40,682 bases of DNA from Verrucomicrobiota bacterium. GTDB lineage: Bacteria; Verrucomicrobiota; Verrucomicrobiia; Chthoniobacterales; UBA6821. Within the stretch, counting starts at the first letter, position 1; each line of letters opens with the position of its first letter. The notes beneath the pieces were generated by a model. The model was given only the letters and a program-made list of their open reading frames with translations. It did not search any database and had not been told where the DNA came from. The stretch covers positions 1 through 40,682 of the forward strand of contig WBXH01000004.1 in NCBI GenBank assembly GCA_008933015.1. The letters run 5' to 3'. A program made the position numbers and the translations under genes. This document shows positions 1 through 40,682 of the stretch, piece by piece.

Positions 1-435
1 GCGATGCGCTCCTCTCGCTCGGGACATAGTTTTCTGGGCATCGATCAGGAGGGCATGACCAGCATTATCAAGACGGCGGGCAACCCCGACGGACACCTAG
101 TCCTGCGAGGTGGACGCGACGGTGTGAACTATCATCCCGCGCATACCACGGATGCAGCAACCAAGCTCATGGCAGCAGGAGTTCCCTCCGCCATCATGGT
201 GGACTGCAGTCATGCCAACAGCGGCAAGGACCCCAACCGCCAACCGGAAGTCTGGGCCAGCATCCTCGAACAGCGCGCCTCGGGCCGAACCGACATCGTC
301 GGGGCGATGCTGGAGAGCCATATCGAGGGAGGCGCCCAGGCGCTGGAGGGAGATCCCTCCAAGCTGCGCTATGGTGTCTCGATAACGGATGCCTGCCTCG
401 ATTGGGAAAGCACTGCCGCTCTCCTGCGTGGCTAG
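1..435 (+). CDS. aroG: Class I DAHP synthase, C-terminal part (partial)
   Basis: 3-Deoxy-7-phosphoheptulonate synthase condenses phosphoenolpyruvate with erythrose 4-phosphate, the first step of the shikimate pathway. Only the C-terminal part lies in the window; the frame is open from base 1, so the ATG at 4 is internal. Family landmarks are visible: LRGG followed by NYHP, the DCSHANSGKDP segment (metal and substrate site), MLESHIEGG, and the YGVSITDACLDWE block near the end. This matches the AroF/G/H-type class I enzyme rather than the AroA(II) plant-type enzyme. Regulatory type (Phe, Tyr or Trp sensitive) cannot be told from this part. Identity is confident; the allosteric class is unknown. 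Confidence 0.93.
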   Translation, partial: AMRSSRSGHSFLGIDQEGMTSIIKTAGNPDGHLVLRGGRDGVNYHPAHTTDAATKLMAAGVPSAIMVDCSHANSGKDPNRQPEVWASILEQRASGRTDIVGAMLESHIEGGAQALEGDPSKLRYGVSITDACLDWESTAALLRG

Positions 436-452
436 GGAGCTAAACCCTCCCC

Positions 453-1055
453 ATGGATCCTGAGGGCCATCCAGCGGCAACGGTCGGAGAGCTCTCCTTT
501 GCAGCCCTCGATTTCGAGTCGGCTGGAGAGAGGGCCAACGTAGCAGGCGTGCCTGTTCAGGTAGGTGTCGCTTGGATGAACGGGTTGGACTTGGAGGCTT
601 CCTCTTTCTACAGGAGTTATCTGAAAACCGATCGACCCGTGACATGGGCCGCGCAGCAACTTCACGGGATAACGAACAACGACCTGCAGGATGCGCCGGA
701 ATTTCTTGCCCTCTGGCCCGAGATGAAGCGGCGGCTTGGTGGGCGGTGGATCGTTGCCCATGGTGCTGGGACGGAAAAACGCTACCTAAGAGCTTTTCCT
801 CTCCACGGATTCGGTCCATGGGTCGATACGCTCAGCCTGAGTCGGAAAATCCTGACGGGGCGTCCTTCGTACGCGCTCTCGGATCTGGCCGAGGAATTTT
901 CCCTTGAGGAGCAGGCAAGAGTCCTACTGCCTGATTTCCGGTGGCACGAGGCACTCTCGGATGCAGTCGCTTCGTTACTCCTCCTGCGCAAGCTCATCGA
1001 GTTGATGGGAATCCAGGGTCACCGCGGAGAAGTCCTATTGGTGCAAGGTGGATAG
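453..1055 (+). CDS. DnaQ-like DEDDh 3'-5' exonuclease family protein
   Basis: A 200-residue protein of the RNase T/DnaQ superfamily. Exo I is ALDFESAG (acidic D and E, residues ~18-22). Exo II lies around WIVAHGAGTEKRYL (~98-111). Exo III is FRWHEALSDA, which supplies the H and D of a DEDDh site. The spacing fits a stand-alone exonuclease domain with no polymerase or helicase fusion. It probably trims 3' ends of DNA or RNA, but the substrate cannot be assigned. It begins 17 nt after the DAHP synthase stop. An AGGGAG lies 13 nt before the ATG, rather far for a normal ribosome binding site. Confidence 0.8.
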   Translation: MDPEGHPAATVGELSFAALDFESAGERANVAGVPVQVGVAWMNGLDLEASSFYRSYLKTDRPVTWAAQQLHGITNNDLQDAPEFLALWPEMKRRLGGRWIVAHGAGTEKRYLRAFPLHGFGPWVDTLSLSRKILTGRPSYALSDLAEEFSLEEQARVLLPDFRWHEALSDAVASLLLLRKLIELMGIQGHRGEVLLVQGG

Positions 1056-1162
1056 ACTGAAGACTGGGAGAGATCATCAGCTCTAGTATCGGATTCTTTT
1101 CCTCTTGGTCTTGGTAGAGGCATTCATGCCGCTAAGACTTCTCCAGTTACAGACTAAAGAAG

Positions 1163-1246
1163 TGGTGCTCGGGGAGGGACTCGAACCCTCATGCCTTTCG
1201 GCATGCGCCCCTTAAACGCACGTGTCTGCCATTCCACCACCCGAGC
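1163..1246 (-). tRNA. tRNA-Leu, anticodon AAG by folding, CCA encoded
   Basis: On the minus strand the acceptor GCTCGGG pairs perfectly with CCCGAGC, then comes discriminator A and an encoded CCA. The D arm is GTG/CAC. The anticodon stem TGCGT/GCGCA encloses loop TTAAGGG, giving anticodon AAG with G37. There is a long variable arm TGCC-GAAA-GGCA and a T arm GAGGG-TTCGAGT-CCCTC. The long variable arm and G37 fit a Leu(NAG) isoacceptor. Reading the anticodon as TAA would need a G-G mismatch closing the anticodon stem. AAG should decode CUU, and more if A34 is converted to inosine. Confidence 0.93.
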
Positions 1247-1257
1247 AAGGGAGGAGC

Positions 1258-1285
1258 ATCATAAGGTGGGATCGCCGGGGAGCAA
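1258..1285 (-). promoter_or_regulatory. Promoter of tRNA-Leu
   Basis: Read on the minus strand: TTGCTC (-35), 16 nt spacer, TATGAT (-10, five of six consensus matches), then 11 nt to the tRNA 5' end. Spacing and boxes fit a sigma70-type promoter starting a few bases before the mature tRNA. Confidence 0.5.
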
Positions 1286-1363
1286 GAGATAAAACATCAA
1301 AATTTCTGTTGTGTACCCGAGCCTTCCGTGGCATCCTCACTCTCCTTTTTCCAAAGATTTCCC

Positions 1364-1678
1364 ATGTCCTACGCAATCATCCAAACCGGCGGCAAACAGT
1401 ACCGCGTCTCCGAGGGAGACGTTCTGAGTGTCGAGAAACTCGATGTCGAAGCCGGCACCGAAACCACGTTCAATGACATTCTGCTCGTCGTGAACGGCGA
1501 CAAGATCAACCTTGGCCTCCCCCACGTTGCTGGAGCCTCTGTAAAGGCCGAAGTCGTCGAGCAGTACAAGGACGAGAAGGTCATCGCATTCAAGTTCAAG
1601 CGCCGCAAGGGGTATCACCGCACGGTCGGTCATCGCCGCAAGCTCACCAAACTGAAGATCACTAAGATCTCAACCTAA
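1364..1678 (+). CDS. rplU: 50S ribosomal protein L21 (bL21)
   Basis: 104 residues with the bL21 N-terminus [13 protein letters not shown] and the C-terminal [17 protein letters not shown] rRNA-binding segment. The ORF track starts 12 codons earlier, but the ATG at 1364 gives the canonical family N-terminus and is preferred. It is followed 37 nt later by rpmA in the usual rplU-rpmA order. The start is preceded by a pyrimidine-rich stretch (ttcccATG) with no Shine-Dalgarno motif, unusual for a highly expressed ribosomal protein gene. The roughly 115 nt between tRNA-Leu and this start must carry its promoter, but no convincing boxes were seen. Confidence 0.96.
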
Positions 1679-1715
1679 GCTTTACCAATCATTTCAACCC
1701 ACACATCCCACTGCC

Positions 1716-1994
1716 ATGGCACATAAAAAAGGACAGGGAAGCGTCAAGAACGGCCGCGATAGCGAAAGCAAACGTCTTGGCGTCAAAAAATTCGGCGACC
1801 AGTCCGTGATCGCTGGCAACATTATTATCCGCCAGCGTGGAACCAAGTTCCTTCCTGGTCTCAATGTCGGACTTGGACGTGACTACACGATCTGGTCGCT
1901 TGTCGACGGGAAGGTTCGTTTCGACCGCGCTGGTCGTCGTGTGAATGTCGATCCCGTTGCCGCTTCTGCTGCCAAGTCGGTCGCAGCCAACTAA
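1716..1994 (+). CDS. rpmA: 50S ribosomal protein L27 (bL27)
   Basis: 92 residues beginning MAHKKGQGS, the flexible N-terminal tail that reaches the peptidyl transferase centre. There is no N-terminal propeptide of the Firmicutes type. The conserved [21 protein letters not shown] and GLGRDYTIW blocks are all present. The C-terminus is slightly extended and alanine-rich ([11 protein letters not shown]). It is the second gene of the rplU-rpmA operon; no Shine-Dalgarno motif precedes the ATG (cccactgccATGG). A strong hairpin with a T-rich tail lies about 35 nt after the stop and probably ends the operon. Confidence 0.96.
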
Positions 1995-2022
1995 GCTTTT
2001 CTTTCAGATCGTTCTGGAAGTC

Positions 2023-2670
2023 ATGAACACCCCCGGCGCTCCAAAGCCGGGGGTTTCTTTTATCTCGGTCTCTCGTTTCGGCGTTCTTGGATCGGGGAAG
2101 GGATCTAATTTTCGGGCTCTTGCCGAGTCCTTTAAAGGTACTTCTCGGGAGTGTGAACCGGTGATAGTCCTTTCCGATGTTGAAGAGGCCGGCATCCTTG
2201 ATCTGGCGAGGCAATTCGGAATTCCCCATCGTTTTGTGGCCCCCGGCCCCTTCCGCACTCGGATGTCCACCGAGGCTGAGGAGGAAATGGTCCACATGCT
2301 TCAGGAGGCCGCAGTTGATTTCGTGGTGTTGGCCGGATTCATGCGAGTGATCAAGGAGCCTCTCCTGAAAGCCTTTCCGGGTCGGATTCTGAATATTCAC
2401 CCCTCGCTACTTCCCGCTTTCCGAGGGCTGGAAGCTTGGAAGCAGGCTGTCGCAGCCGGCGTTCCCGAGGCCGGATGCACTGTTCATCTGGTGGATGCCG
2501 GCGTCGATACGGGACGCATCCTTGGTCAGAGCAAGGTGCCCGTACACCCCGGTGATACTGCGGAGTCTCTTCACGCCCGCATTCAGGTCGCCGAGCATGA
2601 ACTTTATCCCCGGATGGTGAGGGATTTTGCAGAATCGATAAGCTCTCGCTGTGGAGCTGAGACGCGATAA
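2023..2670 (+). CDS. purN: Phosphoribosylglycinamide formyltransferase
   Basis: Transfers a formyl group from 10-formyl-THF to GAR, the third step of purine synthesis. The fold start VLGSGKGSNFRAL matches the family nucleotide-binding N-terminus. NIHPSLLPAFRG carries the catalytic Asn and His, and VDAGVDTGRIL the catalytic Asp. The best start is ATG 2023 (weak GGAAG just upstream), giving 215 residues with about 18 extra residues before the conserved core. No ATG, GTG or TTG occurs in frame between this ATG and the core. Those extra codons contain the rplU-rpmA terminator-like hairpin. A non-canonical start closer to the core cannot be excluded. Confidence 0.9.
   Translation: MNTPGAPKPGVSFISVSRFGVLGSGKGSNFRALAESFKGTSRECEPVIVLSDVEEAGILDLARQFGIPHRFVAPGPFRTRMSTEAEEEMVHMLQEAAVDFVVLAGFMRVIKEPLLKAFPGRILNIHPSLLPAFRGLEAWKQAVAAGVPEAGCTVHLVDAGVDTGRILGQSKVPVHPGDTAESLHARIQVAEHELYPRMVRDFAESISSRCGAETR
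2031..2060 (+). terminator. Hairpin with T-rich tail ending rplU-rpmA
   Basis: CCCCGGC, 8 nt loop, GCCGGGG, then GTTTCTTTT: a 7-bp all-GC stem followed by a T-rich run. It lies 36 nt past the rpmA stop but inside the first codons of purN as annotated. Confidence 0.7.
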
Positions 2671-2775
2671 AAAGAGGCAAAGTTTTCCCCTCCCTAGATG
2701 GGGGTTTCGAAGTAGCCTCTGCTCTTAGATTTTTCTTACCAGCGCACATAATTCATCCTTCATCCTTTTCTTACC

Positions 2776-4788
2776 GTGTCTGGCTTCAGACTTTTTGACC
2801 TCAACCCCGAGCAGTTTCGTGCCGCCACGCATCCTGATGGTCCGATGCTGATTCTTGCCGGGGCTGGAACCGGTAAAACCCGCGTGCTTACAGCCCGCAT
2901 TGCGTGGCTTGTCTCCCAAGGAGTTGATCCTGCCTCAATCCTTGCGGTCACGTTCACCAACAAAGCGGCCAAGGAGATGCGCGAACGTGTTGCTGGATCT
3001 GTGAACTCCGAGCAGGCAAAGCTGATCACACTCTCCACCTTTCACGCCCTTTGCGTGCGGATGCTCCGGAAGCACGCTCACCTCCTGGGATACAAGGAGA
3101 ACTTCAGCATCTTCGATGAGTCCGACCAGATCGGTCTGGTGAAGAAACTGGCGGCGCGCATCCACGACAAACAGGATCCGGTCGATCCCAAGCTAGCGCG
3201 CGCCATCATCAGCAAGGCCAAGAATCTTGGGATGAGCGAACCAGAGACTACGGATACGGCGCTTGGAAGTCTTTTTTCCAAATATCAGAACGAGCTTCGC
3301 ACGCTCAATGCGATGGACTTCGACGATCTCCTGCTCCAAGCGCGCACCCTACTGCGTGATCATCCCGAGGCTCGGGAAGATTGGCGATCCCGCTACCGCC
3401 ATGTGATGGTGGATGAGTTTCAGGACACGAATGCCCTGCAGCTTGAGTTGGTAAGCCTTCTGACAGGAGACGACAGGCCGAATATCTGTGTGGTGGGCGA
3501 CGACGATCAGAGTATCTACGGATGGCGGGGAGCCGAGGCCGCCAACCTTCTTGAATTCGAATGTCACTTTCCTGACCCGGAGGTAATCAAGCTGGAGCAG
3601 AATTACCGTAGCACCGATGTCATCCTTTCGGTGGCCAATCGCCTAATCTTGAATAATTCCCGCCGTCGCGGAAAACGCCTCTGGAGCGAACGCAAGGAAG
3701 GAGACCCCGTCCGTATTCTTTCCGCGGCAGATGACAAGACGGAGGCGGAGTTCATTGCCGATGAGATTCAGGCCTCCGGGCCCAACAGCTCAAAGGCTCG
3801 TCCTTGGACAGACTTCGCAATCCTCTACCGGATGAATGCTCAGTCACGTCAGTTTGAGGAGGTGCTGCGCGAACGGAGAATTCCTTATCGCGTGGTAGGA
3901 GGGAAGAGTTTTTTTGACCGCCGCGAAGTGAAGGATGTCGTCGCCTACCTCGGTGCCCTCTTGAATCCTGACGATGACAATGCTCTGCTCAGGGTTCTGG
4001 CAAACCCACCGAGGGGGATCGGAAGCACGACGCTGCAGCTAGCCAACGAGGCGGGGGCAAAGAATGGGAAGAGCCTTCTTGCGATCTTGAACGAACCTGA
4101 ACATCTGGACGTGAGTTCCTCCAAGACGCGGAGTGCCATTCAGCGGTTTACGGAGGACTGGGGAGCCTATCGGATCCAGCTCCAGACACCCGGAGTCGAT
4201 GCCGCCTCAATCCTAAGGTGTATCCTGGAAGAGTGCGGCTATTTCGAGGATCTGAAGAAGGGATGTAAATCAGAGCAGGAGGCTGATAACCGTCAGGAAA
4301 ATGTGAGGGAGTTGCTAAATGCGTTGGGTGGTTACTGCCAGCGTCACCCGCGGGAGGGAGCCCGTGGATTTCTCGACGGACTAATGCTGGAGCAGGAGCG
4401 CGAGGAGGAGAAAGAGGAGGATCGATCCGGAGTCACCCTGATCACTCTTCATGCGGCCAAGGGGCTTGAATTTCCAGAGGTCTGGCTTGTCGGAGCCGAG
4501 GACGGGCTCCTTCCCCATGAACGATCAAAGGCCGAGGGAACGATCGAAGAGGAACGACGCCTTCTCTATGTCGGCATCACGAGAGCCCGTCATCGCCTGA
4601 CGATTACTCATTGTTCCACGCGTCAAAAATATGGAAGTGTCAGCTCATGTGGCCCAAGCCCTTTCTTGCTCGAGTTGATCGGTGACGGTGTCGATTCCGG
4701 TAGCATGGAAGGAATCCTTGCCGAGCCGATGAGCGAGGAGGAAACACTCGATGCCTTTGCCCGGATGAAGGCCATGCTCAATGGGTAG
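2776..4788 (+). CDS. UvrD/Rep/PcrA-family ATP-dependent DNA helicase
   Basis: 670 residues, close to Rep in length. SF1A motifs in order: Q-motif region LNPEQFRAA, Walker A GAGTGKTR (~33), Ia FTNKAAKEM, II VDEFQDTN, III VGDDDQSIYGWRGA, IV EQNYRST, V TLHAAKGLEFPEVW followed by EDGLLPHE, and VI LLYVGITRAR. It is a 3'-5' translocase acting in repair or replication restart. Which paralogue (UvrD, PcrA or Rep) cannot be decided from one sequence, so no symbol is given. The start is GTG at 2776 with no Shine-Dalgarno motif; CATAAT upstream is a possible -10. It is a single-gene unit with purN 105 nt upstream. Confidence 0.93.
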   Translation: MSGFRLFDLNPEQFRAATHPDGPMLILAGAGTGKTRVLTARIAWLVSQGVDPASILAVTFTNKAAKEMRERVAGSVNSEQAKLITLSTFHALCVRMLRKHAHLLGYKENFSIFDESDQIGLVKKLAARIHDKQDPVDPKLARAIISKAKNLGMSEPETTDTALGSLFSKYQNELRTLNAMDFDDLLLQARTLLRDHPEAREDWRSRYRHVMVDEFQDTNALQLELVSLLTGDDRPNICVVGDDDQSIYGWRGAEAANLLEFECHFPDPEVIKLEQNYRSTDVILSVANRLILNNSRRRGKRLWSERKEGDPVRILSAADDKTEAEFIADEIQASGPNSSKARPWTDFAILYRMNAQSRQFEEVLRERRIPYRVVGGKSFFDRREVKDVVAYLGALLNPDDDNALLRVLANPPRGIGSTTLQLANEAGAKNGKSLLAILNEPEHLDVSSSKTRSAIQRFTEDWGAYRIQLQTPGVDAASILRCILEECGYFEDLKKGCKSEQEADNRQENVRELLNALGGYCQRHPREGARGFLDGLMLEQEREEEKEEDRSGVTLITLHAAKGLEFPEVWLVGAEDGLLPHERSKAEGTIEEERRLLYVGITRARHRLTITHCSTRQKYGSVSSCGPSPFLLELIGDGVDSGSMEGILAEPMSEEETLDAFARMKAMLNG

Positions 4789-4807
4789 GGAGGCAAGCTG
4801 CCCTACC
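4784..4807 (+). terminator. Hairpin at the helicase stop codon
   Basis: GGTAGGG, 10 nt loop, CCCTACC: a perfect 7-bp stem that includes the TAG stop codon. There is no T-run after it, so it may be a processing or protective hairpin rather than an intrinsic terminator. Confidence 0.4.
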
Positions 4808-4821
4808 TTGAGATGCTCGGA

Positions 4822-5055
4822 TTAGGAGTGCTGATTCCTGGATCGATTTGGGGCTAATTGGCTAGTGGTCTGGGCTACAGATTCTCGTTTCACCGCCGCC
4901 GCTTTTTCAAGAGCCTTCAGGGTATTCGCCTCATGATGGTGCTTGTCCAAGCTGTCCCCCGTGAGATCCCGATCTTCCCGAGAGGTGTGAACCCTCTCCT
5001 TCATGGCTGCTTCGGAAAGAATGCGTGTGCGTGATTTGTGCGATGTTGTGCTCAT
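4822..5055 (-). CDS. Small hydrophilic hypothetical protein
   Basis: 77 residues, very rich in charged and polar residues (SRTRILSEAAMKERVHTSRE, then DKHHHEANTLKALEKAAAV). No signal peptide or membrane segment. I do not recognise a family. It fills an otherwise empty gap between the helicase and fcl and covers no gene on the other strand. The middle (EANTLKALEKAAAVKRESVA) looks helical. No Shine-Dalgarno motif and no clear promoter were seen. It could be a real small protein or a chance ORF. Confidence 0.42.
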   Translation of the reverse strand: MSTTSHKSRTRILSEAAMKERVHTSREDRDLTGDSLDKHHHEANTLKALEKAAAVKRESVAQTTSQLAPNRSRNQHS

Positions 5056-5209
5056 GGTAGTAAGTCAAACATCGCTCCATCGAACGAGGGATCAAGATCC
5101 GGCTCCTAATCAGAATCCTTATTTCATTCTTCTCTAAGGATCCCTAAGCCAGAGGAGAGCTAATGAGACTAAGCTGATGCCGACCTCTCCCCGAGGTATT
5201 TACCGCTCT

Positions 5210-6160
5210 TTAAATTTGGCGGAGTGTTCCTGCCGACTGGAGCATCTTAAAGTCCTCGTAAGCGTGTCTGAGACCTGTCTCCAGATCATATTTTGGCTTC
5301 CAGCCCGTTGCTAGAAGCTTGGAGCTGTCCATAAGCTTCCGGAGCGTTCCATCGGGTTTGGAGCTATCCCAGAGGAGTTCCCCTTGAAAGCCCGTAATCT
5401 TGGCGATGAGTTCGGCGACTTCCTTGATGGAGACATCACGGCCATAACCGATATTGATCCAGTCCGGAGGATTCTCCAGACCAAGCACGGTCAGGAGACC
5501 TTCTGCTAGGTCATCGGCGTGCAGAAACTCACGCCGTGCGATGCCTGTGCCCCAGAGGGTGACGGTCGGAGTATTGTTCTGTACTGCTTCGTGGAAGCGT
5601 CGGATCAGCGCAGGGAGAACGTGGGAATTCTCCGGGTGGTAGTTATCTCCCGGGCCGTAGAGATTGGTCGGCATAGCGGAATGGAAGAGGACCCCGTACT
5701 GCTGACGGTAGAACTGACAGAGTTTGAGCCCCGTGATCTTTGCAATGGCGTAGGCCTCGTTGGTTTTCTCTAATGGGGATGTCAGCAGGCACTCCTCGGT
5801 CATTGGTTGGGGTGCTTCCCGCGGATAGATGCAGGAGCTGCCGAGGAAGAGAAGACGCTTCACCCGATGCCGCCAGCCCTCGTGGATCGTGTTATGGGCA
5901 ATAGCCAGATTCTCATGAATAAATTCGGCCGGATAGGTGCTGTTCGCGTGGATTCCGCCCACTCGCGCGGCGGCGACGATGACAACATCTGGATTTTCCC
6001 GCGCATAAAATTCCCGGACGGCCACCGCATCGCGGAGATCCAGTTCCTTGCGCGTGCGCAGCAGGAGATGATCGAATCCCCGTGCACGAAGAGAGCGGAT
6101 GATAGCAGAGCCGACCATGCCGCCATGTCCGGCGATATGAATCCGAGAAGCTTTGTCCAT
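5210..6160 (-). CDS. fcl: GDP-L-fucose synthase
   Basis: NADPH-dependent epimerase-reductase turning GDP-4-keto-6-deoxymannose into GDP-L-fucose. It is an extended SDR of 316 residues (family ~310-320). The Rossmann motif is [10 protein letters not shown] (~10-19), GSSCIYP supplies the catalytic Ser region, and the Tyr-Lys pair is in [31 protein letters not shown] is the typical substrate loop. It lies 54 nt downstream of gmd on the same strand, so the two probably form a sugar-nucleotide operon for fucose- or deoxyhexose-containing surface glycans. A strong hairpin at the end of gmd may lower its expression. No Shine-Dalgarno motif is visible. Confidence 0.94.
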
Positions 6161-6214
6161 GATCAGCTGGTGCAGGTTAGATTCAGACGAGGCTAAAGCG
6201 TTTCACGAAAAGAA

Positions 6215-7255
6215 TCAGGGAGGTGTGATGGAGCCAACCACACCTCCGCTCGTGTTTTTATAGGCCAGTTCACGGCGAGCCAGTTCGAGATCAGCCTCGG
6301 TCATGATGCGGACCAACTCCTTGAGCTTCACCTTGGGCTCCCATCCGATCTGCTTTTTCAGCTTGGCGGGATCTCCGATGAGAAGCTCGACCTCGCTTGG
6401 GCGCTCATAGCGCTGGTCATACTTCACGTATTCCTTCCAGTCGAGATCCAGTAGGCCGAAGCACTCTTCGCAGAAAGCCCGGATCGTATGAGTCTCCCCG
6501 GTTGCGCAGACATAATCGTCAGCCTTCTCCTGCTGGAGCATCAGCCACATCACTTCGACGTATTCCTTGGCATAGCCCCAGTCGCGCTGGGCGTCGAGGT
6601 TGCCGAGAAAGAGGTCGTTCTGCAGACCCATCTTGATACGTGTGGCGGCGCGGCTGATTTTGCGGGTGACGAAGGTTTCACCACGTCGAGGGCTCTCGTG
6701 GTTGAAGAGGATGCCGTTGGACGCATGCAGATTGTAAGCCTCGCGGTAGTTGACCGTGAGCCAGTAGGCGAAGACTTTGGCACATCCGTAAGGGGAGCGG
6801 GGATGGAATGGTGTCGTCTCCCGCTGGGGGACTTCATGTACCTTGCCGAACATCTCGGAGGAGGAGGCCTGATAGAAACGCACATCTTGCGTCAGACCGG
6901 CCTCACGCACTGCCTCAAGGAGTCGCACAGTGCTGAGACCAGTGACATCACCTGTGTATTCCGGCACATCAAAGGAGACACGCACGTGACTCTGGGCGCC
7001 TAGATTGTAAATCTCGTCGGGGCGCAAGTCGTAGAGAAGGCGCGTCATTTGGGAGGAGTCAGCGAGATCGCCGTAGTGGAGGAAGAGCCTCGTCCCGTGG
7101 ACATGGGGATCATTGTAGAGATGATCAATGCGCTGGGTATTGAAGGTCGAAGCACGGCGGATAATGCCGTGCACTTCATACCCTTTACCCAGAAGCAGTT
7201 CTGCCAAATACGAGCCATCTTGGCCCGTGATGCCTGTAATGAGTGCTTTCTTCAT
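6215..7255 (-). CDS. gmd: GDP-mannose 4,6-dehydratase
   Basis: Converts GDP-mannose to GDP-4-keto-6-deoxymannose, the substrate of fcl. 346 residues, typical length. The N-terminus is the NADP-binding [30 protein letters not shown] follows, the catalytic segment is [21 protein letters not shown] carries the Tyr-Lys pair, and [16 protein letters not shown] is a family signature. The ATG at 7255 is preceded only 6 nt away by a promoter-like -10 box, suggesting a leaderless transcript. The last ten codons ([10 protein letters not shown]) are encoded inside a perfect 9-bp inverted repeat. Confidence 0.95.
6219..6247 (-). terminator. 9-bp hairpin at the gmd 3' end, before fcl
   Basis: On the minus strand GGAGGTGTG, 11 nt loop, CACACCTCC, then CTGATTCTTTTC. 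The stem is perfect and lies in the last gmd codons; the stop codon follows in the tail. The T-rich tail makes an intrinsic terminator or attenuator before fcl plausible. Confidence 0.5.
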
Positions 7256-7261
7256 CCTTGT

Positions 7262-7289
7262 ACCCTATCAAATGCAAAGGGCTTGTCAT
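7262..7289 (-). promoter_or_regulatory. gmd promoter (predicts leaderless mRNA)
   Basis: Minus strand: ATGACA (-35, five of six), 16 nt, TAGGGT (-10 with T1, A2 and T6 kept), then 6 nt to the gmd ATG. Expected transcription start is at or within one base of the start codon. Confidence 0.5.
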
Positions 7290-7502
7290 TGCGGAAAAGG
7301 CTATCGCCTTGATCTGACTTGCTTACTGGCCCATTAAGAAGCGGCTCCCTTGGAAAGAGTCATCCTACCTTTGCCTTAAGATTGTACGAATCCGAGTGAG
7401 GATCGACGAAACGCTACCAAGGATCCTTGAGGAAAAGAGTGGGTTATCCTACTTCCCTAAAAATAGGGATCAGGGTGAGCCTCTGTTTCTACGTCGGTTC
7501 TT

Positions 7503-7589
7503 CTAATCAAACAATGCCAAGGTCATGAACACCAAGTTAGTGAGAACCAAGGTGACCACGACCAAGACTTCTAGGGATTCTAGTTTCAT
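7503..7589 (-). CDS. Possible 28-residue single-span membrane peptide
   Basis: Too short for the supplied ORF track. The translation is a charged MKLESLE head followed by about 20 strongly hydrophobic residues (VLVVVTLVLTNLVFMTLALF) and a final Asp. It lies in the roughly 400-nt gap between gmd and the 75-residue ORF. On the plus strand CCAAG recurs at exactly 15-nt intervals (7517, 7532, 7547, 7562), so Leu recurs every five codons in this frame. No Shine-Dalgarno motif precedes the ATG, which is common in this window. It may be a small membrane protein or only a degenerate 15-bp repeat with an open frame. Confidence 0.3.
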   Translation of the reverse strand: MKLESLEVLVVVTLVLTNLVFMTLALFD

Positions 7590-7663
7590 GGAGTTTTGGG
7601 TGGGGTTATCAACCACTTCCCTGTAAGCACGAGTCGTGCCAAGATTCCGCTAGAGTGATGCAG

Positions 7664-7891
7664 TCACTCTTCATCGGCTTCTATACAGAGAGAGTGATCT
7701 TTGGCCCACGTGGCGATGCTGGCGGACCATGCAGGCTCATCGCTGAACTCGGCGAGGCGATCTTTAGCGCCCGACCAGAGTTCGACAGGTAACGAGATGG
7801 GTTCGGGCGGTCCAGAATGGAGGGGAAAAAATGCCTGACGCCCAAAAACCGAACCAGTGAGCCAATCCGCTGGTGGTGTGCTTTTTTTCAT
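7664..7891 (-). CDS. Small hypothetical protein
   Basis: 75 residues, tryptophan-rich for its size (WLTGSVFGRQAFFPLH, VELWSGAKDRLAEF, PAWSASIATWAKDH), ending acidic (IEADEE). No signal peptide or membrane span. Family not recognised. The composition looks protein-like rather than like a frame shadow, and nothing else occupies this stretch. The stop region lies in a short inverted repeat (AGAGTGA/TCACTCT). No Shine-Dalgarno motif; the ATG is preceded by ccctcc. Confidence 0.45.
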   Translation of the reverse strand: MKKSTPPADWLTGSVFGRQAFFPLHSGPPEPISLPVELWSGAKDRLAEFSDEPAWSASIATWAKDHSLCIEADEE

Positions 7892-8142
7892 GGAGGGTGG
7901 TGTTTCATGGAGGTTCGCTGGGATCCATTGGGATCACTTGATCGCCCCCTTCTTATACCTTTGACACACAGCCCAAGCGATTCGTTGAAGGAGATTTTTG
8001 AGAAGATCCTTCGCAACCGAAGCGATTTTTCGACTAGGACTCTAAAACATCACTGCGCCATTCAAGTCGATAGGCTATGCCGTTCTTGTCTCCGCCAAGA
8101 GGAGGGAGATTTCATCCATACCATCTCCATTAATGAAGTAAA
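7892..8142. other. Intergenic stretch without a supported gene
   Basis: About 250 nt between the 75-residue ORF and tRNA-Thr. The long plus-strand ORF crossing it runs antisense through tRNA-Thr and is not credible. A TATAAG at about 7955-7960 read on the minus strand could be a -10 for the 75-residue ORF, but no good -35 accompanies it. Confidence 0.5.
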
Positions 8143-8218
<76 letters not shown>

Positions 8219-8271
8219 GTCTGAGCCAAGAAGTTGTCATGAAGGGCGTCGTTCGGCAAGCCCTCGGCAAC

Positions 8272-8895
8272 TTAAAGTTGAGACTGGATCCAGCGGATGG
8301 TGGGTCCGATCAAGGGGACGTGATCCCAAACGCCCTGAGCTGAGTCCCAGAAGTCCTGATGCAGGATCACGCGCCCTTCACGATCAAATCGGACGAGGGT
8401 GACGCCAATCGTGCGGATGGTTTTCCCTTTGGCGAGTTTCTTCATGCGCGTCTCCATGGTCCATCGGAAGTAGTAGTTTCGGCCCGATGTTGCCACGTCG
8501 TCGAAGGTGACGCTCATGCTATCAAGTCCCTGGGCTGTCTTGATGAAATAGTCACGGATAGCAGAGGATCCGTGAAGTGTCTTGAGAGTGTCGTTCAAAA
8601 AGGAGTCCGGGGCGTAGACCTTTTTGGTCTCCTCCCGTGCCATCTTCTCATCAAGATGGGCGAGGAAGCGCTCGAAGCGGCTGATCGCGTCCTGCTCGGC
8701 GATGCTCCCGTGCGGAGGGACCTGGACTGACGCGGTGGCAACCATGGCCTCCTGAAATGCGCTGACTGGATTCTTGCCCTGCGATGCGGTCGTTGCGGGA
8801 GATGCTTTTAGAAGAGGAATGCTCTGCGAGGCAAGGCTCAGTGCACAGGCTAGGAAAATAAAGAAAGCTCGATATGAGTGATTGGGAGAAAACAC
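8272..8895 (-). CDS. Secreted NTF2-like / SnoaL-like protein
   Basis: 207 residues. The N-terminus has a signal peptide (hydrophobic FFIFLACALSLASQ, likely cleaved near residue 30). The rest resembles the SnoaL/NTF2-like fold: SRFERFLAHL helix, then DDVATSGRNYYFRWTME, RTIGVTLVRFDREGRVILHQDFWD, and a C-terminal tail VPLIGPTIRWIQSQ. Such domains bind small hydrophobic ligands or act as isomerases or cyclases; the actual role is unknown. The start is GTG at 8895; an AGGAGG lies 12 nt upstream. Divergent from the DUF2452-like gene. Confidence 0.68.
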   Translation of the reverse strand: MFSPNHSYRAFFIFLACALSLASQSIPLLKASPATTASQGKNPVSAFQEAMVATASVQVPPHGSIAEQDAISRFERFLAHLDEKMAREETKKVYAPDSFLNDTLKTLHGSSAIRDYFIKTAQGLDSMSVTFDDVATSGRNYYFRWTMETRMKKLAKGKTIRTIGVTLVRFDREGRVILHQDFWDSAQGVWDHVPLIGPTIRWIQSQL

Positions 8896-8941
8896 CTAGT
8901 TACCATTCCTCCTGAGGATGAAGCCGTCAACCTTCCTGCTC

Positions 8942-8970
8942 TTGTCATCATCGAGAAGAGAGGCGATAAA
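8942..8970 (+). promoter_or_regulatory. Promoter of the DUF2452-like gene (predicts leaderless mRNA)
   Basis: TTGTCA (-35, five of six), exactly 17 nt, GATAAA (-10, four of six), then 7 nt (agggggt) to the ATG at 8978. The expected start of transcription falls at the start codon. Confidence 0.5.
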
Positions 8971-8977
8971 AGGGGGT

Positions 8978-9370
8978 ATGGGACGCAATGAGCAGAGTTT
9001 TCTAATGGAAATCGCCGGACCCAAAATCGAGGTGCCGGATCTTCTGAAGTTCGAGACCGCTCGTAATCATAGTCTCTCCAACAAGATCATGAGCAGGCTC
9101 AAGGATCTGGAGCGAGAGTACAACGATCTGAGGGAACTCCACCGGTGGAATGAATTCGTCGAGGGATTCAAGATCGGTTTTCAAACTCGCCTGAATCAGG
9201 ATTACTACCTCTATGAATCTGCCGGCGAGCAGGGTGGCAGGAAATTCCTCTCTCTCATCAGCCCCGATGAGATAGGAGCTTCCTATACCTTCCATGGGAA
9301 GACCCGACTCCACAGTGAAGGCTATTTCGTGAAGGTAGCAGACCAGGTGCAAGTCGAGAAAACCGCCTAG
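8978..9370 (+). CDS. DUF2452-like protein
   Basis: 130 residues from ATG 8978. A central charged helix (NKIMSRLKDLEREYNDLREL) is followed by a conserved-looking block GFQTRLNQDYYLYE, KFLSLISPDEIGASYTFHGK and a final LHSEGYFVKVAD. The YYLYE...LSLISP pattern resembles family DUF2452 of unknown function as I recall it; no search was run. The track ORF starts 20 codons earlier, but the promoter boxes directly before 8978 make the later ATG more likely. Cytoplasmic; no signal peptide. The sialidase-like gene follows 14 nt later and may be co-transcribed. Confidence 0.6.
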   Translation: MGRNEQSFLMEIAGPKIEVPDLLKFETARNHSLSNKIMSRLKDLEREYNDLRELHRWNEFVEGFKIGFQTRLNQDYYLYESAGEQGGRKFLSLISPDEIGASYTFHGKTRLHSEGYFVKVADQVQVEKTA

Positions 9371-9384
9371 GAGACCAGCAGAAG

Positions 9385-10569
9385 ATGCCACTTTGGATCC
9401 GTTGGATGATCGTAGTGGTGGTGTTGATCCTAGCAGGAGCGGTTGTCCGGCAGGAGTGCGGGGATTCGATCGCCAAAGGGTTCGAGGTGACAATGATTCC
9501 GAAACCTTCCAAGGACTCGGCTCCCCTCTTCCAAGAGGAGATCATCAATAAGGACCAGAATTTGCCCTTCATCCATGTTTGCTCTCTCGTGGAACTCGCG
9601 GGTGATAAACTCGGAGCGCTTTGGTATGGAGGTCCCTACGAGTACTGCCACGACAACTGCATCTACTTTTCCACCCTAAAAAAAGGTACTTGGACCGCTC
9701 CTCGGGCCATCATGACCCCGGAAAAGATCGAGCGGGATCTGGGTCGTCCGATCAGGTGCCTTGGCAATCCACTCCTTCTGGTCAATAGGGATGGGTCGTT
9801 GAGGTTGCTCTTCGTGACGATTGCCATGGGTCGATGGTCGGGCTCCCAGATCAATACCAGTCTCTCCAAGGATGGCGGAGTCAGTTGGTCTCGGGTAGAG
9901 CGCCTGACACTGAGCCCGCTCTGCAACTTCAGCGAACTGGTGCGCAACCGCCCAATTCCCCTTGTGCCCGTGAGTCCGATGACGGTGAAATCCGGCGACT
10001 CTTGGTGCGTTCCTCTCTACCAGGAGTTGATCGGGAAGTTTCCGGAGTTGCTCTGGCTTAAAGAGATCGATGATCGGGTTGTTGCTCAAAAATCGCGCAT
10101 GGCCGGCGGGTGCGCGACACTCCAACCCTCGCTGCTCCCGTTCGACAAAGAGACTGCCGTGGCGCTTCTCCGTGACTGGACGCAGGCCAAGAGAATCTTC
10201 ATGAGCCGCACGAAAGACGGAGGCATTACCTGGACCGACCCCGTGGCCACGAGCCTGCCGAATCCAGATGCCGGGATCTCGGGGCTCAGATTATCCGATG
10301 GCAACTTGATCGTTGCCTACAATGACTCTGTCATCCTCCGCGAAAAACTCTCCTTGGCATTCAGCGACGACTCTGGAGCGAGTTGGAAGAATATCTTCCA
10401 ACTGGAACATGATCCCGATGCCTGTTCCTCCTATCCCTTTCTAATGCGTACCACCGACGGCATGATCCGCATGGTCTACACCCATGAAGGGGATAACATC
10501 AAGATGCTGACAATCAACGAATCCTGGATCACTGCGCAACTCACAGGGATGGGGAGACCGATACGATGA
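9385..10569 (+). CDS. Sialidase-like (BNR/Asp-box) exported protein
   Basis: 394 residues with an N-terminal membrane anchor or signal (IRWMIVVVVLILAGAVV). Asp-box repeats SKDGGVSWS, TKDGGITWT and SDDSGASWK are spaced through the protein, the hallmark of a six-bladed propeller of the BNR/sialidase type. Early LPFIHVCSLVEL and later LQPSLLPF segments fit the BNR_2-like exo-alpha-sialidase group. Whether it cleaves sialic or another nonulosonic acid cannot be told. It ends in an ATGA overlap with the membrane protein gene, so the two are translationally coupled and probably work together at the cell envelope. Confidence 0.8.
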   Translation: MPLWIRWMIVVVVLILAGAVVRQECGDSIAKGFEVTMIPKPSKDSAPLFQEEIINKDQNLPFIHVCSLVELAGDKLGALWYGGPYEYCHDNCIYFSTLKKGTWTAPRAIMTPEKIERDLGRPIRCLGNPLLLVNRDGSLRLLFVTIAMGRWSGSQINTSLSKDGGVSWSRVERLTLSPLCNFSELVRNRPIPLVPVSPMTVKSGDSWCVPLYQELIGKFPELLWLKEIDDRVVAQKSRMAGGCATLQPSLLPFDKETAVALLRDWTQAKRIFMSRTKDGGITWTDPVATSLPNPDAGISGLRLSDGNLIVAYNDSVILREKLSLAFSDDSGASWKNIFQLEHDPDACSSYPFLMRTTDGMIRMVYTHEGDNIKMLTINESWITAQLTGMGRPIR

Positions 10570-11168
10570 GGGCAGTTGCCGAGCACCTCCATCACCTTTA
10601 TGCGGCGCTCGCTCCTTGGAGTGCTCTCGCCCTCCTCCTGCTTGGGCGGAGTCCATTCCTCTCGCTGACGCGGATCTTCGGGTCTCTCTTCCTAGCCTTT
10701 TTTCTCCTTCGAATTCCGATAGCGGGATGGTCCTGCTTCCAATGGCTCATGGTCCTTGAGCCGAACCCGAGCTTCATCCTGACAGGTTTGCTGGTTGTTG
10801 CGCTAGGGCAGCGGGTGAGCGGGGTCAGACTTTTCCATCCAAGTGACTGGAAAGCCGGTTGGATCTTCGGAGCCATCGCCTCGATTGTTCTTTATCCGAT
10901 GGCGTTGGGACTGACTGTCATGGATCCCTACAGCTTAGGTTGGAAGCCGGAGCTGCCCGTGGTCGTGGCCACGGCGGCAATTATTCTTATCCTACGGAGA
11001 AAGCGCTTCGGTATTATCCTTATCCTTCCATTTGTCGGATTTCTCCTTCGATTGCAAGAATCTCATAACTTCTGGGACGCAGTGATCGATCCCTTCTACG
11101 GAGGCATGGCGCTGATAATTTCAGCAGCTTTACTTGTTAAGAAAATTAGGAAGGGCAAGGAGTTCTAG
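10566..11168 (+). CDS. Polytopic membrane protein coupled to the sialidase-like gene
   Basis: 200 residues, mostly hydrophobic, about six membrane spans (for example ALAPWSALALLLLG, IFGSLFLAFFLLRI, FILTGLLVVALGQ, AGWIFGAIASIVLYPMALG, LPVVVATAAIILIL, GGMALIISAALLV) and a basic tail KKIRKGKEF. The family is not recognised. The ATG overlaps the previous stop by 4 nt, and GGGAGA 8 nt upstream is one of the few good ribosome binding sites in the window. Its gene converges on the ArnT-like gene with only 12 nt between stops. Confidence 0.75.
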   Translation: MRAVAEHLHHLYAALAPWSALALLLLGRSPFLSLTRIFGSLFLAFFLLRIPIAGWSCFQWLMVLEPNPSFILTGLLVVALGQRVSGVRLFHPSDWKAGWIFGAIASIVLYPMALGLTVMDPYSLGWKPELPVVVATAAIILILRRKRFGIILILPFVGFLLRLQESHNFWDAVIDPFYGGMALIISAALLVKKIRKGKEF

Positions 11169-11180
11169 CTCTTCAGTAGA

Positions 11181-12869
11181 TCAGTGCGTCTGAATCAGCC
11201 AGTCCCAGTGAAAAAGGTGATGGGTGATATTGCCCATCAAAATATCACGGGTTTCGGCGGCATTGAAGCGGTCGATCATGTTGAGCCGCTTGCCGAGGAT
11301 GATTCCCGAAGGAGCAGCATGATCAAGAGGCAGGCTGACGACTAGGAACTGAGCCTCGGCGGGTGGGCTTTTCCAGTGCTCGTAGGGTTTTACGGATGCT
11401 CCCGGCAGCAGGAAACCATAACTTTCCTCGCGGGCGTTGAAGTTTGATGGAACTGAGACCTCGCAGCCAATCACCGACTCGATTCCTTCGCCGCTGAAGA
11501 GGCCCGGCCCATGATCGAGAGGTAGCGCAAAGAGAAGATAGCCGAGGTAAACCATCAGCACCGAGGAGGGTAGTAGCGGACGGGTGAGATCTTTGTTAAA
11601 CATCCCGATCACCACCACGGCCAATCCCACGACGATGGGTAGAATCACCCAGACAGGGTAGAGTGTTCCCAAGCCGACAGAGTGCTGAAGCAAAAGACCA
11701 AGTCCGACGAGGCCAATCATGATGATCCCCGAGGCGGCGATGGTCACAGTGGCAATCCAGTGAGGTAGGTGAGCGAGGCGTATTGCTAGCAAGAGTGCCA
11801 GTGCAGGCATGGCGGGGAGGAGGTAGCGCTCGTCACGTTGGTTGGGAATGCAGAAGAATGCAGCCAAGACGAGCATCCAGATCCAGAGGAAGATTTCCAA
11901 GAGGCTCAGATGGAGCTTTCTTTTCCAAGCATCCCAAAAAAGTGCCACTGTGAGCAGGGCGAGGAGTCCCGCGTTCAGGGGGTAGGCGACAACGATTCTC
12001 CAGAGGCTCGACTGCCCCCAGAGAAGATTCAGCAAATAGCTTTCCCCGCCCGTATTGAACTTCCCGGCATTTTCTTTCCAGACAAAGTCTTGAAGGACAA
12101 GCAAGGGGTTCGGATCAAGCCAGAACCAGAGGCTGAAAAGAAGCAGTGCCGATGCGAGGGTCATGGCCAGGCGCCAGGCATCCCTTTTTAGGAAGGGGAG
12201 AGCTTGCCACCCTCGTGCGCGGAGTTGCCAGAGGGCCATCGTGAGAACGACTGGAACGACAAGTGCAAAGGATTTATAGAGTAGACCGATGCCGATCATG
12301 CCTCCGCAGAACCAGGGCCAGAAAATGCCCTCTGGAAACTCCGGCTTCCGATGGAGCAGTAAGAGGGCAAGGGGAGCGAAGAGCCAGAAAGTTTCCGGTG
12401 CGCTTGTGAGGAAGACCCGTCCGTACCGGTAGGTGCTGAAGAAGCTGAGGAAAAAAAGCGCCGCCGAAATGCCGAGAACGGGATTGTGGGTTCTACGGAA
12501 CCCAATCATCACAAGGAGTCCAGCCGTCAGCAGAGTATAGAGTGCATTCGGTGCCCGAAGACGAGCGAGGGACCAGTTGGTCCCCCATCCCGTGGAGATA
12601 ATCCCCTGCCAAAAAAGAAGAGGTGGCTTCGTATTGCGTGCCTTTTCATCGAGTGACTGGAGTGGTAGCAGTTGACCGGTTTCCGCGGTGAGGTGTGAGA
12701 TCTGGGCATAGAGGAGTTCATCACCGTTGGTGGCCAGATGGTCGCTCCCCAGGCCTGTGCAGTAGACGATAACGGCCAGTAGCAAGGAGACCCACGCGAT
12801 CATAAGGGAGCGATGGCGTTGGAGGTGCGGGAGGGAATAAGAATCGGTCATAGCAGGGCAGTGGTTCAT
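11181..12869 (-). CDS. ArnT/PMT-like membrane glycosyltransferase
   Basis: 562 residues with about ten or more membrane spans. The first periplasmic loop carries the acidic NGDELLYAQI motif expected of GT-C enzymes of the ArnT/PMT_2 group, followed by KPPLLFW and later YRYGRVFLTSAPETFW. These transfer sugars from undecaprenyl-phosphate donors to lipid A or other envelope acceptors. The acceptor is unknown. The track start is GTG 12872; the adjacent ATG 12869 is preferred. The ABC-2 permease lies 67 nt upstream on the same strand. Confidence 0.82.
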   Translation of the reverse strand: MNHCPAMTDSYSLPHLQRHRSLMIAWVSLLLAVIVYCTGLGSDHLATNGDELLYAQISHLTAETGQLLPLQSLDEKARNTKPPLLFWQGIISTGWGTNWSLARLRAPNALYTLLTAGLLVMIGFRRTHNPVLGISAALFFLSFFSTYRYGRVFLTSAPETFWLFAPLALLLLHRKPEFPEGIFWPWFCGGMIGIGLLYKSFALVVPVVLTMALWQLRARGWQALPFLKRDAWRLAMTLASALLLFSLWFWLDPNPLLVLQDFVWKENAGKFNTGGESYLLNLLWGQSSLWRIVVAYPLNAGLLALLTVALFWDAWKRKLHLSLLEIFLWIWMLVLAAFFCIPNQRDERYLLPAMPALALLLAIRLAHLPHWIATVTIAASGIIMIGLVGLGLLLQHSVGLGTLYPVWVILPIVVGLAVVVIGMFNKDLTRPLLPSSVLMVYLGYLLFALPLDHGPGLFSGEGIESVIGCEVSVPSNFNAREESYGFLLPGASVKPYEHWKSPPAEAQFLVVSLPLDHAAPSGIILGKRLNMIDRFNAAETRDILMGNITHHLFHWDWLIQTH

Positions 12870-12936
12870 CACTAAACGATAGGCCGAGCATCTAATAGCC
12901 TTTTCCCCGATCCACGCCGATATCGCAACCTGGCAA

Positions 12937-13761
12937 TCAGGAGCTGGCGCTCGAGTAGTGCCTCAGGGCAGAGTTCCACATCAGTCGTGTGGCGCCGACC
13001 ATGAGGAGAGTGGCAGCAATTAACTGGAGGATGATGGGCCAGGGATTCTCTGCGGCATGGATCAGGATGCGGGAGGGGATATTCGCGACGATAATTACCG
13101 GGATCAGCCAGCTGAAAACCAGTTTGAAGGCGCCACGGTAGATCGTGTCCGGGTAGCGTCCGATATTGAAAAGGCTGTAGTAGCCGTAAATAAGACCCTG
13201 CGAGCGGACCATCCAGAAACTTGAAGCGGCAAATACGAGCATGATGCAGTAGTGGATCAGGATGCCGCAGAGGACTGAGACTGCGTAGAGCAGGATCTGA
13301 GAAAACGTCGGGAGAATGGCGAGCTTCCAGAGCGAGAAGGAGACGAATCCGGCGCCAACCAGTGCATTGATGACGTTATCCATTCCGAACTGCTTCATCG
13401 AGACCACGAACTGGGTATCCACCGGGAGAAGGAGCATGAAGTCCATCTTGCCCGTGCGGACAAGCTCGGGCAAATTCGCCAGGTTCATATAGAAAAAAGC
13501 CTGGAAGAGCTGGCCGATCAGTTGATGGGTACCGATCAGAAGCACGACCTCCCACTTCGACCATCCCCCGATCCCCCCGACATAGGAGAAGACAACTTCG
13601 ATAAAGACAATCTGTCCCATGAACCAAAGGACCTCGACCAGCATCCAGAGGAGGAAATTCAGCTTGAAACTCATCTCCCTGATGAGCGAATTGCGGAACA
13701 TGATGGAATAGATCGCCCAATAATGAGAAAGGCCACGATGCGTGGATCGTGGCCTGTTCAT
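12937..13761 (-). CDS. ABC-2 type permease (DUF990-like)
   Basis: 274 residues with six membrane spans. FRNSLIREMSFKLNFLLWMLVE near the N-terminus and the central LPELVRTGKMDFMLLLPVD coupling loop are characteristic of ABC-2 permeases of the DUF990 group. RYPDTIYRGAFKLVFSWLIPVIIVANIPS is also typical. The track ORF runs from 13851 and would overlap the desaturase; ATG 13761 removes the overlap. Its first codons are encoded in a strong hairpin, so ATG 13701 is another possible start. No ATPase partner is in the window; it may be at another locus. Confidence 0.8.
   Translation of the reverse strand: MNRPRSTHRGLSHYWAIYSIMFRNSLIREMSFKLNFLLWMLVEVLWFMGQIVFIEVVFSYVGGIGGWSKWEVVLLIGTHQLIGQLFQAFFYMNLANLPELVRTGKMDFMLLLPVDTQFVVSMKQFGMDNVINALVGAGFVSFSLWKLAILPTFSQILLYAVSVLCGILIHYCIMLVFAASSFWMVRSQGLIYGYYSLFNIGRYPDTIYRGAFKLVFSWLIPVIIVANIPSRILIHAAENPWPIILQLIAATLLMVGATRLMWNSALRHYSSASS
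13731..13754 (-). terminator. Terminator after the desaturase, within the permease start
   Basis: Minus strand GGCCACGAT, 6 nt loop, ATCGTGGCC, then TTTCTCATTATT. A perfect 9-bp stem with a T-rich tail, about 60 nt past the desaturase stop. Confidence 0.65.
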
Positions 13762-13813
13762 GGAACGGTCAGAGCGGCTGGAAGTGCAGCCCTTTTCGGA
13801 AGTATGGAAGCTC

Positions 13814-14776
13814 CTAGAGAGGAGGATGTTGAGCGGCGGCTTGAGTAACAACTTCGGCCATGGTTCCGGCCATCACTGCGGCAGCTGCACCCGTCTCAAG
13901 GATGACGCCTGGCAGAACATCGCGCTCCTCGGCCACATCTGCTGAGACGCGGCGCTTGGCACGGCGCTCCTCTGAAATACGGACAACACTCTTGATTAGC
14001 CCCAATTTTTCCAAGCCGCCGATGATGTAGGCTGAAGGGTCGATCTGCCACCAGTGCATGCCGTGATTGGCGGAGCGGGGGAAGGCGTGATGGTTGTTGT
14101 GCCATCCTTCTCCCATGGCAAGGAGGCCGATCAGGAGGTTGTTCCTGCTTTGGTCCGTCGTGACAAACTCACGGTTGCCGTAGGTGTGGCAGACCGAATT
14201 CACCGCCCAGGTGACATGATGGTTTAGGAACATACGAACGGCGCCGCCCCAGAGAAGGCCATACCAGCCTCCGATCAGGTAGGGGATTACAAGGCTCAGA
14301 AGCGCCCAGAGCACGAAGGTATTGCTGATGAAGACCACCAACTTATCCTTAAGGAGGGGCCCAGCATAGCGTTGCACATCAGGACGGAAGTCATCGAGAA
14401 TCCAGCCGACATGGGCATGGAAGAAGCTTTTCACAGGGCTGTGCGGATCTTCATCTTCGTCAGAGTTGGCATGGTGCTGGATATGGGTGGCCGCCCAATT
14501 CAAGGCGGGGCCTTGGAAAGCCATTGAGCCACAGATTAGGAAAAAGCCACGGATCCAATCCGGAGCTTCAAAACCTTTGTGGGTCAGCATCCTGTGGTAT
14601 CCAACCGTAATACCGAGGGCGCACAGGGTGTAGCCGACAACCAGTATGATAAGGTCTTTGGAGGTAATGAAACGACCCCAGAGGGAATAAATCGCGAAGG
14701 CGGTGGCCAAAAGGGGAACCCAGACCAAGAGTTGGAGAACGATCTTGGCCTTCAAGGAGACTGGTTTGCACGACAT
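13814..14776 (-). CDS. Acyl-CoA / fatty acid desaturase
   Basis: 320 residues, membrane di-iron desaturase. The three histidine boxes are GYHRMLTH (~59-66), HIQHH (~95) and HNNHH (~228). Hydrophobic pairs precede box 1 and lie between boxes 2 and 3. It introduces a double bond into acyl chains, probably delta-9 by similarity to stearoyl-CoA desaturases. The C-terminal ~50 residues are extra, alanine- and arginine-rich (ERRAKRRVSADVAEE). Its own promoter overlaps a 14-bp palindrome, suggesting regulation, and a strong terminator follows. Confidence 0.92.
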   Translation of the reverse strand: MSCKPVSLKAKIVLQLLVWVPLLATAFAIYSLWGRFITSKDLIILVVGYTLCALGITVGYHRMLTHKGFEAPDWIRGFFLICGSMAFQGPALNWAATHIQHHANSDEDEDPHSPVKSFFHAHVGWILDDFRPDVQRYAGPLLKDKLVVFISNTFVLWALLSLVIPYLIGGWYGLLWGGAVRMFLNHHVTWAVNSVCHTYGNREFVTTDQSRNNLLIGLLAMGEGWHNNHHAFPRSANHGMHWWQIDPSAYIIGGLEKLGLIKSVVRISEERRAKRRVSADVAEERDVLPGVILETGAAAAVMAGTMAEVVTQAAAQHPPL

Positions 14777-14783
14777 AGAGTCA

Positions 14784-14817
14784 ATAATCTACTCTACCAT
14801 TAGCTTCTTGCAAGAAG
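14784..14817 (-). promoter_or_regulatory. Desaturase promoter overlapping a 14-bp palindrome
   Basis: Minus strand TTGCAA (-35), 18 nt, GATTAT (-10), 7 nt, ATG. The perfect palindrome CTTCTTGCAAGAAG (14804-14817) is centred on the -35 box, an ideal repressor position. Boxes are each four of six. Confidence 0.45.
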
Positions 14818-14867
14818 AGATACCCCTCCCGTGAAGGGAGAGATTCTCCTGATAATGATGAAAAGCC

Positions 14868-15737
14868 TTATCTAAACACTTCCTGCATCGCGGAATCCAC
14901 ATCCTTAAAACGATATGTAAAGTTCTGACCAGTAAAGTTTTTTGGGATAATCCTCTGGCTATCGAGCATCACGTGGGAGAGATCTCCAAGCGCGAGGCGC
15001 AGGGCGAATGTGGGGGCGGGGAAGAGTGCCGGACGGTGTGATGCACGGGCGGCGGCCTTAGTGAAAACCGCATTGGTGACTGGAGACGGCATGACCGCAT
15101 TCATGGGGCCTCTGATCGCATCGTTGTGAAGGCACTCCATCACCATGGAGGCCAGATCCCCTACTTCGATACACGACATCCATTGACGGCCCGATCCGAG
15201 CCTGCCCCCAAGTCCCGCACGGAAGGCTGGCTTGATGAGGTTCATGGCTCCCCCTTCGCGGCCCAGGACAAAGCCGATTCTGAGTAACACGACCCGGACG
15301 CCCAACGACTCGGCCTTGAGTGCCTCTGCCTCCCATGTCTGGGCGACCTCTGAAAGAAATCCTGTGCCCGGAGGGGCATCCTCATCGGTAATCACCTCCC
15401 CAGTATCACCATAGTAACCGATGGCCGAGGCGCTCACGAGCACTTTAGGGCGCACCTCCGCTGCGGCAATACCTTCCACTAAACGGCGCGTTCCCTCCAC
15501 GCGGCTATCCATGATTTTTCGTCGTTTTTCCCGCGTCCACAGGCCGATGATCGACTCGCCGGCCAGGTGTACCAACCCATCGCAGCCGGAAACATCCAGC
15601 GGGTGGGTAAAGGAAAAAAGCCTGCCTTCCATTTTTTGGCGGCGGCTGAAGAGAAGAACCTCGTCACCCTTGGTGAGTGCTGCGCGCCGCACCATGTTGC
15701 CGATGAAGCCTGTGCCGCCAGTGATGCCTATTTTCAT
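14868..15737 (-). CDS. TIGR01777-family NAD-dependent epimerase-like protein
   Basis: 289 residues. The Rossmann motif is ITGGTGFIGNMV at the N-terminus, then LVHLAGESI, VSASAIGYYGDTGE and RIGFVLGREGGAM. The C-terminal domain ends in HVMLDSQRIIPKNF, the DUF1731-like tail found in this family (E. coli YfcH-like). The exact reaction is unknown. It lies 30 nt after the amidase on the same strand, probably in the ruvX-truA-amidase operon. A CTCCC/GGGAG hairpin follows the stop. Confidence 0.88.
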   Translation of the reverse strand: MKIGITGGTGFIGNMVRRAALTKGDEVLLFSRRQKMEGRLFSFTHPLDVSGCDGLVHLAGESIIGLWTREKRRKIMDSRVEGTRRLVEGIAAAEVRPKVLVSASAIGYYGDTGEVITDEDAPPGTGFLSEVAQTWEAEALKAESLGVRVVLLRIGFVLGREGGAMNLIKPAFRAGLGGRLGSGRQWMSCIEVGDLASMVMECLHNDAIRGPMNAVMPSPVTNAVFTKAAARASHRPALFPAPTFALRLALGDLSHVMLDSQRIIPKNFTGQNFTYRFKDVDSAMQEVFR

Positions 15738-15767
15738 GAGTGGGGAGAAGTAGAGACTGTGCCGAGT

Positions 15768-17018
15768 TTAATTTGCACTTCCGAATCTCGCATGAAGCCA
15801 GCTGTATGGAAAGCGGTCGCCTGGGCAGTCCGTCGGCTTGGGGTTGATTTCCTTGTGAGCATGGACGATGGCCCGGCGTCCCTGGCTCTTGCCGACGCGG
15901 TCGCGTAAGTATCCCACGAGTTCATCGAGTGCCGCAATCTGGGCCTTAGTAGGCAGATCTCGGTTGAAGTCACCGACGAGGCAAATGCCGAGCGCAATGT
16001 CATTGAGGTAGTCGCTCGCGACATGGCCACCATTGAGTTGTGCAGTCCAGCGGTGGCCGATTTCAATCGCACCGTCGCCCGACCCGTGCCCATCTCCGAT
16101 CACAAAGTGGTAGGCGAGCCCATTCTTCATGTGGCGCACTCGGAGATGGTAGATGTCGAAGATCCGGGCATTCCCCTCGCGAGTTCCGCTATTATGGACA
16201 ACGATGTACTTCCAGCGTCCCCGGCGTACTGCGGCCCTGTCGATGGCAGCACGTGTTGAAGCGTTCAGATAGGTGTAGATTTTGTGCGATCCAAAGAGCC
16301 AGTCCCAACCGTGGCCGGAGTGTTCGGGTACGAGTACTGGCTGCAAACCCTGCGAGGTCTCGATGCCCGATTTTTCAATCGTGATGGGTGCCGAGGGAGT
16401 CGCTCCCCGAGGAAGTGGCAGGAGCGAGGAGGGAGAGGATGAAGGGGGTGAAAAGGGCGCTAAAGTGTGGGTCGCTATGGCAGGTGAGACCCTGGTCGGC
16501 GGATGATTGCTAGTGGTCGGCAAGGAGGCTTCTGCATGGGAGGAAGTCCCTTTACCTAGGGTGTGTGTGTGGGGTGGTGAAGAGGTGGAAGTTGTAACAC
16601 TCTCAGGGTTCGCATGGTGCGACAGCTGAACGTGGTGCGAATTGGAATGTGAGGAAGAATGTTTTTTGGATGGCTTGGGCTTAGGGCTAGCGCTGGAGAC
16701 GGCTCTCGAGCCAGAGCCTTTGGTGGAATCAGATGAAGAGCCCGATGATGGGTGCTTCTTGGATGTGCCTGCGGTTCCTGAAGTTGTGGAAGTTTGTGAA
16801 GAAGAGGACTTTTTCTTCTTTTTAGATGATGTGGAAGAAGTTGCTGAGGAGGTCGTGGAGGATTGGTTTTTGAGAAAAGCCTCTTTTTTCTGAGTCTCGG
16901 TGAGTTCCGCGTGGAGTCTGGGGAGGGGCGCCAACAGTATCCCGAATAGGAGCGCAAGAAGGGCCGCGCACGGAGCGTAGGGCTGAGAAATACGGATCGT
17001 GTTGGGCGGCACGCGCAT
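15768..17018 (-). CDS. Secreted N-acetylmuramoyl-L-alanine amidase with Ser-rich linker
   Basis: 416 residues from ATG 17018: signal peptide (ALLALLFGILLAPLPRLHA), then a very low-complexity region of about 150 residues dominated by Ser, Thr, Lys, His and Pro, then an Amidase_2/PGRP-type domain from about residue 265. Likely zinc ligands are the His of VVHNSGT, the His of IVHAHKEI and the Cys of TDCPGDRFP. It would cleave the bond between MurNAc and the peptide stem in the periplasm. The track start at 17144 would overlap truA by 76 nt and give no clean signal peptide. It lies 50 nt downstream of truA. Confidence 0.85.
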   Translation of the reverse strand: MRVPPNTIRISQPYAPCAALLALLFGILLAPLPRLHAELTETQKKEAFLKNQSSTTSSATSSTSSKKKKKSSSSQTSTTSGTAGTSKKHPSSGSSSDSTKGSGSRAVSSASPKPKPSKKHSSSHSNSHHVQLSHHANPESVTTSTSSPPHTHTLGKGTSSHAEASLPTTSNHPPTRVSPAIATHTLAPFSPPSSSPSSLLPLPRGATPSAPITIEKSGIETSQGLQPVLVPEHSGHGWDWLFGSHKIYTYLNASTRAAIDRAAVRRGRWKYIVVHNSGTREGNARIFDIYHLRVRHMKNGLAYHFVIGDGHGSGDGAIEIGHRWTAQLNGGHVASDYLNDIALGICLVGDFNRDLPTKAQIAALDELVGYLRDRVGKSQGRRAIVHAHKEINPKPTDCPGDRFPYSWLHARFGSAN

Positions 17019-17068
17019 GAGGCTACCATCAGTGTGCTGCGGATCAAGCCGAGTGCACGCGATTCCGA

Positions 17069-17842
17069 TCACAAGCGTTTTTTGCCGTAGAGAGCCTTTA
17101 CAAGGTAAAGGCCATAGGCGGGGGCCATTGCGGGAGTGGGCCAAGGTTTTCCCGATGTCAGGCGCTCCAGGAACACGCCGCTCTCTTCCTTTCCTTGGGC
17201 TACTCGGACCATGCCTCCGACCATCATGCGGACCATCCTGTAGAGGAATCCATCTCCTTCGAATGTAAGCGAGATCCCCGGGCCCCGGTCACGAACGGCG
17301 ACTCTATGGATCGTTCTTACAGTGCTCTTCGGGAGGGAGCCCGAGTCGGCGCAGAAGCCCCGGAAGTCATGGGTTCCCTCGAGTGCGTGCGCAAGTCCAC
17401 GGATCTTCTGCCGGTCAAGATTCCCGAAAAGATGCCAGGATCGCTTATGTAGATGGGGTGGAAGGACTGGGGCATGCCAGAGATCGTAGCGATAGATTTT
17501 TCCGGTCGCCGAGAAGCGAGATTCGAATCCTTTTGCTGCAGGTGTGGCCTTTAGAACACGTAGCTCGCTAGGCAGGGAAGCGTTCAACGCGGCGACCCAG
17601 CGTAAGGGGTCTGCCATACGACCGATCCGTTCGACCTGTCCGGGAGTCAGCGTGAAGTTAACCGTTTGGCCAAGGGCATGGACTCCCGCATCGGTACGCC
17701 CGGAACCGTACACAACGACGCGCTCTCCCACGATCTTACCAATGACCGCCTCGAGAGTGTCCTGAACTGTTTTGCCGCCTGGTTGACTCTGCCAACCTCG
17801 AAAGGCGGTGCCGTCATAGGCAACGAGGAGCCGGAGGTTCAT
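17069..17842 (-). CDS. truA: tRNA pseudouridine(38-40) synthase
   Basis: Isomerises uridines 38-40 in the anticodon arm of many tRNAs. 257 residues from ATG 17842, starting MNLRLLVAYDGTAFRGWQ, the classic TruA N-terminus; the track start (17902) would overlap ruvX. The catalytic Asp is in GSGRTDAGVHA (~52-62). FEGDGFLYRMVRMMVG is the C-terminal signature. It lies 29 nt after ruvX in the same direction; no Shine-Dalgarno motif is seen. Confidence 0.95.
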   Translation of the reverse strand: MNLRLLVAYDGTAFRGWQSQPGGKTVQDTLEAVIGKIVGERVVVYGSGRTDAGVHALGQTVNFTLTPGQVERIGRMADPLRWVAALNASLPSELRVLKATPAAKGFESRFSATGKIYRYDLWHAPVLPPHLHKRSWHLFGNLDRQKIRGLAHALEGTHDFRGFCADSGSLPKSTVRTIHRVAVRDRGPGISLTFEGDGFLYRMVRMMVGGMVRVAQGKEESGVFLERLTSGKPWPTPAMAPAYGLYLVKALYGKKRL

Positions 17843-17871
17843 CGATAAGGAAGAGGCTACTTTCTCGGAGC

Positions 17872-18321
17872 TCACATTGCAGCGGGGTTGGAATCCAGCC
17901 AATCCTGCAGGATCTGAACGGCTGCAACCTGATCGATAATCTGGCGCTGGGCTCGGCTATCCAAACCCGCCTCATGAAGGCGGCGAGTGGCCGCCGCCGT
18001 GGTTAGCCGCTCATCCCATAGGATAACGCGGGCCGGAGTGAGTGCGGCAACCGCTTCACCAAGGGCTCGGCTTTTTTCGGCTGCGGCACCATAGCTTCCG
18101 TTCATATTGCGGGGGAGGCCGATCACGATCGCGCATGAATTTTTTTCAGTTGCAACTGCGGCAATCGCCGCCGCACTCATGGCAAGGGTTGCAATCGCGT
18201 CTTTGCCTAACACCTTGAGTGTTTGCAGAGGGTGAGCCATGAATCCCATCTCGTCACTCAATGCCAATCCGATGCGTGCGGAACCGGGGTCCACTCCAAG
18301 GGCGCGGGAAGTTATGCTCAC
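17872..18321 (-). CDS. ruvX: Putative Holliday junction resolvase / pre-16S rRNA nuclease YqgF
   Basis: 149 residues of the RNase H-like YqgF/RuvX family: GVDPGSARIGLALSD at the N-terminus (first catalytic Asp), VIGLPRNMNGSYG, then WDERLTTAAATRRLHEAG and DQVAAVQILQDWL. It acts in 16S rRNA 5' maturation or recombination in other bacteria. The start is GTG at 18321, 6 nt after a promoter-like -10 box, so the mRNA may be leaderless. It is the first gene of the ruvX-truA-amidase-epimerase operon. Confidence 0.93.
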   Translation of the reverse strand: MSITSRALGVDPGSARIGLALSDEMGFMAHPLQTLKVLGKDAIATLAMSAAAIAAVATEKNSCAIVIGLPRNMNGSYGAAAEKSRALGEAVAALTPARVILWDERLTTAAATRRLHEAGLDSRAQRQIIDQVAAVQILQDWLDSNPAAM

Positions 18322-18327
18322 CCCTCT

Positions 18328-18356
18328 ATGACACCCGAGAGCTATTCGGGTGGCAA
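18328..18356 (-). promoter_or_regulatory. ruvX promoter with embedded inverted repeat (predicts leaderless mRNA)
   Basis: Minus strand TTGCCA (-35, five of six), 17 nt, TGTCAT (-10, four of six), 6 nt, GTG. CACCCGA and TCGGGTG form a perfect 7-bp inverted repeat across the spacer (18332-18352), a possible operator. Confidence 0.45.
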
Positions 18357-18448
18357 GGCGGGTGAGGCCCTGCCATGGAAATTTCTGATATGAAAAGCCG
18401 TTGATTCCGCATTGCGCCGAGGCTGACAGAGGAGTAGTGATACATGAT

Positions 18449-18748
18449 ATGGCTCAGCTTTCCTTAAACAAATTTTCAGATAATCTTCCCGTGACCGGTA
18501 CCATTGGTCTCTCGCAAGCTGCCGCTGGGGTGGGGCTCGGTCTGCTGATCGCGGATAAAATTTCAGGAGAATCCCGACGCCGTGCGGGTGGAGTGCTCTT
18601 GGTTGCGGGTGCTCTCGTGCTTGCTCCGGTCATCGCAAGCGTGATCTCCAAGGTGCGCAATCGTCCTCATTCCGCAAGAAGAGCCCTACGGCAACTGGAG
18701 TCGATCCGCGAGGATGTAGGATTCCACGATACTGACCACCTGATCTAG
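18449..18748 (+). CDS. Small membrane protein
   Basis: 99 residues with two hydrophobic segments: TIGLSQAAAGVGLGLLIA, then RRAGGVLLVAGALVLAPVIASVI, separated by a basic loop (SGESRRR). The C-terminal tail is charged (RRALRQLESIREDVGFHDTD). Family not recognised; it looks like a small envelope or inner-membrane protein. ATG 18449 is chosen; a GAGGAG lies 14 nt upstream, and GTG 18437, only 2 nt after it, is a possible alternative. It precedes maf by 34 nt. Confidence 0.6.
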   Translation: MAQLSLNKFSDNLPVTGTIGLSQAAAGVGLGLLIADKISGESRRRAGGVLLVAGALVLAPVIASVISKVRNRPHSARRALRQLESIREDVGFHDTDHLI

Positions 18749-18782
18749 GCAAGCCCTGAAAAAAGGACCCCTTCCCCATAGG

Positions 18783-19355
18783 TTGGTTCTGGCTTCGGCC
18801 TCCCCCCGGCGTCATTCTCTGCTTGCCGCAGCGGGATTTGAAGTCGTCACCTGTCCCGCAGATGTGGAGGAAATCAAGGGAGGGCTTCATCCACGTGATC
18901 TTGTCCTGGAAAACGCGTTTATCAAGGCACAGGCGATCGCCCCAAGCAGGCCCGGGGAATTGGTGCTCGGCGCGGATACCGTGGTGGTGCTGGATGGTGA
19001 AATCCTTGGTAAGCCCGATAATCTTGATCACGCTGCCGAAATGCTCTTCAGGCTTGGAGGAAGGATCCATGAGGTTCTCACCGGGGTCTGTCTCCTAAAA
19101 GGGGGTAGGAATGGGGCGCGATGCCAGTTCGTTGAGTCAACCCGTGTTTCTTTTCGCAAGCTCGATGCAGATAGTATCGCTTCCTATCTCTTGGAAATCA
19201 ACCCGTTGGACAAGGCGGGAGGCTACTCGGCCCAAGAGGATCAAGGCCGTCTGATCGAGGGGATCGAGGGGTCGCTTGAGAATGTCATCGGCCTGCCGGT
19301 CGAGCAGGTGATCAGGGTCATCGAAACACATTTCACGGAGCCTCCTGCTGGGTAA
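18783..19355 (+). CDS. maf: Maf-like nucleoside triphosphate pyrophosphatase
   Basis: House-cleaning pyrophosphatase hydrolysing non-canonical or excess NTPs. 190 residues. The N-terminal LASASPRR, the GADTVVVLDGE block with catalytic Asp, and LDKAGGYSAQEDQG are the three family motifs. The start is probably TTG 18783, directly before VLASASPRR; the frame is also open upstream to a CTG at 18756 giving LKKGPLPHRLVLASASPRR, which also resembles family N-termini. AAAGGA lies 12 nt before the TTG. Confidence 0.88.
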   Translation: MVLASASPRRHSLLAAAGFEVVTCPADVEEIKGGLHPRDLVLENAFIKAQAIAPSRPGELVLGADTVVVLDGEILGKPDNLDHAAEMLFRLGGRIHEVLTGVCLLKGGRNGARCQFVESTRVSFRKLDADSIASYLLEINPLDKAGGYSAQEDQGRLIEGIEGSLENVIGLPVEQVIRVIETHFTEPPAG

Positions 19356-19513
19356 GATATCTCCCCTTGGGGGCGTTTTGCTCAAATAGGTGGAGTCGAT
19401 TCTCCGGAGCATGGCACGCTACGAATTCGGCTATACCGTGCGTTTTGCTAATGCTAACTTCTCACTGATCAATCCACTCGGATATTATTAATCCCCACGC
19501 GCCACCATCCCCA
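19356..19513. promoter_or_regulatory. Leader/promoter region of the polysaccharide synthase
   Basis: 158 nt without a gene. TTCTCA, 18 nt, TATTAT ending about 25 nt before the GTG is a possible promoter. Otherwise no clear structure. Confidence 0.25.
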
Positions 19514-22500
19514 GTGTCTCCCGAGCAGGAAAAAACAGTTTTTGCAGATCCTCGAGGGGTTCGCCGGCGTGTGCTTCAGTTGATAATCCTATTCGGAGCC
19601 CTTCTGCTTCTCGGGGCGACTGGATACTTTTTCTGGGGTCTTCTGATCGGCCCTGAACTCAGGCTTCCGCTGACGCTTCGCAAATTCCACGATCAGTTCA
19701 AGGCCCTGCCCGCCGCAAAGATGCCGTTGATGGATGCCAAGGACAATTGGCGCCGGATCCGATCATCGGTACGCTCGACGTCCAATATTCCCGAATCAGC
19801 TGTCCAGAGATCTACGGAGACTGGAGTGATGCTCGGTTATGTCTCTCCATGGGATCCGGTGTCGATCCTGTCCATGGATCGTCATGCCGATCAACTCACC
19901 CATGTCGCCGCCGATTGGTTCAGTCTTAAGGGTGTGGAAGGAACCTTGGTGGAGGATGCCGCTGACAATGCCCGACTCCTTGCCGTGCGCAGAGGGCTCG
20001 GCTTCCTTCCCATACTCCGGAATCTTGACGGAGATGAATGGCAACCTGAAGCGGTGGAGGCCTTGGCAAGATCCTCCCCCGCCGATCGCGCCACATTCAT
20101 TGACAAGCTCGTCGGCCGCATGCCCCCGGGATCCACTGGCTTGCTGTTGGAGTGGAGCAATCTGGATCCCACCTATAAGGATGAAACCTCCCAGTTGATC
20201 AAGGAGCTTGCCGACCGCCTTCATGCATCCGGAAAGCAGCTCTGGTTTACTGTTCCGACGGGGAATGATTTCGATGCATTCAATCTCGAGTCGATCGCCA
20301 AATCCGCTGACAGAATGGTTGCCGGACTCTATGACGAGAACTCCGATTCCGACGACCCGGGACCTCTTGCAGATAGCGATTGGTTTCAAGGATGGCTTAA
20401 GACCATGATGGTGTATGGTCGCCCCGAGCAATGGGTCGTTGGGATGGGTTCCTATGGTTACAAGTGGAGAAAGGACAACCATTCCGTGGAATCGATCAGC
20501 TTCACGGACGCCATGGCCAGGGCCTCTCAGGCCGGCGTCGATCCAACGCAGGTTGATTCAAGCGAGTGGTCGCCCCATTTCGATTATTTGGCCGGCCCTA
20601 CTCAAAATCAGGAGAATGAAGTCTGGTTTCTTGATGCGGTGTGCCTTGCCAACCAAAAACGAGCCGCTGCCCCCTATCATCCGGGGGGCTATGCCCTATA
20701 TCGTCTTGGAGCCGAGGACCCCGCGGTCTGGAATGTCCTCCATGCGGATCCCCTGCAAACCCCTTCAGAGAAAGAGCTGCAGGATCTCGAGCACATCTCC
20801 CTTGGTGAGCTGATTGCTTCCACGGGAAGCGGAGACTTCATCACTGTGGGCGATGACTCTTATCCAGGGGAGCGTCAGGTAGAAATACGTTCCGACAATG
20901 GGGAAATCTTCGAGCGCTACACGAAGTTTCCGATGCCGGAGAGCATTGTTCGTCAGGGTGATCCGGGTCCCCACAAAGTGGCTCTGACCTTTGATGACGG
21001 CCCTGATCCAACTTGGACACCGAAGATCCTGAGTATTCTGAACGATAAAAAAGTCCCTGCTGCATTTTTTGTTCTGGGAACACAGGTCCAGCACTATCCC
21101 GATTTGCTCGAGCGCATCGCCCGGGAGGGTTACGAAGTCGGTAACCATACCTACACACATCAGAACATCGCGGAGGAGGGTGATGAGCAGATCGCCCTTC
21201 AACTCAATGCAACGACCCGTCTGATCGAGGCGGTGACGGGGCACTCGACCGCCTACTTCAGGCCCCCTTTTGGTATCGATGGAACGCCGGTCCAAGCTAG
21301 TGAAGTGCGTTCACTTCGGGTGGTGAGAGACTTGGGATATCTCACAGTTGCCGAATCGATCGACCCCGATGATTGGGAGCGCCCCGGAGCGGATGCCTTA
21401 GTTGAGAGGGTCAAGCGTCAGCGGCCAAGCGGAGGCTCCATCATTCTTCTGCATGATGGAGGAGGCGATCGTTCCCAGACTGTGGCGGCCCTGCCTCGTA
21501 TCATCGACTACCTCAGGAGCAGGGGAGACACATTCGTGAACCTTTCTGACATCATCGGACTGCCTCGAGACACGGTGATGCCCCCATTGCGGGAGCAGGA
21601 TCAGACCCTCTCGACCCGTTATGTCTACGGGGGATTTGTGGTCATTCGCCTCTTAGAGGCTGGAGCATGGTCACTGCTGATGATATTGACCCTACTCGCC
21701 CTAATCCGGGTGGTCTTCTACTCCCTTTGTGCCTTCCGACATCGCCGCCGCGAGAAAGAACAACCTATCCCCGAACCGCTGGTCTTGCCTTCGATTAGCA
21801 TCCTGCTTGCGGCGTATAATGAGGAGAGGGTGATTGCCTCCACGATTTCTCATCTCTTGGATGCCGATTATCCGGCCTCGCTGGAAGTGTTGGTGGTTGA
21901 CGATGGATCGAAGGACCTCACGACTGAGGTGGTTGCTGAGATAGCGGCTGCAGATGCGCGAGTGCGCTTTTTTACCCAGCCCAACAGCGGGAAAGCCTCG
22001 GCTCTCAGCAGGGCCCTCTCCGAAGCTCGTCATGGCATTATCGTGATGATCGATGCCGATACCATGGTGGCTCGCGATGGTCTCCGGAAACTCGTGGCAC
22101 CGTTGGCAGACCCTTTGGTGGGCGCCGTCTCCGGTTATATCCGGGTTGGTAACACAGGCCAGTGGCTCGGCAAATTTCAGGATCTTGAGTATGTCGGTGC
22201 CTTTGAAATAGACCGCCGTGCGCAGGATTTTCTCGGTTGTATAGTGGTGGCTCCAGGCGCTCTCAGCGCCTTCCGCAGGGAGACATTGGATGCGGCCGGC
22301 CCGATCACCAACGACACATTGGCTGAGGATACTGATCTAACCCTTCTGATTCACAAACTTGGCTGGAGGGTGGTCTTTGCTTCGGATGCATTTGCAGACA
22401 CGGAAGCTCCAGAGAGCATCAAGGCCCTTCTGTCACAGCGTTTTCGTTGGGCCTTCGGCACGCTTCAGTGTCTTTGGAAGCACGGCGACCTTCTCTTTGC

Positions 22501-22912
22501 CTCCGGATCGGGTTGGTTGGGCTGGTTCGCCCTCCCATCGATTTGGGTTTTCCAGATGGCGGTGGTAGCGATTACTCCCGTGCTCGACATCATTGTCTTC
22601 TGGTCGCTCTGGTTGGGCAGGGGTGTTGCCATATGGCCTTATTTCGTGGCCTCCTTGCTTCTCGATGTCTGCCTGGCTTTGGCTGCACTGATACTGGCAA
22701 GGCGTAGCCTTCGCTCGGCCTTGCTTGCTGTGCCGATGAGGTTGCTTTATCGTCCGATGCTCGGCTATGTGGTCTGGAAGTGCATCTTAAAGGCGCTTGC
22801 TGGGAGTTGGGTGAGGTGGTCGAAGCTTGAACGCACCGCTTCCGCGATCGTCCAGAGAGAGCAGCAGTCAAAAAAGAATGACGGAGAGCCGAAACTTGCC
22901 CTGCCTAAATGA
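19514..22912 (+). CDS. GH18-like / NodB deacetylase / GT2 trifunctional polysaccharide synthase
   Basis: 1132 residues. In order: cytoplasmic head; membrane span (~22-45); GH18-like TIM-barrel domain (~85-430); NodB polysaccharide deacetylase (~480-690) with TFDDGPDP, HTYTH, YFRPPFG and LLHDGGG; membrane span (~708-740); GT2 synthase (~755-1000) with LLAAYNEE, VVDDGS, IDADT, the EDTDLT base and QRFRW; then several C-terminal spans. It would make a beta-linked hexosamine polymer and deacetylate it outside, like PgaC plus PgaB in one chain. The usual GH18 D-x-E active-site strand reads GLLLEWSN, so hydrolytic activity is doubtful. Start is GTG without Shine-Dalgarno motif; ends in an ATGA overlap with the GH26 gene. 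Confidence 0.88.
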   Translation: MSPEQEKTVFADPRGVRRRVLQLIILFGALLLLGATGYFFWGLLIGPELRLPLTLRKFHDQFKALPAAKMPLMDAKDNWRRIRSSVRSTSNIPESAVQRSTETGVMLGYVSPWDPVSILSMDRHADQLTHVAADWFSLKGVEGTLVEDAADNARLLAVRRGLGFLPILRNLDGDEWQPEAVEALARSSPADRATFIDKLVGRMPPGSTGLLLEWSNLDPTYKDETSQLIKELADRLHASGKQLWFTVPTGNDFDAFNLESIAKSADRMVAGLYDENSDSDDPGPLADSDWFQGWLKTMMVYGRPEQWVVGMGSYGYKWRKDNHSVESISFTDAMARASQAGVDPTQVDSSEWSPHFDYLAGPTQNQENEVWFLDAVCLANQKRAAAPYHPGGYALYRLGAEDPAVWNVLHADPLQTPSEKELQDLEHISLGELIASTGSGDFITVGDDSYPGERQVEIRSDNGEIFERYTKFPMPESIVRQGDPGPHKVALTFDDGPDPTWTPKILSILNDKKVPAAFFVLGTQVQHYPDLLERIAREGYEVGNHTYTHQNIAEEGDEQIALQLNATTRLIEAVTGHSTAYFRPPFGIDGTPVQASEVRSLRVVRDLGYLTVAESIDPDDWERPGADALVERVKRQRPSGGSIILLHDGGGDRSQTVAALPRIIDYLRSRGDTFVNLSDIIGLPRDTVMPPLREQDQTLSTRYVYGGFVVIRLLEAGAWSLLMILTLLALIRVVFYSLCAFRHRRREKEQPIPEPLVLPSISILLAAYNEERVIASTISHLLDADYPASLEVLVVDDGSKDLTTEVVAEIAAADARVRFFTQPNSGKASALSRALSEARHGIIVMIDADTMVARDGLRKLVAPLADPLVGAVSGYIRVGNTGQWLGKFQDLEYVGAFEIDRRAQDFLGCIVVAPGALSAFRRETLDAAGPITNDTLAEDTDLTLLIHKLGWRVVFASDAFADTEAPESIKALLSQRFRWAFGTLQCLWKHGDLLFASGSGWLGWFALPSIWVFQMAVVAITPVLDIIVFWSLWLGRGVAIWPYFVASLLLDVCLALAALILARRSLRSALLAVPMRLLYRPMLGYVVWKCILKALAGSWVRWSKLERTASAIVQREQQSKKNDGEPKLALPK

Positions 22913-24111
22913 AGACCATGGTTCCAATGCCACGCATATTTTTAGTTCTTTCCGTTTTTTTGCTCTCCGAGACCGCGGGATTAACCTTTCCAACGAATGC
23001 GATGCAACAGCTTGTGATTCCAGCGCAAGGCTCTTATACCGGCGCCTATTGTGATTTTGGGGAGGGAGAGGATGCCGTCACCTACGAGGCGCTTGACCAC
23101 TTTCAAGAATTGACTGGAAAGCCCATGGCAATCGTGGCCTTCGGATCATTCTGGGGGCGTGAGAAGTTTCCCTCCGAGCAAGTGCAGATTGTGCGATCTT
23201 ACGGTGCTGTCCCACTACTCTTCTGGTCTCCCTGGGACGCACCCTTTGAGGAAAAGAACGGCCCCGACAAATATGCCCTGACCGAGATCCTAGCGGGCAA
23301 ATGTGATGCCTATATCGACAAGTGGGCTGATGAGGCGTCCAAGGTGCCAGGACAGCTCTTTGTCTCATTTGCTTGCGAGATGAACGGAACCTGGTTCCCG
23401 TGGTCGGGGTGGTTTTACGGCAAGGGACCCCGGGATCCTGTCACTCCTAAGAAACTTGGACCGGGGAATGATGCTTTGGCGAAACTCACCGGTACAGACG
23501 ACGGGCCCGAGATCAGTTGGTTTGGCAATGGGGATATAAAGAATCCTGCCACTTGGGAAGGGCCAGAGACTTTCAAGAAAGCCTGGCGATACGTCGTTGA
23601 TCGGGTAAGGGCGCGCGGAGCGACCAATATTCTCTGGGTCTTTCAGCCCAATAATTATTCCGATCCACCTGGCTTTATCTCGTGGAATCAACCGTGTGCC
23701 TACTATCCTGGAACCAAGTATGTCGACTGGCTGGGACTCAGTGTATATGGCAAACAGACGATGAATCAGGAAGATGACAAGTGGTGTGGTTTTGGGAAAC
23801 TGCTCGAATGGCCCTATCAGGAGATGTGCCTCCTAGATCCCGATAAGCCGATCATGCTGGCTGAGTGGGGCGTGACCGAATCACATTTGCCAAACGAGGA
23901 TAAGGGTGCGTGGATCACGGAAGCTCTCTCTACCATGAGCAAAAATTACCCGAGGTTGAAAGCGGCTGTTTTCTGGCATGAGCGATGGGAGAATGCCGAT
24001 GGTTCCTACAGCAACTTGCGCGTCAACTCATCACGTGGCTCCCTGAAGGCTTACCGGGAGGGCGTTTCTAATCCATTCTGGATCGGCAGGCCTCTCTGGA
24101 AAACACACTGA
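22909..24111 (+). CDS. Secreted GH26-family glycoside hydrolase
   Basis: 400 residues with a signal peptide (IFLVLSVFLLSETAGLTF). GH26 landmarks: FACEMNGTW gives the catalytic acid/base Glu, MLAEWGVTE the nucleophile Glu, with NILWVFQPNN and YVDWLGLSVYG between them. GH26 enzymes are mostly endo-beta-mannanases, with some beta-1,3-xylanases and lichenases; the substrate here is unknown. The ATG overlaps the stop of the polysaccharide synthase (ATGA), so it is translationally coupled and probably trims or processes that polymer. About 75 nt separate it from hisD. Confidence 0.87.
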   Translation: MKTMVPMPRIFLVLSVFLLSETAGLTFPTNAMQQLVIPAQGSYTGAYCDFGEGEDAVTYEALDHFQELTGKPMAIVAFGSFWGREKFPSEQVQIVRSYGAVPLLFWSPWDAPFEEKNGPDKYALTEILAGKCDAYIDKWADEASKVPGQLFVSFACEMNGTWFPWSGWFYGKGPRDPVTPKKLGPGNDALAKLTGTDDGPEISWFGNGDIKNPATWEGPETFKKAWRYVVDRVRARGATNILWVFQPNNYSDPPGFISWNQPCAYYPGTKYVDWLGLSVYGKQTMNQEDDKWCGFGKLLEWPYQEMCLLDPDKPIMLAEWGVTESHLPNEDKGAWITEALSTMSKNYPRLKAAVFWHERWENADGSYSNLRVNSSRGSLKAYREGVSNPFWIGRPLWKTH

Positions 24112-24150
24112 AGATTCGGTAATGTTTGTCGTCGATAGATCTTACGGGTT

Positions 24151-24179
24151 TTGACCGCAAGGCTGACTAGCGTTACAAT
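24151..24179 (+). promoter_or_regulatory. hisD promoter (predicts leaderless mRNA)
   Basis: TTGACC (-35, five of six), exactly 17 nt, TACAAT (-10, five of six), then 6 nt (ggcaaa) to the hisD ATG at 24186. This is the best promoter in the window; transcription should begin at the A of the ATG or within a base of it. Confidence 0.7.
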
Positions 24180-24185
24180 GGCAAA

Positions 24186-25472
24186 ATGCGATTTATTACT
24201 TTTAAGGATCGCGGCTTTGAGCGCGCTATTTCTGCCCTGAACCGGCAGGCCGAACCGCATTCAGAAGTCCGCGACACTGTTTCTGAAATCCTGACTTCGG
24301 TCCGCAAGAAAGGTGACGGCGCCCTGCTCGAATACACGCTTAAATTCGGCGGCCCCAAGATCACGGCAGCGAAGATCCAAGTCTCACCAACGGAGATCAA
24401 GCAGGCGCATACAACGCTCACGCCCAACGTGAAAAAAGCCCTTGCCGCCTCAATTGCCAATGTAACGGCCTTCGCCCGCAAGAGCCTCAGAAAAAACTGG
24501 TCGATGAAGAATGCCCAGGGAGCATCTGTTGGTGAGCGCTTCGATCCTCTTCCTCGAGTCGGTCTCTATATTCCGGGCGGGACAGCGCCCCTAGTTTCGA
24601 GCGCCATCATGACCTGTGGCTTTGCAAAAGCTGCAGGAGTTCCTGAAATTGTTGCAGTAACCCCAGCGGCGGCAGATGGCACGGTGGCTCCCGCCCTGAT
24701 GGCTGCCCTTGATCTCTGCGGGGCAACTGAAATCTACAGGGTAGGGGGTGCCCAAGCCATCGCAGCGCTTGCTTATGGTACAAAATCCATCCCGCCGGTG
24801 ACCAAGATCTTCGGTCCTGGAAATGCCTACGTTGTGGAAGCAAAGCGCCAGGTTTTCGGGCGTGTTGGTATCGATCTTCTTCCCGGGCCCAGCGAGGTTC
24901 TCGTAATCGCCGATGCCGGTGCAAATCCGGTTTGGGTAGCCGCCGATCTCCTTGCCCAGTCCGAGCATGGCACAGGGAGTGTGGTGATCCTTCTCAGTGA
25001 TTCTAAGAAGCTCATCGCATCCGTTGAGAAAGAAATAGAGCGCCAGTCAAAGCTTTCCACCCGCCCCGCGCATCTTGCTAAGGCGATGGCCAATGCCGTT
25101 CTGATCCTTGTAAGAGATATGAACCAGGCCGTGGAGATCGCAAATGGCTTTTCTGCCGAACACGTCTCGCTAGCCGTCCGCAAGCCAGAGCCCTTGGCGG
25201 CCAGACTAAACTCCGCAGGAGGCATCTTTCTGGGAGATATCTCACCAGTGGCTGCAGGCGACTTCCTTGCCGGCCCGAGTCACGAACTGCCCACGGGCGG
25301 CGCTGGGAAAGCCTTTGCAGGCCTCACGGCCGATCAGTTTCAGCGACGTACAAGCATCGTGCGCTTTGATGCTCCCGCCCTCAAAAAATCACTCCCATTC
25401 ATTGAAACCTTCTGCGAGATCGAGGGTCTTGATGCTCATGGCCGCTCGGTGAGTCTTCGATTGGGAGAATAG
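24186..25472 (+). CDS. hisD: Histidinol dehydrogenase
   Basis: Two-step NAD-dependent oxidation of histidinol to histidine. 428 residues, full family length. Visible: GLYIPGGTAPLVSSAIM, KIFGPGNAYVVEAKRQVFG, DLLPGPSEVLVIAD, AQSEHGTGS (Gln-His zinc ligand region), EHVSLAV (catalytic Glu-His), and the C-terminal LDAHGRSVSLR. No other his gene is nearby; it heads a run with folP, cdaA and glmM. The promoter sits 6 nt from the ATG and no ribosome binding site exists, so a leaderless message is predicted. Confidence 0.96.
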   Translation: MRFITFKDRGFERAISALNRQAEPHSEVRDTVSEILTSVRKKGDGALLEYTLKFGGPKITAAKIQVSPTEIKQAHTTLTPNVKKALAASIANVTAFARKSLRKNWSMKNAQGASVGERFDPLPRVGLYIPGGTAPLVSSAIMTCGFAKAAGVPEIVAVTPAAADGTVAPALMAALDLCGATEIYRVGGAQAIAALAYGTKSIPPVTKIFGPGNAYVVEAKRQVFGRVGIDLLPGPSEVLVIADAGANPVWVAADLLAQSEHGTGSVVILLSDSKKLIASVEKEIERQSKLSTRPAHLAKAMANAVLILVRDMNQAVEIANGFSAEHVSLAVRKPEPLAARLNSAGGIFLGDISPVAAGDFLAGPSHELPTGGAGKAFAGLTADQFQRRTSIVRFDAPALKKSLPFIETFCEIEGLDAHGRSVSLRLGE

Positions 25473-25511
25473 ACTTGGGCTTGCGGGTAACAGCTCATCA
25501 CCCTTGTCGCG

Positions 25512-26357
25512 ATGATTTGGAAATTCCGCAAGCATGTGATCGATCTCACCGCGCGGGGCATAATTATGGGTATCGTCAATGCGACCCCGGATTCATTTTC
25601 GGATGGGGGGTGCTTCCATGATCCCGATGAGGCGTGCAAACACGGACTGAAGCTTCTTAACGAGGGGGCTGATATTCTTGATATCGGGGGTGAGTCTACG
25701 AAGCCGGGCTCCATGCCCGTATCCGTTGAAAAAGAGCTCGGGAGAGTTATTCCGGTCATCCGGGCACTCCGGGCCCGGACGGACATACCCATTTCCGTTG
25801 ATACCTCTAAATCCGCAGTAGCCGAAGCCGCCTTGGAGGCCGGTGCTGATATCATCAATGATGTGACAGCATTACGAGGGGATCCTCGCATGGGTAATCT
25901 TGCGGCGAGATCCGGGGCAGGATTGATCCTGATGCACATGCAGGGTATTCCGGAGACGATGCAAAAAGCTCCATCTTACTACAATGATGACGTTGTCGGT
26001 GAGGTGGCAAAAAATCTTTCAGAACGGAGGGCTGCGGCCATAGGCTTCGGCGTGGATACGACCGCGATCATACTCGACCCGGGAATCGGCTTCGGAAAAA
26101 CTATCGCTCATAATCTGAGTCTTATCTGGGGTGTGCCGCGGCTCTCTTCGCTTGGAGCGCCCCTGCTGATAGGTCATTCCAGAAAATCTTTCCTCGGTGG
26201 CCATGCGGTCTGCGGGAGTCATGAGGATGCGCGTCTGCCGGCAGCGCTCGCTGTTACGGCTCTTGCCCGCCAACTTGGAGCGCGGCTGTTCCGCGTACAC
26301 GAGCCACGTCCGCATAAGGAAGCCCTTCGTATGACAGAGTCCATCCTGAACGCATGA
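25512..26357 (+). CDS. folP: Dihydropteroate synthase
   Basis: Joins 6-hydroxymethyl-dihydropterin pyrophosphate with p-aminobenzoate in folate synthesis; the target of sulfonamides. 281 residues. MGIVNATPDSFSDGG, GADILDIGGESTKPGS, VDTSKSAVAEAALEAGADIINDV, LDPGIGFGKT and LIGHSRKSFLG are all canonical. It begins 39 nt after hisD and overlaps cdaA by 4 nt (ATGA). No Shine-Dalgarno motif. Confidence 0.96.
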   Translation: MIWKFRKHVIDLTARGIIMGIVNATPDSFSDGGCFHDPDEACKHGLKLLNEGADILDIGGESTKPGSMPVSVEKELGRVIPVIRALRARTDIPISVDTSKSAVAEAALEAGADIINDVTALRGDPRMGNLAARSGAGLILMHMQGIPETMQKAPSYYNDDVVGEVAKNLSERRAAAIGFGVDTTAIILDPGIGFGKTIAHNLSLIWGVPRLSSLGAPLLIGHSRKSFLGGHAVCGSHEDARLPAALAVTALARQLGARLFRVHEPRPHKEALRMTESILNA

Positions 26358-27238
26358 AGGCCCTCTTCTCCGGAATGTTCGGGATGTTTCACGAGTATTG
26401 GACCTCGGGAATGGAGATCCTGATCATAGCCTCGATACTTTATTACATCTATCTCTACTTAAGGGGGACGCATGGCGCTCGCATCCTGATCGGTGTCGCC
26501 CTAGTCTTCCTGACCCTAAGCTTTATTTCTCAAGTGCTCGATCTGGCGGTGCTCGGATGGTTGCTGAGGAGCTTCTCCGTCTTTCTGGCGATCGCTCTGG
26601 TTGTCATTTTCCAGCCCGAGTTGCGCCGCGCCCTGAACGAACTGGGAAGTCATCGCTTTTTCACTACCGCGCTGCAGCGCCGAGAGGCTGTTGAGGAGCT
26701 GACCGATGCTGTCTTCGACCTCTCCAGCAAGGGATTCGGTGCGCTGATCGCCCTGGAGCGTGATATCAGTTTGAAACCCTTCTCCGAAAGCGGCGTTGAG
26801 CTGGATGCTGAATTTTCAAAAGAACTCCTCCTCACGATCTTTCACCCAAAGACAGTGCTCCATGACGGTGGGGTGATCGTGCGAGGCGAGCGGATAGTGG
26901 CCGCCGGTTGTATCTTTCCACTCACCCAGCGTGATGATCTGGACAGGGCAATCGGGCTAAGGCACCGAGCCGGCCTTGGTCTTTCAGAGGAATCGGATAC
27001 CATTGTCCTCATCGTTTCGGAGGAGAGCGGCCAAGTTTCGATTTGTCACTCGGGGGTTATTGAGCGCAACCTTAATGTCGAACGGTTCAGTAAGCGTCTT
27101 TCACAGCTTCTGCTCCTCGAAGAGAACAATGCGACGAATTCTTTTACACAACTGGAAGGAGAAACTGGTCTGCCTGCTCCTGGGCGCGGCCGTCTGGTAT
27201 CTCATTCGTCAAAATCTGGGTCCTCCTCCGGAGCGTAG
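26354..27238 (+). CDS. cdaA: Membrane diadenylate cyclase CdaA
   Basis: Makes the second messenger c-di-AMP from two ATP. 294 residues: three N-terminal membrane spans (ILIIASILYYIYLYL, ILIGVALVFLTLSF, LLRSFSVFLAIALVVIF), the family linker VIFQPELRRALNELG, then a DAC domain with LHDGGVIV and GLRHRAGLGL (ATP-binding motifs). The last ~35 residues are low-complexity and overlap another reading frame that encodes a CdaR-like peptide. The folP-cdaA-...-glmM order agrees with the known link of CdaA to GlmM and cell-wall precursor supply. Confidence 0.94.
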   Translation: MKALFSGMFGMFHEYWTSGMEILIIASILYYIYLYLRGTHGARILIGVALVFLTLSFISQVLDLAVLGWLLRSFSVFLAIALVVIFQPELRRALNELGSHRFFTTALQRREAVEELTDAVFDLSSKGFGALIALERDISLKPFSESGVELDAEFSKELLLTIFHPKTVLHDGGVIVRGERIVAAGCIFPLTQRDDLDRAIGLRHRAGLGLSEESDTIVLIVSEESGQVSICHSGVIERNLNVERFSKRLSQLLLLEENNATNSFTQLEGETGLPAPGRGRLVSHSSKSGSSSGA

Positions 27239-27323
27239 AGCTCTGCACGCAGACAGTTCACAACCGGCCTTCGAGTCTTCTTCAAAGCACGGGGCAAAGA
27301 ACACGAAAAAAACCACGGATTAA
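27129..27323 (+). CDS. Mini CdaR/YbbR-like single-span membrane protein
   Basis: 64 residues, recovered as the C-terminal part of a longer track ORF. It starts MRRILLHNWKEKLVCLLLGA and continues AVWYLIRQNL, strongly resembling the N-terminal membrane helix of CdaR (YbbR) proteins, which begin with a basic -NW-KL- stretch and a single span. The YbbR domains that should follow are absent; only a polar 35-residue tail (Pro, Ser, Lys rich) remains. It overlaps the end of cdaA by 110 nt in another frame and ends 3 nt before glmM, exactly the place cdaR holds in cdaA-cdaR-glmM operons. GAAGAG lies 4 nt before the ATG. Confidence 0.6.
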   Translation: MRRILLHNWKEKLVCLLLGAAVWYLIRQNLGPPPERRALHADSSQPAFESSSKHGAKNTKKTTD

Positions 27324-27326
27324 TTC

Positions 27327-28685
27327 ATGGCCGAACGCATCCTTTTTGGAACGGATGGAATCAGGGGTATTGCCAACCGCTACCCCGTGACGCCGGAGGT
27401 AGCCTTGAGGCTGGGAAGAGCCGTGGGATTTCTATTCAGTAAGGAGGGGCGAGAACGACCTTGTTTTGTGGTCGGTCGCGACACGCGCCTCTCGGGTGGC
27501 ATGCTGGAGGACGCATTGGTTGCCGGCCTCAATTCAGCTGGAGCTGACGCTCTGCTTGCTGGCGTATTGCCCACCCCGGGAGTGGCAACACTAGTCCGCG
27601 AACTTCATGCGCAGGGAGGCGTTGTCATCTCAGCCTCACATAATCCCGCCGAGGATAACGGACTCAAACTTTTTGGCGCAGATGGCTACAAGTTTGATGA
27701 TGTGGTGGAAGAGCGACTGGAGGCCCTGATCCTAACCTCCGAGATCGACGGATTACGCCCTCGTGGGGACGAAGTCGGAATCAAGCGCATAATCGCCGAT
27801 GCCTCTCAGCGCTATGGCGCTTGCGTGATGGCGGGTGTTCCCGGCATGGCCCTGCATGGCATGAAGATCGCGGTCGATTGCGCAAACGGAGCCTCGTTCA
27901 GAACAACCCCAGAAGTGCTGCAAAAACTAGGCGCTTCAGTGTTGGCATTCCACGATTCACCTAATGGACTCAATATCAACGATTCATGCGGCAGCACCCA
28001 TCCCGGAGAGATCGCCAGACTTGTCCTTGAAACCGGAGCGCAGGCTGGGATTTCTCATGATGGTGATGCCGACCGGTTAGTTCTCGTTGATGAAAAGGGG
28101 GGAGTTCTCGATGGTGATGAGATTCTTGCAATGACTGCCCTTGATGGGTTGAAACGCGGAACTCTTGCGGGAAAGACTTTGGTAGCCACCGTAATGAGTA
28201 ATTTCGGTCTCGATGAGTGCCTAGCTTCTGCTGGAGGCTCTGTACTGCGAACTGCCGTCGGTGACCGCTATGTGGTTGAGGCGATGAGAAAGGGCAACTT
28301 CTCGATCGGAGGGGAACAGAGCGGTCACCTGATCTTTCGTGATCATGGGACGACCGGCGACGGGTTGCTTGCCGCTCTTCAGGTTCTTCGGATCATGACT
28401 GAGAGTGGGAAGCAGCTCAGCGAGCTTCGCCTCTGTCTTAAAAAATATCCTCAGGCCCAGAGAAATCTGACCGTAAAGTTCAAGCCCTCTCTTGAGACGT
28501 TACCCGAGGTTTCGGCTCTTATCGCGAAAACGGAAAAATCTCTGGCAGGCAAGGGACGTGTTCTCCTGCGGTATTCCGGCACGGAACCCAAAGTAAGGCT
28601 TCTGATCGAGGGGCCTAACCAGATGATGATCAACGCCGCTGCTGATGCTATTGCTGCCGCCTTGAACAAGTCCATCGGGGGTTAG
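27327..28685 (+). CDS. glmM: Phosphoglucosamine mutase
   Basis: Interconverts glucosamine 6-phosphate and 1-phosphate for UDP-GlcNAc, peptidoglycan and LPS. 452 residues, family length. FGTDGIRG, the active-site serine loop ISASHNPAEDNGLKLFG, the metal loop HDGDADRLVLVD, the sugar loop GGEQSGHLIF and the phosphate loop RYSGTEPKVR are all seen. It follows the mini-cdaR-like ORF by 3 nt. It is the last gene of the hisD run; no clear terminator follows before the convergent malonyl-CoA decarboxylase gene. Confidence 0.96.
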   Translation: MAERILFGTDGIRGIANRYPVTPEVALRLGRAVGFLFSKEGRERPCFVVGRDTRLSGGMLEDALVAGLNSAGADALLAGVLPTPGVATLVRELHAQGGVVISASHNPAEDNGLKLFGADGYKFDDVVEERLEALILTSEIDGLRPRGDEVGIKRIIADASQRYGACVMAGVPGMALHGMKIAVDCANGASFRTTPEVLQKLGASVLAFHDSPNGLNINDSCGSTHPGEIARLVLETGAQAGISHDGDADRLVLVDEKGGVLDGDEILAMTALDGLKRGTLAGKTLVATVMSNFGLDECLASAGGSVLRTAVGDRYVVEAMRKGNFSIGGEQSGHLIFRDHGTTGDGLLAALQVLRIMTESGKQLSELRLCLKKYPQAQRNLTVKFKPSLETLPEVSALIAKTEKSLAGKGRVLLRYSGTEPKVRLLIEGPNQMMINAAADAIAAALNKSIGG

Positions 28686-28754
28686 GGGGCGTAATATAGC
28701 CGCTTCTTACGCAAGGAGGGCTTCTTACCTTAAGCCTATGCCAAGGGCTCTATG

Positions 28755-30044
28755 TCAGAAGGGCCTGGTCACCCCTCGCGAGTGAACGACTTCCCCCTTA
28801 ACGAAGCGCTCGTGATTTTCTTCCACGCGATCTAGGTCATAGAGGTAGTTCACCATGATGCCCGCAGATTCTCGGAGTCCTTTCTTGGAGAGGTCTGCGG
28901 CCCAATTGAGGCGGTAGAGTTTGGCTCCGTTTCCAAGATGAAACTTAGCAACCGGATTCCCTCCCTTTTTTGAGGAACAGTGAATCAGGTACAAGGAGCA
29001 AAGAGCGGAGAGGGCCTCACATTCCTTTCGGTTTGCCTGCGTGGGCATCCATCCCTCGCCCAGACGTTGCGGCCATGCTTTCTCCTTAAGATTAAGAGCA
29101 CGTATGGCTTCCTCTATCCGCTCAACAAGCGCCGGAGTCTTAACCGAATTATCCAAAGGCGCTCCAGATGCCGCCCATTCCATAAATCCCGGGATGGGTG
29201 AGAGGGTGACAAAAGTTTTAAGTGCCGGAAATTCCGTTTTCAGTTGGGCCGCTACCCGTTTGATAAGGAAATTCCCGAGAGAAACGCTACGAAGTCCCGG
29301 TTCGCAGTTGCTGATGGAATAGAAGGCTGCAACTTTGAATTTTCCACTCTCCAAGGGAGCGGATTTTTTATCAACTAAGGGGCCTATTCGATCGGGTATT
29401 TCTGACAGTAGGGCGACTTCAACGAAAATAAGGGGTTCCTCGGGAAGTTGGGGGTGAAAGAAGGCGAAGCAGCGACGGTCGGGTTGTAGACGCCGACGGA
29501 GATCTTCCCACCCGTCGATTTCGTGGACGGCTTCCTGCTCGATGATTTTTTCGAGAATCTGGGCCGGAGATTGCCAGTCCACGCGGTGCATCTTGAGGAA
29601 CCCGGGATTAAACCAGGAAGTCAGAAGATGACGGAAATCCTGATCAACAGCGGCGAATTCGGGATGTTTATCGAGAAGTTTCAATAGGTTCCTCCGCATG
29701 GTGAGAACGGCACGGGTTCCCTCAGGAGCCCTATTAATACGACGAAGAAGCTCCTGACGGGGAGTTTCGGCAACCTTTGTCAAGGTGATCAGATTTAGGG
29801 CATTGGGGTCTTCCGCATAGGCCTGGGCGGCCTTGAGAACGGCCTCTGGTTCAGGATTAAACTCCAATGCTAGGGCTCGATAAAAATCAACGCGCTGGGT
29901 TTCTTCGAGTTCCTGAAACTGGTGCATGACCTCTAGTGCCATGCTTGTGCTATTGGATTCCCCTCTTTCTGAAATCAGCTTTTTGGCGGCAGTCACCGCC
30001 CGTGCCAACTGCTTGGAACCAGTGAATCGTTCGAAAAATGACAT
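28755..30044 (-). CDS. Malonyl-CoA decarboxylase
   Basis: Converts malonyl-CoA to acetyl-CoA and CO2. 429 residues from ATG 30044 (MSFFERFTG); the track start is 30 codons earlier. An N-terminal helical domain (to ~150) precedes the acetyltransferase-like catalytic domain. Family landmarks: FYSISNCEPGLRSVSLGNFLIK, FVTLSPIPGFMEW (catalytic Ser region) and VAKFHLGNGA (catalytic His region) with SAGIMVNYLYDL near the end. Divergent from the CoA-transferase/madLM genes, which supply activation and transport of malonate. No Shine-Dalgarno motif. Confidence 0.93.
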   Translation of the reverse strand: MSFFERFTGSKQLARAVTAAKKLISERGESNSTSMALEVMHQFQELEETQRVDFYRALALEFNPEPEAVLKAAQAYAEDPNALNLITLTKVAETPRQELLRRINRAPEGTRAVLTMRRNLLKLLDKHPEFAAVDQDFRHLLTSWFNPGFLKMHRVDWQSPAQILEKIIEQEAVHEIDGWEDLRRRLQPDRRCFAFFHPQLPEEPLIFVEVALLSEIPDRIGPLVDKKSAPLESGKFKVAAFYSISNCEPGLRSVSLGNFLIKRVAAQLKTEFPALKTFVTLSPIPGFMEWAASGAPLDNSVKTPALVERIEEAIRALNLKEKAWPQRLGEGWMPTQANRKECEALSALCSLYLIHCSSKKGGNPVAKFHLGNGAKLYRLNWAADLSKKGLRESAGIMVNYLYDLDRVEENHERFVKGEVVHSRGVTRPF

Positions 30045-30193
30045 GGAGGAATGGTTGAAAGCTTTAGCCGAAATGTGGAGGAGTCTTTTCTCTTTGTCTA
30101 GCAAGCAAGCTCCGGATGATTTCTCTGCTTGCATGGGGCTTTATGCATAGAAATGCTTAGCAGGATCGTTTCGATATCTTCGCCAGCACCCCC
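30045..30193. promoter_or_regulatory. Divergent control region of the malonate genes
   Basis: 149 nt between two divergent start codons, so it must hold both promoters. It contains a TATGCATA palindrome (~30142) and the inverted pair GCAAGC...GCTTGC about 20 nt apart, possible regulator sites. No convincing -35/-10 pair was found. No regulator gene lies beside the cluster. Confidence 0.35.
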
Positions 30194-31357
30194 ATGACTA
30201 ACCCCTCCCGCTCCTCCGGGCCTCTTGCCGGCATTGTCGTTCTCGATCTATCCCGAATCTTAGCTGGGCCCTATTGCACGCTTCTAATGGCTGAGATGGG
30301 GGCTCGTGTGATCAAGGTCGAGCCACCCAAAGGGGGCGATGATGCGCGCGCCTATGGTCCCTTCGTGAATGGGAAATCCGCCTACTTTGCCTCGATCAAC
30401 CGAGGCAAAGAGAGCATCGCACTCGATCTCAAAAATGATGCTGATCGGAAAATCTTGGAGGGGTTGCTCGAAAAGGCGGATGTCATCGTTGAAAATTTCC
30501 GGCCCGGAACGATGGAGCGACTGGGTTACGGGTGGGAAACTCTGCATGTGAAATACCCGAGACTGATCTATGCCGCAGCTTCGGGCTTTGGTCATACCGG
30601 TCCTAATTCGAAAGACCCCGCCTACGACATGGTGATGCAGGGTCTCGGTGGAATGATGAGCATCACGGGTCACGAGGGGGGCGATCCGGCCCGGGTTGGC
30701 ATGTCTATCGGGGATATCGGTGCCGGACTCTACACGGCGATTGCCGTGAATGCGGCGCTAGTTCATCGATTGACCACTGGTGAAGCCACCAAGGTGGACA
30801 TCGCCATGTTCGACTGTCAACTGGCACTCCTTGAAAATGCCATCATGCGGTACAACGTGGAGGGTGAGGTTCCCGGACCGCTTGGAGCAAGGCATCCGAC
30901 AATCACTCCTTTCCAAGCTTTCCGTGCTGCGGATGGACCGATCATCATTGCTGCCGGAAACGATGGTCTGTTCGTGAAGATGTGCGAGGCTCTTGCCTGT
31001 CCCGACATGGCGGCCAACCCCGACTATGCCACCAATGCGTGGAGGCTCAAAAATCTTCAACTCCTCCAGAAGGAGATCGGGGAGGTGCTGAAAACCAAAA
31101 GTGTTGCCGAATGGGTGACGATTCTGGCGGCAGCAGGTGTGCCGAGCGGTCCCATCAATTCTGTAGCGCAGGCAATCAAACACCCGCAGGTGAGTCCACG
31201 GAATATGCTCGTTGAGGTTCCTGATGGCAGTGGTGGGACGCTCAAACTGGTCGGTAATCCCCTTAAGATATCGGGATTTGAGGATCCGTCCACTCGCGCT
31301 CAGGCTCCTGATCTGGATGGGAATCGGAATGATATTCTCTCTTGGATCGGCGGCTAG
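30194..31357 (+). CDS. CaiB/BaiF family (class III) CoA-transferase, probably malonate-specific
   Basis: 387 residues. Class III features: VVLDLSRILAGPYCTLLMAEMGA, VIKVEPPKGGDDARAYGP, DLKNDADRKILEGLLEKADV with NFRPGTMERLGYG, and the catalytic Asp in VGMSIGDIGAGLY. Family members move CoA between carboxylic acids. The neighbours (malonyl-CoA decarboxylase, madL, madM) point to malonate as acceptor, with acetyl-CoA or succinyl-CoA as donor; this is inference. It would replace malonyl-CoA synthetase (MatB) or the Mdc/Mad acyl-carrier systems. The start follows cacccccATG with no Shine-Dalgarno motif. Confidence 0.87.
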   Translation: MTNPSRSSGPLAGIVVLDLSRILAGPYCTLLMAEMGARVIKVEPPKGGDDARAYGPFVNGKSAYFASINRGKESIALDLKNDADRKILEGLLEKADVIVENFRPGTMERLGYGWETLHVKYPRLIYAAASGFGHTGPNSKDPAYDMVMQGLGGMMSITGHEGGDPARVGMSIGDIGAGLYTAIAVNAALVHRLTTGEATKVDIAMFDCQLALLENAIMRYNVEGEVPGPLGARHPTITPFQAFRAADGPIIIAAGNDGLFVKMCEALACPDMAANPDYATNAWRLKNLQLLQKEIGEVLKTKSVAEWVTILAAAGVPSGPINSVAQAIKHPQVSPRNMLVEVPDGSGGTLKLVGNPLKISGFEDPSTRAQAPDLDGNRNDILSWIGG

Positions 31358-31395
31358 CGGTTAGTTTTCAGGATAAAAAAGCAACCCTTACCCCC

Positions 31396-31803
31396 ATGAT
31401 GATTTACGGCACGGCCCTTCTCGCCATCTGTACCCTGATCGGTATCTCCATCGGAGAAGAGCTTGGGTCATTCCTAGGCGTGAAGGCTAATGTCGGAGGA
31501 GTTGGCTTTGCCATGCTCCTGCTTATCCTAACGACGTCCTGGCTTATAAAAAGGGGCCGATTCAGACCACTCTCCGCCGAGGGCATCCAGTTTTGGAGCG
31601 GTATCTATATTCCAATTGTTGTTGCGATGTCTGCCAAGCAGAACGTCGTCGTTGCGATGAAGGGTGGTCCCGCCGCAATCGTTGCCGGTGTTTTGGGGGT
31701 GGGGATCAGCTTTGCCATGATTCCCTACGTCAACCGGATCGGAGCCCCCAAGGATGCGCTGCCTGCCAAGCTGGAGGAAGTCCCGACGGAGAATATGCGA
31801 TGA
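31396..31803 (+). CDS. madL: Malonate transporter subunit MadL
   Basis: 135 residues from ATG 31396: MMIYGTALLAICTLIGISIGE, GVKANVGGVGFAMLLLIL, then a span around FWSGIYIPIVVAMSAKQNVV and GGPAAIVAGVLGVGISFAMIP. Four hydrophobic segments. With MadM it forms a two-component malonate carrier, sodium-dependent in Malonomonas rubra. The ATGA overlap with madM is typical of obligate partners. It lies 38 nt after the CoA-transferase gene. Confidence 0.92.
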   Translation: MMIYGTALLAICTLIGISIGEELGSFLGVKANVGGVGFAMLLLILTTSWLIKRGRFRPLSAEGIQFWSGIYIPIVVAMSAKQNVVVAMKGGPAAIVAGVLGVGISFAMIPYVNRIGAPKDALPAKLEEVPTENMR

Positions 31804-32564
31804 TTGAGTTGCTGCGACATACGATGGAAGCGAATGGCCTGCTTACGGCGTTCGTTGTTGTTGGCGTGATGATGTGGGTCTCCAACTGGATTTCCAAGAC
31901 TTTGACCGGCGGGCGATTGCATGGCTCGGCGATCGCCGTTTTCGGCGGTCTTATCCTGGCCTACGTTGGAGGGGTCACCACCGGCGGAAAAAACGGGATC
32001 ACGGACATTCCTTTTTTTGCTGGAATAGGCTTGATGGGTGGAGCGATGTTTCGGGATTTCGCTATCGTCGCTACAGCGTTTGGGGCCTCCTTTGAGGATC
32101 TCAAGCGATCCGGGGTTTCCGTGATGATCGCGCTTGCACTCGGCATCACCGTCTCATTTGTTAGCGGTGCTGGTGCGGCTTATGCCTTCGGTTACCATGA
32201 TGCGGTTACTCTTTGTACGATCGGTGCAGGTGCCGCCACCTATATTGTCGGTCCGGTAACGGGCACTGCACTGGGCGCTAGCTCTGAAGCAATAGCCTTG
32301 AGCATCGCTGCCGGGCTGGTGAAGGCAATCGTCGTGATGATTGCCACGCCCCACCTGGCTAAAAAACTTCAACTCAATAACCCTCATACCGCCATGGTCT
32401 ATGGTGGCATGATGGGAACCCATAGCGGGATTGCGGCCGGCCTGCAGGCGACCGATCCCAAGCTTATGCCCTACGGGCTGATGGCTGCAGCTTTCTACAC
32501 CGGGTTAGGCTGTCTGGTCTGCCCATCAATCTTTTATTTTATACTTCTACGGCTATTACCTTAG
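31800..32564 (+). CDS. madM: Malonate transporter subunit MadM
   Basis: 254 residues from ATG 31800, polytopic (about seven spans). The N-terminal TAFVVVGVMMWVSNWISKTLT, the glycine-rich FAGIGLMGGAMFRDFAI and IGAGAATYIVGPVTGTALGASSE, and the late MVYGGMMGTHSGIAAGLQATD are characteristic. The long track ORF starts inside madL in another frame and is not used. It completes the malonate uptake pair. Confidence 0.92.
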   Translation: MIELLRHTMEANGLLTAFVVVGVMMWVSNWISKTLTGGRLHGSAIAVFGGLILAYVGGVTTGGKNGITDIPFFAGIGLMGGAMFRDFAIVATAFGASFEDLKRSGVSVMIALALGITVSFVSGAGAAYAFGYHDAVTLCTIGAGAATYIVGPVTGTALGASSEAIALSIAAGLVKAIVVMIATPHLAKKLQLNNPHTAMVYGGMMGTHSGIAAGLQATDPKLMPYGLMAAAFYTGLGCLVCPSIFYFILLRLLP

Positions 32565-32573
32565 TAGTTTTAA

Positions 32574-32600
32574 GGAGATCGGCGCTCTCCGACGATTTTT
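32574..32600 (+). terminator. Possible terminator after madM
   Basis: GGAGA, 7 nt loop, TCTCC, 5 nt, TTTTT. The stem is short, but the T-run and the position before a convergent gene fit a terminator. Confidence 0.35.
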
Positions 32601-32607
32601 CCCTGAT

Positions 32608-33579
32608 CTAGGAATGCCCGAATCCCGCTCGAATATTCCCGATCCACTCCGAAATCCAGATAATCACGGCTCGTGAGAATTCTATGAAATCAAACGTGTT
32701 TTTCACGAAGTCCTCCGCGAAGGAGTGCAGGGATATCTCCTTGCCGGTCACTAGCAGAAGACACGTGATGATACTAAGATTGATAAGATAGATCACCATC
32801 AGCGAGAAAAAGGTGCCTCCGTAGTGCAGGTCGGGTTGTCCCTTGATGATGAGCAGGAAGGTGAAGACGAGGTGGAATGCCATTGTGAGTCCAATGAGTA
32901 GGAAAAGAACCCAGCGGTAGGGACTCATGTCAGTTGCGATCGATGCCGCGCCGTATAGGGTAATGACCAGCAGGCTGTAGATTGGGAAAAAATAGGGGGC
33001 TAGCGCGATCCATGTATTGACCCTATCGGTGAGGACATGTCCACCCTCCATGCTGACATGAAAATGATCCGCCACAGTGCCGCCAAATAGTTTCACCCAC
33101 AGGGCATGGGTGACTTCATGCCCGAAGACGTAGGGAAGCATTAGCATGTTTCGTGGAATGATGAGATAAAAAACCCCGAAGAGGATAATTCCCCCTGCAA
33201 AACATCCAAAGGACTGGGAGGCCAAGAGACCATGTTTCACGGAGGTGGCGAAGGAATGGGAAAAAGTTCGGGTCATTACCCATGCGACGGGTGCGAGGAA
33301 GAGGGCGATAATGAACTTTACAAGCGACTTCGGCACCGTGGCGTGTGCCACGGTGGCGGCTGCGGAGCTTTCCGGAGATGTCTGTCGGGAAAATTCCGAT
33401 GGTACGCCTTCATCGCCGGAACTTTTTCCCGTAAAGAGTTCCCCGGTTTGGGGAGAGAGAGTCTCCACCCGGATTCGATTTTTTGAACGGGAGTTTTTAC
33501 CCGCGGCGGATGGCCCCTTGATTCCCAAGACGCCCTGGTCAGTTTGGCCCTTGTCCTTTTTCTGGGAAGGGCGGGCCAT
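32608..33579 (-). CDS. Membrane protein with HExxH site (M50-like peptidase)
   Basis: 323 residues. An ~80-residue polar, disordered N-terminus is followed by about six membrane spans. HEVTHALWVKLFGG (His154-His158) is a zinc-metalloprotease HExxH motif just after a span, and LAPYFFPIYSLL further on resembles the second M50 helix region. This suits the intramembrane M50/M50B group, but a clear third zinc ligand was not identified. It is the last gene after kdsD and efp on the minus strand (20 nt after efp). Confidence 0.65.
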   Translation of the reverse strand: MARPSQKKDKGQTDQGVLGIKGPSAAGKNSRSKNRIRVETLSPQTGELFTGKSSGDEGVPSEFSRQTSPESSAAATVAHATVPKSLVKFIIALFLAPVAWVMTRTFSHSFATSVKHGLLASQSFGCFAGGIILFGVFYLIIPRNMLMLPYVFGHEVTHALWVKLFGGTVADHFHVSMEGGHVLTDRVNTWIALAPYFFPIYSLLVITLYGAASIATDMSPYRWVLFLLIGLTMAFHLVFTFLLIIKGQPDLHYGGTFFSLMVIYLINLSIITCLLLVTGKEISLHSFAEDFVKNTFDFIEFSRAVIIWISEWIGNIRAGFGHS

Positions 33580-33599
33580 GGTGCGTGCTAGCTGTCTCG

Positions 33600-34157
33600 T
33601 TAAGCCCTACCCATGTAGGCGCCGGTGCGTGTATCGACCTTCACGATCTCACCCTCCTTGATGAAGAGGGGCACCTGGATAACCTTCCCGGTCTCGAGAG
33701 TGGCTGTCTTCATGACATTGCTCGAGGAGTCTCCTTTCACGCCCTCGGGCGACTCGGCCACCCTGATGTTGGCTGAGGCGGGAAGTTCCACCGAGACTGC
33801 GCGCCCTTCGACGTAGAGGATCTCCACCTGCATGTTCTCAACAAGGAAGTCCTTCGAGTCACCCAGGAGGTCTGCTTGCAGCGTGATTGTCTCGAATGTC
33901 TCGGGATCCATGAAATTGTAGCCCTCCTGATCGGCATAGCTGAAATCAAGCTTGGTACGGTGAACATCCACGAGATCGACTTTTTCCGTGGAAGCAAAGC
34001 GAATGTCGGCCGACTTGCCCGTGCCGATGTAGCGGACAATGAGTTGGACAAAGGCGCGGAGGTTGCCGGGTGTGCGGTGAGTGACTTCAAGGACGATGGC
34101 GGCATTGCCGTTGTATTTGATAGCCATGCCTTTGCGGAGATCGTTTGCGAGTGCCAT
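33600..34157 (-). CDS. efp: Elongation factor P with Asn at the tip
   Basis: Relieves ribosome stalling at polyproline. 185 residues with three beta-barrel domains: an N-terminal KOW-like domain, an OB domain containing YNFMDPETFE, and a C-terminal domain with GVKGD, TLETGKVIQVPLFI and GEIVKVDTRTGAYMGRA. The tip loop reads HRTPGNLRAFV where E. coli EF-P has KPGKGQAF, so the residue aligned with the modified Lys34 is Asn32. No EpmA, EpmB or EarP gene is in the window. It follows kdsD by 21 nt; no Shine-Dalgarno motif. Confidence 0.94.
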   Translation of the reverse strand: MALANDLRKGMAIKYNGNAAIVLEVTHRTPGNLRAFVQLIVRYIGTGKSADIRFASTEKVDLVDVHRTKLDFSYADQEGYNFMDPETFETITLQADLLGDSKDFLVENMQVEILYVEGRAVSVELPASANIRVAESPEGVKGDSSSNVMKTATLETGKVIQVPLFIKEGEIVKVDTRTGAYMGRA

Positions 34158-34178
34158 AGAAGTTGTGCGGAGGGTTTG

Positions 34179-35150
34179 TTAGAGAAGTTTGAGTCGGGAC
34201 AGATCTTGAGAGTCGATGACGCCGAGGGGTTTGCCACCCTCATCCGTGACTACAAGATCATCAATGTGATGCTGTTCTAGCACCTTCAGTACCTCCGCGG
34301 CAAGTTTGTCGGCATGGATGGTGATCGGATTCCTAGTCATGACCCCGCTGACAGGTTGATTGCCGATCTGTGGATCGGAGGAGAAATGGCGTGCAAAATC
34401 ACCATGGGTAAAGATCCCCTCCAGAAGGCCCTGCTCATCGACCACAAGAGCAGCTCCAGCATGTTTGGAGGTGAGTTCCTTGAGTACGGAAATCACGGAA
34501 TCCGATCCCTTGACCAGGGCAATTTGATCGCCGCCGCGCATGATATCGCTGACCTTTAGAAGGAGGGTCCTCCCCAACTGTCCGGCTGGATGGAAGCGAG
34601 CGAAATCTTCCTTCGTGAAGCCCCTCTCTTCCAGCAGCACCATCGCCAGTGCATCACCGAGCGCCAACATCACCGTAGTGCTCGAGGTGGGCGCAAGGTT
34701 GTGTGGGCAGGCTTCCTGCGAGACCGATACATCGAGAACCAGATCACTAGCCTTTGCTAGGGAAGAATTGGGATTGCCCGTGAGGGAGATTTTCCGGATA
34801 TCAAATCGCGCCAAGGAGGGGAGAATGCGGATGAGTTCCTCCGTCTCACCGCTATAACTTAGGGTAAGGATCACATCCCCGTCGGAGATCACCCCGAGAT
34901 CCCCGTGGAGAGCATTGAGAGAGTTCAGCACAACGGCTGGCGCTCCCGTGCTGGTAAGTGAAGCGGCGATCTTCTCGCCGATATGGCCAGATTTACCCAC
35001 ACCGAGCACGACGATCTTGCCCCGCCGCTCGACGGCCTCGCGGAGCATTCCCACGGCAAGCGCAAAGCTGCTGTCGAGTCGCGCCGAAAGCCGGTGAAGT
35101 TCGTCGATTTCGATTGAGAGGACGCGGCGTGCGCGCTCAAGGGTTTCCAT
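34179..35150 (-). CDS. kdsD: D-arabinose 5-phosphate isomerase (KdsD/KpsF/GutQ family)
   Basis: Makes arabinose 5-phosphate for the Kdo of lipopolysaccharide. 323 residues: an SIS sugar-isomerase domain (~35-185) with VVLGVGKSGHIGEKIAASL, SLNALHGDLGV and LSYSGETEELI, then two CBS domains (~205-320). The length and SIS-CBS-CBS layout are typical. It heads a minus-strand run kdsD-efp-protease and implies an LPS-type outer membrane. It is divergent from the small secreted protein gene. Confidence 0.94.
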   Translation of the reverse strand: METLERARRVLSIEIDELHRLSARLDSSFALAVGMLREAVERRGKIVVLGVGKSGHIGEKIAASLTSTGAPAVVLNSLNALHGDLGVISDGDVILTLSYSGETEELIRILPSLARFDIRKISLTGNPNSSLAKASDLVLDVSVSQEACPHNLAPTSSTTVMLALGDALAMVLLEERGFTKEDFARFHPAGQLGRTLLLKVSDIMRGGDQIALVKGSDSVISVLKELTSKHAGAALVVDEQGLLEGIFTHGDFARHFSSDPQIGNQPVSGVMTRNPITIHADKLAAEVLKVLEQHHIDDLVVTDEGGKPLGVIDSQDLSRLKLL

Positions 35151-35233
35151 GTGTGGGAGTTTGACCGGATCTGATCCTTTTGATCAACGATGAAGGATAG
35201 GGCACCAAGATTCCCAAGAGGCTTTCCGAAGGC

Positions 35234-35263
35234 TTGCCCGCGGAGAACAAAGGCCCTTAAGTT
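35234..35263 (+). promoter_or_regulatory. Possible promoter of the small secreted protein gene
   Basis: TTGCCC (-35), 18 nt, TAAGTT (-10), 7 nt, ATG. Weaker than the hisD or rarA boxes but the same short distance to the start codon. Confidence 0.3.
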
Positions 35264-35270
35264 AAAAGAA

Positions 35271-35618
35271 ATGAAAGGCATCAGTCCCCGTTTCCGGATG
35301 TTTTCCCTGATCGTCACCTTGGCGTCGACGGCTTTCCTCCCGATGAAGGGAATCCTTGCCCAGCAGGTGAACCCCGATGCCGGGTTCATCGCTCCCAAGC
35401 TTAAGAAAGCCAAAGTGGAGCAAAAAACCGATATGGGCGCTCCCAGTGCGTATGATATCCAGGGCATTGTTGCCCAGGCCTTTAAGATGAAGAACCCCCT
35501 TCAGATGGTCAGTCCGCTGGCCCCCAAGAAAGACGGGAACGGCCATGATGACATCGCCTGGGACCCCGATAATCCAGAGGTGCCTAAGGGAATCATCTTC
35601 TTCGGTGTCCAGTGGTGA
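35271..35618 (+). CDS. Small secreted hypothetical protein
   Basis: 115 residues from ATG 35271. Basic start MKGISPRFR, hydrophobic core MFSLIVTLASTAFLP, likely cleavage after ILAQ: a signal peptide. The mature part is polar with lysine clusters (KLKKAKVEQK), a YDIQGIVAQAFKMKNPLQM stretch, and a C-terminal KGIIFFGVQW. No family recognised. The track start is 27 codons earlier and would spoil the signal peptide. It precedes the GT4 gene by 31 nt, possibly in one transcript. Confidence 0.62.
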   Translation: MKGISPRFRMFSLIVTLASTAFLPMKGILAQQVNPDAGFIAPKLKKAKVEQKTDMGAPSAYDIQGIVAQAFKMKNPLQMVSPLAPKKDGNGHDDIAWDPDNPEVPKGIIFFGVQW

Positions 35619-35649
35619 TTGGCCTAGAAATCATGTTTCCCGAAAAGTG

Positions 35650-36768
35650 ATGGGATCAACCGAGTCCGTGAAGGTTGCTCTTCTCTTTGTCTCAATGCCT
35701 GTCGGCGGAGCGGAGGATTTTCTTCTCTCGGCTAGCAAATACATGCCCGAGGAAATCAAGGCTCGTTTTGTCTGCCTGAGAAGCCTAGGTGTCCTCGGTG
35801 AGGAGGCTCTTGCAGCGGGACTGAAAATAGATCTGGTCCCGGTTTTCCCGACAAAGAGGGTGAACCCTCTCGGGATGATCCGACTAGCTCGCTGGTTCCG
35901 GCAGAACGGCATCCAAGTCGTCCACGCCCAATCCTACCACGATCAGCTGTTTGGGGTGATTGCTGCCAAATTAGCCGGGATCAAGTCCATCGTCCACCAG
36001 CAGAAGACGTTCCTCGAGATGAAGGGGCGTAAAGGATTCTTCATGCGTCACATCTACCGATGGGCTGATCACGTAATCGCCCTCTCGGAAGAGACCCGTC
36101 ACGATCTGATCGAGGCGTTCCAGTTGGATCCGAAGGAAGTCTCGGTGATTCCCAATGCGATTGACCCCGATCTTTTTCAGCCCGCAAAAGATCGCAAGGA
36201 GGTCCGGGCGCGCCTTGGATTATCCCCGGAAGGGATCTTAATCGGCTCGGTGGCCTCCCTCCATCCCACAAAAAATCATCAGGCAACGATCGGTGCCATG
36301 GCGCTCCTGGCCAAGAAAGGCCTCCCCCTGCCGACCTTCATGCTCTTTGGAGAGGGAGCAGACAGGGTCTCGCTGGAGCGCGGCATCCGGGAGAACAATC
36401 TGGAGGGGCATCTTGTTCTGGCTGGTCGCAAGCGCCCGGTGGCTCCCTGGATTCAGACGCTTGACTTCTTTGTGCTCGCCTCGCACTGGGAGGGGCAGCC
36501 GCTCGCTCTGCTGCAGGCGCTTGAGTGCAGGGTTCCGATTATGGCCAGCAGGATCGAGGGGAACACCATCCTGCTTGGTGAGGATCACCCAGGGTTATTC
36601 GCTCCGGGCGACCACGCCGGCTATGCGCACCTTCTGGAGAGGGCCATGACGGAAGCCCGGTTCCGCGATGACATTCTTAACTTCCAGGAGAAACTCCCCA
36701 GACCTTCCCTCCCGATCCTCAGCCAGCAACTCGGTAATCTCTACATCCGGTTGGCGGGAAGATCCTGA
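35650..36768 (+). CDS. GT4-family glycosyltransferase
   Basis: 372 residues from ATG 35650. N-terminal Rossmann half begins KVALLFVSMPVGGAEDFLL with the glycine-rich GGAE loop of GT4 enzymes; the C-terminal half carries IGSVASLHPTKNH, FMLFGEGADRVSLE, LAGRKRPVAPWIQTLDFFVLAS and HWEGQPLALLQALEC with the E-x7-E type nucleotide-sugar site. It probably builds LPS core, O-antigen or another surface glycan. Its last 28 nt overlap the end of the convergent GT9 gene. Confidence 0.88.
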   Translation: MGSTESVKVALLFVSMPVGGAEDFLLSASKYMPEEIKARFVCLRSLGVLGEEALAAGLKIDLVPVFPTKRVNPLGMIRLARWFRQNGIQVVHAQSYHDQLFGVIAAKLAGIKSIVHQQKTFLEMKGRKGFFMRHIYRWADHVIALSEETRHDLIEAFQLDPKEVSVIPNAIDPDLFQPAKDRKEVRARLGLSPEGILIGSVASLHPTKNHQATIGAMALLAKKGLPLPTFMLFGEGADRVSLERGIRENNLEGHLVLAGRKRPVAPWIQTLDFFVLASHWEGQPLALLQALECRVPIMASRIEGNTILLGEDHPGLFAPGDHAGYAHLLERAMTEARFRDDILNFQEKLPRPSLPILSQQLGNLYIRLAGRS

Positions 36769-37805
36769 GAGCTCTTCCGCTCGGCTAAGAGCGAATCAAC
36801 CGCCTCCAGTACAGCTTGAACGGTGATCTCTTGCATCAATTCTTCACCGGGAAGTTGATAGCGCTCGGTCTCGATCATCTTGTCTTTGGAGCGCACAACA
36901 CGATGGGGAGATTTCCAAGGCCTAAACTGATACGCGGGAGCATGTCCGAAGAGGGCCACCGAGGGGCATTGCACCGCGGCGGCCAAGTGCATCGCCGCCG
37001 TGTCAACTCCTACAAAAAGACCGGCTGAATCGATCAGGCCAGCAAGCTGTGGCCAAGAGAGAGCGCCTTCGGTAGTGATCACCCGCCCGCCGTTTCCTTC
37101 GCAGAGCATCGAGGCCTCCGAGATTTCACGGGGATTCGGGCCGCAGCTGATCACAACCTGAGGGAATGTTTTCAGCAGTTCGGGGATCACCTGCCTCCAT
37201 CGCTCCAAGGCCCATGACTTCGAGTGCCATCGGGTGGCGGCATGAACGAGGGCGTAGGATCCTTGGGGTAAATGCATCAGCTCATGAGGGGTTATCGCCT
37301 TCTGTGCAAATCGTAAGGAAGGGGGCTCCTCGGGCAGGGAGAGAGATTCCCGGACGGCATTGTAATCACGGAGCACTTGATGCACGGGACCATGACCGCT
37401 CGTGACAAGATGGTTGAAGCGGCCTTTCCAAAAATGTCCGAGCGGATCTCCCTCGGGCCGTTCATAGCTGTTGGTGCAACGAACGGTGGCGTGACTTGCC
37501 CACACGAGCATCCTCCCACGGTCGTTATCCCCCAACTCGAAGGCATAATCAAAGGGTGTCCTGATAACCTCGATGAGCGACACGAGATCCGCACCTGAAT
37601 CTCTCCATGTCCTTCTTCCCTCTTCAGGTCGGGCCGTTGTCACGATCCGGTCGATCTCCGGGCACCCTGCGAGGATGCCTTCGGTGCCACGCCTCACTGC
37701 GACCCAGATTTCAGCCTCGGGAAATTGACGCTTTGTCGCGACGATCGTTGGCGTCAGCAGGAGGTTGTCCCCGATGTGGCGGAGCTTTGTGAAGAGGATG
37801 CGCAT
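36741..37805 (-). CDS. GT9-family (heptosyltransferase-like) glycosyltransferase
   Basis: 354 residues from ATG 37805, beginning MRILFTKLRHIGDNLLLTP, the GT9 acceptor-side GD motif. YALVHAATRWHSKSWALERW and FVGVDTAAMHLAAAVQCPSVALFGH are typical of the C-terminal ADP-heptose binding half. It likely adds heptose or a related sugar to LPS core. The track start (37952) lies inside the universal stress protein gene. It follows that gene by 43 nt on the same strand. Confidence 0.88.
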   Translation of the reverse strand: MRILFTKLRHIGDNLLLTPTIVATKRQFPEAEIWVAVRRGTEGILAGCPEIDRIVTTARPEEGRRTWRDSGADLVSLIEVIRTPFDYAFELGDNDRGRMLVWASHATVRCTNSYERPEGDPLGHFWKGRFNHLVTSGHGPVHQVLRDYNAVRESLSLPEEPPSLRFAQKAITPHELMHLPQGSYALVHAATRWHSKSWALERWRQVIPELLKTFPQVVISCGPNPREISEASMLCEGNGGRVITTEGALSWPQLAGLIDSAGLFVGVDTAAMHLAAAVQCPSVALFGHAPAYQFRPWKSPHRVVRSKDKMIETERYQLPGEELMQEITVQAVLEAVDSLLAERKSSQDLPANRM

Positions 37806-37848
37806 TTCTATCCCGTCTCGTCCCATCCCATAAGCAACGAGTTCGGCC

Positions 37849-38298
37849 CTAGCTTCCGTGAACCGGGATGACGGTGACCGGGATGCTTGATTTGTGCAGC
37901 ACCGAAGTGACCACGCTGCCGCTGAAGAGCTGAAAGAGGGCACCATGACCATGGGATCCCAGAACGATCATTGAGGCCGCGAGTCGCTTGGATTGATTCA
38001 GAATCTCATCTACGGGAAGGGCTGTGGAGACGAGTGTTTCAACGGAGAGGCCTTTGCTTCTGAGCGGGGAGGCAAATTGCTCCAAGCGCTCCTTCACTAG
38101 GTTCAGGTCGGGTGGTTCCACCGGCACTGGGGCCGTGATCACATCCATGGCAGCTCCTACCGGCACATAGGAGGCAATCGGCTCCCATACGTTCAGTAGC
38201 ACGAGCTTTGCCTGCATGGCCTCGGCAAGGGCCGAGGCACCATCGACGACTTTTTGCGTGATCTGGCTGAAATCAACTGCGGCGAGGATCGTTTTCAT
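37849..38298 (-). CDS. Universal stress protein (UspA family)
   Basis: 149 residues from ATG 38298 (MKTILAAVDFSQ). Ends with GSHGHGALFQLFSGSVVTSVLHKSSIPVTVIP, containing the G-2x-G-9x-G(S) ATP-binding signature. VDFSQ at the start supplies the nucleotide-binding Asp. Cytoplasmic; probably induced under stress or growth arrest by analogy. Transcribed ahead of the GT9 gene and divergent from rarA. Confidence 0.9.
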   Translation of the reverse strand: MKTILAAVDFSQITQKVVDGASALAEAMQAKLVLLNVWEPIASYVPVGAAMDVITAPVPVEPPDLNLVKERLEQFASPLRSKGLSVETLVSTALPVDEILNQSKRLAASMIVLGSHGHGALFQLFSGSVVTSVLHKSSIPVTVIPVHGS

Positions 38299-38328
38299 GT
38301 TTGCAAGCATGGAACGGGGGCGCCCGCC

Positions 38329-38356
38329 TTGCCAGCGAAATGCACCCGCCTATACT
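38329..38356 (+). promoter_or_regulatory. rarA promoter (predicts leaderless mRNA)
   Basis: TTGCCA (-35, five of six), 16 nt, TATACT (-10, five of six), then GGAGGA and the ATG at 38363. The expected start is at the ATG, so the GGAGGA would not be in the mRNA. Confidence 0.6.
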
Positions 38357-38362
38357 GGAGGA

Positions 38363-39736
38363 ATGGAGGATCTTTTTGGCATGGGCCCGGGAACAGGTGA
38401 GATCGGCGAATTGCCTGCCGACGCACCGCTTGCCGCGAGAATGAGGCCTTCAAGCCTTGAGGAGTATGTCGGGCAGGAGCATCTCCTCGGGCCAGGCAAG
38501 CTCCTGAGAAGGGCAATTGAGGCCGACCGACTCTCCTCGATGATCCTCTACGGCCCGCCGGGAACGGGAAAGACGAGCTTGGCGCGGGTCATAGCCAGCC
38601 GTACCAAGAGCCGATTTATGGAACTCAGCGGCGTGGAGGGATCGGTCGCTGATATACGAAAAGCCGTCGGGATCGCTGCCATTGAGGCGGCCAAGGGGGG
38701 GCGCACCCTCCTTTTCATTGATGAGATCCACCGGTTCAACAAAGCCCAGCAGGATGCCCTTCTCCCCGATGTGGAGCGTGGCACGGTCAGACTGATAGGG
38801 GCGACGACCCAGAACCCCTTCTTTTCGATCAACAGTCCGCTCATCTCGCGCTCCCAGATCTTTCAGCTTCAGCTGCTGGGAACTCATGACCTTATTGCCC
38901 TTCAGTACCGGGCCATCGCGGATGCAGAGCGCGGCTTGGGCCAACTTCCAATCGATCTGGATGCTGATGCCGCCGCCCACCTCGCCACAATCAGCGACGG
39001 CGATGCTCGCAAGTGCCTCAATGCGCTCGAGATCGCGGCCCGCACGACTTCCTACGACGAGCATGGTCGTATCCGCATCACGCTCGAGATCGCCGCGGAG
39101 AGCATCCAGCGCAAAGTCCTCGTCTATGACGGCACGGGAGACGATCACTACGACACAGCGAGCGCCTTTATCAAGAGCCTGCGTGGTAGCGACCCCGATG
39201 CGGCCCTCTACTGGTTGGCCAAGATGCTCCATGCCGGGGAGGAATTACGTTTTATCACCAGAAGGTTGGTGATTTTTGCCAGCGAGGATGTTGGGTTGGC
39301 TGACCCGCTGGCCCTTCCTTTGGCGATCGCTGCCCAGCAGGCGGTTGAGTTTGTAGGGCTTCCCGAGGCCCGCATCACGCTTGCCCATGCGGTGGTCTAC
39401 TTGGCGGCCGCTCCGAAGAGCAACAGCGCCTGCGTTGCCCTTGGCAATGCTCAGAAGGATGTGGAATCGGGGCGCACACTCCCCGTACCCGCCCACCTGC
39501 GGGACTCCCACTACAAGGGAGCCAAATCGATGGGGTACGGGATTGGTTACCAATATCCCCATGACCACGAGGGGGGATATGTACCGCAGGCCTATCTTCC
39601 TGAAGGTGAGGGCCGCCATTATTACACCGCGATCAGGCAGGGAGCCGAAGCTCGCATCGCAGATCGCCTAGAGGCATGGAGAAAGCAGTTTAAGGAAACA
39701 GACGAGACGGATCAGTCTGCCGCCGATCGATCATGA
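38363..39736 (+). CDS. rarA: Replication-associated recombination protein A (MgsA/RarA AAA+ ATPase)
   Basis: 457 residues from ATG 38363, typical of RarA. RPSSLEEYVGQEHLLGPGKLLR leads into Walker A YGPPGTGKTSLA and Walker B LFIDEIHRFNKAQQDALLPDVE, sensor 1 IGATTQNPFF, then the C-terminal tetramer domain with YDTASAFIKSLRGSDPDAALYWLAKML and HYKGAKSMGYGIGYQYPHD. It acts at stalled replication forks. The track ORF begins 49 codons earlier, antisense to uspA. It overlaps thiD by 4 nt (ATGA). Confidence 0.95.
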   Translation: MEDLFGMGPGTGEIGELPADAPLAARMRPSSLEEYVGQEHLLGPGKLLRRAIEADRLSSMILYGPPGTGKTSLARVIASRTKSRFMELSGVEGSVADIRKAVGIAAIEAAKGGRTLLFIDEIHRFNKAQQDALLPDVERGTVRLIGATTQNPFFSINSPLISRSQIFQLQLLGTHDLIALQYRAIADAERGLGQLPIDLDADAAAHLATISDGDARKCLNALEIAARTTSYDEHGRIRITLEIAAESIQRKVLVYDGTGDDHYDTASAFIKSLRGSDPDAALYWLAKMLHAGEELRFITRRLVIFASEDVGLADPLALPLAIAAQQAVEFVGLPEARITLAHAVVYLAAAPKSNSACVALGNAQKDVESGRTLPVPAHLRDSHYKGAKSMGYGIGYQYPHDHEGGYVPQAYLPEGEGRHYYTAIRQGAEARIADRLEAWRKQFKETDETDQSAADRS

Positions 39737-40527
39737 TACCCGTCGTTCTTACCATTGCGGGATCCGACTCTTCATGCGGGGCCGGCATTCAGGCCGACCT
39801 GAAGACATTCAGTGCCCTAGGCTGCCACGGACTCACTGCCCTCACCTGTGTCGTAGCCGAAACGCCGGGGAAGGTTCGCTCGATCCAGGCCATGCGTCCC
39901 GAAATCGTTCGCGATCAACTGGAAGTCCTTTTGACCGCTTATCCTGTGGCCGCCATCAAGACGGGGATGCTTTTCTCGACGCCAATTATCCGTGCCGTGG
40001 CAGAAGTTCTGGCCGGCCTGAAAACATTGCCCCCTCTCGTGATCGATCCTGTGATGGTCGCCTCCAGCGGAGATGCATTATTAAAGCCGAAAGCGGTCGC
40101 CTCCTACAGGAAGCACCTCTTCCCCTTGGCGGCGCTGATTACGCCGAACCTCGACGAACTCGGCGTCCTGACGGGAGACCGCCCCGACTCCCTTGCCGGA
40201 ATGATCCGTTCCGGGAAACAGCTTGCTGCACAAACCGGAGTCCCTCTTCTCCTAAAAGGAGGGCATTTGAAGGGGAAAACGGCCACGGATATCCTGATGA
40301 CGCAGGCTTGGGATCTGAGCGAGTACAGCGCTCCCTTTGTGCGGGGAGTCGAGACGCACGGAACCGGATGCACCTATTCCGCGGCGATTGCGGCAGGATT
40401 GGCTAAGGGATATCCACTTGCCAAGGCGGTTGGCGAGGCCAAGAAGTTCGTCACACGTGCCCTCAAAGGGGGTCATCGATGGGGCAATGTGGCCACACTC
40501 GATCAGGTTCAACTCACTAGGAGGTGA
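39733..40527 (+). CDS. thiD: Hydroxymethylpyrimidine / phosphomethylpyrimidine kinase
   Basis: Phosphorylates HMP and HMP-P for thiamine synthesis. 264 residues. [27 protein letters not shown] is the family start; [37 protein letters not shown] and the C-terminal anion hole [16 protein letters not shown] follow. Translation is coupled to rarA by an ATGA overlap. No TPP riboswitch is possible here because there is no leader. A hairpin follows the stop. Confidence 0.95.
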
Positions 40528-40555
40528 GAAAGAAGCTTGCCGAGCGCGAAGGAAT

Positions 40556-40580
40556 AAGGGATTTTCACAATCCCTTTTCA
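40556..40580 (+). terminator. Hairpin after thiD
   Basis: AAGGGATT, 5 nt loop, AATCCCTT, then TTCA. A perfect 8-bp stem between thiD and tRNA-Phe; the T-run is short, so termination strength is uncertain. Confidence 0.5.
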
Positions 40581-40604
40581 AGGGGGCAATGAGTTGGTCA
40601 TTAC

Positions 40605-40680
<76 letters not shown>

Positions 40681-40682
40681 CC

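Follow-up and report, generated by a model that had tools for sequence, protein, structure and literature searches.

A conserved small gene overlapping cdaA in Verrucomicrobiota encodes a predicted CdaR membrane anchor without YbbR domains

We analysed a 40,682-nt stretch of DNA from a Verrucomicrobiota bacterium (the window), the plus strand of which carries the gene order folP-cdaA-(64-codon ORF)-glmM. The upstream gene of this cluster, folP (25512-26357, plus strand), encodes dihydropteroate synthase and overlaps the start of cdaA by 4 nt. The cdaA gene (26354-27238, plus strand) encodes a 294-aa membrane diadenylate cyclase with CdaA_N at residues 20-89 and the DAC domain at residues 118-235, and matches to TIGR00159 (1.5e-68), PF02457 (DAC) and PF19293 (CdaA_N) identified it as a true CdaA. 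The small ORF, here called mini-CdaR, runs from ATG 27129 to TAA 27323 on the plus strand and encodes 64 aa (MRRILLHNWKEKLVCLLLGAAVWYLIRQNLGPPPERRALHADSSQPAFESSSKHGAKNTKKTTD). Its first 110 nt (27129-27238) lie within cdaA, in the +1 frame relative to it, and its stop codon precedes by 3 nt the ATG at 27327 of glmM (27327-28685, plus strand), which encodes a 452-aa protein of the phosphoglucosamine-mutase type. A preliminary description of this DNA had placed the 64-residue ORF between cdaA and glmM with the same overlap, frame shift and distance to glmM, all of which are exact on the window.

An ORF sharing 110-152 nt with cdaA, as found in the window's genus, might be spurious, its apparent conservation coming from the conserved gene that it overlaps. 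We compared relatives found via a CdaA search, and the same small ORF, 46-75 residues long, was present at the cdaA end in 51 of 54 cdaA-bearing relatives; every congener in which the 3' end of cdaA could be read had the small frame intact. In the 100 nt of cdaA before the small ORF, the codon positions 1, 2 and 3 were variable in 12, 8 and 22 columns, respectively, across 14 congeneric loci. Within the first 96 nt of the overlap, the counts in these 14 loci were 22, 11 and 7 in the cdaA frame and 11, 7 and 22 in the mini-CdaR frame; third positions are thus the least variable for cdaA there and the most variable for mini-CdaR (mini-CdaR position 3 versus positions 1 and 2, Fisher p = 1.6e-4; a second Fisher test gave p = 4.5e-3). 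Codon differences in the overlap of the 14 loci likewise amounted to 717 synonymous versus 353 non-synonymous when read as mini-CdaR, and to 187 versus 822 when read as cdaA, so that the small frame is constrained and the cdaA frame is not. This frame-specific variation indicated that the small ORF is constrained from ATG 27129 onwards while the tail of CdaA drifts. A longer ORF is mechanically possible from TTG 26976, but since the constrained frame switches at 27129, the real start lies at this codon or very close to it.

The same protein is also encoded in other arrangements relative to cdaA. Six members of the order carry it as a non-overlapping ORF (L036, L038, L039, L051, L053 and L054), and some others have the small ORF in a different frame with the protein unchanged. 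In the absence of overlap, dN was far below dS (Nei-Gojobori; for example, 0.020 versus 0.505 for L036/L038), and in family f97 (L179, G490:C66, 986-1153, plus strand) the gene lies away from cdaA altogether, behind a pfkA-like phosphofructokinase gene. As a result, a spurious origin has next to no probability, and the 64-codon ORF is a genuine conserved gene under purifying selection, fixed across the order and much of the class. The overlap reaches about 150 nt in the order and exceeds 60 nt in 34 of 52 of its loci. Same-strand overlaps of more than 60 nt exceed what a common gene finder allows, and the anchor-only family may therefore be largely missing from annotations.

Searched against the Pfam and NCBIfam models, the mini-CdaR protein gave no match. 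Its profile was compared by hhalign with that of CdaR N-termini from other phyla, including Lentisphaerota, Kiritimatiellota, Omnitrophota, Bacillota and Bacteroidota. The two aligned with a probability of 97.2% and a score of 53, whereas column-shuffled controls reached a maximum score of 22, with 0 of 200 as good. In the CdaRs outside the class, K, A and W are near-invariant at spacings of +7 and +11, and these residues correspond to K12, G/A19 and W23 of mini-CdaR, encoded at 27162-27197 (plus strand). The signature K-x6-[AG]-x3-W was present in 100 of 101 anchor-only proteins and in all 37 proteins of domain size, a class set by length, of which Pfam matches YbbR in part only. Column conservation was also correlated between the anchor-only and domain-bearing forms (r = 0.83). 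A profile of the 33-residue core was searched in the class as well, and of the 25 genomes with YbbR, 21 gave a match immediately before the YbbR domain, in an ORF of fitting size. Behind cdaA, the proteins of the class grade from two YbbR domains through one to none, and among the approximately 150 loci read, the proteins fell into sizes of 221-229, 127-158 and 41-94 aa, with none between 94 and 127. Judged by the profile match, the invariant residues, the position and the length series, the small protein is homologous to the CdaR membrane anchor and represents this anchor on its own; by the Pfam definition it is no YbbR-domain protein. The likeness to a CdaR anchor without YbbR domains, proposed from the letters of the window alone, is borne out by these four lines of comparison.

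No YbbR domain (PF07949) was detected in the window's assembly (completeness 85%) or among 147 genomes from its order, and no full-length cdaR was found elsewhere in either. YbbR occurred in 161 of 289 genomes of the phylum sample and in 25 of 188 genomes of the class, while the core profile matched 128 of these 188. The named relatives of the window belong to Chthoniobacterales, and among the named carriers of the anchor are Rubritalea marina DSM 17716 (40 aa), Verrucomicrobium sp. BvORR106, and MAGs of Akkermansiaceae and Methylacidiphilaceae. When a CdaA tree was rooted with other classes, the distribution of anchor-only and domain-bearing forms required three changes, namely in a large anchor-only clade (SH-aLRT 98), in the f70/f75 clade (96) and in G510. 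Three losses of YbbR is the preferred count but not a certain one, since support for the root branch is weak (62). Outside the phylum, two Omnitrophota MAGs (L275 and L298) have 42- and 44-aa anchors directly behind cdaA, followed by genes that we call pdxJ-like from reading their translations, and by acpS-like genes. PF07949 was absent from both of these genomes, as well as from those of Rubritalea and Verrucomicrobium, and the two Omnitrophota loci have apparently been reduced to the anchor independently.

A protein consisting of an anchor that has lost its domains could also be a decaying stub of cdaR, left behind as neutral debris. Such a remnant would fit the freely varying tail (27216-27320, plus strand), which is predicted to be unstructured, differs in length and sequence, and occupies the site of the YbbR domains in full-length CdaR. 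It would also fit the complete loss of the gene in three genomes of a sister genus (L027 of G018, L029 of G017 and L031 of G020) and in families f87 and f93, where CdaA is kept and a profile search detected no anchor. Essentially all 101 anchor-only proteins, however, retain the same helix with K12 and W23, copies free of the overlap show dN far below dS, the mini-CdaR frame is constrained within the overlap, and most of the class sample falls into a single anchor-only clade. No frame disruption beside a conserved cdaA tail was seen; the three sister-genus genomes had lost the long CdaA tail together with the small ORF and are natural knock-outs of it. We thus consider a decaying remnant highly improbable, and both this and the spurious-overlap reading were rejected by the codon positions, the dN/dS values and the non-overlapping orthologues. 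The preliminary description had left the choice between a minimal regulator and a remnant; the intact frame, purifying selection and fixation speak against the latter, and the former is supported. Since the lineages of G017, G018, G020, f87 and f93 keep CdaA with no detectable anchor, the anchor is not indispensable. A comparison of CdaA residue changes across the anchor-less lineages found no site common to most of them.

We also examined which neighbour the anchor follows. Among the 138 class genomes with a listed cdaA, 118 had an anchor match directly behind it, and class genomes with no TIGR00159 match had no anchor match at E <= 0.01. The CdaR (YbbR) proteins of Bacillus, Listeria, Staphylococcus and Chlamydia are likewise encoded directly downstream of cdaA, often before glmM. 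In our sample, 135 loci extended far enough downstream to be compared, and in 100 of them glmM came next after the anchor. GlmM has been described as an inhibitor of CdaA (PMC8573169, PMC6368335), so that a real small membrane protein at this place might have GlmM, or CdaA and GlmM together, as its main partner and bring GlmM or some other cytoplasmic protein to the membrane. In the other 35 of the 135 loci, including Akkermansia-type ones, glmM is not there, but the adjacency to cdaA is kept; the anchor tracks cdaA, not glmM. Moreover, in one Akkermansia-type genome (G239, locus L178; frame 2, roughly bases 60-1100), the anchor is joined in frame to the C-terminus of CdaA, the fusion ending in ...WRTRIKKYVTEQWQAKLICFVLAFTVWFVV...EIRRSHP, and the conserved face of the protein lies in the membrane helix rather than in its short N-terminal segment. 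We therefore regard GlmM, alone or together with CdaA, as an unlikely main partner.

In the window, the single helix of mini-CdaR comprises residues 9-29 (WKEKLVCLLLGAAVWYLIRQN; 27153-27215, plus strand), as judged from helical periodicity and from an AlphaFold2 model of the small protein, in which this segment had a pLDDT of 85-89 and the rest was disordered; the pTM was low, as an isolated helix should give. The conserved positions W9, K12, L16, G/A19, W23 and I26, all within this segment, form a stripe along one helix face (peak at 105 degrees, p = 0.0018). The charge was +2.9 on the N side versus 0.1 on the C side, and the bias fitted an N-in/C-out orientation in 86 of 100 proteins. The G239 fusion also sets the N-side of the anchor beside the cytoplasmic DAC domain. 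Covariation of CdaA with the anchor, analysed by mutual information, was not enriched in the membrane helices of CdaA, from approximately 92 effective sequences in a signal dominated by phylogeny; most of the top pairs fell in the DAC domain, and the result was judged to be phylogenetic noise.

In the published systems, CdaR and CdaA are reported to touch through their transmembrane segments (PMC10243994, PMC8573169, PMC8316131), and TM3 of DacA is the site of a mutation that suppresses a ybbR deletion (PMC5207132). The CdaA-CdaR fusions reported for some streptococci (PMC10243994) physically link CdaA to the CdaR helix, as does the bare-anchor fusion of G239 and that of a CdaA paralogue in G493 described below, whereas the window has separate, overlapping genes and a partner that is the helix alone. 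Full-length and mini-CdaR share an N-terminal single membrane helix with the K-x6-A-x3-W stripe and the same conserved columns. They differ in that mini-CdaR has no PF07949 and extends beyond the membrane only by a variable, short tail, measures 41-94 aa against about 220-480 for full CdaR, and overlaps cdaA in the window's order. The one- and two-YbbR CdaRs of the same class (127-229 aa; for example, L146, L156 and L170) have the same anchor and an orthologous position behind cdaA, and represent intermediate steps of the reduction that still bear one or two domains.

Taken with these systems, the sequence comparisons point to a scheme in which the outer YbbR domains were lost while the N-terminal membrane helix of CdaR was kept under selection. 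Mini-CdaR would be inserted N-in/C-out, in the same orientation as CdaR, and its conserved face (W9, K12, L16, G/A19, W23 and I26) would pack against the transmembrane helices of CdaA. We infer that this packing could set the assembly or activity of the cyclase in the absence of an outer sensor domain, and mini-CdaR is, in our assessment, probably such a minimal CdaR. A narrower alternative is that the small protein merely serves to stabilise CdaA or to insert it, the YbbR domains having been the regulatory part. The retention of the helix alone fits this alternative, as a constitutive structural subunit would look identical, and excess DacA without YbbR is harmful in Chlamydia (PMC12422730); we hold it to be possible but the less probable account. 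As for the minimal CdaR acting on CdaA, the mode of CdaA regulation by CdaR has been called unclear (PMC8573169), and its published effects are opposite in sign: YbbR is needed for the function and activity of DacA in Chlamydia (PMC12422730), and a ybbR insertion mutant of S. aureus has higher c-di-AMP (PMC11520302). Since Chlamydia, where YbbR activates DacA, belongs to a related PVC phylum, activation or stabilisation by mini-CdaR is slightly favoured over repression. Its role may nevertheless differ from that of full CdaR, because the only extracytoplasmic part described is gone. We found no c-di-AMP measurement for any anchor-only carrier in the literature searched.

The repeated natural deletion of YbbR with retention of the helix separates the two halves of CdaR. 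Since YbbR was lost several times and the helix was kept, the anchor alone is predicted to have a function, and this suggests that what is essential to the CdaA-CdaR partnership is contact between helices in the membrane. We lean, with some reserve, towards a broader reading in which CdaR works through its helix. In this view, YbbR domains were shed several times across a large part of Verrucomicrobiota and apparently independently in some Omnitrophota, a helix-only regulator of 41-94 residues was retained, often concealed by its overlap with cdaA, and c-di-AMP synthesis would be tuned by intramembrane packing alone. K12, G/A19 and W23 stand out as residues for mutation, while genus g2 and families f87 and f93 provide natural knock-outs for comparison. 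Small single-helix regulators of membrane enzymes, of around 50 residues and acting by helix contact, include MgrB and KdpF. Mini-CdaR is like these in size and in having one helix; the targets differ, and no kinship by sequence is claimed.

Several further features were observed beside the anchor loci. In Methylacidiphilum-like families (L117, L143, L150, L151, L159, L161, L173 and L188), the outer tail bears a second motif, EPG-x2-DQ-x-L, and by virtue of its conservation the tail may also be constrained in this clade. In an Akkermansia-type MAG (L257), the CdaR anchor belongs to a 113-aa protein whose tail is glutamine-rich and coiled-coil-like and stands in place of YbbR. On the minus strand of L223 (G493:C66), a divergent second CdaA paralogue is fused to a CdaR-like anchor and an outer segment in a 408-aa frame. 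A toxin-antitoxin-like pair also precedes the relocated anchor gene of L179. Elsewhere on the plus strand of the window, 19514-22912 encodes a 1132-aa protein in which GH18-like, polysaccharide deacetylase and family 2 glycosyltransferase domains are fused, and at 30194-32564 madL and madM (malonate/sodium symporter) lie behind a CoA-transferase III gene. A long ORF at 7817-8212 (plus strand) ends over a tRNA-Thr gene (8143-8218, minus strand) and is probably spurious.
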